A stretch of 64,000 nucleotides of DNA from Aggregatilineales bacterium (GTDB lineage: Bacteria > Chloroflexota > Anaerolineae > Aggregatilineales > Phototrophicaceae): the NCBI GenBank assembly GCA_030834905.1, contig JAUQWZ010000024.1:124001-188000 (forward strand), written 5' to 3'. Below are positions 1 to 64,000 of this stretch, in pieces. Below the pieces are notes generated by a model. The model saw only the letters and a list, made by a program, of their open reading frames with translations, was not told the origin of the DNA and ran no database searches. Each line of letters begins with the position of its first letter. Positions within the stretch are counted from its first letter, which is position 1. A program made the translations under genes and the position numbers.

Positions 1-1
1 T

Positions 2-679
2 TTTGTCGCGGCGCTGCGCCGCCAACATCACGTCGCGCTGATCGCCGAAGTGAAACACGCCTCGCCCAGCAAGGGCGTGCTTATTGAGCCGTTCGATCCG
101 GTGGGACTGGGCGGCATTTACGCCGAGTCGGGCGCGGCGGCGATTTCGGTGCTGACCGACGAACCGTTCTTTCAAGGGCATCTCGACGATATGCGCGCGG
201 TGCGGCAGGCGGTGGCTGTGCCGGTGCTGCGTAAGGATTTCATCATCGATCCGTATCAGGTCTACGAGGGGCGAGCGGCGGGCGCGGACGCCATGCTGTT
301 GATTGTGGCAGCGCTCACCGACAGCCAGCTTGCTGACCTGCACGCGCTGATTACGGGGCTGGGCATGGCGGCGCTGGTGGAAGCCCACAACGAAGCCGAG
401 ATGCAGCGGGCGCTGAAACTGGGCGCGAAGCTGATCGGCGTCAATAACCGCGATCTGAAGACGTTCCGCGAAGACCTGCAAACGACCGCCAGGCTGGTCA
501 AACTTGCGCCGTCTGACGTGACGCTGGTGGCAGAAAGCGCCATCCGCAGCGCCGAGGACGTGCTGCGCATGGGGCAGCTTGGGGCGCGCGCGGTGCTGGT
601 TGGCGAAGGGTTGGTGAAAGCGGACAATATCGCCCTACAGGCGCGATCCTTCAGCAGCCAACCGCGAGGTGAATCATGA
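2..679 (+). CDS. trpC: Indole-3-glycerol phosphate synthase, 5'-truncated by the window edge
   Basis: Cytosolic (beta/alpha)8-barrel enzyme that closes the indole ring: CdRP to indole-3-glycerol phosphate in tryptophan synthesis. The frame is already open at base 2. The first visible residues lead into LIAEVKHASPSKG, which holds the family's catalytic Lys and the SPSKG signature. LRKDFIIDPYQV, the phosphate-site IGVNNRDL, the LVAES strand (family LVAESGI, here SAI) and VLVGEGL follow in order. Roughly the first 40 residues lie outside the window; the GTG at 50 is internal and is not the start. The stop overlaps the trpF start by 4 bases (ATGA), so the two are probably translationally coupled. 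Confidence 0.96.
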   Translation, partial: FVAALRRQHHVALIAEVKHASPSKGVLIEPFDPVGLGGIYAESGAAAISVLTDEPFFQGHLDDMRAVRQAVAVPVLRKDFIIDPYQVYEGRAAGADAMLLIVAALTDSQLADLHALITGLGMAALVEAHNEAEMQRALKLGAKLIGVNNRDLKTFREDLQTTARLVKLAPSDVTLVAESAIRSAEDVLRMGQLGARAVLVGEGLVKADNIALQARSFSSQPRGES

Positions 680-1338
680 CCAGAGTCAAAATATGCGGCA
701 TTACGTCGCTCGAAGACGGGCTGGCGGCGGCGCAAGCCGGAGCCGATATGCTGGGCTTGAACTTCTACCGGCGCAGCCCGCGCTTTATTGAGTCAGACGC
801 GGCGGCGGCATTGTGCGCGGCATTACGCTCGGAACTGGGCGCGGACTGCCCAACTCTGATCGGATTGTTCGTCAACGAAATCGTCGGGCGGATATCGATC
901 ACGATGGGCAAAGTTGGGCTGAAGTTCGTGCAGTTAAGCGGCGACGAAAGCGGCGAAATGGTGCGGGAACTGAAAGGCACTGGCTACAAAGCCATTCGCC
1001 CACGCAGCAAAGCTGAAGCGCTGGACGATGCCGCCTATTTCACCGAGTTCGCGCCGACCGACGAGCGCGTTCCGTCGCTGCTGCTGGACGCCTATCATCC
1101 TGATTTGTACGGCGGGACAGGCGAACAGGCGAGTATCGAAGTAGCGCTGGCGGTAACAGCGGCGGTGCCGCGCCTGATGCTGGCGGGCGGCTTGAAGCCA
1201 GAAAACGTTGGTGGCATTGTGCGCCAGGCGCAGCCCTGGGGCGTAGACGTAGCAAGCGGCGTCGAGTTTGACGGACAGCCGGGCAGGAAAGACGCGATGA
1301 AAATGCGCGATTTCGTGCAGGCGGCGAAAGCAGGCTGA
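676..1338 (+). CDS. trpF: Phosphoribosylanthranilate isomerase
   Basis: Cytosolic TIM-barrel enzyme that isomerises N-(5'-phosphoribosyl)anthranilate to CdRP, the step before TrpC. The 220 aa length is normal. The N-terminal VKICGIT contains the catalytic Cys, LLDAY contains the catalytic Asp, and GGTG and LAGGLKPENV form the phosphate-binding end. The usual QLHGDE is QLSGDE here. The start overlaps trpC by 4 bases. After the stop there is a short hairpin-prone spacer and an unrelated gene before trpB, so the operon is interrupted but not obviously terminated. Confidence 0.95.
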   Translation: MTRVKICGITSLEDGLAAAQAGADMLGLNFYRRSPRFIESDAAAALCAALRSELGADCPTLIGLFVNEIVGRISITMGKVGLKFVQLSGDESGEMVRELKGTGYKAIRPRSKAEALDDAAYFTEFAPTDERVPSLLLDAYHPDLYGGTGEQASIEVALAVTAAVPRLMLAGGLKPENVGGIVRQAQPWGVDVASGVEFDGQPGRKDAMKMRDFVQAAKAG

Positions 1339-1434
1339 CGCGGAAAAGCGGCGGGCGCTTTCCGTTACATTAATGTGAAATCGCGATGACGGTTAGTAGG
1401 CTGTATGCAGCGGAAAGTAAAGACAGGATATAAC

Positions 1435-1837
1435 ATGGGTTACACCTATTATCGATTGATGACAATGATACCGCCGGATGCGACAATAACTCTGGGTAAT
1501 GTGACGGATGCGTTGGAACAGCGATTCAGTCTCATTCAATCCCCTCCAGCTATTAATGTTCAAGAGAAGATGTGTACTTTAGATTGGAGCAACTGGCAGT
1601 TTCGTATGTATTGGGAAGATGAGCCGCATGTAGAAGAGGAATCACGCGAGATTGCCAAAAGATTCGCCTCTGGACGTGCAGACACCGAACGGATTGCTTC
1701 ATGCAATCGACGGATTACGACTGCTGCCGATGATGACCCAAATATGGATCACTTCAACCATTACGTATTTGTAATGGAGGTGCTTGAAGCTTTCGAGGGC
1801 ATCTACGTTTTCGATCCAAATGGCGGGAAATTTACCG

Positions 1838-1845
<8 letters not shown>
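1435..1845 (+). CDS. Hypothetical protein inserted between trpF and trpB
   Basis: I do not recognise this 136 aa protein. It is acidic and soluble, rich in Tyr/Trp/Met at the N-terminus and ending in FDPNGGKF, with no signal peptide or membrane segment. I chose ATG 1435 over ATG 1405 because AGGA lies 6 bases upstream. Base composition is visibly more AT-rich than the flanking trp genes, which suggests a later insertion. Its last 8 bases overlap the trpB start, so it is translated as part of the operon. Size and composition would fit a small immunity-type or accessory protein, but nothing in the sequence proves a role. Confidence 0.6.
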
Positions 1846-3056
<1,211 letters not shown>

Positions 3057-3064
<8 letters not shown>

Positions 3065-4334
3065 GGTCGAACAGCGCCACGTCGTCGGAGCGATTCTCTA
3101 CAACGAACGCGGCGAAGTCCTGCTTCAGCAGCGCGACCACAAGCCGAATCTGCGCTACGCGGGCTGCTGGACACTCTTTGGCGGCGCAGTGGAAGATGGC
3201 GAGACCTTTGACGAAGCCATCCGGCGCGAGCTGATCGAAGAACTCGATCTCGAAGTGCTGCTGACCTTTTGGCTGGATTATGAATGTCCGGCGCGCACAG
3301 TGCCCGGCGAAGTCGTGACCACCAATCACGTCTACGTTGGTCAGGTGCGGCGTGACCTGAACAGCCTGACGCTGCTGGAAGGGCAGGCGATGGCGTATTT
3401 CACGCCGGAAGCAGCGGCGCTTCAGCAGCTTGCTTTCGAGCAAAGCTGGCTGATCGAGCAGTTCTACCGACGGCACAATACATTACCAGCGGTTGTTGCA
3501 GCAGAAACGGCAGGTAAAGGAATGACTACCAAAACGATGACCGGCGTTGATGCAGTCACGGCGATATTTGAGCAGGCGAAAACGGAAGGGCGGGCGGCGT
3601 TTCTGCCGTACTTTCCCATAGGTTATCCCACTTACGACGCTTCACTGGACGCGATCACGGCGATGGCGGCACTGGGCGTGGATGGCTTTGAGATCGGCAT
3701 CCCCTTCAGCGATCCGCTGGCGGATGGTCCCGTGATTCAGGCGGCGACGCAGATCGCGCTGGAGAACGGCATGACAACGCGCCGGTGCCTGGAAGCGGTA
3801 CGCGAATTACGAGCGCGCGGCGTGACGCAACCGATGCTGCTGATGGGCTATCTCAACCCGATACTGGCATACGGCGTTGAAGCGTTTGTGGCGGACGTGA
3901 AAGCGGCGGGCGCGGAGGGCTTGATCGTGCCCGACCTGCCGCCGGATGAGGGTGAGTTCATTGCAGAAGTATGCCAGCGCGAAGGTCTGGCGCTGGTGTT
4001 CTTCGTCGCGCCCACCAGCAGCGACGAGCGAATCGCGCTGGTGGCGCAGCGGGCAACCGGCTTCATCTATGTGGTGTCGCTGACGGGCATCACCGGCGAG
4101 CGTAAGGAACTGCCCGCCGATCTGACCGAGTTCGTCTCACGTCTGCGTAAACAGACTCGGAACGTGCCGCTGGTGATGGGCTTCGGCATCAGCACACCGG
4201 AGCATGTGCGTCTGGTGAGCCAGCTGGTGGACGGCGTCATCGTCGGCAGCGCCATCGTCCGCGCGGGCAAAGCGGGGACAGAGGCGGTCAGGACACTGAC
4301 TCAGGCGCTGCTAGAAGGACTTAGTGCTGAGTGA
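3057..4334 (+). CDS. trpA: Nudix hydrolase-tryptophan synthase alpha chain in-frame fusion
   Basis: One 425-codon frame encodes two domains. Residues 1-145 are a Nudix hydrolase: the box at 43-62 runs G-x5-E-x7-REL-x-EE, with the metal-binding Glu residues present. Residues 156-425 are a complete TrpA, which cleaves indoleglycerol phosphate to indole and G3[16 protein letters not shown] holds the catalytic Glu212 and Asp223, and [20 protein letters not shown] and [10 protein letters not shown] follow. The linker at 142-156 is short and Ala-rich. No stop separates the domains, but Met156 (ATG 3522) has an AGGT-like sequence 7 bases upstream, so TrpA alone could also be made by internal initiation. 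The start overlaps trpB by 8 bases. Confidence 0.88.
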
Positions 4335-4344
4335 AAGAAGCTGA

Positions 4345-4410
4345 AAGTGCAAAGTCTAAAGTTCAAAGTACATACGTCATGTATCACTTTCAACTTTTCA
4401 CTTTGAACTT
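4345..4410. repeat. AAGT-rich imperfect hairpin after trpA
   Basis: An 11-base arm (4359-4369) is perfectly complementary to 4400-4410, with an inner TACAT/ATGTA stem around 4376. The region is built of AAAGT/ACTTT words, unlike the GC-rich genes beside it. It may act as a transcription terminator or be a dispersed element; a similar one lies at 62620-62696. Confidence 0.6.
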
Positions 4411-4428
4411 GTCACTTCGCTCTGTTTG

Positions 4429-4458
4429 TTGACAGCGCTTCAACAACCGTGTTATGCT
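4429..4458 (+). promoter_or_regulatory. Sigma-70-type promoter of the aroH-aroF-tyrA unit
   Basis: A perfect TTGACA at 4429-4434 is followed after 18 bases by TATGCT at 4453-4458. Predicted transcription start is near 4465, about 30 bases before the leader reading frame. It is one of the strongest promoter matches in the window and separates the aro unit from trp. Confidence 0.7.
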
Positions 4459-4495
4459 CTGCGACTAGAGATCTGAGGTGTTCAGGACTATTTTC

Positions 4496-4588
4496 GTGAC
4501 CAGCTTCGCCCAGCCGAACCGCTATGCTTATTACTACTACTTTAGCGGCGACATAGTCGAGGGTCGGGCGTTGCCTACTGCGAAGTAG
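4496..4588 (+). CDS. Putative Tyr/Phe-rich leader peptide of the aro operon attenuator
   Basis: A 30-codon frame starts at GTG 4496 with AGGA at 4484-4487, 8 bases upstream, and stops at TAG 4586. Codons 10-16 read Tyr-Ala-Tyr-Tyr-Tyr-Tyr-Phe, with another Phe at codon 4. An alternative in-frame GTG at 4478 would add two more Phe codons. It sits between a promoter and a terminator hairpin, directly ahead of chorismate mutase, DAHP synthase and prephenate dehydrogenase. This is the arrangement of enteric pheA/trp leaders, in which ribosome stalling at scarce charged tRNA prevents termination. The layout is seen in the sequence; the mechanism is inferred. Confidence 0.7.
   Translation: MTSFAQPNRYAYYYYFSGDIVEGRALPTAK
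4575..4588 (+). promoter_or_regulatory. GNRA-capped hairpin over the leader stop codon
   Basis: CTACT and AGTAG pair around a GCGA tetraloop, and the 3' arm contains the leader stop codon. AAGTAGT (4583-4589) can instead pair with ACTACTT inside the Tyr codon run (4536-4542). The two structures are mutually exclusive, as expected of ribosome-controlled folding. Confidence 0.5.
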
Positions 4589-4610
4589 TCGGAATAAACC
4601 GGGTGCATTC

Positions 4611-4646
4611 AAGGCGCAGAGCAATACGCTCCGCGCCTTTTTTATT
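4611..4646 (+). terminator. Rho-independent terminator (attenuator) before aroH
   Basis: AAGGCGCAGAGC pairs with GCTCCGCGCCTT (11 of 12 positions, one A-C mismatch) around a 5-base loop. A run of T follows directly. It lies between the leader peptide stop and aroH, so it would end transcription unless an alternative fold forms. Confidence 0.85.
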
Positions 4647-4673
4647 TTCGCGGGCAGACACGAGGAAGCACAG

Positions 4674-5084
4674 ATGATTAAACTTCGAGGCGTGAGAGGA
4701 GCGACGACGGTGGAGGAGAATACGCACCAAGCCATCCTGAGCGCAACGCGGGAACTGCTGGACGCCATCATCCAGGAAAACGACATTGACGAGGAGGATG
4801 TCGCCAGCGTGCTGTTTTCGACCACGCCGGATTTGAACATGTGCTTCCCGGCGAAGGCAGCCCGTGACCTGGGCTGGCATCGGACGGCGTTGATGGGTTT
4901 TCAGGAGATCGATCATCCTGAGGGGATACCGCGCTGTATACGGGTGCTGATTCACTGGAACACGCCCAAGAGCCTGGACGAGATCAAGCACGTCTATATG
5001 GAACGGGCGCTGGTGCTGCGCCCGGATTTGTTTCCCTATCCCGATAACAAGGTCGTAGTGCAATCGAAAGAGGAAGTCCGATGA
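4674..5084 (+). CDS. aroH: Chorismate mutase, AroH class
   Basis: Monofunctional trimeric chorismate mutase (B. subtilis AroH fold) that converts chorismate to prephenate, the branch point to Tyr and Phe. At 136 aa it has the family signatures: the N-terminal [11 protein letters not shown] with its active-site Arg, [10 protein letters not shown], and [10 protein letters not shown] near the C-terminus. The start ATG has a GAGGAAG ribosome site 8 bases upstream. It is the first structural gene behind the Tyr/Phe leader and overlaps aroF by 4 bases. Confidence 0.95.
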
Positions 5085-6097
5085 TTGTCATCATGAAACT
5101 GACCGCGACTGCCCGCGATATTTCCAATGTTATCGCGCGGGTGAAGATGGATGGCTACGAGGCGCACCTGTCCGAAGGCGAAGCGCATACGATTATCGGG
5201 CTGGTGGGCGAAAGCCCAACCCCGCTGCGCGAGGATCATTACAGTACGATGGACGGCGTGGATCGGGTGGTGCGCGTGTCGTCGCCCTACAAGCTCGCCA
5301 GCCGCAACTACCACCCGAACGATACGCTGGTGGCGCTGAACGGCTCGCACGCCGGTTCAAAGCAGGTGCTGGTGATTGCCGGTCCGTGTTCGGTGGAAAG
5401 CCGCGAGCAGACCATCGAGATCGCTCACGCCGTCAAAGAGGCGGGCGCGACGGCGATGCGGGGCGGGGCATTCAAGCCGCGCACGTCGCCCTACAGCTTC
5501 CAGGGACACGGCGAAAAGGGATTGCAGTGGCTGGCGGAAGCCCGCGAACAGACCGGGCTGCCCATCGTCACCGAAGTGATGGATCCGGCGCTGGTGCCGA
5601 TGGTATGCGACTATGCCGACGTGCTTCAGGTGGGGGCGCGCAACATGCAGAATTTCGCCCTGCTGCACGCGGTTGGCGAAAGCCAGCAAACGGTGCTGCT
5701 CAAGCGCGGCATGGCGAACACCATGGAAGACCTGCTTATGTCGGCTGAATACATCCTGTCGCATGGCAACAGCCGCGTCATGCTGTGCGAGCGCGGTATC
5801 CGCACCTTCGAGAAATACACCCGCAACACCTTCGACGTGAACGCGATTCCAGTGTTGAAGGCGCGGTCGCATCTGCCGGTGATCGCTGACCCAAGCCACG
5901 CGGTTGGCTACTCGGAACACGTCACGGCGATTGCGCTGGCGGCGGTGGCGGCGGGCGCGGACGGCTTGATCGTCGAAGTACATCCCTGCCCGGCAGAAGC
6001 CATGAGCGACGGGCGGCAGAGCCTCGATTACGATGGCTTCAGGAAGATGATCGACTCGGTGCGCCTGGTCGCAGAAGCGGTGGGGCGGACGGCATAA
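5081..6097 (+). CDS. aroF: 3-deoxy-7-phosphoheptulonate synthase with N-terminal regulatory domain
   Basis: DAHP synthase, the first step of the shikimate pathway (PEP + erythrose-4-phosphate). The 338 aa chain has the layout of the Thermotoga maritima enzyme. An N-terminal ferredoxin-like domain (about 1-70, MIVIMKL start) binds Tyr/Phe for feedback inhibition in that family, and a catalytic barrel follows with [47 protein letters not shown] and DPSHA. Allosteric inhibition by Tyr/Phe would match the Tyr/Phe leader upstream. ATGA overlap with aroH; the stop shares a base with the tyrA start (TAATG). Confidence 0.96.
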
Positions 6098-7026
6098 TGT
6101 CAGCCGATGGCTTTACTGGCGGCGCGATGCCCGGCGGCTTTCGCGCTCATCATCTGGCGGTGGTTGGACTTGGCTTGATGGGCGGTTCGCTGGCGCTGGC
6201 GCTGCGACCCTACTGCCAGACGATCACCGGGATTGAACTCAACGAGGCAGCGCGCGGCTACGCGCAGCAGCAGGGGGTAGTCGATCAGACGACTGACGAT
6301 CTGCGGGCAGGCGTTGCCGAGGCAGACGCGGTCATCCTCGCCGCGCCGGTACGAGCAATCATCAGCCTGACGCGCGGGCGCATTGGTTCGTACCTGCGCT
6401 CAAATACGCTGCTGATTGACATTGGCAGCACGAAAGAGGATATTTGTGATGCCATGGGGACGCTTCCAATCGGTATTCAGGCGGTCGGCGGTCACCCGAT
6501 GACGGGCAAGGAATCCAGCGGCGTTGAAGCCAGTGACGCGGCGCTGTTCCACCACCGCCCGTTCGTGCTGTGCGCCACCCGCCGCACAACACCTGCCGCG
6601 CGGCTGCGGGCGCTGGCGCTGATCGAGGCAATTGGCGCGGTGCCGATTGAGATGGACGCGCACAAACATGACCGCGTGGTGGCGGCAATCAGCCATCTGC
6701 CGTATTTGTTAAGCGCGGCGCTGGTGGCAACGGTGGCTCAGGAAGGGCAAAAAGACGACTCGGTCTGGAAGCTGGCGGCGGGCGGTTTCCGCGATATGTC
6801 GCGGCTGGCTGCCAGTGACCTGGACATGATGAATGACATCCTCAGCACCAATTCGCAGGCGGTGGCGACGATGCTGGCGCTGTTCCGAATGCAGTTGGCG
6901 ATGATCGAGGCGCGGCTGATTTCAGAAGAAAACGGCAGGCTGCTGGAACTGCTCGAACCCGCGCGCGAGGCGCGGCTGTCGTGGGCGAACGGCGGGCAAG
7001 ACAAACTACAGGTGCAAAAAACTTAA
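6097..7026 (+). CDS. tyrA: Prephenate dehydrogenase
   Basis: NAD(P)-dependent oxidative decarboxylation of prephenate to 4-hydroxyphenylpyruvate, committing flux to tyrosine. The 309 aa chain has a Rossmann nucleotide site VVGLGLMGGSLA at about 22-33. GGHPMTGKESSG follows with the catalytic His, then ISHLPYLLSAAL and WKLAAGGFRDMSRLA of the helical dimerisation domain. There is no C-terminal ACT domain, so Tyr control is more likely at the DAHP synthase or transcript level. No pheA (prephenate dehydratase) is seen in this window. Confidence 0.94.
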   Translation: MSADGFTGGAMPGGFRAHHLAVVGLGLMGGSLALALRPYCQTITGIELNEAARGYAQQQGVVDQTTDDLRAGVAEADAVILAAPVRAIISLTRGRIGSYLRSNTLLIDIGSTKEDICDAMGTLPIGIQAVGGHPMTGKESSGVEASDAALFHHRPFVLCATRRTTPAARLRALALIEAIGAVPIEMDAHKHDRVVAAISHLPYLLSAALVATVAQEGQKDDSVWKLAAGGFRDMSRLAASDLDMMNDILSTNSQAVATMLALFRMQLAMIEARLISEENGRLLELLEPAREARLSWANGGQDKLQVQKT

Positions 7027-7060
7027 CGCGAAGGCGCAAAGACGCAGGGGCGCAAAGAGG
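7025..7060 (+). repeat. Dispersed GACGCAAAGNNGCNAAGAGG-type repeat, copy 1
   Basis: A purine-rich unit of alternating GCGAAGG/CGCAAAG words begins at the tyrA stop and ends in AAAGAGG just before aroA ATG 7066, where it supplies the Shine-Dalgarno sequence. It is related to the units at 9186, 9705 and 35461. Confidence 0.7.
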
Positions 7061-7065
7061 GGGAT

Positions 7066-8376
7066 ATGGCTCAAGACTGCTTTGTCGTGCAGCCGGGTAA
7101 GGCGCTGCATGGGACCACGACGGTGCCGGGGGACAAGTCGATTTCACATCGAGCGGTGTTTTTCGGGGCGCTGGCGTCGGGCATCAGCCATGTGCGCGGC
7201 TGGCTGCCAGCGGGCGACACCGAGGCGTCGCTGCAGACGACGCGCGCGCTGGGCATCGAAATTGAGCGCCACAGCGACACCGACCTGACCATTTACGGCG
7301 GCACTATCCGCCAGCCGGACGCGCCGCTGAATCTGGTCAATGCCGGGACGGGTATCCGCCTGCTGGCGGGGATCATGGTTGGGCAGCCGTTCGAGAGCGT
7401 GCTCGATGGCAGCGAACAACTGCGCCGCCGCCCGATGAATCGCGTCATCGACCCGCTGCGGATGATGGGGGCGAATATCGAAGGCAGCAGCGGCTGCGCG
7501 CCGCTGGTTATCAAGCCAGCCCGGCTGCATGGCATCGAGTATGACCTGCCCGTTGCTAGCGCCCAGGTCAAAAGCGCGGTGCTGCTGGCGGGACTGTTCG
7601 CCGACGGTGAAACGGTGGTGCGACAGCCGGGTCCGGCGCGCGACCATACCGAACGGATGCTGGCGGCGATGGGCGCGAATCTCGTCACCCAGGGCGATAC
7701 TGTCATCCTGAAGCCCGACGCTGCGCTCAAGCCGATGGATTTCACTGTGCCGGGCGATTTGTCGTCGGCGGCATTTCTGATCGTAGCGGCACTGATCCTG
7801 CCGGGGAGCGAGATCCGACTGACTGGCGTCAGCCTCAACCCGACACGCACCGGCATCCTCGACGTGCTGCGGGAGATGGGCGCGGACATGACTGTGACCG
7901 AAACAGGACTAGAAGCCGGCGATCCAGTTGGAACGATTATCGCGCGGTACAGCGCCCTCAAAGGCGTGAGCGTTGGCGGAGAGGTCGTCGTGCGGATGAT
8001 CGACGAGTTCCCGATCTTCATGGTGGCGGCGCTGTTTGCCGAAGGTCAGACGATGGTGCGCGACGCGGGTGAACTGCGCGTCAAAGAGACGGATCGGCTC
8101 GCCGTAATGACTGAGGAACTGCGCAAGTTCGGCGCGCAGATCACCGAAACCGAAGATGGCTTTATCATCGTCGGGCGGCAGCGTTTGAACGGCGCGACGG
8201 TCTATGGGCATGATGACCACCGCATTGCGATGAGTCTGGTGGTGGCGGGGCTGGCAGCCGGAGGCGAAACGACGGTGCTGGACGCGCGCTGCGCGGGCGA
8301 TTCGTTCCCCGGTTATGCCGAAACGCTGCATCGTCTGGGCGCGGACGTAGCTGTGCGGGAGCTGGCAGGTGAATAA
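7066..8376 (+). CDS. aroA: 3-phosphoshikimate 1-carboxyvinyltransferase (EPSP synthase)
   Basis: Transfers the enolpyruvyl group of PEP to shikimate-3-phosphate. The 436 aa chain has the two-domain MurA-like fold. PGDKSISHRA holds Lys24/Ser25 for substrate binding. NAGTGIRLL (class I enzymes have NAGTAMR), GSEQLRRRPM with the PEP-binding Arg, DEFP with the catalytic Asp, RVKETDR and DHRIAMSL follow. NAGTG in place of NAGTA resembles class II-like, less glyphosate-sensitive enzymes, but sensitivity cannot be read from sequence alone. A GAGGGGG ribosome site derived from the upstream repeat precedes ATG 7066. Its end overlaps aroE by 8 bases. Confidence 0.96.
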   Translation: MAQDCFVVQPGKALHGTTTVPGDKSISHRAVFFGALASGISHVRGWLPAGDTEASLQTTRALGIEIERHSDTDLTIYGGTIRQPDAPLNLVNAGTGIRLLAGIMVGQPFESVLDGSEQLRRRPMNRVIDPLRMMGANIEGSSGCAPLVIKPARLHGIEYDLPVASAQVKSAVLLAGLFADGETVVRQPGPARDHTERMLAAMGANLVTQGDTVILKPDAALKPMDFTVPGDLSSAAFLIVAALILPGSEIRLTGVSLNPTRTGILDVLREMGADMTVTETGLEAGDPVGTIIARYSALKGVSVGGEVVVRMIDEFPIFMVAALFAEGQTMVRDAGELRVKETDRLAVMTEELRKFGAQITETEDGFIIVGRQRLNGATVYGHDDHRIAMSLVVAGLAAGGETTVLDARCAGDSFPGYAETLHRLGADVAVRELAGE

Positions 8377-9187
8377 GGTTGGGGTGATAGGCTGGCCCGT
8401 GGATCACAGCCTGAGTCCGGTGATGCACAACGCGGCGTTCGCGGCATTGGGCATGACCGACTGGTTCTACGACAAGATGGCGATCCCGCCGGACATTGTC
8501 GGCTTGAGCCTGCGCGAACTGCGCGACCATGGTTTCACCGGCATCAACGTGACTGTGCCGCACAAGCAGGCGGTGATGCGCTACGTTACTGCTGACGAAC
8601 GCGCGCAGGCAATCGGCGCGGTCAACACGATTGACTTCCGCGCCAACGTGGGCACGAACACTGACGTCAGCGGCTTCATGGACGATTTAGCCGCACACGG
8701 CGTGGAAATCGCCGGGCAGAATGTGATCGTGCTCGGCGCGGGCGGGGCGGCGCGGGCGGCGGTCTACGGGCTGGCGCAGGCTGGCGCGAATGTCGCCATC
8801 GTCAACCGCACGCCGGAAAAGACCGAGCAGTTGATCAGCGATCTGGGCGTCGATGCGATGCCGATGACGTTCGAAAAGGCGGCGAAGGGCAAAGCCGCGC
8901 TGATCGTCAACTGTACCTCGGTCGGTATGTACCCAAAGATCGACGACAGCCCCTGGACGGACGAAGTGCCGTTTCCGCCGCGCGTGACGGTATATGACAT
9001 GGTGTACCGCCCGCAGACGACGAAGCTCATGCGGCAGGCAGAGGCGAACGGCGGTCGCGCTATCGGCGGTCTGGGGATGCTGGTGCGGCAGGGCGCGGCG
9101 GCATTTTCCATCTGGACAGGGCAAGAAGCACCTGTAGACGTGATGTTCGCGGCGCTGGAAGAAGCACTAAAAGAGAACTCTGGCTGA
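8369..9187 (+). CDS. aroE: Shikimate dehydrogenase
   Basis: NADP-dependent reduction of 3-dehydroshikimate to shikimate. The 272 aa chain has GWPVDHSLSPVMHN at the substrate site, NVTVPHK with the catalytic Lys, NTDVSGF with the catalytic Asp, the Rossmann LGAGGAARA, VNRT as the NADP 2'-phosphate motif, and GLGMLVRQGAAAF at the C-terminus. GTG 8369 is the only start that gives the full KVGVIG strand, and it overlaps the aroA stop by 8 bases. Confidence 0.95.
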   Translation: MNKVGVIGWPVDHSLSPVMHNAAFAALGMTDWFYDKMAIPPDIVGLSLRELRDHGFTGINVTVPHKQAVMRYVTADERAQAIGAVNTIDFRANVGTNTDVSGFMDDLAAHGVEIAGQNVIVLGAGGAARAAVYGLAQAGANVAIVNRTPEKTEQLISDLGVDAMPMTFEKAAKGKAALIVNCTSVGMYPKIDDSPWTDEVPFPPRVTVYDMVYRPQTTKLMRQAEANGGRAIGGLGMLVRQGAAAFSIWTGQEAPVDVMFAALEEALKENSG

Positions 9188-9216
9188 ACCGCCGAGACAC
9201 AAAGGACACGAAGAGG
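9186..9216 (+). repeat. Dispersed GACGCAAAG-type repeat, copy 2
   Basis: GAACCGCCGAGACACAAAGG followed by ACACGAAGAGG spans the whole spacer between the aroE stop and the acetyltransferase start at 9217. The terminal AAGAGG abuts the ATG, which is closer than an optimal Shine-Dalgarno. Confidence 0.75.
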
Positions 9217-9738
9217 ATGCTGCACATAAGACGCGCCACTCTTGACGATATTCCGGCGCTGTGTGATTTATCCGGGGCAATACAGGAAGGGCATCGGGCG
9301 GCGCATCCCGCCTACTTCAAGCCGCACGAGGTGACGCCCATGATGATTGCGGAATACGAGGCACAGCTTGCGGATGCGAACACCTACGTTTATATTGGCG
9401 AGAAAGATGGAATGGTCGTCGGTCATATCATCGCTCAGATTGTTGAACGACCGGAAAATTCGTACCAGTACGCAGTGCGCTACCTGTACGTTGCAGAGAT
9501 GGGCGTATTCAAGGCGCACCGCAGCGCGGGTTACGGGGAGCAGTTGATGCAGCAGACATTTGAACTGGCAAAGTCGCTCGGACTCAATCGGGTGATCCTG
9601 AACGTGTGGGCATTCAACGAGCGTGCGATTGCCTTCTATACGCGGCAGGGCTTCGTGGTACGCGATATGCGCATGGAAGCCATTCTAGATGAGGAAGAAT
9701 TGTTGAACCGCCAGGACGCAAAGGACGCCAAGAGGTGA
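9217..9738 (+). CDS. GNAT-family N-acetyltransferase
   Basis: A 173 aa protein with the GNAT acetyl-CoA fold: GMVVGHIIAQI (strand 4), then motif A with HRSAGYGEQLMQQ (the R-x-x-G-x-G pyrophosphate loop), and the C-terminal NERAIAFYTRQGFVVRDMRME typical of RimI-like enzymes. The substrate cannot be told. The final residues NRQDAKDAKR are encoded by the dispersed repeat at 9705-9735, so the tail is probably an accretion rather than part of the fold. It sits inside the aro operon without an obvious aromatic role and overlaps the next start by 4 bases. Confidence 0.85.
   Translation: MLHIRRATLDDIPALCDLSGAIQEGHRAAHPAYFKPHEVTPMMIAEYEAQLADANTYVYIGEKDGMVVGHIIAQIVERPENSYQYAVRYLYVAEMGVFKAHRSAGYGEQLMQQTFELAKSLGLNRVILNVWAFNERAIAFYTRQGFVVRDMRMEAILDEEELLNRQDAKDAKR
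9705..9735 (+). repeat. Dispersed GACGCAAAG-type repeat, copy 3, inside a coding sequence
   Basis: GAACCGCCAGGACGCAAAGG followed by ACGCCAAGAGG is read in frame as the acetyltransferase C-terminus. It also provides AAGAGG next to the following GTG start. Confidence 0.75.
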
Positions 9739-9956
9739 AGAACTACCACATCAACATCTTTTACAGCGATGAGGATGAAGCTTATATTGCGGATATTCCT
9801 GACCTCAAGTATTGCTCTGCACATGGGACAACGCAGGAAGAAGCTTTGCATGAGGTGCTCATCGCGAAGGAAGGGTGGCTGGAAGTTGCTCGTGAAGAGG
9901 GGATACCAATCCCAGAACCGACATATCGCCCTGTCATCTACCAGGTAGGCATATAG
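9735..9956 (+). CDS. HicB-like antitoxin-family protein (orphan)
   Basis: A 73 aa protein with the HicB-type partial RNase H fold: an N-terminal YHINIFYSDEDEAYIADIPDL strand pair, then GTTQEEALHEVLIAKEGWLE and the PIPEPTYRP C-terminal stretch. HicB normally neutralises the HicA mRNA interferase. No HicA-like frame lies beside it, and there is no C-terminal DNA-binding domain. Similar short proteins are often orphan. GTG 9735 overlaps the acetyltransferase stop, and its own stop abuts aroC ATG 9957, so it is co-translated within the aro operon. Confidence 0.75.
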   Translation: MKNYHINIFYSDEDEAYIADIPDLKYCSAHGTTQEEALHEVLIAKEGWLEVAREEGIPIPEPTYRPVIYQVGI

Positions 9957-11135
9957 ATGCTTCGTTTTCTCACAGCAGGGGAATCACACGGTCCGTCGTT
10001 GACGGCGATTCTGGAGGGAATGCCCGCCGGAATTCCGCTTACTTCGGAGGACGTGAACCGGGAACTGCGCCGCCGCCAGGAAGGGTACGGCTCTGGCGGG
10101 CGCATGAATATCGAACACGACACCATTCAAATTACGTCGGGCGTGGCGGCGGGCAAAACCACCGGCGCGCCGATTGCGCTGATCGTGGAAAACCGCGACT
10201 ACAAAAACTGGCGCGAAAAAGACATCGCGCCGATGACCACGCCGCGTCCGGGACATGCTGATCTGACGGGCGCGATTAAGTATGGCTACCGGGAGCTTCG
10301 TATCGCGCTGGAACGCGCCAGCGCCCGCGAGACGACCATGCGCGTGGCGGCGGGCGCGATCTGCAAGAAGCTGCTGGCGGAATTTGGCATCGTCGTCGGC
10401 GGCTATGTCCTCCAGATTGGCTCGGTCAAAGTGACGCTGGGCGAGGACTACCTGCTGGGAGCGCGCATTGCCGACGCCGAGAAAAGTGACGTGCGCTGCC
10501 CGGTGCCTGAAATCGCTGAACGAATGCACGAGGAGATCCGGCAGGCGAAAATCAACAAAGACACGCTGGGCGGGGTCATCGAAGTCGTGGCGCTGAACGT
10601 GCCGCCGGGACTTGGATCGCACGTGCAGTATGACCGGCGGCTGGACGGCAAAATCGTGGCGGCGCTGGTCAGCATCCACGCTATGAAGGGCGCGGAAGTT
10701 GGAGCCGCCTTCGAGAACGCGGGCAAACGCGGTTCGGAGGTGCATGATCAGATCCGATTAGGCGAGGGGGGCAGCCTGAATCGCGCCACCAACCGCGCTG
10801 GTGGGCTGGAAGGCGGCATCACCACCGGCGAGCCGATTGTCGCCCGCGCGGCGATGAAGCCAATTTCAACAGTCATGAAATCGCTTGAGTCGGTGAATCT
10901 GGCGACCGGGCAGCCGGAGCAGACGACCTATGAACGCAGCGATTTCTGCGCCGTTCCGAGGGCGGTTCCGATTTGCGAGGCAATGCTGGCGCTGGTGCTC
11001 GCCGACGAGATGATTCAGAAGCTGGGCGGCGACAGCGTGGACGAAATGCGCCCGCGATTTGAGTCGCTGCGGCGCGCGCGGCTGGAAGATTTGCCGATGG
11101 ACAATGTGGAGTGGCGGTTTGGATACCCCATTTGA
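9957..11135 (+). CDS. aroC: Chorismate synthase
   Basis: FMN-dependent 1,4-elimination of phosphate from EPSP to chorismate, the last common step. The 392 aa chain begins LRFLTAGESHGPSL, the canonical signature 1. RPGHADLTGAIKYG and RASARETTMRVAAGA bind FMN and substrate, and GGLEGGITTGEPI is the C-terminal signature. The start directly follows the hicB-like stop with no spacer, so translation must be coupled. Confidence 0.97.
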   Translation: MLRFLTAGESHGPSLTAILEGMPAGIPLTSEDVNRELRRRQEGYGSGGRMNIEHDTIQITSGVAAGKTTGAPIALIVENRDYKNWREKDIAPMTTPRPGHADLTGAIKYGYRELRIALERASARETTMRVAAGAICKKLLAEFGIVVGGYVLQIGSVKVTLGEDYLLGARIADAEKSDVRCPVPEIAERMHEEIRQAKINKDTLGGVIEVVALNVPPGLGSHVQYDRRLDGKIVAALVSIHAMKGAEVGAAFENAGKRGSEVHDQIRLGEGGSLNRATNRAGGLEGGITTGEPIVARAAMKPISTVMKSLESVNLATGQPEQTTYERSDFCAVPRAVPICEAMLALVLADEMIQKLGGDSVDEMRPRFESLRRARLEDLPMDNVEWRFGYPI

Positions 11136-11655
11136 CGCCCTCACCCCATCTCACTCAAGCAGAGGAGAGAAAAACATCGTCATTACCGGTTTCATGGGCA
11201 CCGGCAAGACGACGGTGGGAGGGCGGGTGGCGGCGCTTACCAATCGCCCGTTTATCGACACCGACGACGAGATCGTCAGGCGACAAGGCAGATCCATCCC
11301 GCAGATTTTCGCCGATGATGGCGAATTCGTCTTTCGCGCGATTGAGCGCGAATTGTGCGTCGAGTTAGCCGGGCAGCAGGGATTGGTGATCGCCACTGGC
11401 GGCGGGATGCTGATCGATGAGGGCAATCGCTCGCTGATGCTGGCAACTGGTTTTGTCGTCTGTCTGGATGCAGCGCCGGAAGCCATCGCCGAACGGTTGG
11501 CATACACCAGCAGCCGCCCACTGGCGCGCAACTGGCAGGCGGTGCTGGAAAAACGGCACGCGATTTATGCGACCATACCCACCCATGTGAAAACGACCAA
11601 TCGGACACCGGATGACATCGCCCAGGAGATCGTGACATTATGGCGCTCGGCGTAG
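11104..11655 (+). CDS. aroK: Shikimate kinase (start uncertain)
   Basis: ATP-dependent phosphorylation of shikimate at O3. The P-loop GFMGTGKTT, DTDDEIVRRQG with the shikimate-binding Asp, FRAIERE, ATGGGMLID and SSRPLAR (lid Arg) identify the enzyme. The start is ambiguous. The normal N-terminus should lie just before KNIVITGFMG, but no ATG/GTG/TTG is there. A strong AGAGGAG at 11161-11167 is instead followed 8 bases later by ATC (11176) and then ATT (11182). The coordinates use the nearest upstream ATG, which adds about 24 non-family residues and overlaps aroC by 32 bases; TTG 11119 is another option. Confidence 0.88.
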   Translation: MWSGGLDTPFDALTPSHSSRGEKNIVITGFMGTGKTTVGGRVAALTNRPFIDTDDEIVRRQGRSIPQIFADDGEFVFRAIERELCVELAGQQGLVIATGGGMLIDEGNRSLMLATGFVVCLDAAPEAIAERLAYTSSRPLARNWQAVLEKRHAIYATIPTHVKTTNRTPDDIAQEIVTLWRSA

Positions 11656-12734
11656 ACACGCCTGAAGGCAGATATGAGATTATCATCGAGCCGGGGCTGC
11701 TTGGGAGGCTTGGTACTGAGCTTGACCGTCGCGGCTTAAGCGGTCGGGTGGTGCTGATCACCAATACCACCGTCGCCGCGCTGTATGGCGAAGCGCTGGA
11801 ACGGGCGCTGCCGGAGGCGGCTGTGATCGCCATTCCTGATGGCGAGCAGTATAAGGCGCTGGACACTATCCGCCTCATCTACGATCAGTTTGTCGAAGTC
11901 GGTCTGGATCGAAGCGGGATCGTCGTCGCCTTCGGCGGCGGGGTGCTGGGCGATACGGCGGGCTTCGCGGCGGCGACTTACATGCGCGGCGTATCGCTGG
12001 CGCAGATGCCGACCACGCTGCTGTCGATGGTCGATTCGAGCGTTGGCGGCAAAGTCGGCGTCGATTTGCCGCAGGGCAAGAACCTCGTTGGCGCGTTCAA
12101 GCAGCCGAAAGTCGTGCTGATCGATCCTGAGGTGCTGCAAACACTGCCCGGACGCGAGCTGCAATGCGGCATGGCGGAGGTCATCAAACACGGGCTGATT
12201 GCTGATGAAGGGTTGTTTAACGAGGTGCTCGATCTGCATCAGCCGCCCAATTGGTTCGATTATCAGGTGCAGAATCCGCGCCCGTATTTTGAAGCACTTA
12301 CCCGGCTGCTGCCGCGCTCGATCCAGGTGAAAATCAACCTGGTGGAAGAAGACCCGTTTGAGCACAACGTTCGTGCTTTCCTCAACCTCGGACACACCTT
12401 TGGTCATGCTGTCGAGCAGGCATCGGGCTATCGCTGGCTTCACGGGCAGGCGGTAGGGCTGGGACTGGTGGCGGCGGCGCGTCTGTCACAGCGGTTAGGG
12501 TTGTGCGATTCCGCGCTGGTCGAGCGCGTCGAGGCGATCACGCAGGCGGTGGGGCTGCCGCAGCATCTGGATGATGACCTCAACCCGGACGCCATCTATG
12601 CCGCCATGAGCACCGATAAAAAGTGGCGCGGCGGGCGCTCGCGCTTTGTGCTGCTGGAAGGGATGGGCAAGCCCACGATGGTTGAAAATGTGGCACAATC
12701 GGATGTAATTGCGGTGCTGGAAAGTCTTAAGTGA
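11640..12734 (+). CDS. aroB: 3-dehydroquinate synthase
   Basis: NAD- and metal-dependent cyclisation of DAHP to 3-dehydroquinate. The 364 aa chain carries the NAD site DGEQYKALDTI, FGGGVLGDTAGFAAATYMRG, the substrate motif PTTLLSMVDSSVGGKVGVD, and the metal ligands in AEVIKHG (Glu) and NLGHTFGHAVE (two His). ATG 11640 overlaps the aroK 3' end by 16 bases, a coupled arrangement common for aroK-aroB. Confidence 0.96.
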   Translation: MALGVDTPEGRYEIIIEPGLLGRLGTELDRRGLSGRVVLITNTTVAALYGEALERALPEAAVIAIPDGEQYKALDTIRLIYDQFVEVGLDRSGIVVAFGGGVLGDTAGFAAATYMRGVSLAQMPTTLLSMVDSSVGGKVGVDLPQGKNLVGAFKQPKVVLIDPEVLQTLPGRELQCGMAEVIKHGLIADEGLFNEVLDLHQPPNWFDYQVQNPRPYFEALTRLLPRSIQVKINLVEEDPFEHNVRAFLNLGHTFGHAVEQASGYRWLHGQAVGLGLVAAARLSQRLGLCDSALVERVEAITQAVGLPQHLDDDLNPDAIYAAMSTDKKWRGGRSRFVLLEGMGKPTMVENVAQSDVIAVLESLK

Positions 12735-12736
12735 GA

Positions 12737-12764
12737 AGTACTGAGTACCGAGTGCTGAGTACTG
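12737..12764 (+). repeat. Tandem heptamer repeat, four copies
   Basis: AGTACTG, AGTACCG, AGTGCTG and AGTACTG stand in tandem immediately after the aroB stop. No coding function is apparent. Confidence 0.75.
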
Positions 12765-12809
12765 AGAGGAAACCGAACGCGAATCGGGCTGGCGAACAAC
12801 GCAGTAGAG

Positions 12810-12838
12810 GTAGGGACACGACATTGTCGTGTCCCTAC
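12810..12838. repeat. 29-base near-perfect palindrome between aroB and aroQ
   Basis: GTAGGGACACGACA and its exact reverse complement flank one central T, giving a 14-bp inverted repeat. It has no T-tract. From general knowledge, palindromes of this GTAGGGACACG type are dispersed intergenic elements in some cyanobacterial and Chloroflexota genomes. Confidence 0.85.
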
Positions 12839-12887
12839 AGGAATGGCATTATTGTTCGCTCACGATAGTTTGCATTGGGATTATTTA

Positions 12888-13349
12888 ATGAGCCAAAAAA
12901 TCATTCCCAAAAAACTACTCCTTTTACACGGTCCCAATCTCAATCTGCTGGGTACGCGCGAGCCGGAAGTGTACGGCAGGATGACGCTTGAAGAAGTCAA
13001 CCAGGCGGCGGTGGACTACGCCCACAGGCATCACGCCGAACTTCGGGCGGAACAGTCCAACCACGAAGGCGCTCTGATCGACATCATTCACGTGGCGCGC
13101 AACTGGGCGGACGGCATCGTCCTCAACGCAGGCGCGTACACGCACACATCGGTCGCGCTGCGGGATGCGATCAGCGCTGTAAAGCTGCCGGTGGTGGAAA
13201 TTCACCTGTCGAATATCCACGCCCGCGAGGAATTCCGGCATAAATCGCTGATCGCGCCGGTTTGCGTCGGGCAGATTTGCGGCTTTGGCTGGCGCGGCTA
13301 CCTGCTGGCGATTGAAGCGCTGCTGGGACACCTCGGCGTATCCGATTGA
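12888..13349 (+). CDS. aroQ: 3-dehydroquinate dehydratase, type II
   Basis: Dodecameric type II dehydroquinase that removes water from 3-dehydroquinate. The 153 aa protein has [17 protein letters not shown] with the catalytic-loop Arg/Tyr, [43 protein letters not shown] with the catalytic His, and [18 protein letters not shown] 12888 gives the family-typical N-terminus; ATG 12843 just after the palindrome would add 15 extra residues. It completes the set of seven shikimate-pathway enzymes in the cluster. Confidence 0.94.
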
Positions 13350-13451
13350 TTGTGATGGGTGGCTAAGTTTCGGGGTGTCGATTTTGGTGAGTTCGCCTGT
13401 AAATTTCGCGGCGGCTAAACGGTATGCTTGTGCTGAGACGGAAGGAACCTG

Positions 13452-14816
13452 ATGGCGGACAACCGAAGCTATACCGAAATGACCAAAGAGGCGGTGCTCA
13501 GCACTATCGAGGAGCAGGGAATCGCCTTTTTCATCCTGTGGTTCACCGATATCACCGGCATCGTCAAGAGCGTGACCGTACCCGCCAGCAAGATTGCCGA
13601 CGTCATAGACGACGGGATGCACTTCGATGGCTCGTCTCTGGAAGGGTTCGCCCGCGTCGCTGAAAGTGACATGGTGCTGATGCCCGACCTGAGCACGTTC
13701 GTGGTGCTGCCCTGGGATGACACCGACGAGCGCACCGCCCGGCTGATCTGCAATGTGCAGACGCCGGAAGGCAGCCCGTTTATCGGCGATCCGCGCAACG
13801 TGCTTATCCGGGCGCTGAAGGAAGCGGAGCAGGCGGGTTATTCCTTCAAGACGGGAATGGAACTGGAGTTTTTCCTGTTCCGCAATGACAAGGAAAAGGG
13901 CATGTTCCCGCTGACGCCGTATGACGACGCCAGCTATTTCGACATCTCCAACGATTTCGCCCAGAGTATGCGCCGCAAGCTGATCTCGACGCTCAGTTCG
14001 CTGGGGATTCGCGTCGATTCAGCGCATCATGAGATCGGAGCGGGGCAGTATGAAGTTGATTTTGACTACAAACACGCGCTGGTGTCGGCAGATCAACTGC
14101 TGACGGCGCGGGTGGCGCTGCGAACCGTCGCCCAACGCAATCACATTCACTGCACCTTCATGCCGCGCCCATCCACCGACCTGCCGGGTTCGGGGATGCA
14201 CACCCACCAGAGCCTGCACGATCTGACGACTGACGCCAATGTGTTTGCCGATAACGATCATGAGTATGGGCTGTCGGAAACGGCACGCTACTTCCTCGCC
14301 GGGCAGTTATGCCACGCGCGGGCGATGTGCGCGGTACTGGCTCCACTGGTCAATTCATATAAGCGGCTGGCGGTGAGCTTTGAAGCGCCCAAATACGTGA
14401 CCTGGGCGCATGTCAACCGCGCCGGAGCCGCCCTGATTCGCGTGCCGCACATTTCACCCGGCAAAGAGGCGCATACCCGGCTGGAACTGCGCTGCCCAGA
14501 CCCAAGCAGCAATCCCTATCTTGCCAGCGCGGTGATGCTGGCGGCTGGCTTGGATGGTATTCAGCAGCGAATGCCGCTGCCAGATGCGATTGAAGAGTCG
14601 CTGCTGCGCCAGGATCGCAGCCGGATGCGGCAGGTTGAAACGCTGCCAGCGTCGCTGGAAGAAGCGCTCGACGCGCTGGAACAGGACGATGTGATTCTGT
14701 CGGCGCTGGGTCCTTACGTGGGCGACCGGTATATCGCGGCGAAACGGCAGGAACTGGAAGATTATCACCGTCAGGTTACACCCTGGGAAATCGACCGTTA
14801 CATCAGCCGCTATTGA
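13452..14816 (+). CDS. glnA: Glutamine synthetase, type I
   Basis: ATP-dependent amidation of glutamate. The 454 aa chain has the GSI beta-grasp N-domain with FDGSSLEGFARVAESDM, which resembles the GSI-alpha subgroup. MELEFFLF and EIGAGQYEVDF supply metal ligands, GSGMHTHQSL the glutamate site, and RLELRCPDPSSNPYLA the ATP/catalytic region. The adenylylation Tyr motif of GSI-beta (NLYDLPP-like) is absent near the C-terminus, so control is probably feedback or protein-based. NRAGAALIRVP has two extra residues compared with the usual NRSALIRIP. GGAAGG lies 7 bases before ATG 13452. Glutamine feeds the anthranilate synthase step of the adjacent trp pathway, a plausible reason for linkage. The 3' end overlaps the opposing lysC end by 14 bases. 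Confidence 0.95.
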   Translation: MADNRSYTEMTKEAVLSTIEEQGIAFFILWFTDITGIVKSVTVPASKIADVIDDGMHFDGSSLEGFARVAESDMVLMPDLSTFVVLPWDDTDERTARLICNVQTPEGSPFIGDPRNVLIRALKEAEQAGYSFKTGMELEFFLFRNDKEKGMFPLTPYDDASYFDISNDFAQSMRRKLISTLSSLGIRVDSAHHEIGAGQYEVDFDYKHALVSADQLLTARVALRTVAQRNHIHCTFMPRPSTDLPGSGMHTHQSLHDLTTDANVFADNDHEYGLSETARYFLAGQLCHARAMCAVLAPLVNSYKRLAVSFEAPKYVTWAHVNRAGAALIRVPHISPGKEAHTRLELRCPDPSSNPYLASAVMLAAGLDGIQQRMPLPDAIEESLLRQDRSRMRQVETLPASLEEALDALEQDDVILSALGPYVGDRYIAAKRQELEDYHRQVTPWEIDRYISRY

Positions 14817-16203
14817 GGATGAGCTGGTGAAGCAGGCGCAGTGTGTGCTCGCCCCGCTGCGGCTCGACCACCAGCGTCAGGCTGCTGCGCCCTGGTGCCA
14901 GCGCCAGCACGCGAATGCCGTCGAGCGCGTTCAGTACGCCCGGCGTCAGGCTGTGCAGGCTGTCCAGGCGGGTGCCAATGACGGTAATGACGGCGACGGG
15001 CATCATCGTCCAGTCGTTTTCGGGCAGCGCTGGCAGCCGTTCCTCAAGCGCGACCTGAAGATTGTGCAGCGCGTCCGATCCGGCGCTGGTCGAAATGACG
15101 AAGCAGACGAAGCTGTGTGACGATGACTGTCCGGCAATAGTGACCCCGGCATGAGTGCCGCTGACGCCAAACAACGTTTCATCCACCAGCGCCGCCAGTT
15201 GGTGGATCGGTCCCCCGTGTGGGGCGGTCAGTCCCAATCCCCGCGTTGACGTGACCGCTTTCAGCGAAGGCGCTGCGTTGTCCGGCTGGGCGGTGACCAG
15301 GGTGCCTGCCGCCTGCGGCTTAAAGACATTGCGGATTCGCAGCGGCACGCGCCGCCGCTTGAGGGGTCCGATCATACGCGCGTGGAGAATGCGCGCGCCA
15401 AACGAGGCAAGCTCCGCTGCTTCATCGTAAGACATCAGCGGAATCACCTGCGTGTCGCTGACCTCGCGCGGGTCGGATGTCATGATGCCATCGACATCTG
15501 CCCAGATCCACACTTCGGCGGCGTCGGTACAGACTGCCAGCACCGACGCGGTGTAATCGCTGCCGCCGCGCCCCAGCGTCGTTGGCTTGCCGGTCACGGT
15601 TGAGGCGATGAAGCCGGTAATGACCGGAATGATTTTGCGTTCCAGCATCGGCGCGAGCAGTTCGTTGATACGCTCGCGGGTGAGTTCGAGATTCGGCGTG
15701 GCATTGCTGTAGACGTTATCGGTCACGATCAGATCGGTCGCGTCGATGGCGACGCCCCGCAGCCCATTCTGGCGCAGCAGCGCGGCGACGATGCGCGACG
15801 ACAGGCGCTCGCCAGTGCCGATGATCGAGTCGATCACTTCTGGGTTCGGTTTTTCACCGTGGCGGTCTGCCAGACTCTGGCACAGATCGAGCATGTCAAA
15901 CAGCAGCCGGTCAACATCGGCTTGCAGCGAAACGCGCTCGGTGGGTCCCAGCGGAAGCTGCTCAATGAGAGCCAGATGGCGCGTGCGCAGCGTAGCAGCG
16001 ATACGGCGGTAACCCCGGCGATTTGACAGTTGGGCAAGATGCGAGGCTTCGATCAGCGCATCGGTCACGCCTTCCAGCGCTGAAACCACTAACAGCAGTT
16101 GATCCCACCGTTCGGCTTCGTGAAGGACGATGCTTAAGACCTGCGTCAGCCCGGTGGTCATGCCAACGGACGTTCCGCCGAACTTCATGACAAGCGTGCT
16201 CAT
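14803..16203 (-). CDS. lysC: Aspartate kinase
   Basis: Phosphorylates aspartate, the entry to Lys, Thr, Met and Ile. The 466 aa chain opens with VMKFGGTSVG, the amino acid kinase signature. IIGTGERLSSRI, TLGRGGSDYTAS and WADVDGIMTSDPR follow for substrate and ATP binding. Residues from about 320 to the end form two ACT domains (LGLTAPHGGP and VAVITVIGTR strands), the usual site of feedback control. It is transcribed alone, against glnA, from a good promoter whose leader contains a terminator-like hairpin. Confidence 0.93.
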   Translation of the reverse strand: MSTLVMKFGGTSVGMTTGLTQVLSIVLHEAERWDQLLLVVSALEGVTDALIEASHLAQLSNRRGYRRIAATLRTRHLALIEQLPLGPTERVSLQADVDRLLFDMLDLCQSLADRHGEKPNPEVIDSIIGTGERLSSRIVAALLRQNGLRGVAIDATDLIVTDNVYSNATPNLELTRERINELLAPMLERKIIPVITGFIASTVTGKPTTLGRGGSDYTASVLAVCTDAAEVWIWADVDGIMTSDPREVSDTQVIPLMSYDEAAELASFGARILHARMIGPLKRRRVPLRIRNVFKPQAAGTLVTAQPDNAAPSLKAVTSTRGLGLTAPHGGPIHQLAALVDETLFGVSGTHAGVTIAGQSSSHSFVCFVISTSAGSDALHNLQVALEERLPALPENDWTMMPVAVITVIGTRLDSLHSLTPGVLNALDGIRVLALAPGRSSLTLVVEPQRGEHTLRLLHQLILNSG

Positions 16204-16226
16204 GTGATTATCCGGTGGAAGTAAGC

Positions 16227-16266
16227 AAAAAAAAGGAAACGCGAGCTTTCGCTTCGCGCTTCGCGT
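16227..16266 (-). terminator. Terminator-like hairpin in the lysC leader (candidate attenuator)
   Basis: Read on the - strand, ACGCGAAGC pairs with GCTCGCGT (8 bp, one bulged A, 11-base loop). After TTCC comes a run of eight T. It lies downstream of the lysC promoter and upstream of the lysC ATG, so it would stop lysC transcripts unless relieved. Confidence 0.55.
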
Positions 16267-16289
16267 AACTCAACGTAAGATGGTAACTC

Positions 16290-16318
16290 AAACTAGCATT
16301 TTGCGAAAAATTTGTCAA
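16290..16318 (-). promoter_or_regulatory. Sigma-70-type promoter of lysC
   Basis: On the - strand, TTGACA (16318-16313) is followed after exactly 17 bases by TAGTTT (16295-16290). The predicted start near 16283 gives a leader of about 80 bases. Confidence 0.6.
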
Positions 16319-16387
16319 TACTTTGAGAAGCCAGAGTATTCAGTATGATCGTTACGTTCTGCACGACTATCTTCGCAGGTGAACCGT

Positions 16388-17350
16388 ATGACGGAAATGA
16401 CACTCGAACGGCAGCGGATGGTTGCCGGTGTTCGATTTCACAGAGTTGGCAAGTTATACCATTTTGACTACAGTGAGTACCCTCAGCTTCAAACGGGCGA
16501 TTATGTGATCGTCGAAACCACGCGCGGTCGGCAAATGGGGCAGGTGATGGGCTTCACGGGGGTTGAGGACGAGAGCCGCGACTACAAGCCGATCATGCGG
16601 ATGGCATCCCCGCGCGACCTTGTGCTGAGCCAGCACTGGGAAGCGCAGCAGGAAGATACCATCCGCATCTGCCGCGACAAGGCGAAGGAATTAGGCGGAT
16701 TCAACGACGTAAAGTTTGTCGCCGCCAGCTACAATTATGATGGCAGCCTGCTCACGTTTCTGTTCAGCGCCGAGGACAAGACCAACGTCAGCCGCCTGTG
16801 GGCGGAGATGAACAAGATTTTCTCGGCGCAGATCGAAATGCGGCAGATTGGTCCTCGCGACGTTGCCAAGCTGCTGGGCGGCTACGGGGCGTGCGGCATT
16901 TTGCGCTGCTGCAGTACTTTCCTGACCGATTTCAGCCCGATCTCGATCAAGATGGCGAAGGCGCAGGGCATCTCGCTGAATCCTTCCGAGATTACCGGCA
17001 TGTGCGGGCGGCTCCGCTGCTGTCTCGTCTATGAATACGAGCAGTATGTCGAAGCGCGCCAGAAGCTGCCCAAGAAGAATAAGCGCGTCGGTACGCCGTT
17101 TGGCGAAGGCAAGGTGCTGGATGTGCTGCCGCTTCAGGATGCGGTGCTGGTGTACGTGGCGGAAGCCTACCACGTCGTCAAGCGCGAAGAGCTGGTGCCG
17201 CTGGATGAACTGGAAGCGCTGGCGAAGAAAGCGAAGGAACCCTGCACCGTTCACGGTGACGGACCCTGCGAGTGCGGCGCGAAGCCGGGCAAGGCACAAC
17301 CGCCGGATGCTGGCGCGGAAACTGCCAGCGATGAAGGCACTGAGTCCTAG
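16388..17350 (+). CDS. ricT: PSP1/RicT-family protein
   Basis: Homologue of B. subtilis RicT (YaaT), a subunit of the Fe-S-containing RicA-RicF-RicT complex that works with RNase Y in mRNA maturation. The 320 aa chain contains the PSP1 core with GYGACGILRCCSTFLTDF and MCGRLRCCLVYE, the Cys cluster thought to bind an iron-sulfur centre. The N-terminus has a VIVETTRGRQMGQV barrel strand. The C-terminus adds a Cys-containing tail (CTVHGDGPCECG) and a disordered acidic end, an extra possible metal site. ATG 16388 is preferred because AGGTGA lies 7 bases upstream; GTG 16379 overlaps that site. No ricA/ricF is seen nearby. Confidence 0.9.
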   Translation: MTEMTLERQRMVAGVRFHRVGKLYHFDYSEYPQLQTGDYVIVETTRGRQMGQVMGFTGVEDESRDYKPIMRMASPRDLVLSQHWEAQQEDTIRICRDKAKELGGFNDVKFVAASYNYDGSLLTFLFSAEDKTNVSRLWAEMNKIFSAQIEMRQIGPRDVAKLLGGYGACGILRCCSTFLTDFSPISIKMAKAQGISLNPSEITGMCGRLRCCLVYEYEQYVEARQKLPKKNKRVGTPFGEGKVLDVLPLQDAVLVYVAEAYHVVKREELVPLDELEALAKKAKEPCTVHGDGPCECGAKPGKAQPPDAGAETASDEGTES

Positions 17351-17424
17351 CGACGGGAACACAGCGTTTTGCGCCCGTTCGCTAACGGGACGGGCGTACA
17401 TGGCAGCCACGAAACGGAGACAAG

Positions 17425-18138
17425 ATGCAGGCGTCGGAAATCAGGCGGGTGATGGGTGTGTTCGCGCATCCTGATGACCCGGAGTTTTTCTGTGGTGGAA
17501 CGTTTGCCCGCTGGGCGGCGGAAGGCGCGGAGATCACCTTCGTGCTGGCGACCAGCGGCGACAAAGGCAGCAGCGACCCGGAGATGACCGGAGAGCGACT
17601 CGTCGCCATACGCGAGGAAGAGGAACGCCGCGCCGCCAGCGCCCTTGGCGTGAAGGACGTGGTCTTTCTGCGCTATGCCGACGGCGAGCTTCAGCCAACG
17701 CTCCAGCTTCGCCGCGATATCGTCCGGCTGATCCGGCTGAAGCAGCCCGATATTGTCGTCACCTGTGACCCGACCGTCTTCTGGTTTGGCAACCGGGCGC
17801 TGAACCATCCCGATCACCGCGCCATAGGCGAGGCGGTGCTGGATGCAGTGTATCCGACGGCGCGCGACCGGCTAAATTTCATCGAACTGCAACGGGATGA
17901 GGGACTTGAGCCGCATAAAGTCAAAGACGTGTACATCTGCGGCACTGATACCCCAACCGTAAAAGTGGACGTGACCGATTACGTCGAGACGAAGATCGCG
18001 GCGCTGCGCGAGCACAGGAGCCAGATTGCCGATATGGAAGCGATGGCGGAGAGGCAGCGAAGCAACCGCGATCCTGAATCGCCGCCGGACATGCCGCGTT
18101 ACATGGATTCCTTTCGGCTGATTTCATTTGATCGGTAA
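17425..18138 (+). CDS. PIG-L/LmbE-family deacetylase
   Basis: Zinc-dependent N-deacetylase superfamily (MshB, BshB, PIG-L). The 237 aa chain has the metal motif AHPDDPEFFCGGT at 14-26 and the third ligand in HPDHRAIGEAVLDA. Members act on N-acetylglucosaminyl compounds such as precursors of mycothiol or bacillithiol; the substrate here is unknown. The following M20 amidohydrolase starts only 6 bases later, so the pair may form a small amide-hydrolysing unit. Confidence 0.9.
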   Translation: MQASEIRRVMGVFAHPDDPEFFCGGTFARWAAEGAEITFVLATSGDKGSSDPEMTGERLVAIREEEERRAASALGVKDVVFLRYADGELQPTLQLRRDIVRLIRLKQPDIVVTCDPTVFWFGNRALNHPDHRAIGEAVLDAVYPTARDRLNFIELQRDEGLEPHKVKDVYICGTDTPTVKVDVTDYVETKIAALREHRSQIADMEAMAERQRSNRDPESPPDMPRYMDSFRLISFDR

Positions 18139-18144
18139 GAGACG

Positions 18145-19326
18145 ATGATTGATTTTCGACGAGAAGCTGAGTCATATCGCGCGGCGTTGATCGCCCGGCG
18201 GCGCGATTTTCACCAGCACCCTGAATTGGCGTTTGAAGAATTTCGCACCGCCAGCATCGTCGCCCGCGCGCTGACCGATCTGGGGCTGGAAGTGCAGACC
18301 GGAGTCGGCAGGACGGGCGTGGTGGCGGTGTTAGAAGGCGCGCACGACGGACCAACGGTGCTGGTGCGCGCTGACATGGACGCGCTGCCGATTCACGAGG
18401 AGAACCAGACCGATTACGTCTCGCAGGCGGCGGGTAAGATGCACGCCTGCGGGCACGATGGGCATACCTCGATTGCGCTGGGTGTTGCCGAGTGGTTCGT
18501 GGGACAGCGCGACCAGATGGCAGGGCGGATCAAGTTTGTGTTCCAGCCCGCTGAGGAGATCGCCAAAGGCGCGGTGGCGATGGCGGAGGACGGCGTGCTG
18601 CGCGATCCGCGTCCTGACGTCTCGGTCGGTCTGCACCTGTGGAACAGCCTACCGGTGGGAACGGTTGGCGTAGCGCAGGGCGCGATGATGGCGGGCGCGA
18701 TGATGTTCCGCATTGAGGTCACCGGCAGAGGCGGTCATGGGGCGCTGCCGCATCAGGGCATTGACCCGGTAGTGGCAAGCGCGCATATCGTCACGGCGCT
18801 GCAATCCATCGTCAGCCGCAATGTCGATCCGTTCGACAGCGCGGTAATCTCGGTGACGACTATCAAAGCTGGCGAGACGCACAACGTGATTCCACAGAGC
18901 GCGACCATGCAGGGTACGGTGCGTTATTTCCACACCGAAGTGCGCGATCTGGTGGTTCGGCGTATGAAAGAATGCGTCGAAAACGTAGCGCGTGGGCTGG
19001 GCTGCCGGGCTGAGAGCGAGTTTGTCGAACTGACAGTGCCGGTGGTCAACGACGCGGAAGTGAGCGCGAAGCTGCTGCCGCGATTGGAGCAGATTGTCGG
19101 CGGGGCGGGACTCGATCCGACGGTGCGGACGATGGGCGCTGAGGATGTTGGCGTTTTCATGAATGACATCCCCGGTATGTTTTTGCTGGTTGGCGCGGCT
19201 GATCCAACGGCTGACGCTTACTACGGACACCACCACCCGAAGTTTTCGATAGATGAAGAATCGCTGCCGCTGGGAATGGCGCTGCTCTCGACGGCGGTGG
19301 CGGCGTATGTACTCCCGGAGACGTGA
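18145..19326 (+). CDS. M20 family amidohydrolase/aminoacylase
   Basis: Cytosolic dinuclear-metal peptidase of the IAA-amino acid hydrolase/N-acyl amino acid amidohydrolase group. The 393 aa chain has RRDFHQHPELAFEE, VLVRADMDALP with a metal Asp, MHACGHDGHTSIALG with the Cys/His ligands, FQPAEE with the catalytic Glu, and the dimerisation domain GRGGHGALPHQGIDPV. YYGHHHPKFSIDE gives the last His ligand. Whether it removes acyl groups from amino acids or cleaves other amides cannot be decided. Its stop shares one base with the next start. Confidence 0.92.
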   Translation: MIDFRREAESYRAALIARRRDFHQHPELAFEEFRTASIVARALTDLGLEVQTGVGRTGVVAVLEGAHDGPTVLVRADMDALPIHEENQTDYVSQAAGKMHACGHDGHTSIALGVAEWFVGQRDQMAGRIKFVFQPAEEIAKGAVAMAEDGVLRDPRPDVSVGLHLWNSLPVGTVGVAQGAMMAGAMMFRIEVTGRGGHGALPHQGIDPVVASAHIVTALQSIVSRNVDPFDSAVISVTTIKAGETHNVIPQSATMQGTVRYFHTEVRDLVVRRMKECVENVARGLGCRAESEFVELTVPVVNDAEVSAKLLPRLEQIVGGAGLDPTVRTMGAEDVGVFMNDIPGMFLLVGAADPTADAYYGHHHPKFSIDEESLPLGMALLSTAVAAYVLPET

Positions 19327-19979
19327 TGCCGACGCAGGCAGTGTTTAAGTGGCTGGATGGACGGGGATGGCTCATACTCTCCGGCGGCGCTGATGCAGGC
19401 GGTGAGATTCGCGGCTTGGCGCTGGGGCGTTCGTCGGCGGATGGCGGCGTCGCCTGTATCGCGCTGAGCAGCGATCCCGGCGCGGGCGATCATCTGCTGG
19501 ATGATGTGGAAGACCTGGGCGCTCCATCGGGCTATGTGGTCGATATTGCCGCCGAGGATGACGAGTCGGTGCGCTCGAAGCTGGCGGAAGCCGGGGTTGT
19601 CGTCATCGTCAGCGACGAGGGCGCGGAAGTGGTGCGCTCGGCGCTCACTGGCGCGGCGATTGAAGGTATTCAGACGGCTTTCGAGAACGGCGCGGTTGTG
19701 CTGGCGGAAGGTGCCTGCGCGATGGCGTTGGGCGGCTTTCTGGTGAATGGTGATGGCAGCCTCGCGCCCGGCTTGAACTGGCTGGATGAGGCGCTGGTGC
19801 TCCCGAACGTGGACAGCGCCGCCATCTACGCCAAAGACCTGCTGCTCTCGCAGCCGCTGGCAGTCGCGGTAGGAATCGGTTTTGGCTCGGCGCTGGCGCT
19901 CGGACCCGACGGACAGGTCGAAACGTGGGGCAAGCGTCAGGTGACAGTGGCATTGGGCGCAAACTACGGAGGAACATAG
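19326..19979 (+). CDS. Peptidase S51/cyanophycinase-like protein lacking the nucleophile motif
   Basis: A 217 aa protein. It opens with a WLILSGGADAGGEIRG strand-loop like the GGG start of class I glutamine amidotransferase-like S51 proteins. Central VVVIVSDEGAEVVRSAL and an ENGAVVLAEGACAMALGG segment occupy the place where cyanophycinases have GTSAGA with the catalytic Ser. Here that position reads AEGACA, so serine-protease activity is unlikely. No signal peptide. It is tightly linked to the M20 gene before it and purA after it (purA starts on the next base). The family assignment is by pattern only. Confidence 0.45.
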   Translation: MPTQAVFKWLDGRGWLILSGGADAGGEIRGLALGRSSADGGVACIALSSDPGAGDHLLDDVEDLGAPSGYVVDIAAEDDESVRSKLAEAGVVVIVSDEGAEVVRSALTGAAIEGIQTAFENGAVVLAEGACAMALGGFLVNGDGSLAPGLNWLDEALVLPNVDSAAIYAKDLLLSQPLAVAVGIGFGSALALGPDGQVETWGKRQVTVALGANYGGT

Positions 19980-21266
19980 ATGCCAGCGACCATACTGGTT
20001 GGATTGCAGTGGGGGGATGAGGGCAAAGGCAGGGTTGCCGATTGGCTGGCAGCCGAATCGGATGTGGTGGCGCGTTCCAGTGGCGGCGACAACGCCGGGC
20101 ATACGGTCTACGCCAACGACATCGTCTTTAAGCTGCACCAGATGCCTTCGGGGATTCTGCACCAGCGGGTGACCTGCGTACTTGGCAACGGCGTGGTGCT
20201 GAACCCGGTCAACCTGCTGCGCGAAATGGAAGAACTCATTGCCAACGGCGTCGAGGTGACGCCGGAGCGCGTGGTCATCAGCACGCGGGCGCACATTATC
20301 ACGCCCGCGCACATTGCGCTGGATAAAGCCTCGGAACAGGCGCGCGGCGGCGGCGCTATCGGCACGACGCTGCGCGGCATTGGTCCGGCATACATGGACA
20401 AGACCGGACGGCGCGGACTGCGTGCCGGACTCATGGCTGACCCGGAGGCGTTTGCCGACGCGCTCTACCAGCACATCGAAGCTGCCAATGTGACGCTGGC
20501 GGCAGAGGGTGGCGAAACGCTCGATCCACATGCCAGCGCGACGGCGTATGTCGATGCTGCCGCCCGGCTCAAACCCTTCCTGAAGGATACGTCGCTGTAC
20601 ATCAATTCCCGGCTGAAGACCGGCGGGCGGGTGCTGTGCGAAGGCGCGCAGGGGACGATGCTTGACATCGATCACGGGGATTATCCGTTCGTGACCAGTT
20701 CTTCGCCGACGGCGGGTGGGGCGCTGACCGGGCTTGGTTTCGGACCTCTCCAGGTAGACCGGGTCGTTGGCGTCGCCAAAGCCTTCAGCACGCGAGTCGG
20801 CTCCGGTCCCATGCCGACTGAACTGGAAGGCGAACTCGCGGCGCGCCTGCGTGGAACTGGCGAGAATTTCTGGGACGAATTTGGGACGACCACCGGACGA
20901 CCGCGCCGCTGCGGTTGGCTGGATACGGTGCTGCTGCGCTATACCACTCAGGTCAACGGCTGCACCGAACTGGTGCTGACAAAGCTCGATGTACTCAGTG
21001 GTTTCGAAGCGCTGAAGATCGCGTATGCTTTTGATGTCGATGGCGAGCGTGTTGAATTTCCGCCAACGACGGTCGCCGAACTGGAACGCGCCCAGCCGAT
21101 CTATCAAACGCTGCCGGGCTGGCAGGAAGACCTGTCGGCGGTACGCCGCTGGGGCGATTTGCCCGACGCCACCCGCGCCTATATCGAGCGCGTGGCTGAA
21201 CTGTGCCAGACGCCCATCAGGACAGTGAGCGTCGGTCCGGAACGAGAGCAGTTAGTGCATCTCTGA
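19980..21266 (+). CDS. purA: Adenylosuccinate synthetase
   Basis: GTP-dependent ligation of aspartate to IMP, the first committed step to AMP. The 428 aa chain has the N-terminal P-loop-like GLQWGDEGKGRVADW with the catalytic Asp, SSGGDNAGHTV with the catalytic His, GIGPAYMDKTGRRGLR for IMP, EGAQGTMLDIDHGDYPFVTSS for GTP/IMP, and GRPRRCGWLD. ATG 19980 follows the previous stop directly. No other purine genes are nearby. Confidence 0.97.
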   Translation: MPATILVGLQWGDEGKGRVADWLAAESDVVARSSGGDNAGHTVYANDIVFKLHQMPSGILHQRVTCVLGNGVVLNPVNLLREMEELIANGVEVTPERVVISTRAHIITPAHIALDKASEQARGGGAIGTTLRGIGPAYMDKTGRRGLRAGLMADPEAFADALYQHIEAANVTLAAEGGETLDPHASATAYVDAAARLKPFLKDTSLYINSRLKTGGRVLCEGAQGTMLDIDHGDYPFVTSSSPTAGGALTGLGFGPLQVDRVVGVAKAFSTRVGSGPMPTELEGELAARLRGTGENFWDEFGTTTGRPRRCGWLDTVLLRYTTQVNGCTELVLTKLDVLSGFEALKIAYAFDVDGERVEFPPTTVAELERAQPIYQTLPGWQEDLSAVRRWGDLPDATRAYIERVAELCQTPIRTVSVGPEREQLVHL

Positions 21267-21273
21267 GGAGTGC

Positions 21274-22170
21274 GTGGACGCGAATACCTACATCTATCAG
21301 ATGGATATGCCCGTGAGCGCGCCCCCGCGCCGGGTGGTATCGCTGGTTCCGAGCGTGACGGAGTCGCTGTTTGACCTCGACGTTGGTGGCAGCCTGATCG
21401 CCGTGACCGACTACTGCGTCTATCCGGCTGACAAGGTGGCGCGGCTGCCGCGTATCGGCGGGACAAAGAACCCGGATGTCGAACACATCATCGCGCTTCA
21501 GCCCGATCTCGTCATTGCCAATCGCGAAGAAAACCGCCAGCAGGACATCGAACGGCTGCAGGCGGCGGGTATGCCCGTCTGGGTGACATTTCCGCGTACT
21601 GTGCGCGATGCCTTTAATCTGCTCTGGAACATCATGCATCTGTTCGACCAGCCGACGCTGGTGGAACGGGTGCGCGCTATGGAATGGACTTGTGACTGGC
21701 TGGAACGCCTGGACGAGAGCCGCGTCACCCAGTGCCGCGTCTTTGTGCCGATCTGGCTCGACCCGCTGATGACCTTCAATGGCGACACGTTCGCTCATGA
21801 CCTGCTGCGCGTATGCGGCGGGACGAACGTCTTTGCCGAACGCGAGCGCGAATATCCGCTGGCAGCCGATCCTGGCGCGGCGGAAGCCTACGCGCCCGAC
21901 GATCCCCGCGTTCAGGAACGTGACCGGCGCTATCCCCGCATCACCCTTGATGAAGTTGAAGCCGCCCAACCAGACGTGATTTTACTGCCGGATGAGCCAT
22001 ATTCGTTTGGTGAACAGCATCGGGCGCTGTTTGAACGCCTCGATATTCCAGCGGCGAGAAATGGGCGAATCACGCTGGTAGAAGGTTCGCTGCTCACCTG
22101 GCATGGGACGCGGATGGCGCGCGCGTTCAACACCGTTCCCAACCTGTTATGTCCTTTGGATGAGGCTTAG
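21274..22170 (+). CDS. BtuF-like helical-backbone metal receptor protein without signal peptide
   Basis: A 298 aa protein of the cobalamin/Fe-siderophore binding protein fold. RRVVSLVPSVTESLFDL opens lobe 1, TDYCVYP and LPRIGGTKNPDVEHIIALQPDLVIA follow, a long helix links the lobes, and lobe 2 ends ITLDEVEAAQPDVILLPDEPY. It begins directly with the domain and has no signal peptide or lipobox. It may therefore be cytoplasmic, as in stand-alone proteins of this fold, and no ABC permease or ATPase is adjacent. GTG 21274 has a GAGGAG site 3-4 bases upstream. Confidence 0.82.
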   Translation: MDANTYIYQMDMPVSAPPRRVVSLVPSVTESLFDLDVGGSLIAVTDYCVYPADKVARLPRIGGTKNPDVEHIIALQPDLVIANREENRQQDIERLQAAGMPVWVTFPRTVRDAFNLLWNIMHLFDQPTLVERVRAMEWTCDWLERLDESRVTQCRVFVPIWLDPLMTFNGDTFAHDLLRVCGGTNVFAEREREYPLAADPGAAEAYAPDDPRVQERDRRYPRITLDEVEAAQPDVILLPDEPYSFGEQHRALFERLDIPAARNGRITLVEGSLLTWHGTRMARAFNTVPNLLCPLDEA

Positions 22171-23055
22171 ATGCAAAACACTAACGATCTGCTTCGCGAC
22201 ATTGCCCACGAGCTTCAGACTCCGATTAGTTCGGCGAAAGGTTTTGTCGATCTGGTTCAGCACAACGGTCCCCTGACCGAACGCCAGCAGTATTTCACCA
22301 AGCGCGCGCTCGACGTGCTGCTGCACATGGAGCTGATGGTGGCGCGTTTGTCGCAACTGGCGTGGATGGGCGCGGATGTTCCGCTTGAGCCGCACAGCGT
22401 CGATCTGCGCGACGTCGTTGATCGGGCGCTCGATGTTCTCGAAAATCAGGCAGCGCAGCGCAAGATTACTATCGAAGTCAAATACGCGCCGCGTCTGGGC
22501 AAAATTCAGGGTGAAGAACGCCGACTCGATCAGGTGATGATCAACCTGTTGAGCAATGCCATCAAATACAACCACGACGGCGGCTTCGTCACCGTGACCG
22601 TTGAAGGCTCGAAGCGGGAAGTCCGCGTGACGGTGAGCGACACCGGACAGGGTATCCCCGAAGAAGAACTGGAGCACATATTCCAGCGCTACTACCGCAC
22701 TCAGGCGAGCCGCCAGCACAGCATCGAAGGGCAGGGGCTGGGACTGGCAATCGTGCAGGCGGTCATCGAAAAACACGGCGGGCGTATCTGGGTAGAGAGC
22801 GTCGTAGGCGAAGGCGCGTCCTTCATCTTCGTGCTGCCGCGCCGCCCTAAAACGGATGCGACGGACGTTCGCGAGGTGACGCGGGAAGCGGACTCGCCGC
22901 CAGCGGTGGCGCTGACGAACGCGCGGGGAAATGAGCTGGCGAACCCGCCCACGACCGGCGAAGAGTCGGATGCGGTTGATGACAGCATTCAGGAAGCCCT
23001 GCAGGTCAATCTGTCGGATCACGAGCGCCATGATCGCGGCGCTTACCAGTTGTAG
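22171..23055 (+). CDS. Sensorless histidine kinase
   Basis: A 294 aa protein that starts almost at its HisKA domain. The H-box is LRDIAHELQTPISS at about 8-21 (Gln replaces the usual Arg/Lys after His-Glu-Leu). The HATPase has the N box NLLSNAIKYN, G1 DTGQGIPEEE, F box IFQRYYR and G2 GQGLGLAIV, all intact. The last 70 residues are a polar, probably disordered tail. There is no membrane segment, PAS/GAF sensor or neighbouring response regulator, so input and partner are unknown. The start follows the previous stop directly. Confidence 0.9.
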   Translation: MQNTNDLLRDIAHELQTPISSAKGFVDLVQHNGPLTERQQYFTKRALDVLLHMELMVARLSQLAWMGADVPLEPHSVDLRDVVDRALDVLENQAAQRKITIEVKYAPRLGKIQGEERRLDQVMINLLSNAIKYNHDGGFVTVTVEGSKREVRVTVSDTGQGIPEEELEHIFQRYYRTQASRQHSIEGQGLGLAIVQAVIEKHGGRIWVESVVGEGASFIFVLPRRPKTDATDVREVTREADSPPAVALTNARGNELANPPTTGEESDAVDDSIQEALQVNLSDHERHDRGAYQL

Positions 23056-23073
23056 ACTGGCGGCTGCTCTGCC

Positions 23074-23102
23074 TTGCGGTGAGTTGTGACAGAGAGTACA
23101 AT
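23074..23102 (+). promoter_or_regulatory. Candidate promoter upstream of the membrane protein and ctaA region
   Basis: TTGCGG at 23074-23079, a 17-base spacer, then TACAAT at 23097-23102. It lies just after the histidine kinase stop and about 37 bases before the next start. Confidence 0.45.
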
Positions 23103-23139
23103 CGGACACGGGTCGCTAGTGTAAGCAATGGAGGTTTTT

Positions 23140-23457
23140 GTGAGAGCGTTCATCACAGTTGTGGTGGTGTTACTGATTCTGATTATCGGTGGTGGCTTGA
23201 CGTCGATGCTGATCGGCAACAACGGCGAAGTGCTGCCCATTCTCACGACGACCAGCGTGCCAGATGCTTCGCCGACCGTCGTACTGCCCTGGAAGGCGGA
23301 ACAGGTCTTTCTGCTGGTAGGCTTCATCCTGTTCAACCTCATCGGCATCGCCGCGACGCTGGCGCTGATCTTCTTTCTGGTGGATCGCGGGCTGCGCCGC
23401 AACCGTGCTTCTGCCGCAGCAGCGGTGACGACCACTCCGGCGCGGGCTGAAGAGTAG
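23140..23457 (+). CDS. Small two-helix membrane protein
   Basis: I do not recognise this 105 aa protein. An N-terminal hydrophobic segment (about 3-25) and a second one (about 52-80) flank a short polar loop rich in Thr/Val/Pro. A basic then Ala/Thr-rich tail follows, so it is probably an inner-membrane hairpin. GTG 23140 is chosen because GGAGG lies 5 bases upstream and itself includes the last base of the alternative ATG 23128. It precedes the haem A synthesis genes and could be an oxidase-associated subunit, but only position suggests this. Confidence 0.6.
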   Translation: MRAFITVVVVLLILIIGGGLTSMLIGNNGEVLPILTTTSVPDASPTVVLPWKAEQVFLLVGFILFNLIGIAATLALIFFLVDRGLRRNRASAAAAVTTTPARAEE

Positions 23458-23543
23458 AGTCGCACTAGAAATCTACAAAAATCTAGCAAAACCGCGCTTG
23501 GGCGCGTAGAATTAGCACTCGAACCAATTTCAGGATTTCAGGA

Positions 23544-24479
23544 ATGCAGCGTTCACGTTATTTCGCGCCGTTGGCAGTTACTACGGCGCTGCTCACTATT
23601 GGCTTGATTGTTTTTGGCGCTGTTGTACGTGTGACCGATTCCGGTTTGGGCTGTGGCAATCACTGGCCCTCGTGCAACGGTACGTTCTTCCCTCCACTGG
23701 ATAATGTGACCGCCTGGATCGAGTGGCTGCACCGGCTGTTTGCGGTGCTGATTGGCTTGTTTGGGCTGGTGACGCTGGCGCTTGCTATCCGCGCCTACCG
23801 CAAACACAACCGCCGCGTACTGACGGCGACCATCATCGCGGCGATCCTGTTTCTGACACAGAGCGCGTTGGGCGCAGTCGTCGTCGTGCTGGAACTGCCG
23901 CCAACCTTCGTGACGCTGCATTTGGGAACTGCCATGCTGCTGTTGGCGGCGCTGCTGACGGCGGCGCTGTTTGCGGTGGTCAAGCCAACCTCGGCGGCGC
24001 GCGATGCGCGGTTTACGATGCTCGTCTACGTCACGACGGCGCTGGCGCTGGTGATTATTCTGACCGGGGCGCTGGTGCGCGGCAGCGGAGCGACCCTTGC
24101 CTGCACCGATTGGCCCCTGTGCAATGGACAGGTGCTGCCGTTTGAGCAGGGACAGTTGCAGACAATCCACATGATGCACCGCTTTGCCGTTGCCGGGCTA
24201 GGGCTGGCGCTGGCGCTGGTCGTCTGGAAGGCATTCGCCAGCCGCAAAGAGGGCAGCGCCCGGCTTCTCGCCGTTGGGGCGCTGGTGGCTTATCTGGCGC
24301 AGGCGGGTATCGGCGCGTTGTATGTGCTGTCGAGCGCCAGCCCACTCTGGGGGGCGGCGCATGTTGGCTTTGCGGCTGCGACCTGGGCATTGTTAGTCAG
24401 CTTAAGTGTTATCGAATCGATGAGCAGTCTTGAAAGTGAAACAGTAACGGAATGGCAGTCCACTCCTCTACCAGGCTAA
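23544..24479 (+). CDS. ctaA: Haem A synthase (COX15/CtaA)
   Basis: Eight-helix membrane enzyme that oxidises the C8 methyl of haem O to haem A for aa3-type oxidases. The 311 aa chain has two homologous four-helix halves. Each carries the GAVVRxTxSGLxCxxWPxCNG-like loop: VRVTDSGLGCGNHWPSCNG in the first, VRGSGATLACTDWPLCNGQ in the second. IEWLHRLFAV, LHLGTAMLL and MMHRFAVAG hold haem-ligand His residues. The Cys pairs in both loops match the Bacillus-type enzyme. ctaB follows with a 28-base overlap if ATG 24452 is used. Confidence 0.93.
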   Translation: MQRSRYFAPLAVTTALLTIGLIVFGAVVRVTDSGLGCGNHWPSCNGTFFPPLDNVTAWIEWLHRLFAVLIGLFGLVTLALAIRAYRKHNRRVLTATIIAAILFLTQSALGAVVVVLELPPTFVTLHLGTAMLLLAALLTAALFAVVKPTSAARDARFTMLVYVTTALALVIILTGALVRGSGATLACTDWPLCNGQVLPFEQGQLQTIHMMHRFAVAGLGLALALVVWKAFASRKEGSARLLAVGALVAYLAQAGIGALYVLSSASPLWGAAHVGFAAATWALLVSLSVIESMSSLESETVTEWQSTPLPG

Positions 24480-25354
24480 ATAAACCCAAGATGGGCGCTA
24501 CAATCCGCACGTATCTCGAACTGACGAAGCTTCGGATTGTCTTGCTGCTGCTGTTTACCACCCTCACCGCCATGATTATCGCGGCGGATGGTATCCCGCA
24601 TCTCGCCCTGCTGCTGCCGACGCTGGTGGGTGGCGCGCTGTCAGCCGCGGGCGCGAGCGTGATCAACCAGTACATTGACCGCGATATGGACGCGCGTATG
24701 TCGCGCACGTCACGCCGCCCGATTCCATCGGGACGGGTGGAGCCAATCAACGCGCTGATCTTCGGGCTTTCGCTGATTGTGTGGTCTACGCTTATTCTTG
24801 GGCTGTTCGTCAACTGGCTGACGGCAGGGCTGGCACTGGGCGGCGCGCTTTACTACGTCGTCATTTACACCCTGCTCCTGAAGCGTAACACGGTGCTGAA
24901 CATCCTCATTGGCGGCGGGGCGGGGGCGATGCCCGTTCTGGTCGGGTGGACAGCCGTCACTGGATCGCTCAATTTCGAGCCAATGATTCTGTTTGCAATC
25001 GTTTTTTACTGGACGCCGCCGCACAGTTGGGCGCTGGCGCTACTCGTCAATTCCGATTACACCCGCGCCAATGTGCCGATGATGCCGGTTGCGCGCGGTG
25101 AAAAAGTTACCCGCCAGCAGATTCTGGCGTACTCGATTCAACTGCTGCTGGTCAGCCTGCTGCCGTCATTTTTTGGCACGCTGGGCACGATCTATTTTCT
25201 GGCGGCGCTGGCGCTGGGGTTGGGCTTAATTCGCATGTCGGTCATGCTGATCAAAGAGAAGGATGGCGCGGCGGCGAGGCGAACGTACAAGTATTCGACC
25301 GCCTACCTCGCCTTCCTGTTCATGGCAATGATCCTCGATACGGTGATCTTGTAG
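24452..25354 (+). CDS. ctaB: Protohaem IX farnesyltransferase (haem O synthase)
   Basis: UbiA-family membrane prenyltransferase that adds the farnesyl group to haem B. The 300 aa chain, with about nine helices, has the two Asp-rich motifs: NQYIDRDMDARMSRTSRRP and, in loop 6-7, YWTPPHSWALALLVNSDYTRANVPMMPV typical of CtaB. The start may be ATG 24452 (overlapping ctaA) or ATG 24491 (MGATIRTY), which is closer to the family N-terminus. With ctaA it shows that the organism makes haem A and so respires with an aa3-type oxidase; the oxidase structural genes are not in this window. Confidence 0.93.
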   Translation: MAVHSSTRLNKPKMGATIRTYLELTKLRIVLLLLFTTLTAMIIAADGIPHLALLLPTLVGGALSAAGASVINQYIDRDMDARMSRTSRRPIPSGRVEPINALIFGLSLIVWSTLILGLFVNWLTAGLALGGALYYVVIYTLLLKRNTVLNILIGGGAGAMPVLVGWTAVTGSLNFEPMILFAIVFYWTPPHSWALALLVNSDYTRANVPMMPVARGEKVTRQQILAYSIQLLLVSLLPSFFGTLGTIYFLAALALGLGLIRMSVMLIKEKDGAAARRTYKYSTAYLAFLFMAMILDTVIL

Positions 25355-25367
25355 GCAGGTTCTCATA

Positions 25368-25829
25368 GTGTCCACCTCAACCCGTATGAAAAACCTGGGC
25401 TTGCCCGCGCTGGTGGTGCTTGTCCTGTTGATCGTGTTTGGCGCGGTCTTCCTGTTCGAGCTGCTGTCTTTCACGCCCGACGGCGCTGGCGGTGGGGTCG
25501 TCACTGCCGACAGCTACCGCGCCGAACTGGTCGCGCTGCCGGATGTAACCGACATCGGTCACGGCGAAGCGCTGTTTGAAAGCTATGGCTGCGCGGCGTG
25601 TCACGATTCAGCCGCGTCTACCGGCGTCGCGCCATCCATGACCGGCATTTCCGAACGGGCAGGCGAACGCCGCCCGCCGCTGCCCGCCGACGCATATCTG
25701 TATGAATCCGTCGTTCACCCGGCAGACTATCTGGTCGAGAGCTATTCCAACGTCATGCCGCAGAATTTTCGCGACCGGATGACTGATCAGGAACTGGCGG
25801 ACGTCATCGCCTATTTACAGACCCGGTAA
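25368..25829 (+). CDS. Membrane-anchored monohaem cytochrome c
   Basis: A 153 aa protein with an N-terminal membrane anchor (about 9-33) and an exported class I cytochrome c domain. The haem motif CAACH lies near residue 77, and the axial Met is probably in NVMPQNF. It ends TDQELADVIAYLQTR, the usual C-terminal helix. GTG 25368 follows ctaB by 13 bases. Its position after ctaA-ctaB suggests it donates electrons to, or is a subunit of, a cytochrome oxidase. Confidence 0.88.
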   Translation: MSTSTRMKNLGLPALVVLVLLIVFGAVFLFELLSFTPDGAGGGVVTADSYRAELVALPDVTDIGHGEALFESYGCAACHDSAASTGVAPSMTGISERAGERRPPLPADAYLYESVVHPADYLVESYSNVMPQNFRDRMTDQELADVIAYLQTR

Positions 25830-25909
25830 AAGCGGAAGCGAATAGTAAGAAAAGTAGAAGAAGTAAGGGAAGTAAAAGAAGTAGTGCTGAGGACTGACTT
25901 AAGAACGTG

Positions 25910-25937
25910 GGGCGACGTGAAACTGCGTCGCCCTTTT
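25910..25937 (+). terminator. Rho-independent terminator after cytochrome c
   Basis: GGGCGACG pairs perfectly with CGTCGCCC around an 8-base loop, followed by TTTT. A purine-rich stretch of degenerate AAGTA words (25843-25890) lies just upstream. Confidence 0.75.
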
Positions 25938-25995
25938 GATTCTGCTCAGGCGTAATCTGCGTTACAATGTCGCCGTATTCTGTGAGTGAACTCCT

Positions 25996-27711
25996 ATGTA
26001 TCTTGACGCATTGACGATTTCAGCGCTGGTGGACGAATTTCTGGACGTGCTGGTTGGCGGGCGCGTGCAGGACTCTGTTTCTGTGGATGACATGGGCATC
26101 GGGCTGGAGATATACGCCAGCCACCAGCGCCGCTACCTCTACCTGAGCGCCGACCATCAGACTCCGCGTGTGCATCTGGTGCCGGACAAGCTGCGGCGCG
26201 GGCTGGTGAAGCCGTCGCAGGTTGGCTTGCTGTTTCGTCGCAAGGTCGAAGGCGGCATTATCTCGCATATCAGCCAGCCGGAATGGGAACGCATCCTTCA
26301 TATCGACGTTGAGGGACCCGAAGGCGAAGTGACTATCATCGTCGAGCCGATGGAACGGCGCAGCAATCTGCTGCTGGTGCAGAACGGGATCATCCTTGAT
26401 TCGATGCGCCGCGTGGGACCCGACGAGAACCGCTATCGCGTGAGCCTGCCCAACCATGAGTACGTACCACCGCCGCCGCAAACGGGCAAGCTGAACCCGA
26501 TAGGGCTGACACTGGACGAACTGGCGGGGCTGCTGGCGGAGAACGACGACCCGAAGCGCAAGACCCAGCAGGTGCTGACGGCGCGGCTGTTGGGCGCCAG
26601 TCCTCTGGTGGCGCGCGAGATCGTGTATCGGGCGGGCGGCAGCCCTGACCAGAAGGCGGGAAATGCCGACCCCGAACGGCTGCTGGCGGCGCTTCAGTCG
26701 CTGATGGAACCGCTGGCGCGGCGAGACTGGCAGCCGGGCATCGCCGAAAACGAACGTGGCATCCAAGCCTTCAGCGTCTACCCACTGGAGAGCATCCCCG
26801 GCTGGCGACGAACCGAAACGGTGAGCGAGGCGCTGACGCTGTACTACAGCGCGCCGGTTGGGGCAGACGCCTATAATGCGGCGAAAGTGCCGGTGCGCGA
26901 GGCGCTGCACGAGGCGCAGGCGAAGGTGGCGGGCAAGCTGGCGTCTCTGCGGAAATCAATGACCGACGAAACCGAGCGCGAAGTGCTTCGGCAAAGTGGC
27001 GAACTGCTGCTGGCTTATCAGTACGCTATCCAGAAGGGGCAGACCGAACTGCGGGCGCAGTATGACGCCGACGCGCCGGAACTGGTCATTACGATTGACC
27101 CTGACCAGACGCCGTTGGAGAACGCCCAGCGCTTTTTTGACAAGTACAACCGCGCCAAGCGGGCGCTCGACGATGTGCCAGCCCTGATTCAGGACTCAGA
27201 GGCGGATCTGGCATACCTGAGGCAGTTGGAAACCGACCTGGCGCTGGCAGCCAACTGGCCCGAAATTGACGAAGTGCAGCAGACGCTGCAAAGCCGGGGC
27301 TACTGGCGCGGAAAGCCAGCCCAGCGCATTGCCGGGGGCGGCAAGAGCGCGCCGCTGCGGGTGGTGTCGCCGGATGGCTTCGTCATCTGGGTGGGGCGCA
27401 ACAGCCGCCAGAACGAACAGGTGACGTTCGATAAGGGCAGCCCTAACGATCTGTGGCTTCATGCCCGCGATGTGCCCGGCGCGCACGTCGTCATCAAGAC
27501 CGACGGACGGATTGCCCCTGAATCGGTCATCGAACAGGCGGCGGCGCTGGCGGCATACTACAGCGCCAACCAGAATGAGGGTAAGGTGATTGTCGATGTC
27601 ACCGAGCGTCGCTACGTCAGAAAGATCAAGGGTGGCGGTCCCGGCATGGTGACCTATCGTAACGAGGTCACGCGCACTATCGCCCCTCGCAGCGAAAAAG
27701 ACTTCGGATGA
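25996..27711 (+). CDS. rqcH: Rqc2 homologue RqcH (NFACT family)
   Basis: Ribosome quality-control factor: binds obstructed 50S-peptidyl-tRNA and directs Ala-tail addition in bacteria. The 571 aa chain has NFACT-N (about 1-180, MYLDALTISALVDEF start and the RRSNLLLVQNGII strand). A helix-hairpin-helix segment LLGASPLVAREIVYRAGG follows near 200, then a coiled-coil middle (about 300-410), and NFACT-R/DUF814 at 440-560 (VGRNSRQNEQVTF, DLWLHARDVPGAHVV). The domain order is complete. A possible -10 (TACAAT, 25963-25968) precedes it without a good -35. Confidence 0.92.
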   Translation: MYLDALTISALVDEFLDVLVGGRVQDSVSVDDMGIGLEIYASHQRRYLYLSADHQTPRVHLVPDKLRRGLVKPSQVGLLFRRKVEGGIISHISQPEWERILHIDVEGPEGEVTIIVEPMERRSNLLLVQNGIILDSMRRVGPDENRYRVSLPNHEYVPPPPQTGKLNPIGLTLDELAGLLAENDDPKRKTQQVLTARLLGASPLVAREIVYRAGGSPDQKAGNADPERLLAALQSLMEPLARRDWQPGIAENERGIQAFSVYPLESIPGWRRTETVSEALTLYYSAPVGADAYNAAKVPVREALHEAQAKVAGKLASLRKSMTDETEREVLRQSGELLLAYQYAIQKGQTELRAQYDADAPELVITIDPDQTPLENAQRFFDKYNRAKRALDDVPALIQDSEADLAYLRQLETDLALAANWPEIDEVQQTLQSRGYWRGKPAQRIAGGGKSAPLRVVSPDGFVIWVGRNSRQNEQVTFDKGSPNDLWLHARDVPGAHVVIKTDGRIAPESVIEQAAALAAYYSANQNEGKVIVDVTERRYVRKIKGGGPGMVTYRNEVTRTIAPRSEKDFG

Positions 27712-27721
27712 AAGGGTATTC

Positions 27722-28528
27722 ATGAAAAAACAGCGGCTTATTCCCCCAGCATCGAGCAAAGTTAATCTGGCAGATTATGACCCTGACTACACGGGCGATT
27801 ACGATAAGCAGACTGCCCGCGACGAAGTGAGGCAGATGCAGGAGCGCCTGCAGGTGCTTCAGGAGATGCTTTACGCGCAGGGCAAACACGCGCTGTTGAT
27901 CGTGCTGCAGGCGATGGACGCTGGCGGTAAGGACAGCACCATCAAGAAGGTGTTTGAAGGGATCAACCCGCAGGGCGTGTTCGTCACCAGCTTCAAAGTA
28001 CCAACCGACGAAGAACTGGGGCACGACTTCCTGTGGCGTATTCACCGCAGCGTGCCGCGCAAGGGGCATATCGGCATTTTTAACCGCAGCCATTATGAGG
28101 ATGTATTGGTGACGCGGGTGAATAAGCTGGTTTCAAAGCAGGAGTGCGTGCGCCGCTACCAGCATATCAATGCCTTTGAACGGCTGCTCACCGACACGGG
28201 AACGCACATCCTCAAGTTCTACCTGCATATCAGCAAGGACGAGCAGAAGGAGCGCTTTCAGGATCGGCTGGACAGACCCGACAAACACTGGAAATTCTCA
28301 ATCGGCGATCTGGAAGTGCGCAAGGACTGGGATTGCTACATGGAAGCCTACGCCGATGCGCTGTCGGAATGCAATACCGACTACGCGCCCTGGCACATCG
28401 TCCCGGCGAACCGGAAATGGTATCGTGACGTGGTGATCACCCGCGCCATTGTCGAGACGATGGAAGGCATGGGGCTGGCGTATCCAGAGCCAGAAAAAGA
28501 CCTCGACAAGGTGAAGATAAAAGACTGA
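27722..28528 (+). CDS. ppk2: Polyphosphate kinase 2 family protein
   Basis: PPK2 enzymes move phosphate between polyphosphate and nucleotides. The 268 aa chain has the Walker A-like MDAGGKDSTIKKVFEGI at about 63-79 and the Walker B/lid GIFNRSHYEDVLVTRV. YLHISKDEQKERFQDRL and the WKFSIGDLEVRKDWD lid follow, then APWHIVPANRKWYRD. This is the single-domain short form; sequence alone does not show whether AMP or ADP/GDP is the acceptor. It starts 10 bases after rqcH. Confidence 0.93.
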   Translation: MKKQRLIPPASSKVNLADYDPDYTGDYDKQTARDEVRQMQERLQVLQEMLYAQGKHALLIVLQAMDAGGKDSTIKKVFEGINPQGVFVTSFKVPTDEELGHDFLWRIHRSVPRKGHIGIFNRSHYEDVLVTRVNKLVSKQECVRRYQHINAFERLLTDTGTHILKFYLHISKDEQKERFQDRLDRPDKHWKFSIGDLEVRKDWDCYMEAYADALSECNTDYAPWHIVPANRKWYRDVVITRAIVETMEGMGLAYPEPEKDLDKVKIKD

Positions 28529-28532
28529 GGGT

Positions 28533-29729
28533 TTAGCCCGCAGCGAATGCCCGCCGCGCGGCATCCAGGACGCTACCGACGGGGATTTCGCGCACACACG
28601 GGTGATTTTCCGGCGCGTCGCCGCCCCAGTCCAGCACGCGGCAGGGGCGGCAGCCGATGGACGACCAGAGCATAATGTGTTTGTCAGCCGGACCCCACGA
28701 ACCAAACTCGACCGGATCAGCCGGACCAAACAGGGCTACGGTTGGCGTACCCACCGCAGCCGCCAGGTGCAGGGGTCCGCTGTCAGGACCGAGCACCAGC
28801 CGCGCGCGCTGGTAAAGCGCCGCCAGCGTGCCCACGCCTGTTTCGCCCGCCATGACCAAAGCCTGATGTTTCATCGCGCTCTGAATCTGCCGCACCAGCG
28901 AAAGCTCATGATCGCCGCCAGTGAAGATGATGGCTGCGTCCAACTGTTCGGTCAGGGTGTCGGCAACCGACGCCCATTTTTCCTCACTCCACTGCTTGAC
29001 CCATGCCCCAGAGCCGGGATGAATGACGATGATCGGCTGCTCAGCCGGGATGCCCGTTTCTTCCAGATAACCGCGCACCCACGCCTGATCCAGCGCGTTG
29101 ACCGGGAAATCCAGCGTGAGCTGCTGCTCGTCGGCGGGCTGCCCGGTGAGCGCCTCGATCAGCCGGACATTCTGAAGCACCGCGTGCTGGTGTACGTCCG
29201 GCAGGGCGTCGGTCAGGAAACGGGCGACATCGGGCAGGTTATAGCCGATGCGCCGGGGGATGCCCGCCCACTTTGCTAGCATCGCCCCCCACCAGTGATC
29301 GGGGCGCAGGATGAGGGCGCTGCTGTAGCCGATTTTGCGCAGATGGCGCGCCGAGTGAAACGCCAGCCGGTAGGGCGCGCGCAAGTCAGTTTCAGAACCG
29401 CGCTCAAAACCGGGAAAAGGCAGGGTGAGGACAGTGTCTATTTCGGGATAGTTCGCCAGGATATTGCCTGACCACGGACCCACCAGCGCGTGAATTTCGG
29501 CGTCCGGGCAGGCGGCTCGCAGCAGGCGGACGGCAGGAGTCGTCAGCAGCACGTCGCCCAGGTGGTCAGGGCGAATCAGGAGGATGCGCTGCTGGGTCGG
29601 CTTTCTGGTCAGCACCGGAACCAGCGCGCTGGTATTGAGCAGAACCCGACGCAGGCGGTGTTTAAGCGGCAGTTGGTGGAAGGCTTCCGCCATTGCCAGG
29701 TTGCGAAGGACGAGCGCTTCTCTATCCAC
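28533..29729 (-). CDS. Glycosyltransferase family 9 (heptosyltransferase-like)
   Basis: ADP-heptose:LPS heptosyltransferase-type GT-B enzyme. The 398 aa chain has RILLIRPDHLGDVLLTTPAVRLLR near the N-terminus, WWGAMLAKWAGIPRRIGYN in the middle, and HPGSGAWVKQWSEEKWA, FTGGDHE and LGPDSGPLHLAAAVGTPTVALFGPADP of the nucleotide-sugar lobe. GTG 29729 has AGGA 8 bases upstream and overlaps the upstream GT4 stop by 8 bases. It is the last gene of a glycan unit. The acceptor is unknown, and heptose need not be the donor in a bacterium of this type. Confidence 0.88.
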   Translation of the reverse strand: MDREALVLRNLAMAEAFHQLPLKHRLRRVLLNTSALVPVLTRKPTQQRILLIRPDHLGDVLLTTPAVRLLRAACPDAEIHALVGPWSGNILANYPEIDTVLTLPFPGFERGSETDLRAPYRLAFHSARHLRKIGYSSALILRPDHWWGAMLAKWAGIPRRIGYNLPDVARFLTDALPDVHQHAVLQNVRLIEALTGQPADEQQLTLDFPVNALDQAWVRGYLEETGIPAEQPIIVIHPGSGAWVKQWSEEKWASVADTLTEQLDAAIIFTGGDHELSLVRQIQSAMKHQALVMAGETGVGTLAALYQRARLVLGPDSGPLHLAAAVGTPTVALFGPADPVEFGSWGPADKHIMLWSSIGCRPCRVLDWGGDAPENHPCVREIPVGSVLDAARRAFAAG

Positions 29730-30939
29730 TGGCGATTTCCTGGTGGATTTCCAGCAGACAGGGGATGAGCGCCGACCAATCATAGAAGCGGCGAACGGCT
29801 GTCTGTGCCGCCGCGCCGAGTTCGTTCTGCTGCTGCGGCGCTTCCAGCAGCCGGATCACGGCGTCGGCAAATTCGGTTTCACTATCCGCCAGTTTCATCG
29901 CTGCCTGCGCTTCCGGCACCAGCCCCGATGCCGCCACCGGCGTGGCGACGATGGCGCAGCCCGACGCCATCGCTTCGAGCAGCTTCAGGCGCGTGCCAGC
30001 GCCCATCCGCAGCGGCGCGACGTAGACGGCGGCGCGCTGCAGGAACGGCTGTACTTCGGCGACCCAGCCGGTGATCTCGACGTATTCGTGTTCGCCCAAA
30101 GCGTGCAGGCTGGAATGGGGTTTTTGCCCGACGATATACAGCTTGGTGTTTGGGCAGCGGCGGCGAATCTGCGGCAGTATCGACTCGGTAAACCACAGCG
30201 CCGCATCGACATTTGGGCGGTAGTCCATTTTCCCGGTGAACACCAGCGCCTGATCGCCGAGATCAATTCCCTGGCGCGGCTGCGCATAGTCATCGACGAA
30301 GATGCCGTTTGGCAGCAGATGCACCTTGCCATCATGCCGGAACGGGCGCAGCGATTCGGCATCTTCGGGCGAAACAGCGATCACGCCATCGGCTAACGCG
30401 CAAATCTGGCGCTCAAACCGGGCGATGCGCCCCGCCTGAATGGTGGAATAAACGGCGGCGTGCAGCCTGCGCGGGTTGCCGCGATCCACTTCGGCGATGC
30501 GCTTCTGAAGGACGTATTCGGCGTTAAAGGCGTCGTAGATCAGTTTCGCCGCTGGCTGCGCCTGTTTGACGAACGGCAGGTAGATCGCCATTTCCAAGCC
30601 CTGAAACTGAATCATATCGAAGGTCGTGCTGTTCAGCAGCCGGCGCAGCGCGTCGCGCATGGCGCTGCTTTCGAGCCGTCCGGCGAGATCGGGCTGATTC
30701 GAGAATGCCAGCATCTTCAGACGGTCGGACATGCTGCGTTCCGGCGGCGGCAGAGTTTCGATATGGGCGCAGTATTCGACCAGCGGCGTCGAACTGACTG
30801 CTACGCTGTCATCGTGAAAACACACCAGCGAGAGTTCATGCCCGGCTTCGGAAAGCCCGCGAAGGATGCCGAAGGTGCGGAGCGCGCCACCGCCATGCGG
30901 CGGATAGGGAAGGGCAGATGTCAGAAGAAGGATTCGCAT
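29722..30939 (-). CDS. Glycosyltransferase family 4/1
   Basis: GT-B retaining glycosyltransferase of 405 aa. The N-lobe starts MRILLLTSALPYPPHGGGALR with the acceptor-side glycine loop. The C-lobe has LVFTGKMDYRPNVDAALWF, LYIVGQKP, ITGWVAEVQPFLQRAAVYVAPLRMGAGTR and KLLEAMASGCAIVATPVAASGL, with the donor-binding E-x7-E region degenerate. It is similar to enzymes in exopolysaccharide or glycoprotein clusters. The start abuts the stop of the upstream GT4 gene, and the end overlaps the GT9 gene. Confidence 0.9.
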   Translation of the reverse strand: MRILLLTSALPYPPHGGGALRTFGILRGLSEAGHELSLVCFHDDSVAVSSTPLVEYCAHIETLPPPERSMSDRLKMLAFSNQPDLAGRLESSAMRDALRRLLNSTTFDMIQFQGLEMAIYLPFVKQAQPAAKLIYDAFNAEYVLQKRIAEVDRGNPRRLHAAVYSTIQAGRIARFERQICALADGVIAVSPEDAESLRPFRHDGKVHLLPNGIFVDDYAQPRQGIDLGDQALVFTGKMDYRPNVDAALWFTESILPQIRRRCPNTKLYIVGQKPHSSLHALGEHEYVEITGWVAEVQPFLQRAAVYVAPLRMGAGTRLKLLEAMASGCAIVATPVAASGLVPEAQAAMKLADSETEFADAVIRLLEAPQQQNELGAAAQTAVRRFYDWSALIPCLLEIHQEIASG

Positions 30940-32040
30940 TTACATCACTGCCTGATAGGTCGCGAGCGCGATAGACGCGGTATTTTCCCAGCGAAAGGTG
31001 GCGGCGCGCGCTATTCCCGCCGTTTGATTGGTTTCGCGCCATGCCGTGTCGGTCAGGGCGCGTTGCAGCGCGGCGGTCAGCGTAGATGGATCGTCCGGGT
31101 CTACCAATAAGCCCACGTCGCCAACCACTTCCGGCAGCGACGAGCGATTGCTGACGATAGGAACGGTGCCGCACGCCATTGCTTCCAGCGCCGTCAGCCC
31201 GAAGCCCTCATAGAACGACGGGACGACGAGGACGGCTGCCATATTATACAGCGCGGGCATGGCGTCCTGCGGCACATCTTCACGCCACAGCACCCGGTCG
31301 CCAAGCTGCATCTGCTCGATCTGCTGCATGGTTTCGTCAAACAGCCATCCGCGCTTGCCCGCCAGCACCAGCGGCGGCGCGTCGGGCAGCACTGGCAGCA
31401 GTTCACGGTAGGCGTCCAGCAGCCCGACGATATTCTTGCGCGGCTCAAACGTGCCCACGAACAGGATATAGCTTTCCGGCAGATCGAGGCGCTGGCGATA
31501 GCCAGCCAGAACATCGTCCGGCAGCGGCTGGAAGCTTTCATCCACGCCAAGCATATGCACCGTGATCTTTTCAGGCGGTACGCCGAGCATCTCCACCATA
31601 TCGCGCTTGCTCGAGTCGCTGTCGGTCAGGATGTGATCGGCGTGGCTGACGGCGGCGGCGATTTGACCGTTGTAGTAGAGGCGGCTGGCGGCGGTCAGGT
31701 ACTGCGGGTAATGCAGAAAGGTCAGGTCGTGAACGGTGATCACGTGGCGGCGCGCGCCTCGCAGCGGTGGGATGAAGTCGGGCGAGTGCAGCACGTCGAG
31801 GCGAAATCGAGCCAGTTCAACTGACAAGGCGATGCGCTCCAGGCGATGATGCGGCGGCGTCCACACTTTTACGCTGCCAAACCGAGCCGGGGCGAGCCGC
31901 TGGCGCGCTTTCCGGCTTTCGAAAATGGTGCAGCGGTGCTGTTGATCCAGACGCTCCAGCGCCTGAATCAGCCGCACGATGTAGGTGCTGATACCGCCAG
32001 CGCGGTAGGTGGTCAGGCGAGCGTCGATACCGATATGCAT
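30940..32040 (-). CDS. Glycosyltransferase family 4
   Basis: GT-B enzyme of 366 aa. MHIGIDARLTTYRAGGISTYI starts the N-lobe; a longer frame upstream to 32091 is not needed. VHDLTFLHYPQYLT, VGTFEPRKNIVGLLDAYREL, WREDVPQDAMPALYNMAAVLVVPSFYEGFGLTALEAMACGTVPIVSNRSSLPEVVGDVG holds the classic E-x7-E donor site. Mannosyltransferase-like by pattern, but the donor is not certain. It is the first of three consecutive glycosyltransferases. Confidence 0.92.
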   Translation of the reverse strand: MHIGIDARLTTYRAGGISTYIVRLIQALERLDQQHRCTIFESRKARQRLAPARFGSVKVWTPPHHRLERIALSVELARFRLDVLHSPDFIPPLRGARRHVITVHDLTFLHYPQYLTAASRLYYNGQIAAAVSHADHILTDSDSSKRDMVEMLGVPPEKITVHMLGVDESFQPLPDDVLAGYRQRLDLPESYILFVGTFEPRKNIVGLLDAYRELLPVLPDAPPLVLAGKRGWLFDETMQQIEQMQLGDRVLWREDVPQDAMPALYNMAAVLVVPSFYEGFGLTALEAMACGTVPIVSNRSSLPEVVGDVGLLVDPDDPSTLTAALQRALTDTAWRETNQTAGIARAATFRWENTASIALATYQAVM

Positions 32041-32111
32041 GATTTGAGTATAGCCGCGCGGTTGGGGCGTGTCCAGATTGGAAGGGCGCAAAATGAACGA
32101 ACTGCCGCCCG

Positions 32112-32918
32112 CTACAGATAGCGCCGGATGAGGGCTTCGAGGCTGCCGTCAAGCATGAGCGACTCAAGCGCGGCGTCAATGACAGCGGCGCGGTCAGGGC
32201 GGTTGGCGCGGGTGGCGATGGCAAACGGGACAACCGTCACTTCGGTGATGGTCGGCTGCCAGGCGGGATGCTGGCGCAGGTACAGGCGGGCGGCGACATT
32301 TTCGACCAGCGCCGCCTCGGCTTCACCCAACCGGGCAGCGTCGAGGGCGTATTCCGGCAGTTCGTAGGGCAGCACCGTAAAAGGCAGCAGGCGTCGCAGC
32401 CAGCGCTCGGCTTCGGTTTGTCCCTGCGAGCCGAATTCCACCGCCAGCCGGTGATCTGGCAGATCAGCCATTTCGTGTACCGGGCTGCCTTCGCTGCTCA
32501 CCAGCACCTGACCAGCGTTGAAGTACGGCTGCGAGTAGGCAACGGCGTCCCCGCGCGACGGATCGACGATCAGCGCCGAGATCAGCACGTCCACCTGATC
32601 GGTGCGCAGCGCGTCGTACAGCCCATCAAAGCCGAGGTTGACGAAGCGAACCGGAACGCCGATATCAGCCGCCAGCGCGCGGGCGAGGTCAATTTCGAGT
32701 CCGAACATATCGTCGGCGGTGGCGACGGCGAACGGCGGGTAGCTGGCGTCCACGCCAACCCGCATCTCACCATACGGGAACAGCACCCTGACCGGCGGCA
32801 GCGGGCGCGGGACGGCGCTCCAGCGGATAGCGTAGAGCGCGCCCACCAGCGCCCACAGCCAGACGGCGGCGGCGACGATGAGCGTCAGGATTACTGATCG
32901 CCAGGGGGAGGCAGCCAT
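32112..32918 (-). CDS. Amino-acid-type ABC substrate-binding protein (SBP family 3)
   Basis: A 268 aa protein with one N-terminal hydrophobic anchor (about 8-30). A family 3 binding domain follows: MRVGVDASYPPFAV, DMFGLEIDLARALAADIGVPVRF, LRTDQVDVLISAL and VAYSQPYFNAGQ, then DGSLEALIRRYL at the end. No transporter permease or ATPase gene is nearby. The anchor shows no Cys lipobox. Because its gene overlaps the glycosidase-like gene and precedes glycosyltransferases, it may be a ligand sensor rather than a transport component. Confidence 0.88.
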   Translation of the reverse strand: MAASPWRSVILTLIVAAAVWLWALVGALYAIRWSAVPRPLPPVRVLFPYGEMRVGVDASYPPFAVATADDMFGLEIDLARALAADIGVPVRFVNLGFDGLYDALRTDQVDVLISALIVDPSRGDAVAYSQPYFNAGQVLVSSEGSPVHEMADLPDHRLAVEFGSQGQTEAERWLRRLLPFTVLPYELPEYALDAARLGEAEAALVENVAARLYLRQHPAWQPTITEVTVVPFAIATRANRPDRAAVIDAALESLMLDGSLEALIRRYL

Positions 32919-34066
32919 AGGGACTCATCGGTGGTGAAGCCGCGCGCGTATGTCTGAACCGCATAGTAGATCGGCTTCAGTTGAAAGTCAGTTGTCACGA
33001 GCGTGAAGTTGTCAGGGTAATTGAAGGTTGGAGCAGGATAGCGAAACACCCACAGACACAGCTTTTCCATCCAATCCCATTCCAACTCGGCGATTTCAAA
33101 AGCGTCCAGCGTATAGGCGATGCGCTGCGACGGCGTGACCGCTTTTGTCCAGCGCGGGTTGTCGTTCCAGCCGGTTTCGGTGATAAAGACCGGCGTCTCG
33201 GCGTCGCCGTAGCGCTCCATTACCTGACGCAGCATCTCGGCGCGGCGAAAATTGAGCGCGGTTTCACTCGCAGGCGCGGCGGCTGGCTCGGTGAAGCCGT
33301 AAGTGTGCATGGCAAGCCCATCAAAGTATGCCGCGCCGCCTGCTTCATAGATGGCTTCGAGGTAGAGCAGATCGTTCAGCCCGGCGGCGCTTCCGGGCGG
33401 TTCTAGCGTCGGCGCCAGCGGCGCTGCCAGAATGACGACGTTGGGGTTGGCGGCATGGGCGGCATCATACACGGCTTGCAGCAGCCGCACGTAGCCTTCG
33501 GGATCGACCTGCCGGTAGCCCCATTCAAAGGCGAGGTTTGGCTCATTCCAGATGATCAGATGGTCGATGACGCCCGCGTAGCGCCCGGCGAAATCTGCCA
33601 CAAATTCGGCGAAATCGGGATACGACTCCTCTGGCAGTGTGTTGAGCGTCGAGAATTCGTCGTCGGTATCCGGTCGCGCCCAGGCGGGCACCAAACCCAT
33701 CCGGGCGATGATGTGGATGCCCTGATTGCGGGCATGAGCCACAATGCGGTCAACGTTTGACCAATTGTATTGATCTTCGTCGTTTTCGACGTATGCCCAC
33801 GGGAAAAACTCGACAATCGTATCCGCGCCCATTTCCCGCGCCAGTTGCAGCGACCGCTGAATCTTCCACTCGTCCACCTCTTCGATCAGGCGCGTGTGCA
33901 GGCACACCAGCGGGTGGTCGGTTTCGACGGTCTGCGGCTCGCCCAGCGGCGCGCGCGGCGCGGCGGGAAGCAGCGTCCCCAGCAGCAGCCACAGCACTAC
34001 GCCGCGGACGCACCAGCGCCAGCGCCGCCGGAAGCCGTCAGCGCCGCGGCGAGCGATTGATCGCAT
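32891..34066 (-). CDS. Secreted clan-A glycoside hydrolase-like protein
   Basis: A 391 aa protein with a basic N-terminus and hydrophobic segment (about 16-34) ending near AAPRAP, a probable signal peptide or anchor. A TIM barrel follows: WAYVENDEDQYNWSNVDRIV, GIHIIARMGLVPAWA, HLIIWNEPNLAFEWG with the acid/base Glu after Asn, FDGLAMHTYGF, and PVFITETGWNDN with the nucleophile Glu. This Asn-Glu-Pro/Glu pattern fits GH5/GH39-like enzymes; the substrate is unknown. The start is ATG 34066. Its 3' end overlaps the SBP gene by 28 bases. Confidence 0.82.
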   Translation of the reverse strand: MRSIARRGADGFRRRWRWCVRGVVLWLLLGTLLPAAPRAPLGEPQTVETDHPLVCLHTRLIEEVDEWKIQRSLQLAREMGADTIVEFFPWAYVENDEDQYNWSNVDRIVAHARNQGIHIIARMGLVPAWARPDTDDEFSTLNTLPEESYPDFAEFVADFAGRYAGVIDHLIIWNEPNLAFEWGYRQVDPEGYVRLLQAVYDAAHAANPNVVILAAPLAPTLEPPGSAAGLNDLLYLEAIYEAGGAAYFDGLAMHTYGFTEPAAAPASETALNFRRAEMLRQVMERYGDAETPVFITETGWNDNPRWTKAVTPSQRIAYTLDAFEIAELEWDWMEKLCLWVFRYPAPTFNYPDNFTLVTTDFQLKPIYYAVQTYARGFTTDESLWLPPPGDQ

Positions 34067-34097
34067 GATAGTTGTATGCACTAGAACGAATGTGCGG

Positions 34098-34103
34098 TAT
34101 AAT
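34098..34103 (+). promoter_or_regulatory. Candidate -10 box for the YcaQ-like gene
   Basis: Perfect TATAAT about 100 bases upstream of ATG 34204. The only -35-like sequence (TTGTAT, 34072) is 20 bases away, so the promoter is uncertain. Confidence 0.35.
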
Positions 34104-34203
34104 GGTCGTCATAATAGTGAAACATTTCCCAGCCCGAGCCTGTGCCATTATACCCTGTCGTTTACGGCAGGCGACCAGGCGATTCCATATTCCGGAGCAG
34201 ACG

Positions 34204-35451
34204 ATGAGCAAACCCATTGAGCATACGATCACGCCCGAAATCGTGCGGCGGCTGGCGATTCACAGGCAGCGGCTGGCAGGTGACCGCCCACCGGCAACCA
34301 GCAGCGGCATTCTGGACGTGGTGCGCGATATCGGCTGCCTTCAGCTTGACCCGATCAGCGCAGTCGCGCGGAGCCATACGCTGGTGGTGCGCAGTCGGGT
34401 GGGCAACTATGATCTTGAGGAACTCGACCGGCTGCTGTGGCAGGATCGCCATCTGTTCGAGTACTGGGCGCACGCGGCGTCGATTGTGCTGACGGAAGAC
34501 TACCCGATTCACCATGCGCTGATGCGCAGCTACGCCGAAGGGGATTCAGGCTGGCACGTTCGCGTGCGCGAGTGGATCGAGCAAAACAAGGTGCTGCACG
34601 ATTACATCCTCAGCGAAATCACCGCTCGCGGACCGATTGCCTCGCGCGAACTGGAAGAAGTCGGCAGAGACCCTCAGGCGTGGGTATCTACCGGCTGGAC
34701 TTCCGGGCGCAACGTCAGCCGGATGCTCGATTTCCTGTGGCTGAAAGGCAGGATTCTGGTCGCCAACCGCAAAGGTGGGCAGAAGCTGTGGGACTTAGCC
34801 GAGCGCTGCCTGCCTGCTGCCAACGGCAGCGCCCTGACAGACGAGGAGATCGATTATCGGGCTGTCCAGAAGGCGCTGCGGGCGCTGGGTGTCGCCCAGC
34901 CGCGCCATATCAAAATCCACTATATCCGCGACCGCTACCGCAATCTGGACGACACCATCAGCCAGCTAGAGCGCGAAGGAAAAATTCAGCGCGTTCACAT
35001 CAAGGATGGCGATAGGACGCTGCCGGGAACGTGGTACATCCACCGCGACGATCTGCCGCTGCTGGAACGGCTGCAGGCGGGTGGCTGGCAGCCGCGCACC
35101 ACGCTGCTGTCGCCGTTCGACAACCTAATCTGCGACCGGGCGCGTACCGAACTGCTGTTTGACTTTAACTACCGCATCGAGATTTACGTGCCGAAACATA
35201 AACGCCAGTATGGCTACTACGTACTGCCCATCCTTCATGGAGATCGCCTGATTGGACGCATCGATCCGATAATGAACCGCAAGGCGCAGCGGCTGGAAGT
35301 CAACAACGTTTACGCCGAACCCGACGCGCTGGCGGAAGCAGGTCAGGCGGTGCGTGCCGCCATCGAGGAACTGGGGCACTGGCTCGGCGCGAAAGCGATT
35401 GATTACGGCGAAAATATGCCGACTATATGGCGCGGCGCGCTGCCGGGGTAA
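34204..35451 (+). CDS. Winged-helix DNA glycosylase-like protein (AlkX/YcaQ, HTH_42 family)
   Basis: A 415 aa protein of the HTH_42 superfamily, whose characterised members AlkZ and YcaQ are DNA glycosylases that unhook interstrand crosslinks. Tandem winged helices contain CLQLDPISAVARSHTLVVRSR. The Gln-Leu-Asp at 47-49 lies at the position of the catalytic Q-x-Q/Q-x-D motif. FEYWAHAASIV, the central W-x-x-x-R segments, and LLSPFDNLICDRARTELLFDFNYRIEIYVPKHKRQYGYYVLPIL are typical of this family. ATG 34204 has GGAG 5 bases upstream; the open frame to 34072 is non-coding leader. Substrate unproven. Confidence 0.85.
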   Translation: MSKPIEHTITPEIVRRLAIHRQRLAGDRPPATSSGILDVVRDIGCLQLDPISAVARSHTLVVRSRVGNYDLEELDRLLWQDRHLFEYWAHAASIVLTEDYPIHHALMRSYAEGDSGWHVRVREWIEQNKVLHDYILSEITARGPIASRELEEVGRDPQAWVSTGWTSGRNVSRMLDFLWLKGRILVANRKGGQKLWDLAERCLPAANGSALTDEEIDYRAVQKALRALGVAQPRHIKIHYIRDRYRNLDDTISQLEREGKIQRVHIKDGDRTLPGTWYIHRDDLPLLERLQAGGWQPRTTLLSPFDNLICDRARTELLFDFNYRIEIYVPKHKRQYGYYVLPILHGDRLIGRIDPIMNRKAQRLEVNNVYAEPDALAEAGQAVRAAIEELGHWLGAKAIDYGENMPTIWRGALPG

Positions 35452-35460
35452 GGAAAAGTT

Positions 35461-35490
35461 GAACCACTAAGGCACAGAGGGTACAAAGGG
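35461..35490 (+). repeat. Dispersed GACGCAAAG-type repeat, copy 4
   Basis: GAACCACTAAGGCACAGAGG followed by GTACAAAGGG is a diverged copy of the unit seen in the aro operon. Here it follows the YcaQ-like stop and precedes a terminator. Confidence 0.6.
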
Positions 35491-35496
35491 AAATCG

Positions 35497-35525
35497 AAGG
35501 GGCGGGTCATCGACTCGCCCTTTTT
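35497..35525. terminator. Terminator between the convergent YcaQ-like and AlaX genes
   Basis: AAGGGGCGGGTC pairs with GACTCGCCCTT (with G-U pairs) around ATC and is followed by TTTTT on the + strand. The - strand side has a shorter T stretch. Confidence 0.75.
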
Positions 35526-35538
35526 GTTTCGCTGCTGT

Positions 35539-36747
35539 CTACTGCGCGCTCACGACTCGTTCGGCTGCATCCAGCGCTGCCTGCAACTGCGCCGGCGTGC
35601 CGGTGCCGCTGCCCTGCGCCAGCGCCGACTGACCGCCGCCGCGCCCGCCATCAATAGATGCCAGCGCCTGCTGGAGCAGCGCGTTCATATCCTGAGTGAG
35701 ATCGGCGCTGCGAGCAAAGACGAGATGAGCGCGCTCGCTCGCCACGCCAAGCAGGGCGATCACTCCCGCTGTCTGGGTCAGCCGTGACGCCAGCAGGCGA
35801 ATTTCAGCCGCATCACGATCAGCGAAGGCAAGCGAGATCAGCCGGACTCTGCCGAACTCCGGCGCTGCGGTCAGCAGCCGGGCGGCTTCTTCGTCCAGAA
35901 GCTGCTGGCGGGCGCTCTTAAGGTCACTCTGCATCGTTTTGAGGCTGTCCTGCAGGCGCTGAACGGCTTGCGGAAGCTCGTCCATGCCGCAGGTCAGCGC
36001 CGACGTCAGTTGGTAGACCAGCGTGTTTTTGATCCGATAGTCGTTCAGCGCTCGCCACCCGCAGCGGAATTCGACCCGGCTCTTGTCGCCGCGCTTGTCC
36101 ACCCGCACGATTTTAAGGCTGCCAATTTCGCCAGTACGCGATACATGGGTGCCTCCGCAGGCGGTTACGTCAAAGTCCTGAATGTCGATGATCCGCAGTC
36201 CATCGGTCAGCAGGTGTTCGGGCAGTTTGCGGATACGCACGCCGTCGGCGTCCTCAGGCTTGACCAGCCGCGCCGTTACCGGACGGTCGTCAAAGATGAT
36301 CTGGTTGGCGAGGTCTTCTACGCGACTGATCGCGGCGGCGTCCAGCCCGGTGCGGCTCAGGTCAATCGTGACGCTGTCGGCGCTTAGGTGAAAGCCCACT
36401 GTCGCCGCGCCCTCCAGCGTGACAAACGCCTGTGACAGGATGTGCTGCCCGGTGTGGTGCTGCATGTGGTCAAAGCGCCGGTTCCAATCTACCTGTCCAG
36501 TCACGTCGTCGGCTTCGATGGGCGCTGCCAGCACGTGAACGACGGCGGCGTCGCCATCGCGGGCGATCACGTCGCTTACCGGCACGCCGTTGATCGTGCC
36601 GCGGTCGTTCGGCTGACCGCCGCTGGACGGATAGAAGCAGGTCTGGTCAAGCACAACTGCCGGATGATCGTCCACCGTCAGCCGTTCGACCACACGGGCG
36701 CTGAATTCGCGAATATACGAATCGTCGTAGTAAAGGCGTTGGGTCAT
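35539..36747 (-). CDS. Stand-alone alanyl-tRNA editing protein (AlaX-L type) with DHHA1 domain
   Basis: Deacylates mischarged Ser/Gly-tRNA(Ala) in trans. The 402 aa chain lacks the aminoacylation domain of AlaRS. It has the N-terminal editing barrel (LDQTCFYPSSGGQPND), the zinc-binding His pair in QHHTGQHILS (His98, His102), and CGGTH (Cys197, His201). A helical segment follows, then a C-terminal DHHA1-like domain ending in GGRGGGQSALAQGSG, the RNA-binding glycine motif. AGGAGAGA lies 7 bases before the ATG. Confidence 0.92.
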   Translation of the reverse strand: MTQRLYYDDSYIREFSARVVERLTVDDHPAVVLDQTCFYPSSGGQPNDRGTINGVPVSDVIARDGDAAVVHVLAAPIEADDVTGQVDWNRRFDHMQHHTGQHILSQAFVTLEGAATVGFHLSADSVTIDLSRTGLDAAAISRVEDLANQIIFDDRPVTARLVKPEDADGVRIRKLPEHLLTDGLRIIDIQDFDVTACGGTHVSRTGEIGSLKIVRVDKRGDKSRVEFRCGWRALNDYRIKNTLVYQLTSALTCGMDELPQAVQRLQDSLKTMQSDLKSARQQLLDEEAARLLTAAPEFGRVRLISLAFADRDAAEIRLLASRLTQTAGVIALLGVASERAHLVFARSADLTQDMNALLQQALASIDGGRGGGQSALAQGSGTGTPAQLQAALDAAERVVSAQ

Positions 36748-36774
36748 GGTATTTCTCTCCTGGAGCGCGGCAGG

Positions 36775-36803
36775 ATTCTAGTGCGCGATGGATCGGAATG
36801 CAA
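36775..36803 (-). promoter_or_regulatory. Promoter of the AlaX-type gene
   Basis: On the - strand, TTGCAT (36803-36798), a 17-base spacer and TAGAAT (36780-36775), about 28 bases upstream of the start codon. Confidence 0.55.
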
Positions 36804-36879
36804 TTCAGGCGCAGAGGCTCATGGTCTGAAGGATTATCGGCTACAATAGCGACGGTGTTTTTATCTCCAGAGAGCGCTT

Positions 36880-37875
36880 ATGAACACAATTCTTGTGACG
36901 GGTGGCGCGGGTTACATCGGCAGCCACACAGTCGAACTGCTGATAGAGCAGGGCTATGACGTCGTCGTCTTTGACAACCTCTTTAAGGGACACCGGCAGG
37001 CGGTACATCCAAAAGCGCGGCTGATCATCGGCGACCTGCTGGTGCCGGAGCAGATACAGGCAGTCTTTGACGAGTACAGCATTGACGGCGTCTTTCATTT
37101 TGCCTCGCACATCATGGTGCCAGAGAGCATGGTAAAGCCCTGGCTTTACCTGCGCGATAACGTCGTCGCCGCCTCAAACCTGCTGGAAGCGGCGGTTTCC
37201 CATAACGTGAAGCGCTTTATCCTGTCGTCAACCGCGGCGCTGTTCGACCAGCCGAAGCAGATTCCAATTCCGGCAGATGAAGACGTGCTGCCCGGCAGCC
37301 CCTACGGTGAAAGCAAGGCGATGATTGAACGCCAGCTTCACTGGATGGACGAAATCTACGGGCTGAAGTCGTGCTGCCTGCGTTATTTTAACGCCGCCGG
37401 AGCGCACCCAAACGGGCATATTGGCGAAGACCACGACCCGGAAACCCACCTGATTCCGCTGGTGCTGAAAACCGCCCTCGGGCAGCGCGAGAAGATTGTC
37501 ATCTATGGCGATGATTATGCTACGCCGGACGGCACCTGCATTCGCGATTACATCCACGTCATGGATCTGGCGTCGGCGCATGTGGCGGCATTTGAGGCGC
37601 TCGCCGATGGAAAAAGCCGGAAATATAACCTGGGCACCGGCACCGGCTACTCCATTCGCGAGGTCATCGACGCGGCGCGGGTGGTCACCGGCTGCCCGAT
37701 CCCTGAGGCTGCTGGCGCGCGCCGACCGGGTGACCTGCCGATTCTGGTGGCAGACAGCCAGCTTATTCAGTCAGAATTGGGCTGGAAACCGAAATATCCG
37801 GCGCTGGAACAAATCATCGAGACAGCGTGGAAGTGGCACCGCACCCATCCTAACGGCTTTGAGACAGTATCCTAG
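36880..37875 (+). CDS. galE: UDP-glucose 4-epimerase
   Basis: NAD-dependent short-chain dehydrogenase/reductase (extended) interconverting UDP-glucose and UDP-galactose. The 331 aa chain has the Rossmann [48 protein letters not shown] with the catalytic Ser/Thr region, YGESK with the Tyr-x3-Lys pair, [27 protein letters not shown] and [10 protein letters not shown]. The SSTAALFD segment differs from the usual SSSATVYG. It probably supplies UDP-galactose for the nearby glycosyltransferases. Followed by a strong terminator. Confidence 0.94.
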
Positions 37876-37897
37876 CCGCCAATGGACACAGACAACA

Positions 37898-37933
37898 AAA
37901 ATGCTCCTTCTGGTCGTCGAAGGAGCATTTTTT
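37898..37933. terminator. Bidirectional terminator between galE and tRNA-Arg
   Basis: ATGCTCCTTC and GAAGGAGCAT form a perfect 10-bp stem with an 8-base loop. T-runs follow on both strands, so it serves galE (+) and the tRNA transcript (-). Confidence 0.9.
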
Positions 37934-37944
37934 GTATAATCTCA

Positions 37945-38016
37945 TGCCCCCAGCAGGAATCGAACCTGCGCCTTTGCCTCCGGAGGGCAACGCTCTATCC
38001 GCTGAGCTATGGGGGC
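37945..38016 (-). tRNA. tRNA-Arg, anticodon CCG
   Basis: The - strand folds into a full cloverleaf of 72 bases. Acceptor stem GCCCCCA/TGGGGGC with discriminator A; D arm GCTC/GAGC; anticodon stem TTGCC/GGCAA around loop CTCCGGA with anticodon CCG; a 4-base variable loop; T arm GCAGG-TTCGAAT-CCTGC. CCA is not encoded. It reads the CGG arginine codon, in line with the GC-rich codon use. Confidence 0.96.
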
Positions 38017-38030
38017 GAATAGATGAAGGC

Positions 38031-38059
38031 ATTGTATCATTGTTGCCTTAGCGACGCAA
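38031..38059 (-). promoter_or_regulatory. Promoter of tRNA-Arg
   Basis: On the - strand, TTGCGT (38059-38054), a 17-base spacer and TACAAT (38036-38031), about 15-20 bases upstream of the mature tRNA 5' end. Confidence 0.6.
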
Positions 38060-38080
38060 GGTTGATGAGGGACGTGTTGC

Positions 38081-38815
38081 ATGACGTATTATGGTCGATT
38101 TTGGCTTGGCTGCCTGCTGATTTTATTGAGCGCGTGCAGCGCTGTGGGCAGCGCCCCCAACACCAGCGCGACGATACAAGCCGAGCAGACTGAATTTGTC
38201 GGCGAAAGCACGCAAATTGCCAGCACACTGCGCGCGCGCGGCACCGAGGTGATGGTGACTGCCGCCTACGCCGAAACCTACGTTGCCATCTCTGACGGCG
38301 TGAACCGCCAGTTGGCGGCAACCATGCGCGCCCTGATTCCGCCGACGCAGCAGGTGGTGGATACTTCAGGTGAGGTGACGCCGGGACTGATTCCGCGTCC
38401 GGGCGAACTGGCGACCCAGGCACCGAATATGGCTGGCAGCAGCGAGACGACCGTCAGCGCCGATCTGCCAAATATGCTGACCGAAGTCGGCGCTGCGTCG
38501 GGCGTTAACGAGTCCGATGGCTGCGCAGCCACCCGCCAGGATACCTTCAGGACGAACGATCAGGTCATTTATGCAACCGCGCGGGTGCTGAATCCGGTAT
38601 CCGGCACGACGGTGAGCGCGTCGTGGGCATACGCGGGCTACCGGTTCTTTGAAAGCAGCAGCTTCACCATTCAAACGAATGAATCGGCGCTGTGTATCTG
38701 GTTCTATATTGAGCCGTCAGACATTCAGTTTTCGCCGGGAAACTGGTCAGTCCGGTTTACCTTTGATGGAGTCGCGCAGGAACCGGGCGTGTTTTTCAGC
38801 ATTGTCCAGAGCTAA
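38081..38815 (+). CDS. Hypothetical lipoprotein
   Basis: I do not recognise this 244 aa protein. It has a signal peptide with lipobox LLSAC (Cys at 19) and a helical, Ala/Thr/Gln-rich middle (about 25-150). The C-terminal 90 residues have alternating beta pattern (TARVLNPVSGTTVSASW, CIWFYIEPSDIQFSPGNWSVRFTFDG) like an immunoglobulin-type domain. Two Cys in the C-terminal part may pair. It lies first in a group of exported proteins with SH3-like and peptidase domains. Confidence 0.7.
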   Translation: MTYYGRFWLGCLLILLSACSAVGSAPNTSATIQAEQTEFVGESTQIASTLRARGTEVMVTAAYAETYVAISDGVNRQLAATMRALIPPTQQVVDTSGEVTPGLIPRPGELATQAPNMAGSSETTVSADLPNMLTEVGAASGVNESDGCAATRQDTFRTNDQVIYATARVLNPVSGTTVSASWAYAGYRFFESSSFTIQTNESALCIWFYIEPSDIQFSPGNWSVRFTFDGVAQEPGVFFSIVQS

Positions 38816-38913
38816 CCGGGTGAGTCACCGGATGCCAGCCCTCTGGTACAAGCGCCGCATTCGTGCTAACATGAAAAGCCGTTGTCTGACGGCTTGCCAC
38901 TAGAGGAATTTCC

Positions 38914-41007
38914 TTGAAGATTCGCCTCGTCGCCCTGGCATTGATCTGCTCGCTCTTTAGCTTTGCGCTGGTTCAGGCACAAGCCACGCCGACTGCTTCA
39001 CCGACGGCGACTCCGCCCGGAAGCTACGTCATCCGCCCGGATATCTACGTGCGCGGGGGACCGGGAGAGCAGTACATCCCCGTTGGGAGGTTGGTGGAAG
39101 GCAATTCGGTTTTTCCCCTGAATCAAAATGAGGCGGGCACCTGGGTGCTGCTGGCTTACGGGCGCGGCTTTGGCTGGATTCGGCGCGATCTGGCGCATTG
39201 GGCAGTCGATGTAGACGAACTGCCGGTATACGACTCGCTCACGCTCACGCCCAGTCCGGTTCCCGGCAGTCCCACGCGGACGCCGTTCATTTTTACGCCC
39301 ACGCCGCCCGGAAACTGGATCAACGTAGGTCCGCGCGGCGCATTTATCCGAAGCGGACCCGGCTTGACGTATGGAATCCTCGGTGAACTGGTCGATGGCG
39401 ACCCAGTAGCGCCGTTTGGACGTGATGAAGACACCGACTGGATTCTGATCCGGTTTGGCGATGGCTTTGGCTGGATATTTCGCCCGCTTGCCCGCTGGCA
39501 GGATGATCTCGACGCGCTGCCCGTCCTGCGCCCGCCCGACCTGACGCCCAGCGCTACCTTCACCGCCACGGCAACGCCGACTCATTCGCCGACGCCCAGC
39601 GCCACCCCAACCCGGACGCCGTCACCGACGCCAAGTAACACGGCAACGCCAACCGATACACCGCTGCCGACTGCGACGCCGACAGAAACTCACACGGCAA
39701 CCACTGTTCCGACCGATACCGCGACTCACACGCCCGAACCGACGGATACGGCAACGAATACGGCTACGCCAGAGCCAACCGACATGGCGACTCACACGCC
39801 AACACCAGAGCCGACCGAAACGGCGACTCAAACCGATACGCCGCGCCCGCGTTCGACCAGTACCCCCGCGCCGTCGGTTACACCAGTGGTGACCAGCGCT
39901 GTCGCCAGCGTCGTGACCGATACGCCGCCACCGTCGCCAACATCCACCGATACGCCTGAACCGACGGCTGTACCGACTGATACGGCTGCGCCGACCAATA
40001 CCGCGACTCCAGAGCCTACCGCAACCGACACGCCGACGCGGACGCCTGCGCCGACTGAAACGCTGATTCCCACTGACACGCCGACCGAAACTGCCACCCG
40101 GACGGTTCGCCCAACGGCGACGCCAACTGAGACGGCAACCCGACGCGCCACACAGGTCGCCGCGGCTGTCAGTCCATCGGCGACAGCGACCGATATCTCT
40201 ACGCGCATCCCGACCCGCACCCAACCCGCGCCGACGGAGACGCTGGCGCAGGCTGGTCTGGTTGAAACTGACACGCCGCCGCCCACCGAAACGCCAACCG
40301 CGACTGATACGGCTGTTCCGACGAACACGCCGACTCGCACACCGTCAGTGACGCCGACGCAGACCGAAACGAATACGGCGACGACAGCGCCTACGGATAC
40401 GGCAGCAAACACGCCGCTGCCGCCGACCTCAACCGAAATACCCGCGACAACGACCACCGTTCCGACGAACACCATCACCCCATCACCCAGCGTCGTACCG
40501 GACATGATCGGCATTGCCGCGCCTACAGGCGAGGCGGAGATCGGCGCGCCCGATACCCCGCCCGATGCCGGGACTGAGGGACGCTTACCGGTTGAGCTGA
40601 TCGTCGGTGGCGGACTGCTGGCGCTGCTGCTCGTCTATGTCGGCTTATACTGGCGCGGGCTGTCAAGCCTGGAGCGCTACGCGGGCGGCTTTGTGATTGA
40701 TGATTGCCCTGTGTGCCGCAGCGGGCGATTGACGGTTGAAACGCGCCAGGATCGGGTGTTTGGCATCCCGCGGGCGCGTTCGACGGTGCGATGCAGCGCC
40801 TGCCGGTCGGTGCTGCGCGAAGCGGGTCGCCGCCGCTGGCGTTACGCGGTGGATAGAATCGAAAATCCGGCACTGTATGAGCGCTTCAATGGGCGCGTGG
40901 TGGATGAAGAAACGTTGAAATCACTTGCCAGTCAGCCCACCGCGCCGCCGCCCGCGCCGCGTCCCTATACTCCCGCGAAGCCGCCGACCTTCGAGGATGA
41001 GGAATAA
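38914..41007 (+). CDS. Secreted SH3-like protein with Thr/Pro-rich stalk, TM helix and zinc ribbon
   Basis: A 697 aa protein starting at TTG 38914 with GAGG 7 bases upstream. Order: signal peptide (1-22); two bacterial SH3-like domains (about 35-95 with YVRGGPGEQYIPVGRL, and about 128-190 with FIRSGPGLTYGILGEL); a 320-residue region of TPT/TDT/ATPEPT repeats (about 210-530); a transmembrane helix (about 560-580); then a four-Cys zinc ribbon (CPVC and CSAC) with a Pro-rich tail. By topology the SH3 part is outside and the zinc ribbon inside. The Thr/Pro stalk is a likely O-glycosylation target, and a glycosyltransferase unit is 7 kb away. Function unknown. Confidence 0.75.
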   Translation: MKIRLVALALICSLFSFALVQAQATPTASPTATPPGSYVIRPDIYVRGGPGEQYIPVGRLVEGNSVFPLNQNEAGTWVLLAYGRGFGWIRRDLAHWAVDVDELPVYDSLTLTPSPVPGSPTRTPFIFTPTPPGNWINVGPRGAFIRSGPGLTYGILGELVDGDPVAPFGRDEDTDWILIRFGDGFGWIFRPLARWQDDLDALPVLRPPDLTPSATFTATATPTHSPTPSATPTRTPSPTPSNTATPTDTPLPTATPTETHTATTVPTDTATHTPEPTDTATNTATPEPTDMATHTPTPEPTETATQTDTPRPRSTSTPAPSVTPVVTSAVASVVTDTPPPSPTSTDTPEPTAVPTDTAAPTNTATPEPTATDTPTRTPAPTETLIPTDTPTETATRTVRPTATPTETATRRATQVAAAVSPSATATDISTRIPTRTQPAPTETLAQAGLVETDTPPPTETPTATDTAVPTNTPTRTPSVTPTQTETNTATTAPTDTAANTPLPPTSTEIPATTTTVPTNTITPSPSVVPDMIGIAAPTGEAEIGAPDTPPDAGTEGRLPVELIVGGGLLALLLVYVGLYWRGLSSLERYAGGFVIDDCPVCRSGRLTVETRQDRVFGIPRARSTVRCSACRSVLREAGRRRWRYAVDRIENPALYERFNGRVVDEETLKSLASQPTAPPPAPRPYTPAKPPTFEDEE

Positions 41008-41087
41008 GTGACGCTGGCAGTGTGTCCCCACTTTTAGCGACGGGCGGCAGTTGGCAATTACCGAGAGATACAGTTCGAGTGGAGCCT

Positions 41088-42185
41088 ATGTTTCGTAAGT
41101 TCATGTGGTTTGTTTTCACAGCGCTGCTAGCGCTGGCTGTCATGCCTCGCCTGGTGTCGCTGGAAGCCCAGAACAGCACCAACACGCCGGTTCCAACGGC
41201 AAATCTGGTGCCGAGCCGCACGCGCACGCTGCCGCCCACGCGCACCCATACACCGACACGCAGCCTGACGCCGACGCCAACCCTGACGCCATCCTACACG
41301 CTGACGCCTTCGCTGACGCCCACCGAGACGCTGACGCCGTCACCGATTTCATCGCCCACGCGCATGACGCCGGACGCCAGCTACACACCGCCGCCGACCT
41401 GGACGCCACCACCGCCAAACCCCGGCGCGCAGATCGCCGACCATTATGCTTTCAGCCGTCCGATTTCCGACCACGCCACCAACTGGATCGCGCGGACGTA
41501 TCCTTACGGCGGCACCAGCGGCGGGCGCTTGCAGGTGCATCACGGCGTCGATATTCAGAACCCGACCGGAATCGCCATTCTGGCGGTTGCCGATGGGACG
41601 GTTGTATACGCGGGTGATGACCTGAACGTTCGCTTCGCTCCAATCAACAACTATTATGGCAATCTGGTCGTCGTCCAGCACAACTTCAACACGCCGGAAG
41701 GCGAGCCGCTGTTCACGCTCTACGGGCACATGAGCCAGGTATCGGTGCAGGTGGGGCAGGGGGTGGCGGTGGGCGATATTCTGGGGACGGTGGGCGGCAC
41801 CGGCGTGGCGCAGGGACCGCATCTGCATTTGGAAGTGCGGGTAGGTGACTACTACAACTTCGATAATACCCGCAACCCAGAACTGTGGATACGCCCGTTC
41901 CCGACGTTTGGCACGCTGGCGGGGCGCGTGACCGACGCCGACGGCAATCTGCTCTATGACGTCACGCTGCGAATCGAATCAACCGATATTATACGCTATG
42001 CCTTCAGCTATGCCGATGCCTCGGTCAACAGCGACCCGGCATTTGGAGAGAATTTCACGCTGGGCGATTTGCCAGCCAACTATTACACCGTCATCGTTAG
42101 CGACGGTAACCGGGCGCGCTTCCAGCAAATCGTCTACATTTACCCCAACCGCACCACCTGGCTCGACGTGCAGTTGGATCGATAG
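41088..42185 (+). CDS. M23 family metallopeptidase with Thr/Pro linker and C-terminal beta domain
   Basis: A 365 aa secreted protein with a signal peptide (1-27) and a TPT-rich linker (about 30-118). The LytM/M23 peptidase domain follows: HHGVDIQNPTG gives the first His and Asp zinc ligands, FTLYGHMSQVSVQVGQGVAVGD, then GPHLHLEVR the His-x-His ligand. A C-terminal carboxypeptidase-regulatory-like beta domain (GRVTDADGNLLYDVTLRIE) is about 85 residues long. M23 enzymes cut peptidoglycan cross-bridges or are inactive regulators; here the zinc ligands look intact. ATG 41088 follows a GGAG site. Confidence 0.88.
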   Translation: MFRKFMWFVFTALLALAVMPRLVSLEAQNSTNTPVPTANLVPSRTRTLPPTRTHTPTRSLTPTPTLTPSYTLTPSLTPTETLTPSPISSPTRMTPDASYTPPPTWTPPPPNPGAQIADHYAFSRPISDHATNWIARTYPYGGTSGGRLQVHHGVDIQNPTGIAILAVADGTVVYAGDDLNVRFAPINNYYGNLVVVQHNFNTPEGEPLFTLYGHMSQVSVQVGQGVAVGDILGTVGGTGVAQGPHLHLEVRVGDYYNFDNTRNPELWIRPFPTFGTLAGRVTDADGNLLYDVTLRIESTDIIRYAFSYADASVNSDPAFGENFTLGDLPANYYTVIVSDGNRARFQQIVYIYPNRTTWLDVQLDR

Positions 42186-42200
42186 CGACAGGCAGGAAAC

Positions 42201-42235
42201 GGGGCGCGCCAGACACCTGACGCGCCCCATATTTC
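42201..42235. terminator. Hairpin between convergent peptidase and binding-protein genes
   Basis: GGGGCGCG pairs perfectly with CGCGCCCC around a 12-base loop. T-tracts on both sides are weak, so termination efficiency is uncertain. Confidence 0.55.
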
Positions 42236-42248
42236 AGGCTGAAAGCCG

Positions 42249-44369
42249 TTAGCCCACATACACCTTAAACGTAACTGTAAGCTGCGAATCGGTGACGCTG
42301 TCCACGCGCATGACGCCGCGGTTGCCGTTGGCGGTGACGATGCCGATGAGCGATCCCAGATTGATTTCGGCGCGCGGGATGCTGTCGCGATTGATGACAC
42401 CGGGATTAATCAGATCCCAGTGAACGGCGCTGATGTCCGACCCGGCGATGATGCCGAGCTTCGCGCCGAAGATCGCATCCAGCGCCAGACCGCCGTCAGC
42501 GTTCCAGTTGGCGTCGCCCTGAACGAAATCGCCTTCCAGATCAATCGTGTCGCCCAGGTTGAGCGTCTGTGCCCCCTGGTTGCGAATGGGGCGATCTACG
42601 ATATAGCTGAAGGTGAAGGTGTTGTTCAGCTCGCCATTTGCGCCTTCCGCGACCTCATTGTTGATGTCTGCCACGATGGCGGTGGTATAGAAGCCGGTAT
42701 TGGTGAGGGTGCCGTTGAGGGTGACGACCACGCTCTGCCCAACGTTGAGCGACGGGATCAGCGCCGGAATGTAGACGTTGTTCGGCGGGAAGGTGCTGGC
42801 AATGGCGAACGTGCCAGCGTTGGAATTGCCGGCATTGCGCACCGTCACGCTGACGGTGAACGGCTGACCCGGAATGATGGGCGAAGGCAGGACGCCAGCC
42901 GCGTCGATGACGATATCCGGCTCCGGCGCGGGAGTTGGCGTTGGCGTCACGCCAACCGTTGGCGTGGGCGGCGGCGCGATAATCGGCACGCGGTTGAGTT
43001 CGCCATGCACTTCGAGCAGATACGTCGCCAGCCACCCCTGCTGACCGCGGAAATCGATGACCACCCAGGTATAGTCGATGCTGGCACCGATCACCCGCGC
43101 CTGTTCGCCCTCGTTCAACTGCCCCAGAATGTCGAATTGGATGCTGGGACCGCTGCGGACGTTCTGGCGGGCGTTGGAAATGGTGATGGAGACCCCTTCG
43201 GGCGTGTTGGTGGGGACAGGCGTCGGCGTGATATTGGGCAGCGGGGCGGGAACGTCTGTCGGAAGGCGGCGGCTGCCTTCGTAACGCGCCAGCACTTCGG
43301 GCGCGCCAAAGCTGCCCAGCCGCGTGACCGTGACGTTGCTGCTGGTTTCGCCGCTGTTGAGCTGCGCCGGACGCAGGATGCCCTGGACGCTGCTCAGGTT
43401 ATCGAGCTGGTGCAGGCTGGTCAGCAGGTCGCCCGGCTGACCGATGGCGGCGGCAATCAACCGCACGCCGTCATAAGCGCTGGCTTCCACGTCACCGGGA
43501 AGAGCGCCGAACGTGCGGACGAAGGCATTCAGGAAGGTGACACTGGTGACGTCGGTGGCGGTGTACGACCAGGTAGTGGTGGACAGAATGCCGGAAAGCT
43601 GGCTGAACGGCACGATGCTGCGGAAGGTTTCATCGTTCGCCAGATTGTAGGCGAAGATCCCCTGCCAGCCGTCATTGCGCAGATTGCTGTACAGCGTGCC
43701 CGCCAGCGCCGGGCTGCCGTAGGCGACGATCGCTTCCGGATCTGCTTCAACCAACCGCTGGACGAGGTCATTAATCTGTTGATCCTGTCGCAGCAGCAGC
43801 GCTGGCTGTGGGGTGACACCGAGCGCGGAAGCCGAAGTTGAGAAGCCGATTACGCTGGCGGTGCTGGCAACATCCAACTGCACCGTGGCGATGCGCTGAA
43901 GACCAAATTCGTTGAGCAGGAAATTCGCCAGCGCCTGCCCCTGCATCACTTCGGGCGCGCGTGTGCGAACGAGGCGTCCACTGCTGTCAGATGTAATAAT
44001 GGTATCGCCAACAGCCGGGGTAAGCACCGGCACGCCGAGACTTTGCAGCAGCGGCATCCCGTTAAGGACTTCCTCGCTGGTTTCGGGTCCGAGGACGGCG
44101 GTCACGGCGGCGTTTCGCAGGGCGTTGACCGCTGCTTCCATATCGATACCGGACGGTTGAATGATCAATTCAAGGCGGGAAAATGAGCCGTCCGCGCCGC
44201 GCACGCCGCCGCTGTCGTTGATTTCCTGAACGGCGAGGCGCGCGCCATTGGTGATCGCGCCCTGTTCGTCGTCGAGCACGCCGATGCGAAGCACAGGCTG
44301 CTCCTGCGCGTGGACAATCGTAAATGAGGCGATCAGGCATAAGAGAATAATTTTGAGTCGCTGCATCAT
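42249..44369 (-). CDS. Chimeric branched-chain-type periplasmic binding protein with SH3-like and CARDB domains
   Basis: A 706 aa protein starting at ATG 44369 after GAGAGGAA. Order: signal peptide (1-21); type 1 periplasmic binding domain (about 26-350: LRIGVLDDEQGAITNGARLAVQEIND, VLGPETSEEVLNGMPLLQSLGVPVLTP); TP linker; SH3-like domain (about 380-450: NVRSGPSIQFDILGQL); TP linker; CARDB adhesion module (about 475-590: PGQPFTVSVTVRNAGNSNAGTF); a C-terminal beta domain I do not recognise. No permease or ATPase is adjacent, so a ligand-sensing or surface role is more likely than transport. Confidence 0.82.
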   Translation of the reverse strand: MMQRLKIILLCLIASFTIVHAQEQPVLRIGVLDDEQGAITNGARLAVQEINDSGGVRGADGSFSRLELIIQPSGIDMEAAVNALRNAAVTAVLGPETSEEVLNGMPLLQSLGVPVLTPAVGDTIITSDSSGRLVRTRAPEVMQGQALANFLLNEFGLQRIATVQLDVASTASVIGFSTSASALGVTPQPALLLRQDQQINDLVQRLVEADPEAIVAYGSPALAGTLYSNLRNDGWQGIFAYNLANDETFRSIVPFSQLSGILSTTTWSYTATDVTSVTFLNAFVRTFGALPGDVEASAYDGVRLIAAAIGQPGDLLTSLHQLDNLSSVQGILRPAQLNSGETSSNVTVTRLGSFGAPEVLARYEGSRRLPTDVPAPLPNITPTPVPTNTPEGVSITISNARQNVRSGPSIQFDILGQLNEGEQARVIGASIDYTWVVIDFRGQQGWLATYLLEVHGELNRVPIIAPPPTPTVGVTPTPTPAPEPDIVIDAAGVLPSPIIPGQPFTVSVTVRNAGNSNAGTFAIASTFPPNNVYIPALIPSLNVGQSVVVTLNGTLTNTGFYTTAIVADINNEVAEGANGELNNTFTFSYIVDRPIRNQGAQTLNLGDTIDLEGDFVQGDANWNADGGLALDAIFGAKLGIIAGSDISAVHWDLINPGVINRDSIPRAEINLGSLIGIVTANGNRGVMRVDSVTDSQLTVTFKVYVG

Positions 44370-44441
44370 CGTTTCCTCTCCTTGTATGGATGTCAGTATA
44401 CCCGCACTTCCACGCCGCGCCACGCGAACGGTCTTCTCATC

Positions 44442-44469
44442 TTGATTTTCAGGGTTTCCTGACTATACT
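44442..44469 (+). promoter_or_regulatory. Candidate distal greA promoter
   Basis: TTGATT, a 16-base spacer and TATACT at 44464-44469. If used, the greA leader would be about 300 bases. Confidence 0.4.
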
Positions 44470-44779
44470 GGCAATTTAGGCAGCCGTTCAGAAACACGCT
44501 TGCAGGGCGTCGCATGGCGCAGCGCAGGCAATAATCTCGAATGGCTGGCAGGCGCGGCTTTTGCAAGCTGCGAGGGTGTTGCAGTCGCTTTTTTCTGAAA
44601 AGTATAAGGTCAAATGCCGCTACCCGCTGCGGCGAGTAGTGAGCTTTTGCTATACCTTTTGTGCGGCATCAATGACCAGCAGCAGCCAGAACATTTCCCG
44701 GCAATCGTCTGGCAGCGCTGGGGTTGTGAAGTCAATACAACTGTCCGAATGTGAAGTATCAGGTAGAGGTCAGTCGATC
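44470..44779 (+). other. Long leader region of greA
   Basis: About 310 bases with no gene I can support; an open frame through it (from 44561) shows no protein-like pattern. It contains a second promoter-like pair, TTGCAG (44579-44584), an 18-base spacer and TATAAG (44603-44608), and several short GC-rich inverted words. No riboswitch class is recognisable. E. coli greA also has a long regulatory leader, but no homology is visible. Confidence 0.4.
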
Positions 44780-45247
44780 ATGGAAGAAATGGTCTATCTC
44801 ACTGCTGAAGGCGCGGAAGATTTGCAGCGCGAACTGAATATGCTGATTAATGAGCGCCGTCCTGAACTGGCGCGTATGCTGACGGAGGCTGTCGCGCAGG
44901 GCGATCTCAAGGAGAATGCCGACTATCACGACGCCAAGGAGCAGCAGGCGTTTATCGAGGGGCGCATCAACTACCTCGAAAACACGCTGCGGAGCGCCAA
45001 GATCATCCAGCACGACGGTAAAATTGACATGGTGCGCGTCGGGGCGAAGGTGACAATCGTTGAAGATGGCGAAGACGACGAAGAGACGTACATCATCGTC
45101 GGCGCTGCCGAAGCAAACCCCACTGAAGGGAAGATCTCCAATGAAAGCCCGATTGGCGGCGCGCTGTTGGGGCGCAAAAAGGGCGACAAGGTGCGCGTGA
45201 AGACACCCGCCGGTGAAATCACCTTTAAGATCAAAAAGATTGGCTAA
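44780..45247 (+). CDS. greA: Transcription elongation factor GreA
   Basis: Binds the RNA polymerase secondary channel and stimulates cleavage of backtracked RNA. The 155 aa chain has an N-terminal coiled coil with QGDLKENADYHDAKEQQAFIEGRI, the GreA signature with acidic tip residues. The C-terminal FKBP-like domain ends ESPIGGALLGRKKGDKVRVKTPAGEITFKI. ATG 44780 fits the family start (MEEMVYLTAEG) and has AGAGGT 9 bases upstream. Confidence 0.95.
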   Translation: MEEMVYLTAEGAEDLQRELNMLINERRPELARMLTEAVAQGDLKENADYHDAKEQQAFIEGRINYLENTLRSAKIIQHDGKIDMVRVGAKVTIVEDGEDDEETYIIVGAAEANPTEGKISNESPIGGALLGRKKGDKVRVKTPAGEITFKIKKIG

Positions 45248-45272
45248 TTCCTTCTAGGATGCTGGCAGATAA

Positions 45273-45320
45273 CAGGGGCGACGGCGACGTTCATTCACGC
45301 CGGGTCGCCCCTGCTTGTTC
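45273..45320. terminator. Hairpin between greA and the convergent membrane protein gene
   Basis: CAGGGGCGAC and GTCGCCCCTG form a perfect 10-bp stem with a 21-base loop, followed by only a weak T-rich stretch. Confidence 0.5.
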
Positions 45321-45345
45321 ATACGTGGTTTTGTGTGCAGCGCCG

Positions 45346-46707
45346 CTATGAAATCGGAGTGAAGTCCCCTGTTCCGCCAAAGGGATCGTCGTCGTTAAGG
45401 GTCGATGGCGGCGGCGCAGCCGGAGGAGCAGGTCGCGCGGGCGCTGGCGGCGGCTGATAGGGTGCTGGCGAAAAGCCGGTTGGCGGGCGGGCAGGTGCTG
45501 GTACGGGTGCCCGCGGGGCTGGCGCTGCCGGTGGCGGCTCATACGTCGGCGCGTAGGGCGCTGGCGCGGTGGCGACGGGTACGGCTGGCGCTGTCTGAAC
45601 CGTGACCGCTGGCGCGACGGCGGGAACACCTGCGCCCGCTTCCTTGCGCCACGCGGCGAGTTCAACCGTTAGCTTCTGGAAGTAGCTGCGCGGCGGCAGC
45701 GGACCCGTTCCGTATTCCAGTTCAACGATCCGCGCTTGCAGCCGCAGGGAGGCAGTTTCCAGCAGGACGGTTGCGCCCGGCTCGGCGAGTACCAGATCGC
45801 CCTTGCCTTCCAGCTTGGCGCGCAGCGCCGGGTCATTGAAGGCGTGTTCGGACACGAATACTTTGGTGATCGTGCGGACAAAATCGTCCTTGTCGAACAG
45901 CCAGACTTCAGCCGCGGTGGCTTTCTGCGGCTCGCCTACGCCGATGGTTTCCGAAATTCCCGCGCCGCATTCTCCGAGGAAACGCTCGTTTTCGTCTTCA
46001 ATGCTGAACGAGTCATCATACTGCCCATGCCCCAGAATATAGGTGGACATGCGCTGCATCAGCGGCGCGCCAAAGGATGTTGCCGCGAAATCGGTCCTTT
46101 GCGTCTGAAGCGCCTGACGGGTTGCCTGCACCTGCTGGCGCATTGCCTGCACTTCTTCGCTCACCTTTTCGCCGCGCGCTCGTTTGATCAGCGGGTCGAT
46201 GAGGTTGGGCTGAATGAACATTCCCCACAGGATGGCGACGATGGTGCCGATGACGACTGCCACCAGCGGCGCGACGATGAAGGGCAGAATGTTGCTGAGG
46301 ACGTTGGGCTGCGGCGCTTCCACCGCCAGCGCGTTGACCGCTTCGGCGTAGGGGCGAATGTCTTGCAGCTTCTGAACGTTGGCTTCTTCGCCAGGCGTAA
46401 TGATGAGGCGATCCACAATTTGCAGCGGGTCATCCACCCGGCTCAACAGATCGGTGATGTTGGCGCTGATATCAGCGTTGGCTTCGGCGTTGCGATCTGC
46501 CAGAAGCTTGACCCATTCATCCTGCCAGCTTTGATGAAGCGTGCTTGGATCGGCATCGTAGTAGATCGTTGGCGCAAGCGCGTAAGCCCACACCAGCCCG
46601 ACGATTACGCCGATGACGAGCGCCAGCAGCGTTCCCCCGCTTGGCATATAGGGCTTCAATAGGACAACGTAGATTCCGTTGTAACTATCGCGAAGAAATT
46701 TCATCAT
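45346..46707 (-). CDS. Hypothetical two-helix membrane protein with proline-rich tail
   Basis: A 453 aa protein not recognised as a named family. A membrane helix lies at about 24-48, then a soluble segment (about 50-130), a second helix (about 138-165), and a basic, coiled-coil-like stretch with EEVQAMRQQVQATRQALQ (about 180-205). A compact domain (about 210-350) has GHGQYDDSFSIEDENERFLGECG and FDKDDFVRTITKVFVSE. The tail of about 90 residues is Pro/Ala-rich and disordered. The N- and C-termini appear to be on the same side. It is monocistronic, converging on greA. Confidence 0.65.
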   Translation of the reverse strand: MMKFLRDSYNGIYVVLLKPYMPSGGTLLALVIGVIVGLVWAYALAPTIYYDADPSTLHQSWQDEWVKLLADRNAEANADISANITDLLSRVDDPLQIVDRLIITPGEEANVQKLQDIRPYAEAVNALAVEAPQPNVLSNILPFIVAPLVAVVIGTIVAILWGMFIQPNLIDPLIKRARGEKVSEEVQAMRQQVQATRQALQTQRTDFAATSFGAPLMQRMSTYILGHGQYDDSFSIEDENERFLGECGAGISETIGVGEPQKATAAEVWLFDKDDFVRTITKVFVSEHAFNDPALRAKLEGKGDLVLAEPGATVLLETASLRLQARIVELEYGTGPLPPRSYFQKLTVELAAWRKEAGAGVPAVAPAVTVQTAPAVPVATAPAPYAPTYEPPPAAPAPRAPVPAPARPPTGFSPAPYQPPPAPARPAPPAAPPPSTLNDDDPFGGTGDFTPIS

Positions 46708-46781
46708 AAGGCTGGCGCCTTTCGTGTGAATCCCGTCCCAAGACTGATTCTACCGGAAACTTTCTCTAATATACGCTAAAG

Positions 46782-46830
46782 GTTAAAATATGCAAACGCC
46801 AGCAGAGAGGATTTCCGCTGGCGTTTGTCA
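46782..46830 (-). terminator. Terminator of the ffh-topA operon
   Basis: CAAACGCCAGC and GCTGGCGTTTG form a perfect 11-bp stem (46793-46803/46817-46827), with a further short inner GGA/TCC pairing. On the - strand it is followed by GCATATTTTAACC. It lies 8 bases beyond the topA stop. Confidence 0.75.
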
Positions 46831-46834
46831 TTTG

Positions 46835-49288
46835 TTAAGCCAGTTCTGCTTCGATACTGGGCAGCTCGTTGACCCGGTAGCTGTTGCCGCAGTTCAGACA
46901 CTGGGCGGTTGTCCGGTTCTGCTCGATAAGCAATCCGCCGCAGTTGGGGCAGGGCTGCTGAAGCGGGCGCTTCCAACTGGTAAATTCGCAGTCCGGGAAG
47001 CGGGAACACCCGTAGAAGGTGCGCCCTTTCTTGGAACGGCGAACGGTCAGTTCACCGCCGTGTTGTTCGCCGCAGACCGGGCAGGCGATGCCCATGCGCT
47101 CCAGAAACGGCTCGGTGTGGCGGCAGGTCGGGTAGTCGGAACAGCCGATAAATTTGCCGAAACGACCGTAGCGCATGACCAGCGGCTTGCCGCAGACCGG
47201 GCAATCACGCCCGATCTTCTCTTCCTGCTGCACGTTGGGGATGGCTTCGCGGGCATTGCGAAGCTCACGCTCAAAAGGATTGTAGAAGTCGCGCAGCATG
47301 GGTCGCCACTCGCGCTTGCCTTCAGCGATGTCGTCCAGCCGACCTTCCATCCGGGCGGTGAACTGAACGTCCATGATCTCCGGGAAGAATTTGGTCAGCA
47401 GGTCGTTTACGATTCGTCCTGTTTCAGTGGGAACGAGCCGGTCTTTCTCCTGCTTGACCACGTACTCGCGATCCTGAATGACGGCGACGGTTGGCGCATA
47501 GGTGCTGGGGCGACCGATGCCGTATTCTTCCAGCGTGCGCACCAGGCTGGCTTCGGTGTAGCGCGGCGGCGGCTGGGTAAAGTGCTGCTCTGGCAGCAGC
47601 TCAAGCAAATCCACTTGTTCGCCAACCGTAAGCTCCGGCAGGATGCGCCCTTCGTCTTCGTCAAGGGCAATATCTTCGTCGCGGGCGTCTTCGTAGAGGA
47701 TGAGGAAGCCCCGGAACTTGATGGTGCTGCCGGAAACGCGGAAATGATACGGACGGTCTTTCGCCGTCTTGCCTGCGTCAATATCCACGCGCAGGGTGTT
47801 GTAGACGGCATTCGACATCTGGCTGGCGACGAAGCGCTGCCAGATGAGGTTGTAGAGCCGGTACTGCTCCGGCGTCAGCATGTGTTTGATGCTGTCAGGG
47901 TGGCGGGTGATGCTGGTCGGGCGAATGCCCTCGTGCGCTTCCTGCGCGCCCTTGGCTTTGGTCTTGTACACCGGCGCTTTGGCGGGCATGAACTCCTTGC
48001 CAAAACGCGCCTCGATGAACTCGCGGGCTTCTTTCTGTGCCTGCGGCGAAATGTTGGTGCTGTCGGTACGCATGTAGGTGATCAAGCCGCCAGAGACTTC
48101 GCCTTTGACATCGCCTTCATACAGCTTCTGCGCGACCGACATGGTGCGCCGGGCGTTAAAACCCAGACGGCGCGACGCTTCCTGCTGAAGCGTGCTGGTG
48201 GTGAAAGGGGCAGAGGGCTTGCGCACGCGCTCGCCGCGCTTGACGTCGGCGACCACGAATTGGCTGCGCTTGAGCACTTCCAGATGGGGCAGCACGTCGC
48301 TTTCGGCGTGGAAAGCAACGTCCTGGCTGCCGATCTTCATCAACCGGGCGAGAAATGGGCGCGCTTCGTTTCTGCCGTTGCGCTGCTTTTGCAGCCGCGC
48401 GTCCAGCGTCCAGTATTCCTGTGGCACGAACACTTCAATTTCGCGCTCGCGATCCACAATCAGCCGCACCGCGATACTCTGCACGCGCCCTGCCGAAAGG
48501 CGGTTGCGCACCTTCGACCAGAGCAGTTCGGTGATGTTGTAGCCGACGAGCCGATCCAGGATGCGGCGCGCCTGCTGGGCATTGACCAGATTCATGTCTA
48601 CATCGCGCGGCTGCCCAAATGCTTCCTGAATGGCAGGCTCGGTGATTTCGTGGAAGACGACGCGCTTGATAGGCTTGTTTTCCATCTCCGCCGCCGCGAT
48701 CAGATGCCAGGCAATCGCCTCGCCTTCGCGGTCAGGGTCGGTCGCCAGAAAGATTTCCTTAGCGCCGCTGACGGCAGCCTGCAGGTCTTTGACGTTCGCG
48801 CGCTGTTCGTTGGGAACGCGGTATTTCGGCTCAAAGTCGTTGTTCACATCGACGGAAAGCTGCGATACCAGCAGATCGCGCACATGTCCCTTCGACGCCT
48901 TGACGGTATAGCCCTTGCCCAGGAAACGCCCCACGCTGCGGGCTTTCGCCGGCGATTCAACAATCACCAGCTTGCCCACCGAGCCGGCAGACCGCGCTGC
49001 CTTCTGCGGCGCAGACTTTTTGGTTGTGGTCGCGCGTTTAGCGCCCGATTTGGTTTTCCTGGTGGATTTCTTCGCCTTCGCGCTGGTGGATTTCGCCTTC
49101 TTCGGCGCTGGATCGGGTTTGGGCAGGTTGGCGTGGGCATCGGTTTTACCCATGCGGAACAAGGCAGTGCCGCACACGGGGCAGATGCCGCGGGTGCCAG
49201 CAGCGCCATTGCTGGTATACACAGGCTGCGCATCGTTCAACGTGCGCTTGGTCTTACATTTTACGCAGTACGCCTGTAGGTCGCTCAT
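46835..49288 (-). CDS. topA: DNA topoisomerase I with N-terminal zinc ribbon and basic linker
   Basis: Type IA topoisomerase relaxing negative supercoils. The 817 aa chain starts with an extra zinc ribbon (Cys8/11/36/39; DUF5679-like) and a Lys/Ala/Thr-rich, histone-tail-like linker (about 62-104). The standard enzyme follows: Toprim KLVIVESPAKARSV and ATDPDREGEAIAWHL, HEIT, the gate domain, the active-site Tyr in GGLITYMRTDSTN, RPTSITRHPDSIKHML. Three C-terminal Cys4 fingers follow (CPVCGKP, CPVCGEQ, CPNCGG). It is the last gene of the operon. Confidence 0.95.
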   Translation of the reverse strand: MSDLQAYCVKCKTKRTLNDAQPVYTSNGAAGTRGICPVCGTALFRMGKTDAHANLPKPDPAPKKAKSTSAKAKKSTRKTKSGAKRATTTKKSAPQKAARSAGSVGKLVIVESPAKARSVGRFLGKGYTVKASKGHVRDLLVSQLSVDVNNDFEPKYRVPNEQRANVKDLQAAVSGAKEIFLATDPDREGEAIAWHLIAAAEMENKPIKRVVFHEITEPAIQEAFGQPRDVDMNLVNAQQARRILDRLVGYNITELLWSKVRNRLSAGRVQSIAVRLIVDREREIEVFVPQEYWTLDARLQKQRNGRNEARPFLARLMKIGSQDVAFHAESDVLPHLEVLKRSQFVVADVKRGERVRKPSAPFTTSTLQQEASRRLGFNARRTMSVAQKLYEGDVKGEVSGGLITYMRTDSTNISPQAQKEAREFIEARFGKEFMPAKAPVYKTKAKGAQEAHEGIRPTSITRHPDSIKHMLTPEQYRLYNLIWQRFVASQMSNAVYNTLRVDIDAGKTAKDRPYHFRVSGSTIKFRGFLILYEDARDEDIALDEDEGRILPELTVGEQVDLLELLPEQHFTQPPPRYTEASLVRTLEEYGIGRPSTYAPTVAVIQDREYVVKQEKDRLVPTETGRIVNDLLTKFFPEIMDVQFTARMEGRLDDIAEGKREWRPMLRDFYNPFERELRNAREAIPNVQQEEKIGRDCPVCGKPLVMRYGRFGKFIGCSDYPTCRHTEPFLERMGIACPVCGEQHGGELTVRRSKKGRTFYGCSRFPDCEFTSWKRPLQQPCPNCGGLLIEQNRTTAQCLNCGNSYRVNELPSIEAELA

Positions 49289-49309
49289 TCGTTAGCCTTC
49301 AAACTTACG

Positions 49310-50395
49310 CTAGAGATAGGACTCGCCGTTCATTTCGCGCAGAATGTTTACGATCTGTCTCACATCCTGCGAACGATCTTTGTGACAGACCATCAGAATA
49401 TCATCTGTTTCTACGATGACAAGATTATCTACACCAATAGTGACGGTTAGTTTGTCACTGTAAACCAGCGTATTCGTCGTGTCAACCTTCAGACGTTGGG
49501 GCGCGGTACCTTTATAGCAGTTTCCGTCGGCGTCGCGCTCCAGAATGCCATAGAGGGCATCCCAACTGCCGACATCGCTCCAGCCGATATCGACTGGAAT
49601 GACGGCGATAGACTGCGCGCCTTCCATGATGGCGTAGTCAATTGACTTTTTCGGAACCTGTTCCCAGACGCGATTCAGCGTCTCCTGGTAGCGCGGCGTA
49701 TCGACATCCGGCTGAAGCTGCATCATCAGGCGGTAGGTTTCGGGCTGCTGGCGTTCAAACTCGCCTAGTGCCTGGCTGGCGCGCATGATGAACATGCCCG
49801 AATTCCAACTGTAGTCGCCGGACGCGATAAAGATCATTGCCGTTTCAAGATTCGGCTTCTCGGTAAAACCGAGCGCATGATAGCAGTCGAAGCCATCCAG
49901 TGAGCGAATCAACTCACCGCGACGAATATAACCAAAGGCGGTTGAGGGCAGCGACGCCGAGATGCCGAGCGTGACGATGGTGCTTTCCTGTCGCGCCATT
50001 GTGTAACCCGCCGCCAGCGCCGCGCGGAAGCCTTCCTTATCGCCAATGTGGTGATCGGCGGTCAGGATAGCCACGACGGCTTCAGGATCGCGCTTCTGGA
50101 TGATGGTCAGCCCAAGCGCCGCCGCCGGACCCGTGTCACGGGCAAACGGTTCGGTCAGGAAGTTCTCGTGCGGCAGTTCGGGAGCCTGCTGGCGCAGCGT
50201 CTGCATGTGCTTTTCACCCGCTACGACATAAATCCGGTCGGGCGTGAACAGGGGTGATAGACGGTCGATGCTGACGCGGAACATGGATCGTTCTTCGATT
50301 AACGGCAGTAACTGCTTTGGCGTGCTGCTCCGGCTCATGGGCCACAAGCGAGTGCCACCGCCGCCCGCCATAATCAGCGCGTAGAAGTGTTCCAT
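49310..50395 (-). CDS. manC: Mannose-1-phosphate guanylyltransferase
   Basis: Makes GDP-mannose from GTP and Man-1-P. The 361 aa chain has the nucleotidyltransferase signature ALIMAGGGGTRLWPMSRSSTPKQLLPL, the metal-binding TADHHIGD (usual PSDH replaced by ADHH), FTEKP, YSWNSGMFIM, and VDIGWSDVGSWDALY. This is the single-function form without the phosphomannose isomerase domain. It sits between dprA and topA and probably feeds the mannosyltransferases elsewhere; the link to the operon looks incidental. Confidence 0.94.
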   Translation of the reverse strand: MEHFYALIMAGGGGTRLWPMSRSSTPKQLLPLIEERSMFRVSIDRLSPLFTPDRIYVVAGEKHMQTLRQQAPELPHENFLTEPFARDTGPAAALGLTIIQKRDPEAVVAILTADHHIGDKEGFRAALAAGYTMARQESTIVTLGISASLPSTAFGYIRRGELIRSLDGFDCYHALGFTEKPNLETAMIFIASGDYSWNSGMFIMRASQALGEFERQQPETYRLMMQLQPDVDTPRYQETLNRVWEQVPKKSIDYAIMEGAQSIAVIPVDIGWSDVGSWDALYGILERDADGNCYKGTAPQRLKVDTTNTLVYSDKLTVTIGVDNLVIVETDDILMVCHKDRSQDVRQIVNILREMNGESYL

Positions 50396-50424
50396 AGATG
50401 CGATGCCTCATTTCTCGATGTGTC

Positions 50425-51522
50425 TCAATGGTCAACCATTAAGCTGTACTGCATGTGTCCGACGTTGCGCGCCAGCCCTTTGAGTTCCAGCAGGGTGAGC
50501 GTGCTGGTGACGGTCGTCACCGGCAGCCCGCAGACGCGGACAAGATCGTCAATGTGAACCGGTTCGTGACTCAGATACTGGAGAAGCTCGGCTTCTACCG
50601 CGTTCGCCGGAGCGATACGCTCTGTGACAGTCCTGGTCTGCACGTTGCGGTGGGCGATATTCAGCTCGTCGAGAATATCATCCACGCTGGTGACCAGTTT
50701 AGCGCCATCCTGAATCAGATGATTGCCGCCCGCGCTCATGGGATTGAAGATGCTGCCGGGTACGGCAAAAACTTCGCGTCCCTGTTCCGCCGCCACCGCT
50801 GCCGTGATGAGCGCCCCGCTTTGGTCGGGCGCTTCGGCAATCAGCACGCCCAGTGACAGCCCACTGATGATGCGGTTGCGGCGCGGAAAATTACGCGCGT
50901 CGGGTCGGGTGCCGATAGCAAACTCGCTGATGACCGCGCCGCGTTCGATAATTTCACGCGCAAGCGGCTGGTGGTCGCGCGGGTAGACCTGATCAATGCC
51001 GCAGCCCAGAATAGCGATGGTGCGTCCGCCGCCGTCGAGCGCGCCCCGGTGCGCCGCCGCGTCGATGCCATGCGCCAGCCCGCTGACGATGGTGACTTCA
51101 TGGCGCGTAAGCTGGCGGGCAAGATATGCCGCCGCGTCGCGCCCGTAGGTGCTCGCCTTGCGCGTGCCAACGATGGCAAGCGCCCGTTCGTCCTGGGGCA
51201 GCAGCGTGCCGCGCACGTACAGCACGATGGGCGCGTCTGGAATCTGGCGCAATAGGGCAGGATAGTCTTCGTCGTCGGGTGTCAGCAGCCGCGCGCCGAC
51301 GCGGGCAATTCTGGCAAATTCGTGATCCAAATCAAGCTGCGCCCGCAGCCGCGCAAGATTGGCGGTGGGCGCTTCTTCCAAGCCGATCTCACGCAGGAAG
51401 GACGACTCCGCGTTCCAGGCGGCTTCGAGACTTCCGCAGGCGTTGAGCAGGTTCTGAAGTCGTTTGGGTCCAATTTCGGGAATGAGGCTGAAGCCCAGCC
51501 AGTATTTCGGGTTGTTCAACAA
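50425..51522 (-). CDS. dprA: DNA processing protein DprA
   Basis: Loads RecA on incoming single-stranded DNA during natural transformation. The 365 aa chain has an N-terminal helix-hairpin-helix region (LIPEIGPKRLQNLL), then the Rossmann-like DprA core with VGTRKASTYGRDAA, SGLAHGIDAAAHRGAL, LGCGIDQVYPRDHQPLA, FPRRNRIISGLS and EQGREVFAVPGSIFNPMSAGGNHLIQDGAKLV. A C-terminal winged helix (EAELLQYLSHEPVHIDDLVR) completes it. Its presence hints at competence, but no other com genes are seen here. Confidence 0.95.
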   Translation of the reverse strand: MLNNPKYWLGFSLIPEIGPKRLQNLLNACGSLEAAWNAESSFLREIGLEEAPTANLARLRAQLDLDHEFARIARVGARLLTPDDEDYPALLRQIPDAPIVLYVRGTLLPQDERALAIVGTRKASTYGRDAAAYLARQLTRHEVTIVSGLAHGIDAAAHRGALDGGGRTIAILGCGIDQVYPRDHQPLAREIIERGAVISEFAIGTRPDARNFPRRNRIISGLSLGVLIAEAPDQSGALITAAVAAEQGREVFAVPGSIFNPMSAGGNHLIQDGAKLVTSVDDILDELNIAHRNVQTRTVTERIAPANAVEAELLQYLSHEPVHIDDLVRVCGLPVTTVTSTLTLLELKGLARNVGHMQYSLMVDH

Positions 51523-51577
51523 CGACCCACCATCTGAAGGTCACTCTGCTCAGTATGCTGCGCAGAGTCGCGCCCTG

Positions 51578-52120
51578 TCAAGTTTGATCGGACGAAGGCA
51601 GCAGCCCTTCAGGCAGTTTGACGACGACGACTCCACCGGCGATATCGGTCTTGAGAATGGTGTGATCAGTCGCGGGGATGAGGACTTCACGGTAGCGAGG
51701 GCTGTCCACCACATACACGTCATTGGCACCGGTTTCGATGACTTCGGTAATTTTGCCGAGCGTTTCGCCGTCGTCGGTGCGTACTTCCAGCCCGATCAGC
51801 TCGAACAGGTAAAACTCGCCTTCTTCGAGGGGGACGGCGTCTTCCACGTCCACCATGATCAGCAGGTTGCGCAGGCGGTCGGCTTTGGCGCGGCTGTTAA
51901 TGCCATGAATCTTCAGCAAGCCGTAATCGAGGTGCGGGCGCATCCCTTCCACCGGGTACGCCTTCACGTTGGGTGAGTCAACACTTTCGCCCATATAGAC
52001 GACTTTAAGCTGACCAATACGTTCGGGGTAGTCGGTGAGCAGCCGAATGCGAAGCTCGCCCTGCACCCCATGCGGGCGCAGGACTTCGCCGATCACCAGA
52101 TACTGTGGACGATTGTCCAT
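51578..52120 (-). CDS. rimM: Ribosome maturation factor RimM
   Basis: Assists assembly of the 30S head by binding S19. The 180 aa chain has the N-terminal RimM barrel (LVIGEVLRPHGVQGELRIRLLTDYPER) and the PRC-barrel C-domain (FELIGLEVRTDDGETLGKITEVIETGANDVYVV, EVLIPATDHTILKTDIAGGVVVVKLPEGL). ATG 52120 is preferred over GTG 52123. The TAGGTG overlapping the khpA stop is close to the start and suggests coupling. trmD, its usual downstream neighbour, is missing; dprA follows. Confidence 0.94.
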   Translation of the reverse strand: MDNRPQYLVIGEVLRPHGVQGELRIRLLTDYPERIGQLKVVYMGESVDSPNVKAYPVEGMRPHLDYGLLKIHGINSRAKADRLRNLLIMVDVEDAVPLEEGEFYLFELIGLEVRTDDGETLGKITEVIETGANDVYVVDSPRYREVLIPATDHTILKTDIAGGVVVVKLPEGLLPSSDQT

Positions 52121-52123
52121 CAC

Positions 52124-52354
52124 CTAGACGATCTTCAGAATGACCCGCTTGGATTTCTGATCGCTTTCGGCGGTGCGCAGGAGGGTGCGCAGCGCATTGG
52201 CGACGCGCCCTCCCTTGCCGATAATGCGACCGGTATCCTGTGGGGCAACGTGGAGTTCGAGGATGACCGAATTGCCGGTTTCGCGTTTCTTCACGCGTAC
52301 CTGGGTAGGATCATCCACCAGACTTTTGGCAACATACTCGACCAATGTTTCCAT
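52124..52354 (-). CDS. khpA: KH-domain RNA-binding protein KhpA
   Basis: A 76 aa protein with a single KH domain: an N-terminal LVEYVAKSLVDDPTQVRV helix-strand, the GRIIGKGGRVANALRTLL loop with the RNA-contacting GKGG, and a C-terminal RVILKIV strand. KhpA works with KhpB in RNA binding and cell-length control in Firmicutes. It lies in the conserved rpsP-khpA-rimM order. Confidence 0.95.
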   Translation of the reverse strand: METLVEYVAKSLVDDPTQVRVKKRETGNSVILELHVAPQDTGRIIGKGGRVANALRTLLRTAESDQKSKRVILKIV

Positions 52355-52389
52355 CGGTTAACCCCTCAACGTGTGGCTGATAACTGGCT

Positions 52390-52779
52390 TTACTGAGCCG
52401 CCTTTTTCATCGTACCCTGACCGGCTTCCGGCGAGTCGTAGCGCGTGCGCGGGCTGACCGGCTCGGCTGCGGCTTTCTCGGCGTCGGCTTCGGCGATCAG
52501 CGCTTCCAGGGCTTCACCCTTACGCAGACGCTCAAAACGCGCCGTCGTGCCAGTGCGGCGGAAGATGCTGACCACGGCTTCGCTGGGCTGGGCACCAACG
52601 TTCAGCCAGTGCAGCGCGCGGGCTTCGTCCACGACATCGGTCGAAGGCTCGGTGCGCGGGTTGTGGAAGCCGATGATTTCGATGAAGCTGCCATCGCGCG
52701 GGCTGCGCTGATCGGCGACCACAATACGATAGCTTGGCTGATCTTTGAAGCCAATGCGGCGAAGACGAATACGAACCAT
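52390..52779 (-). CDS. rpsP: 30S ribosomal protein S16
   Basis: Small-subunit protein bS16. The 129 aa chain begins MVRIRLRRIGFKDQPSYRIVVAD, the family signature, with IEIIGFHNPRTEP and ALHWLNVGAQPSEAV. The last 45 residues (after about 85) form an Ala/Glu-rich extension not needed for the core fold. It follows ffh after a 100-base spacer that contains a hairpin. Confidence 0.97.
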   Translation of the reverse strand: MVRIRLRRIGFKDQPSYRIVVADQRSPRDGSFIEIIGFHNPRTEPSTDVVDEARALHWLNVGAQPSEAVVSIFRRTGTTARFERLRKGEALEALIAEADAEKAAAEPVSPRTRYDSPEAGQGTMKKAAQ

Positions 52780-52802
52780 GTTGTTCTCCTGATAGATTAA
52801 GC

Positions 52803-52831
52803 GCTCCCTTGCGCCTTCCGGGGCAGGGAGC
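52803..52831 (-). other. Hairpin in the ffh-rpsP spacer
   Basis: GCTCCCT and AGGGAGC form a 7-bp inverted repeat with a 15-base loop and no T-tract. It could stabilise or process the polycistronic mRNA; there is no proof of function. Confidence 0.3.
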
Positions 52832-52879
52832 CACTGGCACGAATACGTGACTCAGTAGCGGTAGGGCAGGCGGACTGCT

Positions 52880-54217
52880 CTAGCGCATCATGCCGCGGGG
52901 CATTCCCGGAATATTGGGTAGCCGCCCCTTGCGCATCTGACTCATAAGCTTCTGCATATCATTAAACTGCTTGAGCACGTCATTGACGTCTCGCACTTCG
53001 ACGCCGCTGCCGTCCGCGATACGCTTACGTCGGCTGGCGTTAAGTACCTTAGGGTTGCTGCGTTCGGCGGTCGTCATAGCGTTGATGATCGCCTCGACGC
53101 GCTTCATGCGTTTTTCCGCTTCCTGTTCGTCGATCTGGTCGCGGAACTTGTTCATGCCGGGAACCATGCCCAGAATCTGGCTGATCGACCCCATGCGTTT
53201 GACCTTCTGAAGCTGATCAAGAAAGTCTTGCAGGGTGAACTGGTTCTGCATTAGCTTCTTTTGCAGGCGCAGGGCTTCGGCTTCGTCAAATTCTGACTCA
53301 GCCTTCTCGATGAGCGTCAGCATATCGCCCATGCCGAGGATGCGCTGCGCCAGGCGATCCGGGTGGAATGGCTCGAAGCCGTCCAGCTTTTCGCCCGTAC
53401 CCAGAAATTTGATGGGCACGCCAGCAACCGAGCGCATCGACAGCGCCGCGCCACCGCGCGCGTCACCGTCCACTTTGGTGAGAATCAGTCCGGTGATGCC
53501 GAGGCGCTTGTTGAAGCCATCGGCGATGTTGACGGCTTCCTGACCCGTCATCGAGTCGGCGACCAGCAGGATTTCGACCGGGTTAGAACGGCGCTTGATT
53601 TCCTCAAGCTCATTCATCAGCGTGTCGTCAATCTGGAGCCGTCCCGCCGTGTCCACGATGACCACCGCCGCGTTCGACTCTCGGGCGACCTTCAACCCTC
53701 GAGTGACGATATCTGGCGGCTTGGCAGCAGTGCCTTCCTCGTAGTAGGGCACGTTAATCTGCTTTGCCAGCGTCACCAACTGATCGACCGCTGCCGGACG
53801 GTAGGTGTCGGCGGCGATCATGAACGGCTGGCGACCATCGCGGCGAAGCTGGAGTGCCAGTTTTGCCGCAGTCGTGGTCTTGCCCGAACCCTGCAAGCCG
53901 ACCAGCATCAGAACGTGCGGCTTGGTGCTGCCGGAGAAATTCAGACGTCCCGGTTCGCCCAGCGTTTCCAGCAGTTCTTCATAGACGATCTTGACGACCT
54001 GCTGACCGGGCTTCAGGCTCCGGGCGACTTCCGCGCCGATGGCACGTTCCTTCACCCGCCGGACAAAATCCTTGACGACCGGCAGAGCGACGTCAGCTTC
54101 CAGCAGCGCCATCCGCACTTCGCGCATGGCGCTCTCCACATCGGCTTCGGTGAGCTTGCCAACACGACCTAAATTGTCAAATACGCCTTGCAGTCGGTCT
54201 GAAAGTTGTTCAAACAT
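52880..54217 (-). CDS. ffh: Signal recognition particle protein Ffh
   Basis: GTPase subunit of SRP that brings nascent membrane proteins to FtsY. The 445 aa chain has the N domain (MFEQLSDRLQGVFDNLGRVGKLTEADV), the G domain with GLQGSGKTTTAAKLA (G1), DTYRPAAVDQL (G2), VDTAGRLQIDD (G3), TKVDGDARGG (G4) and GTGEKLDGFEPF (G5), and a Met-rich M domain ending in a PGMPRGMMR tail. ATG 54217 has GGAGAAGG 7-8 bases upstream. It is the first gene of the operon. Confidence 0.97.
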   Translation of the reverse strand: MFEQLSDRLQGVFDNLGRVGKLTEADVESAMREVRMALLEADVALPVVKDFVRRVKERAIGAEVARSLKPGQQVVKIVYEELLETLGEPGRLNFSGSTKPHVLMLVGLQGSGKTTTAAKLALQLRRDGRQPFMIAADTYRPAAVDQLVTLAKQINVPYYEEGTAAKPPDIVTRGLKVARESNAAVVIVDTAGRLQIDDTLMNELEEIKRRSNPVEILLVADSMTGQEAVNIADGFNKRLGITGLILTKVDGDARGGAALSMRSVAGVPIKFLGTGEKLDGFEPFHPDRLAQRILGMGDMLTLIEKAESEFDEAEALRLQKKLMQNQFTLQDFLDQLQKVKRMGSISQILGMVPGMNKFRDQIDEQEAEKRMKRVEAIINAMTTAERSNPKVLNASRRKRIADGSGVEVRDVNDVLKQFNDMQKLMSQMRKGRLPNIPGMPRGMMR

Positions 54218-54239
54218 AGGTGTGCCTTCTCCAGCGAGA

Positions 54240-54268
54240 ATTGTAGTTGAGCGCCAGGTGAACGTCAA
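54240..54268 (-). promoter_or_regulatory. Promoter of the ffh-rpsP-khpA-rimM-dprA-manC-topA operon
   Basis: On the - strand, TTGACG (54268-54263), exactly 17 bases, then TACAAT (54245-54240). The predicted leader is only about 15 bases. Confidence 0.65.
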
Positions 54269-54403
54269 GGTAAGGGTTGGGCGTCATCGTCAGCCAATAG
54301 TAGAAGATTGAGTGCAAAATTCACGTTGGAAAACCGCGCAGCGCCGCAAAACAGACCGACGTGACTCGCCTGCGGGAACCGGCGAGACGGCGGAGCACCC
54401 TCA

Positions 54404-54433
54404 TTGACCCTGCCGCGCAAGCTGTGCTAGAGT
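54404..54433 (+). promoter_or_regulatory. Promoter of the K+ channel gene
   Basis: TTGACC at 54404-54409, an 18-base spacer ending in TGC (extended -10 context), and TAGAGT at 54428-54433. It lies 42 bases before the start codon. Confidence 0.5.
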
Positions 54434-54475
54434 CGGCTGTAAGTTCAGCACACAAAGGCACAGACGCCTGACGCC

Positions 54476-56161
54476 ATGAAGTTCCTCGTTTCTCAACTGC
54501 TGCACTTCACCAAATTCGGTCCCAACCGCATCAACATGCTGGCGATCCTGCGCTTTCTCGCCATCCTGGTAGGACTCATCGTGCTTTACAGCGTTCTGTT
54601 CCATTATATCATGGCGTATGAGGGACGTTCGGAAAGCTGGATTACCGGCTTATACTGGACGCTCACGGTGATGTCTACGCTTGGATTTGGCGATATCACC
54701 TTTCATTCCGACCTGGGCAGGATATTTTCCACCATCGTCCTGATGAGTGGCATCATCTTCCTGCTGGTGCTGCTGCCGTTCACGTTTATCGAGTTTTTCT
54801 ACGAACCCTGGATGAAGGCACAGCACGCCGCCCGCGCGCCGACCCGCCTGCCGGAAAAAACAGCCGGACACGTCATCCTGATCCATTTTGATGCGGTGAC
54901 CAAGACCCTGATCGAGAAACTGAGACAGTACCAGTATCCCTATGTGGTGATCGTGCCCGATCTGGCTGAGGCGCTGCGCCTGCACGAATTGGGCTATCAG
55001 GTCATGCGGGGCGAGCTGGATAATCCGCGCACGTATAAGCTTGCCCGCGCCGAACAGGCGCTGCTGATCGCCGCCACCGCCAGCGATCAAATCAATACCA
55101 ACGTGGTGGCGACGGTGCGTGAATTGACTGACACGGTGAAGATCGTCGCGACTGCCAACGCCCATGCCTCGGTTGACATCCTTGAGCTTGCTGGCAGCAG
55201 TACCGTGCTTCAGTTTGGCGAAATGATGGGGCAGGCACTGGCGCGGCGGGTGGCAGTTGGCGAGACGCTGGCGCACCCTATCGGTCAGTTTGACGACCTG
55301 CTCATTGCTGAAGCCACAGTGCGCGATACCACGCTGGTCGGTAAAACGCTGCGCGAAAGCGCCTTGCGCGAGCAGGTGGGCGTCAACATCCTCGGGACAT
55401 GGCGGCGAGGCAAATTCCAGCTTGCCGGACCCGATACCTGCCTGACCCCCAACACGCTGATGGTGATGGCAGGATCTGGCGAGCAGATCGCCTACTATAA
55501 CGAATTGTATCGTCAGCCTTCGCCGCCGGACGCGCCAATCCTGATTATCGGAGGCGGGCGGGTGGGCAAGGCAACCGGGCGGGCGCTCGCCGCGCGCGGG
55601 CTGGATTACCGGATCGTCGAAAAATCGCCGGAGCGCATCCGCGATGAAAGGCACTATGTTTTAGGGGATGCGGCAGAACTGGACATCCTCGAAAGAGCAG
55701 GCATCCGAACAGCGCCGTCGATCATCGTCACGACGCACGACGACGACATGAACATCTACCTGACCATCTACTGCCGCCGCCTGCGCCCGGAGGCGCAGAT
55801 CATCAGCCGCGCCGGGCTGGAACGCAATATCGCCACCCTTCACCGTTCGGGGGCAGATTTTGTGATGTCGTATGCCTCGACCGGCGCGAACGCGATCATT
55901 AATCTGATCGGGCGCGACAGTATCCTGATGATCGCCGAAGGTTTGGAAGTGTTTGAGGTCGAAATTCCCGAATCGCTTGAAGGCAAAACGATTGCCGACG
56001 CCGGTATCCGCGCCAGGACCGGATGCAGCGTGATTGCTTTCCGCCGTGAAGATCGGATGCACGTGGCGGTTGATCCGTATCTGCCGCTACCCGACGACGT
56101 TCGTATCGTCCTGGTCGGCACATCCGAAGCGCAAGAACGTTTCCTCAGGTTGTATAAGTGA
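54476..56161 (+). CDS. Potassium channel with two RCK (TrkA-N/TrkA-C) units
   Basis: Two-helix K+ channel of 561 aa. TM1 is at about 22-46, the pore loop has the selectivity filter TLGFGD (GFG rather than GYG) at about 73-78, and TM2 is at about 86-108. Two cytoplasmic RCK units follow. The first (about 130-345) starts HVILIHFDAVTKTLIEKL and lacks the GxGxxG nucleotide loop. The second (about 355-560) has an intact ILIIGGGRVGKATGRAL. TrkA-C domains follow each. The arrangement is that of tandem-RCK channels such as GsuK, gated by nucleotides or ions. Confidence 0.9.
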   Translation: MKFLVSQLLHFTKFGPNRINMLAILRFLAILVGLIVLYSVLFHYIMAYEGRSESWITGLYWTLTVMSTLGFGDITFHSDLGRIFSTIVLMSGIIFLLVLLPFTFIEFFYEPWMKAQHAARAPTRLPEKTAGHVILIHFDAVTKTLIEKLRQYQYPYVVIVPDLAEALRLHELGYQVMRGELDNPRTYKLARAEQALLIAATASDQINTNVVATVRELTDTVKIVATANAHASVDILELAGSSTVLQFGEMMGQALARRVAVGETLAHPIGQFDDLLIAEATVRDTTLVGKTLRESALREQVGVNILGTWRRGKFQLAGPDTCLTPNTLMVMAGSGEQIAYYNELYRQPSPPDAPILIIGGGRVGKATGRALAARGLDYRIVEKSPERIRDERHYVLGDAAELDILERAGIRTAPSIIVTTHDDDMNIYLTIYCRRLRPEAQIISRAGLERNIATLHRSGADFVMSYASTGANAIINLIGRDSILMIAEGLEVFEVEIPESLEGKTIADAGIRARTGCSVIAFRREDRMHVAVDPYLPLPDDVRIVLVGTSEAQERFLRLYK

Positions 56162-56195
56162 CGCTGTGAGGAATGCAGCAGCGAGGCGCGGTGGG

Positions 56196-56720
56196 TTACG
56201 TGTGTTCGGTTTCCAGCATCAGGCTGCGGTAATTGCGGTCATAGTAGATCAGCGGGGCGTCGCTGCCGCCGTGTCCTGCCGCCAGCACTTCACCGCACAT
56301 GATCCAGTGGGTGCTGCCATCGTGGACTTTGTGGATACGGCAGTCCAGCCATGCCAGCGCGTCGGTGAGGATGGGCGATCCGGTGGTGGCGGTGGTGGTC
56401 GAGACGCCATCAAACCGGTCTTCGTTTTCCTGAAGCGATATGCGACCGGCGAAGCGGTCGGATAGGTAGGCGTGTTCTTCCCCAAGAATAGAGATGGCGA
56501 AATGCTTGATTTCGGTGACAAGCTGCGCGGTAGTAGTGTCTTTGAAGAGGCACACCAGCACCAGCGGCGGTTCGAGTGACAGCGAGTTGAAGGCGCTGAC
56601 GGTCATACCCGCGCGGCGCTGCGAATCGCCAGCGGTGACGACGGCGACGCCGCTTGCCCAGAAGCGCAGGGTGTCACGCATCGTTTGAGGATCTACCATT
56701 TCCACTAAACCCCGTTCCAT
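56196..56720 (-). CDS. Flavin reductase-like FMN-binding protein
   Basis: A 174 aa protein of the flavin reductase (HpaC/FRD) family. LRFWASGVAVVTAGDSQRRAGMTVSAFNSLSLEPPLVLVCLFKD holds the FMN-binding split-barrel core. FAISILGEEHAYLSDRFAGR, DALAWLDCRIHKVHDGSTHWIMCGEVLAAGHG and PLIYYDRNYRSL follow. Members supply reduced flavin to monooxygenases; no partner oxygenase is nearby. The start is ATG 56720, with ATG 56699 possible. Confidence 0.9.
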   Translation of the reverse strand: MERGLVEMVDPQTMRDTLRFWASGVAVVTAGDSQRRAGMTVSAFNSLSLEPPLVLVCLFKDTTTAQLVTEIKHFAISILGEEHAYLSDRFAGRISLQENEDRFDGVSTTTATTGSPILTDALAWLDCRIHKVHDGSTHWIMCGEVLAAGHGGSDAPLIYYDRNYRSLMLETEHT

Positions 56721-56794
56721 GTCAGGTCATTACCATAGTATAGCGGAAGAATGCGCTGGTAAACCTGTCCCTCAGTACAGTTATTAAGGTCATC

Positions 56795-57721
56795 TTACGG
56801 TCTGGCGAACAGGAAATCTGCCATGCGCGGCGTGAGGTCAGCCAGCGTAGCTAACCCGTCAACGAATTTTTCCTTGCCGGAACCGATGACTACCGTCGCG
56901 ACGTCATTCTCGGTGTGTTTACCGTGGCTCAGGTCTTCCAGGTTGCCATGATCGCTGGTAATGACGATCAGCCCTTCGTCGTCCTGCCAGGCTTGCAGCG
57001 CGCCCTGCATGACGCTGTCGAAGGTTTCGAGCAGGCGCGCGCCGTCGTCAACCGTCCCCCGATGACCGACTGTGTCCGACATCCAGTGAGAGAAAAAGGC
57101 GAAGTTATAGCGGCGCGAGATTTCGACCATGCGCCGCCCGGCTTCCAAAGGCGAATAGATGGGCGTATCGGTGTACCCCAGGTGCTGCCGCCAGCCTTCA
57201 CCCGTCCAATCGACGGCGAGGGCTTCGCCGCTGTAGATCATGTCTTCGCCAAACAGCGGCAGCCCGGCTTCGTGCAGCGCCTGCTGGTAGCTGGAGCGCA
57301 GCCGCTTGCCGCTGTTGATGCTCTGATGAAACATCGGCGGGTAGGCTTCGATGAGCGCGCCGGTCAAGCCGTTGGCGACCACCTGCTTGAAGAAATTGTC
57401 CTGGGCTATCAACTCGCGGATTGCCGGGTTGGGGCGCGGTCCGTAATGCTCGCCGATCAACTGCGGGATATTGCGTCCGGTCAGGATCGCCGCCTGCCCG
57501 CTGGCGCTCTGCGGTCTGCCGGGCACGCCCATGCGCGGATCGGTTGGCATGAAGATGGCGCGCTGGCTGACCTGCTGACCGGTATCGCGCAGCCAGCGGT
57601 GTCCATTGGCGAGGGCGTTGAGGGTCGGCGTATTGGCGGCGGCAAACGGATTCCGGCTGGGATCGTCGTCTCCAAGACCGACACCGTCCAGGAAGATGAG
57701 CAGAATGTGCTTGTCAATCAC
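56795..57721 (-). CDS. Alkaline phosphatase-superfamily metalloenzyme
   Basis: A 308 aa protein of the phosphopentomutase/phosphoglycerate mutase (iPGM-like) metalloenzyme group. ILLIFLDGVGLGDDDPSRNPF opens the metal site, SASGQAAILTGRN carries the likely Ser nucleophile, and SHWMSDTVGHRG and VITSDHGNLEDLSHGKHTENDVATVV supply Asp/His metal ligands. It lacks the large iPGM insertion, so a phosphotransferase or phosphatase of unknown substrate is most likely. The start is GTG 57721. Confidence 0.82.
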   Translation of the reverse strand: MIDKHILLIFLDGVGLGDDDPSRNPFAAANTPTLNALANGHRWLRDTGQQVSQRAIFMPTDPRMGVPGRPQSASGQAAILTGRNIPQLIGEHYGPRPNPAIRELIAQDNFFKQVVANGLTGALIEAYPPMFHQSINSGKRLRSSYQQALHEAGLPLFGEDMIYSGEALAVDWTGEGWRQHLGYTDTPIYSPLEAGRRMVEISRRYNFAFFSHWMSDTVGHRGTVDDGARLLETFDSVMQGALQAWQDDEGLIVITSDHGNLEDLSHGKHTENDVATVVIGSGKEKFVDGLATLADLTPRMADFLFARP

Positions 57722-57762
57722 GGCGGTTGATATCTCTGTTTCTGGTGGGCGAATGGATGTCT

Positions 57763-57771
57763 ATTATAGCA
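57763..57771 (-). promoter_or_regulatory. Extended -10 promoter of the metalloenzyme gene
   Basis: On the - strand, TGCTATAAT: a perfect -10 preceded by TGn, about 40 bases upstream of GTG 57721. No clear -35. Confidence 0.5.
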
Positions 57772-57775
57772 GGGC

Positions 57776-58417
57776 TTATAACTGGAGGAACGGGTTGCTG
57801 CGCCGTTCGACGCCAATCGTGGTCGGCTCGCCGTGTCCGGGCATAACGGACACGTCATCGCCCAGCGGCAGCAGTTGGTCGTGGATGCTGCTCATCAGGG
57901 TGTTAAAGTCGCCGCCGGGCAGGTCGGTGCGTCCGATGCTGCCCGCGAACAGACAGTCGCCGCTGAATACCACGCGCTCTGAGGGCAGATAGAAGCTGAT
58001 ATGCCCCGCCGCGTGTCCCGGCGTGAACAGCGTCTCCAGCCGGATCGCGCCGACTTCGATAGTTTCCGGCTCGCTCATCAGCAGGCGGTCGGGTTTGGCG
58101 GCGGCGGGAAAGTGGGTGCCGAAGAACATCATGCCCTGTTCGGGTAGCGTAAGCAGCCAGCTTTCTTCCAGTTGGTGGATGGCGAACGGCGCGCCGGTCA
58201 GGTCTTTCAGCGGCTGGCTGGCGAGAACATGATCGAAATGGGCATGAGTCGCCAGAATTAACCGGATCGTCCAGCCTTCGTCGGCTGCCGCCTGGTACAG
58301 CAGCGGCGCGTCGTCCACCGGATCGATCAGGACGGCGTCACCTGTCTCGGTATCGCCGATCAGATAAGCGTTGGTCGCTATCTGTCCAAGCGTCAGCATC
58401 CTGATGTGAATGGTCAT
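57776..58417 (-). CDS. Metallo-beta-lactamase-fold hydrolase (glyoxalase II-like)
   Basis: A 213 aa protein with the MBL metal motif THAHFDHVLAS (H-x-H-x-D-H), FTPGHAAGHISFYL, the bridging Asp in FSGDCLFAGSIGRTDLPGGD, and the last His in MPGHGEPTTIG. The pattern matches the short glyoxalase II/YcbL-type subgroup, which hydrolyses thioesters. ATG 58417 overlaps the murJ stop by 4 bases (ATGA); the much longer upstream frame has no support. Confidence 0.9.
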   Translation of the reverse strand: MTIHIRMLTLGQIATNAYLIGDTETGDAVLIDPVDDAPLLYQAAADEGWTIRLILATHAHFDHVLASQPLKDLTGAPFAIHQLEESWLLTLPEQGMMFFGTHFPAAAKPDRLLMSEPETIEVGAIRLETLFTPGHAAGHISFYLPSERVVFSGDCLFAGSIGRTDLPGGDFNTLMSSIHDQLLPLGDDVSVMPGHGEPTTIGVERRSNPFLQL

Positions 58418-60126
58418 GTGGCAGCCTCGGCGCGGCTGCGCAGGGGCAGCGCCCGAAGGTGGCGCAGGACGACGGCGAGCAGCGTCTTGACCTCGTCCAT
58501 CTTCAGCAGATAGGCAGCGCCGATGAACACCAGCCCGCCAATGCCAGCTTCGACGGCTGTCTGGATGATGGCGAACAGCGTACCGCGCCCGGAAAGTCCG
58601 AGTAGATTCCACGCCGCATTGACGGCGACCACCGCCACCGCCATGATGAGACTCGCCGCCGCTGTTTTGAAAATCGTGCGCGCCATCTCGCTTTCGGATA
58701 GGCTGTGCCAGCGCCGCCGCAGAATCCACAGCAGCACCGCCACTTCAAAGGCAATGCCGAGGGTGTTCGCCAGCGCTAGCATTCCAACGCCTTCGGGCGT
58801 AGCGAAAAAGCGGGTGACGCCGAACGACAGCAGGGCGCCGCTGCTGACCGGCGGAACCAGAAACTGGATTGACGACGACCGCTGCAACGCGCCGCTGAAC
58901 ACGGCAGCAAAGCCGATGGTGATGATCGCGCCGCCTATCGCCGCGAACAGCGGAGTCAGGGTGTCCTTATCGGCGTAAAAGCTGCGGGCGACGACTTCGA
59001 GCATCGAATGGACGATGATGCCGATGGCGAAGAACTGAAGCGCGCTGTAGACCAGATTCGTCGCGGTGGCATCGAAGGCGCTGCCTTCGAGGATGCTGAT
59101 GAGCGTGCGCCCCGCCACGATCAGAAACACGGCTGAAGGGATGGTCGCGATGTATATAAAGCGCAGCGCGCCGGACATCGCATCCCGCTTGCCGGTTTCG
59201 TCGCCGATTGAACTGAGCGCCGCCAGCGTCGGGAAGATGACCACGCCCATTGCCGTACCGATTAACGTTTCGGGGATCTGCATCAGCCGCCAGCCCCAGT
59301 CGTAGGCGCTGGTTGCGCCTTCGCCCAGCCGCGAGAGCAGGTTCTGGATGATGAGCGTGCTCAGGCTGACTAACCCCAGATCGGCGATGCGCGGGATCAT
59401 CAGGCGGACGATGCGGCGCAGGTTGGGGTCATTCCAGCCAAATTCGGGAAACCAGCGCGCCTTCACCCGCAGCAAGCCGGGAATCTGGATGCCGAGGTGC
59501 ATTGCCGCGCCGATGACCGCGCCGACGGCGACGCCGTAAATGCCCATCATCGGCAGCAGGAAAATGACGCCGCCGAGAATGCCAACGTCGAACATGATGG
59601 GCGCGAGGGCGGGCAGCAAGAAGCGGTTGTGGCTTTGCAGGATACCCATCACCAGACCACTGATCGAAAAGATCAGCGTGCTGACGAGCAGAATCCGCAT
59701 CATGTCGGAGGTCTGCGCCTGCGCCTGTGCCGTAAAACCCGGCGCGATTGAAGTGGACACCAGCCAGGGCGACAGCACAAAGACGATAGCGCTGACCACT
59801 AAGGTCAGCCCAAAGACAGTGTTGACGACGTGGCTGGCGGTCTTCCATGCCGTCCGGGTTTCGTTTTTCGCCAGCAAGCCGGTGAACACCGGAATGAAGG
59901 CGAAGGCAATCGCGCCACCCGCGATCAGGTTGAAGATAACTTCTGGCAGCCGGTTGGCGGCGACGAAGGCGTCATAATCGGCGCTGACGCCAAAGGCGCG
60001 GGCGATTATGAACGTCTGGACGAGGCTAATTCCCTTCGCCAGCCCAAACGAAACCATGACCAGCAGCGTCGAACGAGCGAGGTTGGCGCGTCTGGATTCA
60101 GCTATCTCCACGCTTGCGTCAGGCAT
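58414..60126 (-). CDS. murJ: Lipid II flippase MurJ
   Basis: MOP-superfamily flippase that exports lipid II (or a related polyprenyl-linked glycan) across the membrane. The 570 aa chain has about 14 helices. The N-terminal LARSTLLVMVSFGLAKGISLVQTFIIARAFGVSADYDAF, NLIAGGAIAFAFIPVF, GLVMGILQSHNRFLLPALAPIMFDVGI and LMIPRIADLGLVSLSTLIIQNLLS are typical of MviN/MurJ. It overlaps the upstream C39-like gene by 8 bases and the MBL gene by 4, so the three are co-translated. Confidence 0.92.
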   Translation of the reverse strand: MPDASVEIAESRRANLARSTLLVMVSFGLAKGISLVQTFIIARAFGVSADYDAFVAANRLPEVIFNLIAGGAIAFAFIPVFTGLLAKNETRTAWKTASHVVNTVFGLTLVVSAIVFVLSPWLVSTSIAPGFTAQAQAQTSDMMRILLVSTLIFSISGLVMGILQSHNRFLLPALAPIMFDVGILGGVIFLLPMMGIYGVAVGAVIGAAMHLGIQIPGLLRVKARWFPEFGWNDPNLRRIVRLMIPRIADLGLVSLSTLIIQNLLSRLGEGATSAYDWGWRLMQIPETLIGTAMGVVIFPTLAALSSIGDETGKRDAMSGALRFIYIATIPSAVFLIVAGRTLISILEGSAFDATATNLVYSALQFFAIGIIVHSMLEVVARSFYADKDTLTPLFAAIGGAIITIGFAAVFSGALQRSSSIQFLVPPVSSGALLSFGVTRFFATPEGVGMLALANTLGIAFEVAVLLWILRRRWHSLSESEMARTIFKTAAASLIMAVAVVAVNAAWNLLGLSGRGTLFAIIQTAVEAGIGGLVFIGAAYLLKMDEVKTLLAVVLRHLRALPLRSRAEAAT

Positions 60127-61735
60127 TCAGCGTATCCAGTATGTCGCGGGCATCGGCAAATAACGGGTTTACACGCAGCGCGCTGTTCAGCGCGGTGATC
60201 GCCTGGGCGCGGTCGCCCTGTTCAGCGAGGGCGCGTGCCTTCCAGTAATAGGCTTCTTCGATATTGCCCGCGCTGTCGTTGATGACAGTCTGCGAGATCG
60301 AGAGCACGTCACTGTAGCGACCGGTATTGAAGTAGGCTTCGTAGATGCCAAACTGATACCAGATCATGCGGAAGGGTAGCCCCAGCCGCCGCGACTGGTC
60401 ATAGGCATTGGCAGCCTCGTCATTCATGCCCAGCCGCAGGAACGCCGTTCCCATGTTGTACCAGGCAAACGGGTCGTTCGGGTTGGCGCTGGCTTCGGCG
60501 CGGGCAGTCTCAAGCGCGTACTCGGCTGCGCCGGTGGGTGTGGCGCGGCTGCCGAGAATTTGCGCGACGGTGGTTTCGCGGCTCGGCTCGTAGACGACGA
60601 TGAAGGTGCGGTTGAAATGCTGCCAGTTGTTGTCAAAGGTGTCGTAGGATTCGGCAACGCCTTCGCCATTGGCACCAGTGCCGAGGTAGCTGTCATAGAG
60701 ATAGAAGGTGCGCAGGTTATCATCATAGCCGACAACGGTCTGGTAATGCCCGATCCAGTCATAGCCTTCGGGCGTATACGATCTCTCGATGACAACCGGG
60801 AAATTCTGGGCGATCAAATCTTTAATGAGTTCCATATCGCCGCCGATGCGCCACACCGCCCGCACGAAGGTCTGTTCGTTGACAAAGGCGACCATCTCGT
60901 GAGGGCTGACGTTCTTGTCTTCCTGGTTAGGGCGAATATACGAAGCGGCGAAGGTCTGATCCTGATTCCAGCCATAGGCGCTCAGCGCCATCGTAATATT
61001 GGTCGGACCGCAGTTGTTCCACTGCTGCTGCTCGTGGCGGAAATTGTACATGCGCGCATCTGGCGGGCGGCTGACCGCGCTTTCCACGTTGACGACAGGC
61101 TCAGCCGTCGAGATCGGCGCGTCGGTGGGTAGGGCGCTCACGGCAGTTGGCTCGATGGTGGCGGGCATCACGGTGGCGGTGGCTTCAGCGGTTGGCTCGA
61201 TTGTGGGCGCAGCGGTGGGTTCGTCGGTCGCCTGCTCCAGCAGCGCCGCTGCCGGAGAGGTGGGCGCAGCGCCGCCAATGGGCATCGCCAGCAGTTCTTC
61301 GGGCGAAATCGCGCTGGTGCTGGCGATGGTGGGGACAACTCCACCCGCAGGTGTTGGGCGCATCAAGGAGCGCATAAACGGCGCGTAGGACAGCACTTCT
61401 TCCTGATAGCGCGGCGGCAGCTCACGGTAGCCAAAGATAGCGGCGAAGACGCCCACGGCGAAGAGAACGATCACCAGAATCAACATGCCCGGCAGAAAGT
61501 AACGCGGCAGCCGTTTGCGGAAGATAACGGCTAAGAGTATCGCGGTGATGGGCAGCAGCGCCCCGACGACGGCGGCATAGGGAATCAGCGCGCCCAGACG
61601 CTGCCCGCTGGTATAGTAGATAATCCCACCTATGCCTGCCAGCACGATCAACACAAATATCCCGATGGCTAACCAGAAGATAATGCGCGGCGGCGCGGGC
61701 AGGTCATTCTGATTTTGATGCATCACTCGATCCAT
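60119..61735 (-). CDS. Membrane-bound C39-like peptidase with TPR repeats
   Basis: A 538 aa protein. Three N-terminal membrane helices (about 18-42, 50-70, 78-102) are followed by a Thr/Pro/Ala-rich linker (about 125-225). A C39-family papain-like domain has the Cys in WNNCGPTNITMALSAYG, the His in GHYQTVVGYDDN, and an Asp in FYLYDSYLG, so the catalytic set looks complete. The last 140 residues contain TPR-type helices (DPFAWYNMGTAFLRLGMNDEAANAYDQ, EEAYYWKARALAEQGDRAQAITALNSAL). It probably faces outward and cuts a peptide or cell-envelope substrate. First in the operon with murJ. Confidence 0.82.
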   Translation of the reverse strand: MDRVMHQNQNDLPAPPRIIFWLAIGIFVLIVLAGIGGIIYYTSGQRLGALIPYAAVVGALLPITAILLAVIFRKRLPRYFLPGMLILVIVLFAVGVFAAIFGYRELPPRYQEEVLSYAPFMRSLMRPTPAGGVVPTIASTSAISPEELLAMPIGGAAPTSPAAALLEQATDEPTAAPTIEPTAEATATVMPATIEPTAVSALPTDAPISTAEPVVNVESAVSRPPDARMYNFRHEQQQWNNCGPTNITMALSAYGWNQDQTFAASYIRPNQEDKNVSPHEMVAFVNEQTFVRAVWRIGGDMELIKDLIAQNFPVVIERSYTPEGYDWIGHYQTVVGYDDNLRTFYLYDSYLGTGANGEGVAESYDTFDNNWQHFNRTFIVVYEPSRETTVAQILGSRATPTGAAEYALETARAEASANPNDPFAWYNMGTAFLRLGMNDEAANAYDQSRRLGLPFRMIWYQFGIYEAYFNTGRYSDVLSISQTVINDSAGNIEEAYYWKARALAEQGDRAQAITALNSALRVNPLFADARDILDTLNA

Positions 61736-61846
61736 TAAACCCTTGTTTGCAACCTGTTTGGTTTACCGATGGACGATAGCAGTCTGCCACACTTTGGCGT
61801 GTTTGCACAGCTATAAACCTGACGTTTCCCCTACTGAAGGGTGGTG

Positions 61847-61855
61847 ATTATAGCA
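61847..61855 (-). promoter_or_regulatory. Extended -10 promoter of the C39-murJ-MBL operon
   Basis: On the - strand, TGCTATAAT (61855-61847), about 110 bases upstream of the start codon. No convincing -35; extended -10 context. Confidence 0.5.
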
Positions 61856-61932
61856 CAAGGCTATGTGCGCAGCGCCGAACGACTGTTAGAATGGCGCTGT
61901 TTGAGCGCGGTAGGGCATGGAGAAATTGCGGC

Positions 61933-62616
61933 ATGACAGACGTTTGGCAAGTTGAACTGCACAGCCACACCAACTGGTCAAAGGACTGTGTGGTGACTTT
62001 CGAGACAATTATCCGCCGGTGCCAGAAACTCGGCGTTGACCGGATCGCCATTACCGATCACAACACTGCCGATGGGGCGCTGGCGATGCGGAAGATCGCG
62101 CCCGAACTGGTGATCGTCGGTGAGGAGATTATGACCACCCAGGGCGAGCTGCTGGGCTACTTCCTGCAGGAGACGATCCCGGCGATGCTGTCGCCCGATG
62201 AGACGATCCGCCGCCTGCGCGATCAGGGGGCGGTGATCAGCGTATCGCATCCGTTTGACCGGCTGCGCAAGGGTGCCTGGCAGGAACCGGACTTGCTGCG
62301 GATTATCGATAAAGTAGATGCAATTGAGGTGTTCAACGCCCGCTGCATCTTCCCGGCGGATAATCACAAAGCAGCCGCCTTTGCGCGGCAGCGCCAGCTT
62401 GTCGGCACGATTGGATCGGACGCGCACAGCCGGGTTGAGTATGGGCGGGCGCTGGCGCGGATGCAGCCTTTCGAGGGCGCGGCGGATTTTCTGGCGTCAC
62501 TGCGGGAGGCGGATTTTATCGAACGCTACAGTTCAGTGCTGGTGCACCTGCACAGCAAGACCGCCAAATGGTCAAAGAAGCTGGGGCTGCGCCCGCGCCT
62601 GTGGGAAGGCGGGTAA
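61933..62616 (+). CDS. PHP-domain phosphoesterase
   Basis: A 227 aa protein of the polymerase-and-histidinol-phosphatase fold. ELHSHTNWSKDC gives the first His pair, RIAITDHNTADGA the Asp-His, VGEEIMTTQGELLGYFL the Glu, VISVSHPFDRLRKG a His, and GTIGSDAHSRVEYG the last Asp-His. All metal ligands look present. Substrate unknown; relatives hydrolyse nucleoside or histidinol phosphates. ATG 61933 is closer to the family start than ATG 61891. Confidence 0.9.
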   Translation: MTDVWQVELHSHTNWSKDCVVTFETIIRRCQKLGVDRIAITDHNTADGALAMRKIAPELVIVGEEIMTTQGELLGYFLQETIPAMLSPDETIRRLRDQGAVISVSHPFDRLRKGAWQEPDLLRIIDKVDAIEVFNARCIFPADNHKAAAFARQRQLVGTIGSDAHSRVEYGRALARMQPFEGAADFLASLREADFIERYSSVLVHLHSKTAKWSKKLGLRPRLWEGG

Positions 62617-62619
62617 TAA

Positions 62620-62696
62620 GAGAAGTTAAAAGTAGCAAGTAGAAAGTACAAAGTAAAGAATACTTTCGACTTTCCACTTCTAACTTTTAACTTCTC
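62620..62696. repeat. AAGT-rich long hairpin between convergent genes
   Basis: GAGAAGTTAAAAGT (62620-62633) is perfectly complementary to 62683-62696, with an imperfect inner AAGTAGAAAGT/ACTTTCCACTT stem. It resembles the element at 4345-4410 and may end transcription from both sides. Confidence 0.75.
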
Positions 62697-62698
62697 AC

Positions 62699-64000
62699 TT
62701 ATGGCTCACCTGGGCTGAGAGCGACCTGAGCCGCCATGAGCGCCGTACCGCCAATATGAGCCGCCAGACCGGGATCATCGCTGTTTTCGAGGACGATGGC
62801 AACGGCGGCACCCTGTCTGCCTTGAAGTGTCGCGAAGCCGACGAACCAGGCTTGGGTGCCTTCCCCGGAGTAGGCGAGCGAAGCGTGTCCGGCGATGTCG
62901 ATATCGGGTCGCCCGGCGTTTTGCGCGGCACCGTTGGCGACGGCATTACGCATCAGGTCCTGAAGCTGGCGGGCAGTGTTCACCGTCATGACCGGCAGGG
63001 TGGGGCGGATGCTTTGCGCGGCTGTCCATGCCTGCGTTTCATGCGAGCGCGTTTCGCGCAGCAGGTAGGGCTGCGGCGCGTTGCCGTCATTGACGATGGC
63101 GGCTGCCATCATCGCCATGTTCAGCGGGCTGACGGTCAGATCGCCCTGTCCCAGCGCGTTCAGATGCACTTCGTCGGGCGACGATGCGGGGGCGGCTGCT
63201 TCAGCCGCTGTGGTCGTCGTGATCGGACGAAACAGCGGCTGCGATTCTTCCAGACGGAAGGTGTCAAACACCGCTTCGACTGGCTCGACGCCAAGCTGGT
63301 TGACCAGCAGGCTGAAGGGCTGCGGGCAGGCGAAGGCATAGGCGTCACGCAGCGTCAGCGTCATCGACGGTAGGCGAACGGCGCAGGTGAGTTCGAGTCC
63401 GTTGATCGGGACGGGATCGGTCGCGTTTTCGATGTCCTCGTCCAGCGGCTGCCCCACTAAGAGCGCCGCTGCCACCAGCGGCGTTTGCAGCACGCCGCCC
63501 GGCTGGTAATTCCCCTGTACGGCGCGGTTGAAGAACGGATTAGTTGGATCTGCCTGTAGAGTCTGCCAATCGACATCCAGCGTATTCGGGTTAAAGGTAG
63601 GCTGGCTCACTAACGCGAGCACATCGCCGCCCGGAACCGCCAGCACAACTGCCGCGCCAGTCTGCCCGCGCATGGCTTCGACCACCGCGCGCTGAATTTC
63701 GAGATCGAGGGTCAATCGGATATCCGCGCCTTCCTGCGGGAGATGCAGCAGGTCGGCTTGCAGAACGTCTCCCAGTGAGCGTTCGATATCATCGCCGCGC
63801 AGCACCGAGTTAAACGCTTCTTCGACGCCCGAGACGCCGTAGCGCAGGCTGTAGTAACCGATGGCGCTGTACGTTTCAGGGTGCAGATACTCGCGCGCGA
63901 CTGTTCCCGTCCCGGCGCGGGTGGATGTGACGAGTGGCACTTCGCTGCGATCCACGATGTCGCCCCGAATGATGGCGGCTTCGGCTTCTACGCGGCGCGG
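62699..64000 (-). CDS. Penicillin-binding-protein transpeptidase homologue, catalytic motifs degenerate; 5' end outside the window
   Basis: The frame is open to the window edge and reads VEAEAAIIRGDIVDRSEVPL, the usual PBP2/FtsI N-terminal RGxIxDR strand. 433 residues are visible. The fold landmarks are kept: LTLDLEIQRAVVEAM, AVVLAVPGGDVLALVS, GQGDLTVSPLNMAMMAAAIVNDG, and WFVGFA near the end. The active-site motifs are not: SxxK reads GVLQ after YQPG, SxN reads ACP, and KTGT reads HASL. It is therefore probably a non-catalytic, structural or regulatory PBP-like protein. The sequence is otherwise intact, with no frameshift, so it does not look like a pseudogene. Confidence 0.85.
   Translation of the reverse strand, partial: PRRVEAEAAIIRGDIVDRSEVPLVTSTRAGTGTVAREYLHPETYSAIGYYSLRYGVSGVEEAFNSVLRGDDIERSLGDVLQADLLHLPQEGADIRLTLDLEIQRAVVEAMRGQTGAAVVLAVPGGDVLALVSQPTFNPNTLDVDWQTLQADPTNPFFNRAVQGNYQPGGVLQTPLVAAALLVGQPLDEDIENATDPVPINGLELTCAVRLPSMTLTLRDAYAFACPQPFSLLVNQLGVEPVEAVFDTFRLEESQPLFRPITTTTAAEAAAPASSPDEVHLNALGQGDLTVSPLNMAMMAAAIVNDGNAPQPYLLRETRSHETQAWTAAQSIRPTLPVMTVNTARQLQDLMRNAVANGAAQNAGRPDIDIAGHASLAYSGEGTQAWFVGFATLQGRQGAAVAIVLENSDDPGLAAHIGGTALMAAQVALSPGEP

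Follow-up and report, generated by a model that had tools for sequence, protein, structure and literature searches.

The aroH-aroF-tyrA genes of this Aggregatilineales bacterium adjoin its trp operon, and the short region between them raises the question of how their expression is controlled. We analysed the locus within the window, a stretch of 64 kb from an assembly of 5.29 Mb. In the window, aroH (4674..5084; TIGR01796, 137 bits) encodes a monofunctional chorismate mutase and is followed by genes for an aroF-type DAHP synthase (5081..6097; NF006421 / TIGR01361) and for a prephenate dehydrogenase family protein, tyrA (6097..7026), which matched many prephenate dehydrogenase models at scores below the curated equivalog cut-offs. 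All three genes are on the forward strand, as are the leader features described below, and protein family matches indicate that their products make the precursors of Tyr and Phe. Beyond tyrA lie aroA and aroE, then aroC at a greater distance. On the other side, the end of trpA precedes aroH by about 340 nt. The trpA frame (3006-4334) has Pfam matches to NUDIX at residues 24-145 and to Trp_syntA at 188-426, and is possibly a NUDIX-TrpA fusion. Between trpF and trpB, a frame of 146 aa (1405-1845) had no match in Pfam or NCBIfam.

The region between the end of trpA (4334) and the start of aroH (4674) contains a promoter, a short leader frame, and a terminator. The sigma-70-type promoter (4429..4458) consists of TTGACA (4429-4434), an 18-nt spacer with TG before the -10, and TATGCT (4453-4458), and matches the consensus at 10 of 12 positions. 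Behind an AGGA Shine-Dalgarno sequence (4484..4487), a predicted leader peptide gene of 30 codons (MTSFAQPNRYAYYYYFSGDIVEGRALPTAK; 4496..4588) runs from a GTG start codon at 4496 to a TAG stop codon at 4586-4588. Its codons TAT GCT TAT TAC TAC TAC TTT (4523..4543) encode the run YAYYYYF; when the 300 nt preceding aroH were dinucleotide-shuffled 5000 times, only 0.2% of the shuffles contained at least six Tyr or Phe in nine codons. A Rho-independent terminator (4611..4648) follows, made up of a hairpin at 4611-4639 (-18.8 kcal/mol) and a U tract, ahead of the AGGAA Shine-Dalgarno sequence of aroH (4663..4667). The preliminary description of this DNA had reported the promoter, the 30-codon frame with its Shine-Dalgarno sequence and aromatic run, and a strong terminator, all of which we found in place. 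The full leader folded more stably than its shuffles (z -2.4). Scanning both strands of the 64 kb for short frames rich in regulatory codons with a strong terminator yielded no second element of this kind, and the only match to the terminator in the genome was the one in the aroH leader. Upstream of pheA in this genome, a search for a leader with Phe codons found none.

Folding predictions pointed to mutually exclusive structures in this leader. Segment 1 (4503..4524) forms the 5' side of a protector hairpin, 1:2, by pairing with 4543-4574 (-27.5 kcal/mol), with the Tyr codons in its loop. Segment 2 (4563..4574), which is the tail of the leader gene and contains a core, GCGTTGC, that the family alignment shows to be conserved, can pair with segment 1 or, alternatively, with the 5' arm of the terminator (3:4). 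The latter pairing gives an antiterminator, 2:3 (4568..4622), in which 4568-4592 pairs with 4599-4622 (-17.2 kcal/mol) and which shares the terminator 5' arm; a full antiterminator had previously escaped tracing by eye. The preliminary description had reported a 7-bp pairing of the Tyr codons with AAGTAGT (4583-4589). That complementarity is real: the run matches the sequence around the stop codon better within loci than across loci (z -4.1), and this may help keep the RNA closed when no ribosome is present. It is not the main switch, however, because the main protector joins the leader tail to the first part of the run and the codons preceding it. A GNRA-capped hairpin noted at the stop codon, CTACT-GCGA-AGTAG (4575..4588, 5 bp), is likewise present as one among competing folds; its sequence is not conserved, and what matters most is its place within the stretch that 2:3 encloses.

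Taken together, these features suggest that the aroH leader is a ribosome-mediated transcription attenuator with the layout of the trp and pheA leaders, a reading to which we assign a probability of about 0.93 on sequence comparison and modelling. It would sense charged tRNA-Tyr, and probably tRNA-Phe, to control aroH-aroF-tyrA and possibly the downstream aro genes. A short frame with clustered end-product codons, an intrinsic terminator between the leader and the first gene, and an antiterminator that uses the terminator 5' arm are all found here. So is a protector that, by computed folding and comparison across loci, excludes the antiterminator and would be broken by a ribosome on the codons.

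The analysis was extended to related loci by searching for PF07736 (AroH) across the family, order, class, and phylum and taking up to 600 nt upstream of each match; these whole-genome family searches were chosen after a protein-pattern scan of contigs gave a single relative. Counterpart leader frames were present in most related loci. At least five Tyr or Phe in nine leader codons occurred in 125 of 155 related Chloroflexota aroH loci (0.9% of shuffles) and at least six in 52% (0.03% of shuffles). A terminator was also present in 120 of the 125. With an alternative filter, requiring at least four of Tyr, Phe, and Trp plus a terminator, the element was counted in 73 of 89 loci of the same family, in 33 of 37 loci elsewhere in the order, in 38 of 49 elsewhere in the class, and in 2 of 28 elsewhere in the phylum. 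Since the class and order loci were drawn in part from the best-scoring matches, these counts do not give unbiased frequencies. The preliminary description had tied its reading to homologous aroH loci retaining the Tyr codons and the terminator, and most loci of the family, order, and class retain both. Across 135 loci, the runs contained 481 Tyr, 324 Phe, and 7 Trp codons, which fits the earlier proposal that Tyr is the main signal. The distance from the last aromatic codon to the terminator was 76 +/- 7 nt, and 68 of 79 loci in the same family have the promoter hexamers ahead of the run, where 0.4 would be expected.

Some loci depart from this pattern. Runs are weaker in some members of the family; those of one genus have 3 to 4 aromatic codons. 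The automatic leader finder chose the wrong frame in L002 and L112; the L002 leader, identified by eye as MDTTARAHLYFSYRNYTHHILGR, has its own terminator. Neither a leader nor a terminator was found upstream of aroH in three same-family loci, L051, L107, and L117, the last from the same genus. There, aroH lies directly 3' of a closely preceding trpA, so it is probably transcribed from the trp operon; we count these three loci in favour of the attenuator reading. Among the 28 loci from other classes of the phylum, 6 have a strong aromatic run. Aromatic-rich leaders were seen before aroH in L182, L207, L198, and L184 from such classes, and in the first three a strong hairpin is present without a run of four T's behind it, which suggests that the termination step may differ in those loci.

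When 37 family leaders were aligned with MAFFT and folded with RNAalifold, the terminator alone was recovered, probably because mutually exclusive pairings and gaps mask the rest. We therefore compared own-locus with cross-locus pairing energies by permutation among 87 non-redundant loci. Own-locus pairing was stronger for 1:2 (-28.4 versus -24.0, z -10.7) and for 2:3 (-11.6 versus -10.8, z -4.2), whereas the control pairing 1:3 showed no such difference (z 0.1). The mean advantage for 2:3 is small (0.8 kcal/mol), however, and the loci are related by descent, so that such tests overstate their independence. Segment 2 and the terminator 5' arm also co-vary between clades through compensatory changes (AGCGTGGAG/CTTCACGC, AGGCGCTGAG/CTCGTGCCT, and GACGCGGC/GCCGCG). 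Comparison between loci, which the preliminary description had named as a check, thus backs both 1:2 and 2:3. A further small hairpin directly 3' of the run (4549..4566), CGAC...GTCG in the window, appears in relatives as CCAC...GTGG or CTAC...GTAG, with the general form CNAC...GTN'G; its middle pair is kept in 24 of 33 loci, compared with 14.8 +/- 2.4 in shuffles. A conserved G/T-rich stretch follows soon after this hairpin, a position that suggests a possible RNA polymerase pause hairpin.

We considered whether the leader could act in other ways. The nascent peptide might arrest the ribosome by binding a free aromatic metabolite, as in TnaC-like systems, with no sensing of tRNA charging. In favour of this, the leader is conserved and has aromatic residues, and a tail of the form xIxxGALRAG recurs in the family. 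However, residues outside the run show no conservation across the class, the run is free to vary in length and between Tyr and Phe, and the recurrent tail is accounted for by the pairing of segment 2 with the terminator arm together with the covarying hairpin, making an arrest peptide very unlikely.

Less likely still is that the terminator merely ends the upstream trp operon and that the Tyr-rich frame is incidental. The terminator does lie between two operons, with the end of trpA only some 340 nt upstream, but a conserved promoter separates it from trpA, and the element also occurs where no trpA could be found ahead of aroH. The explanation is likewise contradicted by a run far above chance, a narrow spacing, and conserved alternative pairings. 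Equally improbable is a riboswitch or protein-dependent antitermination, in which a ligand or protein binds the leader RNA and the frame is secondary, since its one indication, a very weak match to the trpB motif (RF04312, a riboswitch candidate of Firmicutes and Fusobacteria in Rfam; 22.6 bits, E 4.1), is far under the gathering cut-off of 59 and the family alignment has no conserved unpaired core beyond the codons and pairing segments. At curated cut-offs, no Rfam 15 family matched the window leader or 12 related loci, and the T-box covariance model (RF00230) had no match in the aroH leader.

If the leader is an attenuator, the position of the ribosome should determine which structure forms. 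Folding with and without a ribosome on the run, a check proposed earlier, revealed a switch in RNA truncated before the terminator 3' arm. Averaged over loci, the probability that the terminator 5' arm pairs upstream was 0.23 in free RNA and 0.63-0.65 when a ribosome occupied the run, but 0.25 when the ribosome stood at the stop codon; the corresponding values for the window leader were 0.18, 0.52-0.58, and 0.35. When segment 2 was shuffled, the contrast was weaker but not nil (0.19, 0.45-0.49, and 0.35). In complete RNA at equilibrium, by contrast, the switch was not seen, as the terminator was favoured at every ribosome position. The switch must therefore rest on the order of folding, and such kinetic control is generally assumed for attenuators of this layout.

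Sequence and comparison show the leader frame, its codons, the terminator, the alternative pairings with their conservation, and the promoter. From these we infer that the leader is translated, that the ribosome stalls on its aromatic codons, that folding follows the kinetic order given here, and that the operon is regulated in the cell by these steps. When Tyr and Phe are ample, the ribosome would reach the stop codon at 4586 and mask segment 2 and the antiterminator stem. Since this stop codon lies inside that stem, a ribosome finishing the leader would block the antiterminator, allowing the terminator hairpin (4611-4639) to form. If the leader is not translated, the 1:2 hairpin (4503-4524 with 4543-4574) would hide the base of the antiterminator and also lead to termination. 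When charged tRNA is scarce, a ribosome stalled on 4523-4543 would open 1:2 and free the RNA from 4568 onward. The antiterminator (4568-4592 with 4599-4622) could then form before the terminator 3' arm is synthesized, and RNA polymerase would read through into aroH.

Control of the neighbouring pathway branch appears to be different. The trpE leader of the same genome, which lies outside the window (L206:2730-3006; G000:C58:118729-119005), matches the T-box model (RF00230) at 104 bits, and by our reading of the alignment its specifier position appears to be UGG (Trp). In all, four T-box matches occur in the genome, none of them in the aroH leader, and those besides the trpE leader are near apparent valS, trpS, and pheS genes. 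The T-box loci L210, L212, and L213 are on contigs C58, C31, and C52 of this genome (G000), and L212 and L213 score under the Rfam cut-off. Beyond this genome, the conserved leaders likely represent an attenuator family spread across the phylum Chloroflexota. It would respond to tRNA-Tyr and tRNA-Phe together, which has not been described before for the mechanism, and would stand next to a trp operon under T-box control. The two branches of the pathway would then each have their own sensor of tRNA charging.

Among known systems, the enteric pheA leader (E. coli pheL) has a short Phe-rich leader, alternative hairpins, and a terminator just ahead of the operon. The aroH leader resembles it in its end-product codons, its alternative hairpins and antiterminator, and its terminator before an aromatic-pathway operon. 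In contrast to the Phe codons and gammaproteobacterial operon of pheA, it has mainly Tyr codons with Phe and precedes a Chloroflexota operon that opens with a stand-alone AroH-type chorismate mutase. In trpL, the ribosome at the leader stop codon masks segment 2; the proposed mechanism shares this step and the switch logic with trpL of Proteobacteria and Actinobacteria, where the regulatory codons specify Trp instead. The T-box (RF00230) is another sensor of tRNA charging with a terminator/antiterminator at its end, but it binds uncharged tRNA directly and has no translated leader. Until the hisS leader was described in Firmicutes, the only leader-peptide systems known were those of Proteobacteria and Actinobacteria (PMC2965389). 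Rfam once held His, Leu, Thr, and Trp attenuators, with Ile/Val and Phe ones also described (PMC3766115), and his attenuators in Firmicutes have since been added (PMC9413887). Those proposed Firmicutes his leaders (PMC9413887, PMC2965389) are, like the aroH leader, members of the class from outside Proteobacteria that were recognized through the same kind of comparison, but they have His codons and belong to another phylum.

In the open-licence papers searched, we found no report of leader-peptide attenuation in Chloroflexota and no example of Tyr as the main attenuator signal. The mechanism is thus known, while the phylum and the Tyr/Phe specificity are unreported in the literature searched, and these two features make the aroH leader worth reporting. 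If confirmed, it would add a further phylum to the range of the mechanism, with widespread use there at a single gene, and would imply coupling of the ribosome and RNA polymerase at the aroH locus in these bacteria. It would also offer a natural comparison, within one genome, between a T-box that responds to Trp and a stalled ribosome that responds to Tyr and Phe on adjacent branches of the same pathway.

Follow-up and report, generated by a model that had tools for sequence, protein, structure and literature searches.

A hairpin followed by eight T lies between a conserved promoter and the start codon of an aspartokinase gene (lysC-like) in a Chloroflexota genome of 5.29 Mb. On balance, we favor the explanation that the hairpin, together with the T8 tract, acts as an intrinsic terminator within the aspartokinase mRNA leader. 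The hairpin probably trims aspartokinase transcription, and it would most likely be a promoter-proximal attenuator, either fixed or released by a trans-acting factor.

Results

The hairpin precedes one of two aspartokinase genes

We analyzed a stretch of 64,000 nucleotides ("the window") from an Aggregatilineales bacterium (G000). The original prediction for this locus was a TTGACA-17-TAGTTT promoter, a hairpin, a run of eight T, and the lysC ATG, in that order, and this arrangement is present on the minus strand, with a spacer of 17 between the two hexamers (Table 1). The hairpin had been described as an 8-bp GC stem. It is there, but it is longer: the stem has 11 pairs (7 G-C, 3 A-U, and 1 G-U), with one bulged A and a GAAA loop. 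Similarly, the hairpin was said to follow the promoter by about 20 bases; this is its distance from the expected start site, but it begins 27 nt past the -10 hexamer. We rejected the idea that the hairpin is a genomic repeat, as the genome has a single copy even if up to 3 mismatches are allowed.

Table 1. Features of the lysC-like locus and other leaders and RNA elements of the same genome. Positions without a contig or locus name are those of the window.
Feature	Position	Strand	Basis or remark
-35 hexamer TTGACA	16313..16318	-	promoter rule (see text)
Extended -10, TGC then TAGTTT	16290..16298 (TAGTTT 16295-16290)	-	recurs in relatives
Predicted 5' leader of aspartokinase mRNA	16204..16283	-	start site placed from the -10
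Hairpin GAAGCGCGAAGCGAAAGCTCGCGTTTC	16236..16262	-	sequence reading and folding
T8 tract, one base past the hairpin	16227..16234	-	sequence reading
Aspartokinase gene, lysC-like, AA_kinase domain	14803..16203, ATG at 16203	-	Pfam, NCBIfam
Divergent neighbor, RicT/PSP1-family gene	16388..17350	+	our gene caller; GTG at 16379 is an alternative start
aro leader	4496-4645	+	
Second aspartokinase	G000:C38:112552-113952		
Leader of second aspartokinase	L002:1327-1398	+	
hisH-like gene	G000:C58 250366-250980	-	
argC-like gene	G000:C58 29234-30235	+	
T-box	L106:2671-2901	-	140 kb of the genome searched
T-box	L097:18729-19005	+	140 kb of the genome searched
TPP riboswitch	L103:8500-8611	-	140 kb of the genome searched
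6S RNA	L097:6404-6580	+	140 kb of the genome searched

The downstream gene matches TIGR00657 (NCBIfam) above the cut-off and is an aspartokinase. The genome has a second aspartokinase, which is 36% identical to the lysC-like protein. Pfam scores ACT domains in the second enzyme, unlike in the lysC-like protein, where none scores at E <= 0.001. (Full-length aspartokinase models nevertheless cover the lysC-like protein.) From these domain assignments, feedback control of the lysC-like enzyme may differ from that of the second enzyme.

The promoter is conserved

We found orthologs of the lysC-like protein in 89 of the 98 family genomes searched (E <= 1e-120). Upstream regions were taken for 84 of these 89 genomes (G118, G090, G116, G080, and G108 were left out). 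One region, L018, was dropped as its contig ends within the gene, and five further loci were added, which gave 88 regions, 84 of them distinct. (The five relatives that are in named collections are metagenome-assembled genomes labeled Chloroflexi, Anaerolineae, or Phototrophicales.) The promoter rule was an exact match to TTGACA-17-TG[CT]TA...T. It holds in 32/84 distinct regions, often with the longer motif CAAAATGCTAGTCTCA; variants are therefore counted as having no promoter, and the promoter may have been lost from L032 and L037, whose regions stop at a contig edge. A crude consensus scan did not list the lysC promoter, and its -10 fits 3/6 consensus positions. Judged by its conservation, the lysC promoter is real.

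The motif does not seem to define a regulon. In six genomes, it matched lysC and 0 to 2 other sites each (6 in total, versus 1 for the reversed-pattern control), and since all of these other sites have three mismatches, we rejected a shared regulon.

A protein tree with 44 rows places G000 in a group with G008, G009, G010, and G011 (support 99/84), and all five have the promoter. Among promoter-bearing orthologs, the leader ranges from 10 nt (G008) to 113 nt (G014). This wide variation in the distance from promoter to ATG is expected if the promoter drives the gene, which bears on another way to read the locus. Promoter and terminator could together yield an independent small RNA about 55 nt long, with aspartokinase expressed from a promoter below the hairpin. 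There is a GATAAT at 16212-16207, adjoining the ATG on its upstream side, but no fitting -35 precedes it, and we consider a separate small RNA very improbable.

The hairpin and T8 score as a terminator

A G+C-rich stem followed by a U-tract is the usual form of an intrinsic terminator, and the 11-pair stem with T8 has this form. We scored it with d, a formula after d'Aubenton Carafa, calibrated on gene ends and mid-gene stretches. The lysC hairpin has d = 13.7, which was equaled by 0/40 dinucleotide shuffles. In the same genome, higher scores occur in 1/333 mid-gene stretches versus 23/162 gene ends, and 13.7 is just below the lower quartile (14.3) of the positive gene-end scores. On paper, this would be a terminator of moderate strength. 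It lies between the promoter and the start codon, as a conditional attenuator would, with the start site predicted from the -10.

Other measures were less telling. Taken in full, the leader shows no unusual folding stability (z = -1.01; 27/200 shuffles were as good), and 12 kb of sequence has no excess of terminator-like sites (9, versus a mean of 10.5 in shuffles). Loose terminator criteria are uninformative because 156/233 matches of a looser scan fall inside genes.

Among 135 upstream regions from 400 kb of the same genome, the lysC leader ranks 8th by d. Scores of d > 10 are uncommon in this set, with nine regions including that of lysC. Three of the other eight match Rfam (two T-boxes and one TPP riboswitch), and three have an evident leader peptide: those of aro (an AroH-like chorismate mutase), a hisH-like gene, and an argC-like gene. 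(Names given without a family search, such as hisH-like and argC-like, are our reading of the protein sequences.) The last two have neither an Rfam match nor a leader peptide; one precedes a DEAD-box helicase-like gene, and in the other, the hairpin may belong to the preceding gene. So, six of the eight comparable leaders have the appearance of genuine attenuators, and the main circumstantial case for a terminator in the lysC leader rests on this.

Hairpins recur in lysC leaders across the family

We scored lysC leaders, control leaders, and ortholog regions without the promoter with the same d and the same 90-nt rule. The controls (n = 234, from four genomes) came from our own crude gene caller. 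They exclude the lysC leaders of G000, G011, and G064, which we removed, and of G069, which the set did not contain. Scores of d > 0 were found in 8/32 distinct promoter leaders, versus 14/234 controls (p = 0.0018) and 0/52 ortholog regions without the promoter (p = 0.00024), although these p values overstate independence as the orthologs are related. At d > -25, the counts were 18/32, 44/234, and 5/52, respectively. At d > 10, the excess over controls was not significant (3/32 versus 12/234, p = 0.26; 0/52 without the promoter). The eight leaders with d > 0 are from G000, G009, G010, G064, G069, G061, G063, and G066, and include two close pairs.

In 19/34 leaders scored (18/31 distinct), at most 2/40 shuffles were as good as the real sequence. 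Where a candidate hairpin is present, it ends 15-33 nt before the ATG in 21/25 distinct leaders. A candidate is absent from 6/31 distinct leaders, which counts against a terminator. Outside the group with CGCGAG arms, described below, the stems differ widely in sequence. The common element is a hairpin that sits close upstream of the ATG and is followed by a U-rich tail. Such a pattern is what weak and rapidly shifting selection on a terminator would be expected to leave, though it does not prove one. As originally proposed, the hairpin lies within the transcript that the promoter would start.

Conservation of the stem in relatives had been proposed as a check on the original prediction. Among the four nearest relatives, the stem is kept in three (G009, G010, and G011), but T8 is found in none, which counts against a terminator, so that the original prediction passes this check only halfway. 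These three have the stem CGCGAG/CTCGCG with a tail that is U-rich but lacks a long run of T; the copy in G000 is CGCGAA-N7-CTCGCG followed by T8. The scores of the three also count against a terminator (d = 4.5 for G009, 1.4 for G010, and -2.9 for G011), as does G008, a member of the same clade whose 10-nt leader has no hairpin.

The kept stem with a merely U-rich tail would suit a post-transcriptional role. As a stem in the 5' UTR, the hairpin might make the mRNA more stable or influence how ribosomes load, and the U-rich stretch might serve as a standby site or as a site for ribosomal protein S1. Four leaders (L040, L043, L047, and L054) end with a U-rich stretch and then a Shine-Dalgarno-like stretch, and in four others (L038, L039, L041, and L042), the 5' end pairs in a stem that closes at a distance of exactly 10 nt upstream of the ATG. 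We think that a post-transcriptional role is fairly unlikely: it would not need a straight T8 one base past the stem, and long-range pairing between the 5' and 3' ends is significant (p <= 0.05) in only 3/27 leaders. For the latter reason, we rejected a family-wide 5'-3' closing stem and kept it only as a lead for a subclade.

The four leaders just mentioned, which form this lead, belong to orthologs in genus g13. Their 5' end, GCCGCA/GTCGCAA, can pair with TGCGGC/TTGCGAC, and a G-rich stretch lies beside the 3' partner. At one pair, both bases have changed, from C-G to T-A. Of the four, only L041 and L042 are singly significant. Translational control in this subclade is possible, judging from these pairings.

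Besides the pairing, the letters of the arms are conserved, which a plain terminator would not need; this counts against a terminator as well. The same stem recurs in another genus, in G069 and G065. The pair just outside CGCGA(G), read by eye, is G-U in G000, G010, and G011, G-C in G009, and A-U in G069. Since the arms hardly vary, these changes in the outer pair say little about whether RNA or DNA is recognized, even though pairing is kept. The inverted repeat CGCGAG-N6/7-CTCGCG could be a DNA operator, where a repressor bound shortly past the start site would stop the polymerase. Both arms are kept to the letter in five genomes from two genera (G009, G010, G011, G069, and G065), at a spacing of 6 or 7, and the copy in the window is one letter off, at a spacing of 7. 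But the spacing is not fixed. With exact matching, which would miss degenerate sites, the other matches in G009, G010, G011, and G069 are spaced 3, 5, or 8, so that no regulon at 6-7 appears; G065 has two further sites, and G004 has one at spacing 6. Furthermore, the pattern is not rarer than chance, and the reversed control is commoner in 7/8 genomes. We judge an operator to be distinctly unlikely, and still favor an intrinsic terminator.

The leader contains no recognizable switch

If the terminator is conditional, the leader might encode the switch. The original prediction was that there is neither a lysine riboswitch nor a leader peptide, and our searches agree on both. First, covariance models for the lysine riboswitch (RF00168) and the T-box (RF00230) do not match the lysC leader. 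With E up to 5, the only Rfam matches in the region are to two snoRNA families, far below their gathering scores, and the corresponding loci of 16 relatives have no match up to E = 2. The lysine riboswitch was found in 0/16 family genomes, versus 4/14 control genomes. We rejected the lysine riboswitch, the T-box, and other Rfam families on these grounds.

Second, the lysC leader has no ATG or GTG frame of at least 8 codons. One TTG frame runs through the hairpin, with 2 Lys codons, and across leaders, no frame listed has more than 3 Lys. Without a run of Lys codons, we rejected a leader-peptide attenuator.

Third, we found no antiterminator. In G000, upstream pairing with the 5' arm of the hairpin is no better than in shuffles (p = 0.86), and the same holds at p > 0.05 for 13/14 leaders tested, with only L057 below 0.05. 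This led us to reject the idea that the leader encodes an antiterminator mutually exclusive with the hairpin.

A lysine riboswitch, T-box, or leader-peptide attenuator could have been missed, and other amino acid genes of this genome do use T-boxes and apparent leader peptides. Given the searches above, we give this hardly any credence.

Apparent leader peptides elsewhere in the genome

The aro leader in the window was originally described as an attenuator. It is of the attenuator type: a GTG frame encodes YAYYYYF, and the terminator after it is strong (d = 49.0). In the corresponding place, G011 has YYYYFSGYIVEG (by eye, and assuming a TTG start). The leader peptide of the hisH-like gene is MRFQHHHHLHIKFPVLA, with a strong terminator after it (d = 50.1); in G011, MIGLHHAHQHMSPAPQVYASGS is found at the hisH-like gene. 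The argC-like gene has MDVLNPIHSPRRRRSRRPQTNEVMPGFLR, which contains a stretch of seven codons with six Arg, and here too the terminator that comes next is strong (d = 39.1).

The leader of the second aspartokinase encodes MFCHFMTTGMGTTTPHRYTVRGH, which is rich in Thr and Met, and continues with GCGTGTGGAAACCCCCACACGC and T6. It is apparently an attenuator of the ribosome-mediated type. With apparent His, Arg, Tyr, and Thr/Met leader peptides in the same genome, the peptide-less lysC leader seems to be the odd one out.

Discussion

Under the explanation that we favor, RNA polymerase would start at the conserved promoter upstream of the hairpin. A share of the polymerase would stop about 50-57 nt after the start, and the remainder would read into the aspartokinase gene. 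As we found no switch-like element in the leader, either the switch would come from outside or the attenuator is fixed. The terminator might simply set a fixed low read-through. Alternatively, a trans-acting factor (an RNA-binding protein or an elongation factor) might raise read-through when amino acids of the aspartate family are short. Overall, the original interpretation is partly supported; its proposal of conditional termination, through an RNA-binding protein or initiation-coupled control, stays a hypothesis.

The locus can be compared to several known systems. Ribosome-mediated attenuators, such as the his, trp, and thr leaders, also carry a terminator within the leader, ahead of genes for amino acid biosynthesis, but we found neither a leader peptide nor an alternative antiterminator stem in the lysC leader. 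The lysine riboswitch (L box) precedes lysC of E. coli and B. subtilis, which is the same kind of gene; the leader here is about 80 nt and does not match the covariance model. Attenuators with short leaders are known from E. coli ampC and B. subtilis pyrG, where a hairpin terminator is also near the start site, with no long leader. However, neither the start-stop codon pair of ampC nor the initial G-run of pyrG is apparent in the lysC leader.

A mapped parallel, and an example of intrinsic terminators in 5' UTRs that have no known switch, is E. coli ispU (uppS). One report (PMC7815308) describes a novel 3' end in its 5' UTR, where a stem-loop of 6 bp is predicted together with eight U (terminator score 14.1). 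As in the lysC leader, a simple hairpin and eight U precede the start codon, and in the passage concerned the premature 3' end is not ascribed to a known element. The differences are that the 3' end was mapped in E. coli, whereas the lysC leader is known from its sequence, and that the two score scales differ. (The same report names E. coli lysC among the riboswitch-regulated genes with Rho-dependent termination.) A literature search, partly judged by title and so no proof of absence, found nothing on aspartokinase leaders or leader-peptide attenuation in Chloroflexota.

A broader reading is that a short leader with a conserved promoter controls one of two aspartokinases in a family in which no lysine riboswitch was found (0/16 genomes). 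This reading is speculative, and we consider it unlikely as it stands. It includes, jointly, conditional termination without a peptide, an aptamer, or an antiterminator stem, with an RNA-binding or elongation factor that would read the hairpin directly; the two together are unlikely to the same degree.

If the hairpin is only a fixed terminator, then it is ordinary. What makes the locus interesting is that, in this lineage, we found none of the controllers usual for lysC. For control of the lysine branch in an organism with two aspartokinases and no lysine riboswitch, this leader offers a small, testable target.
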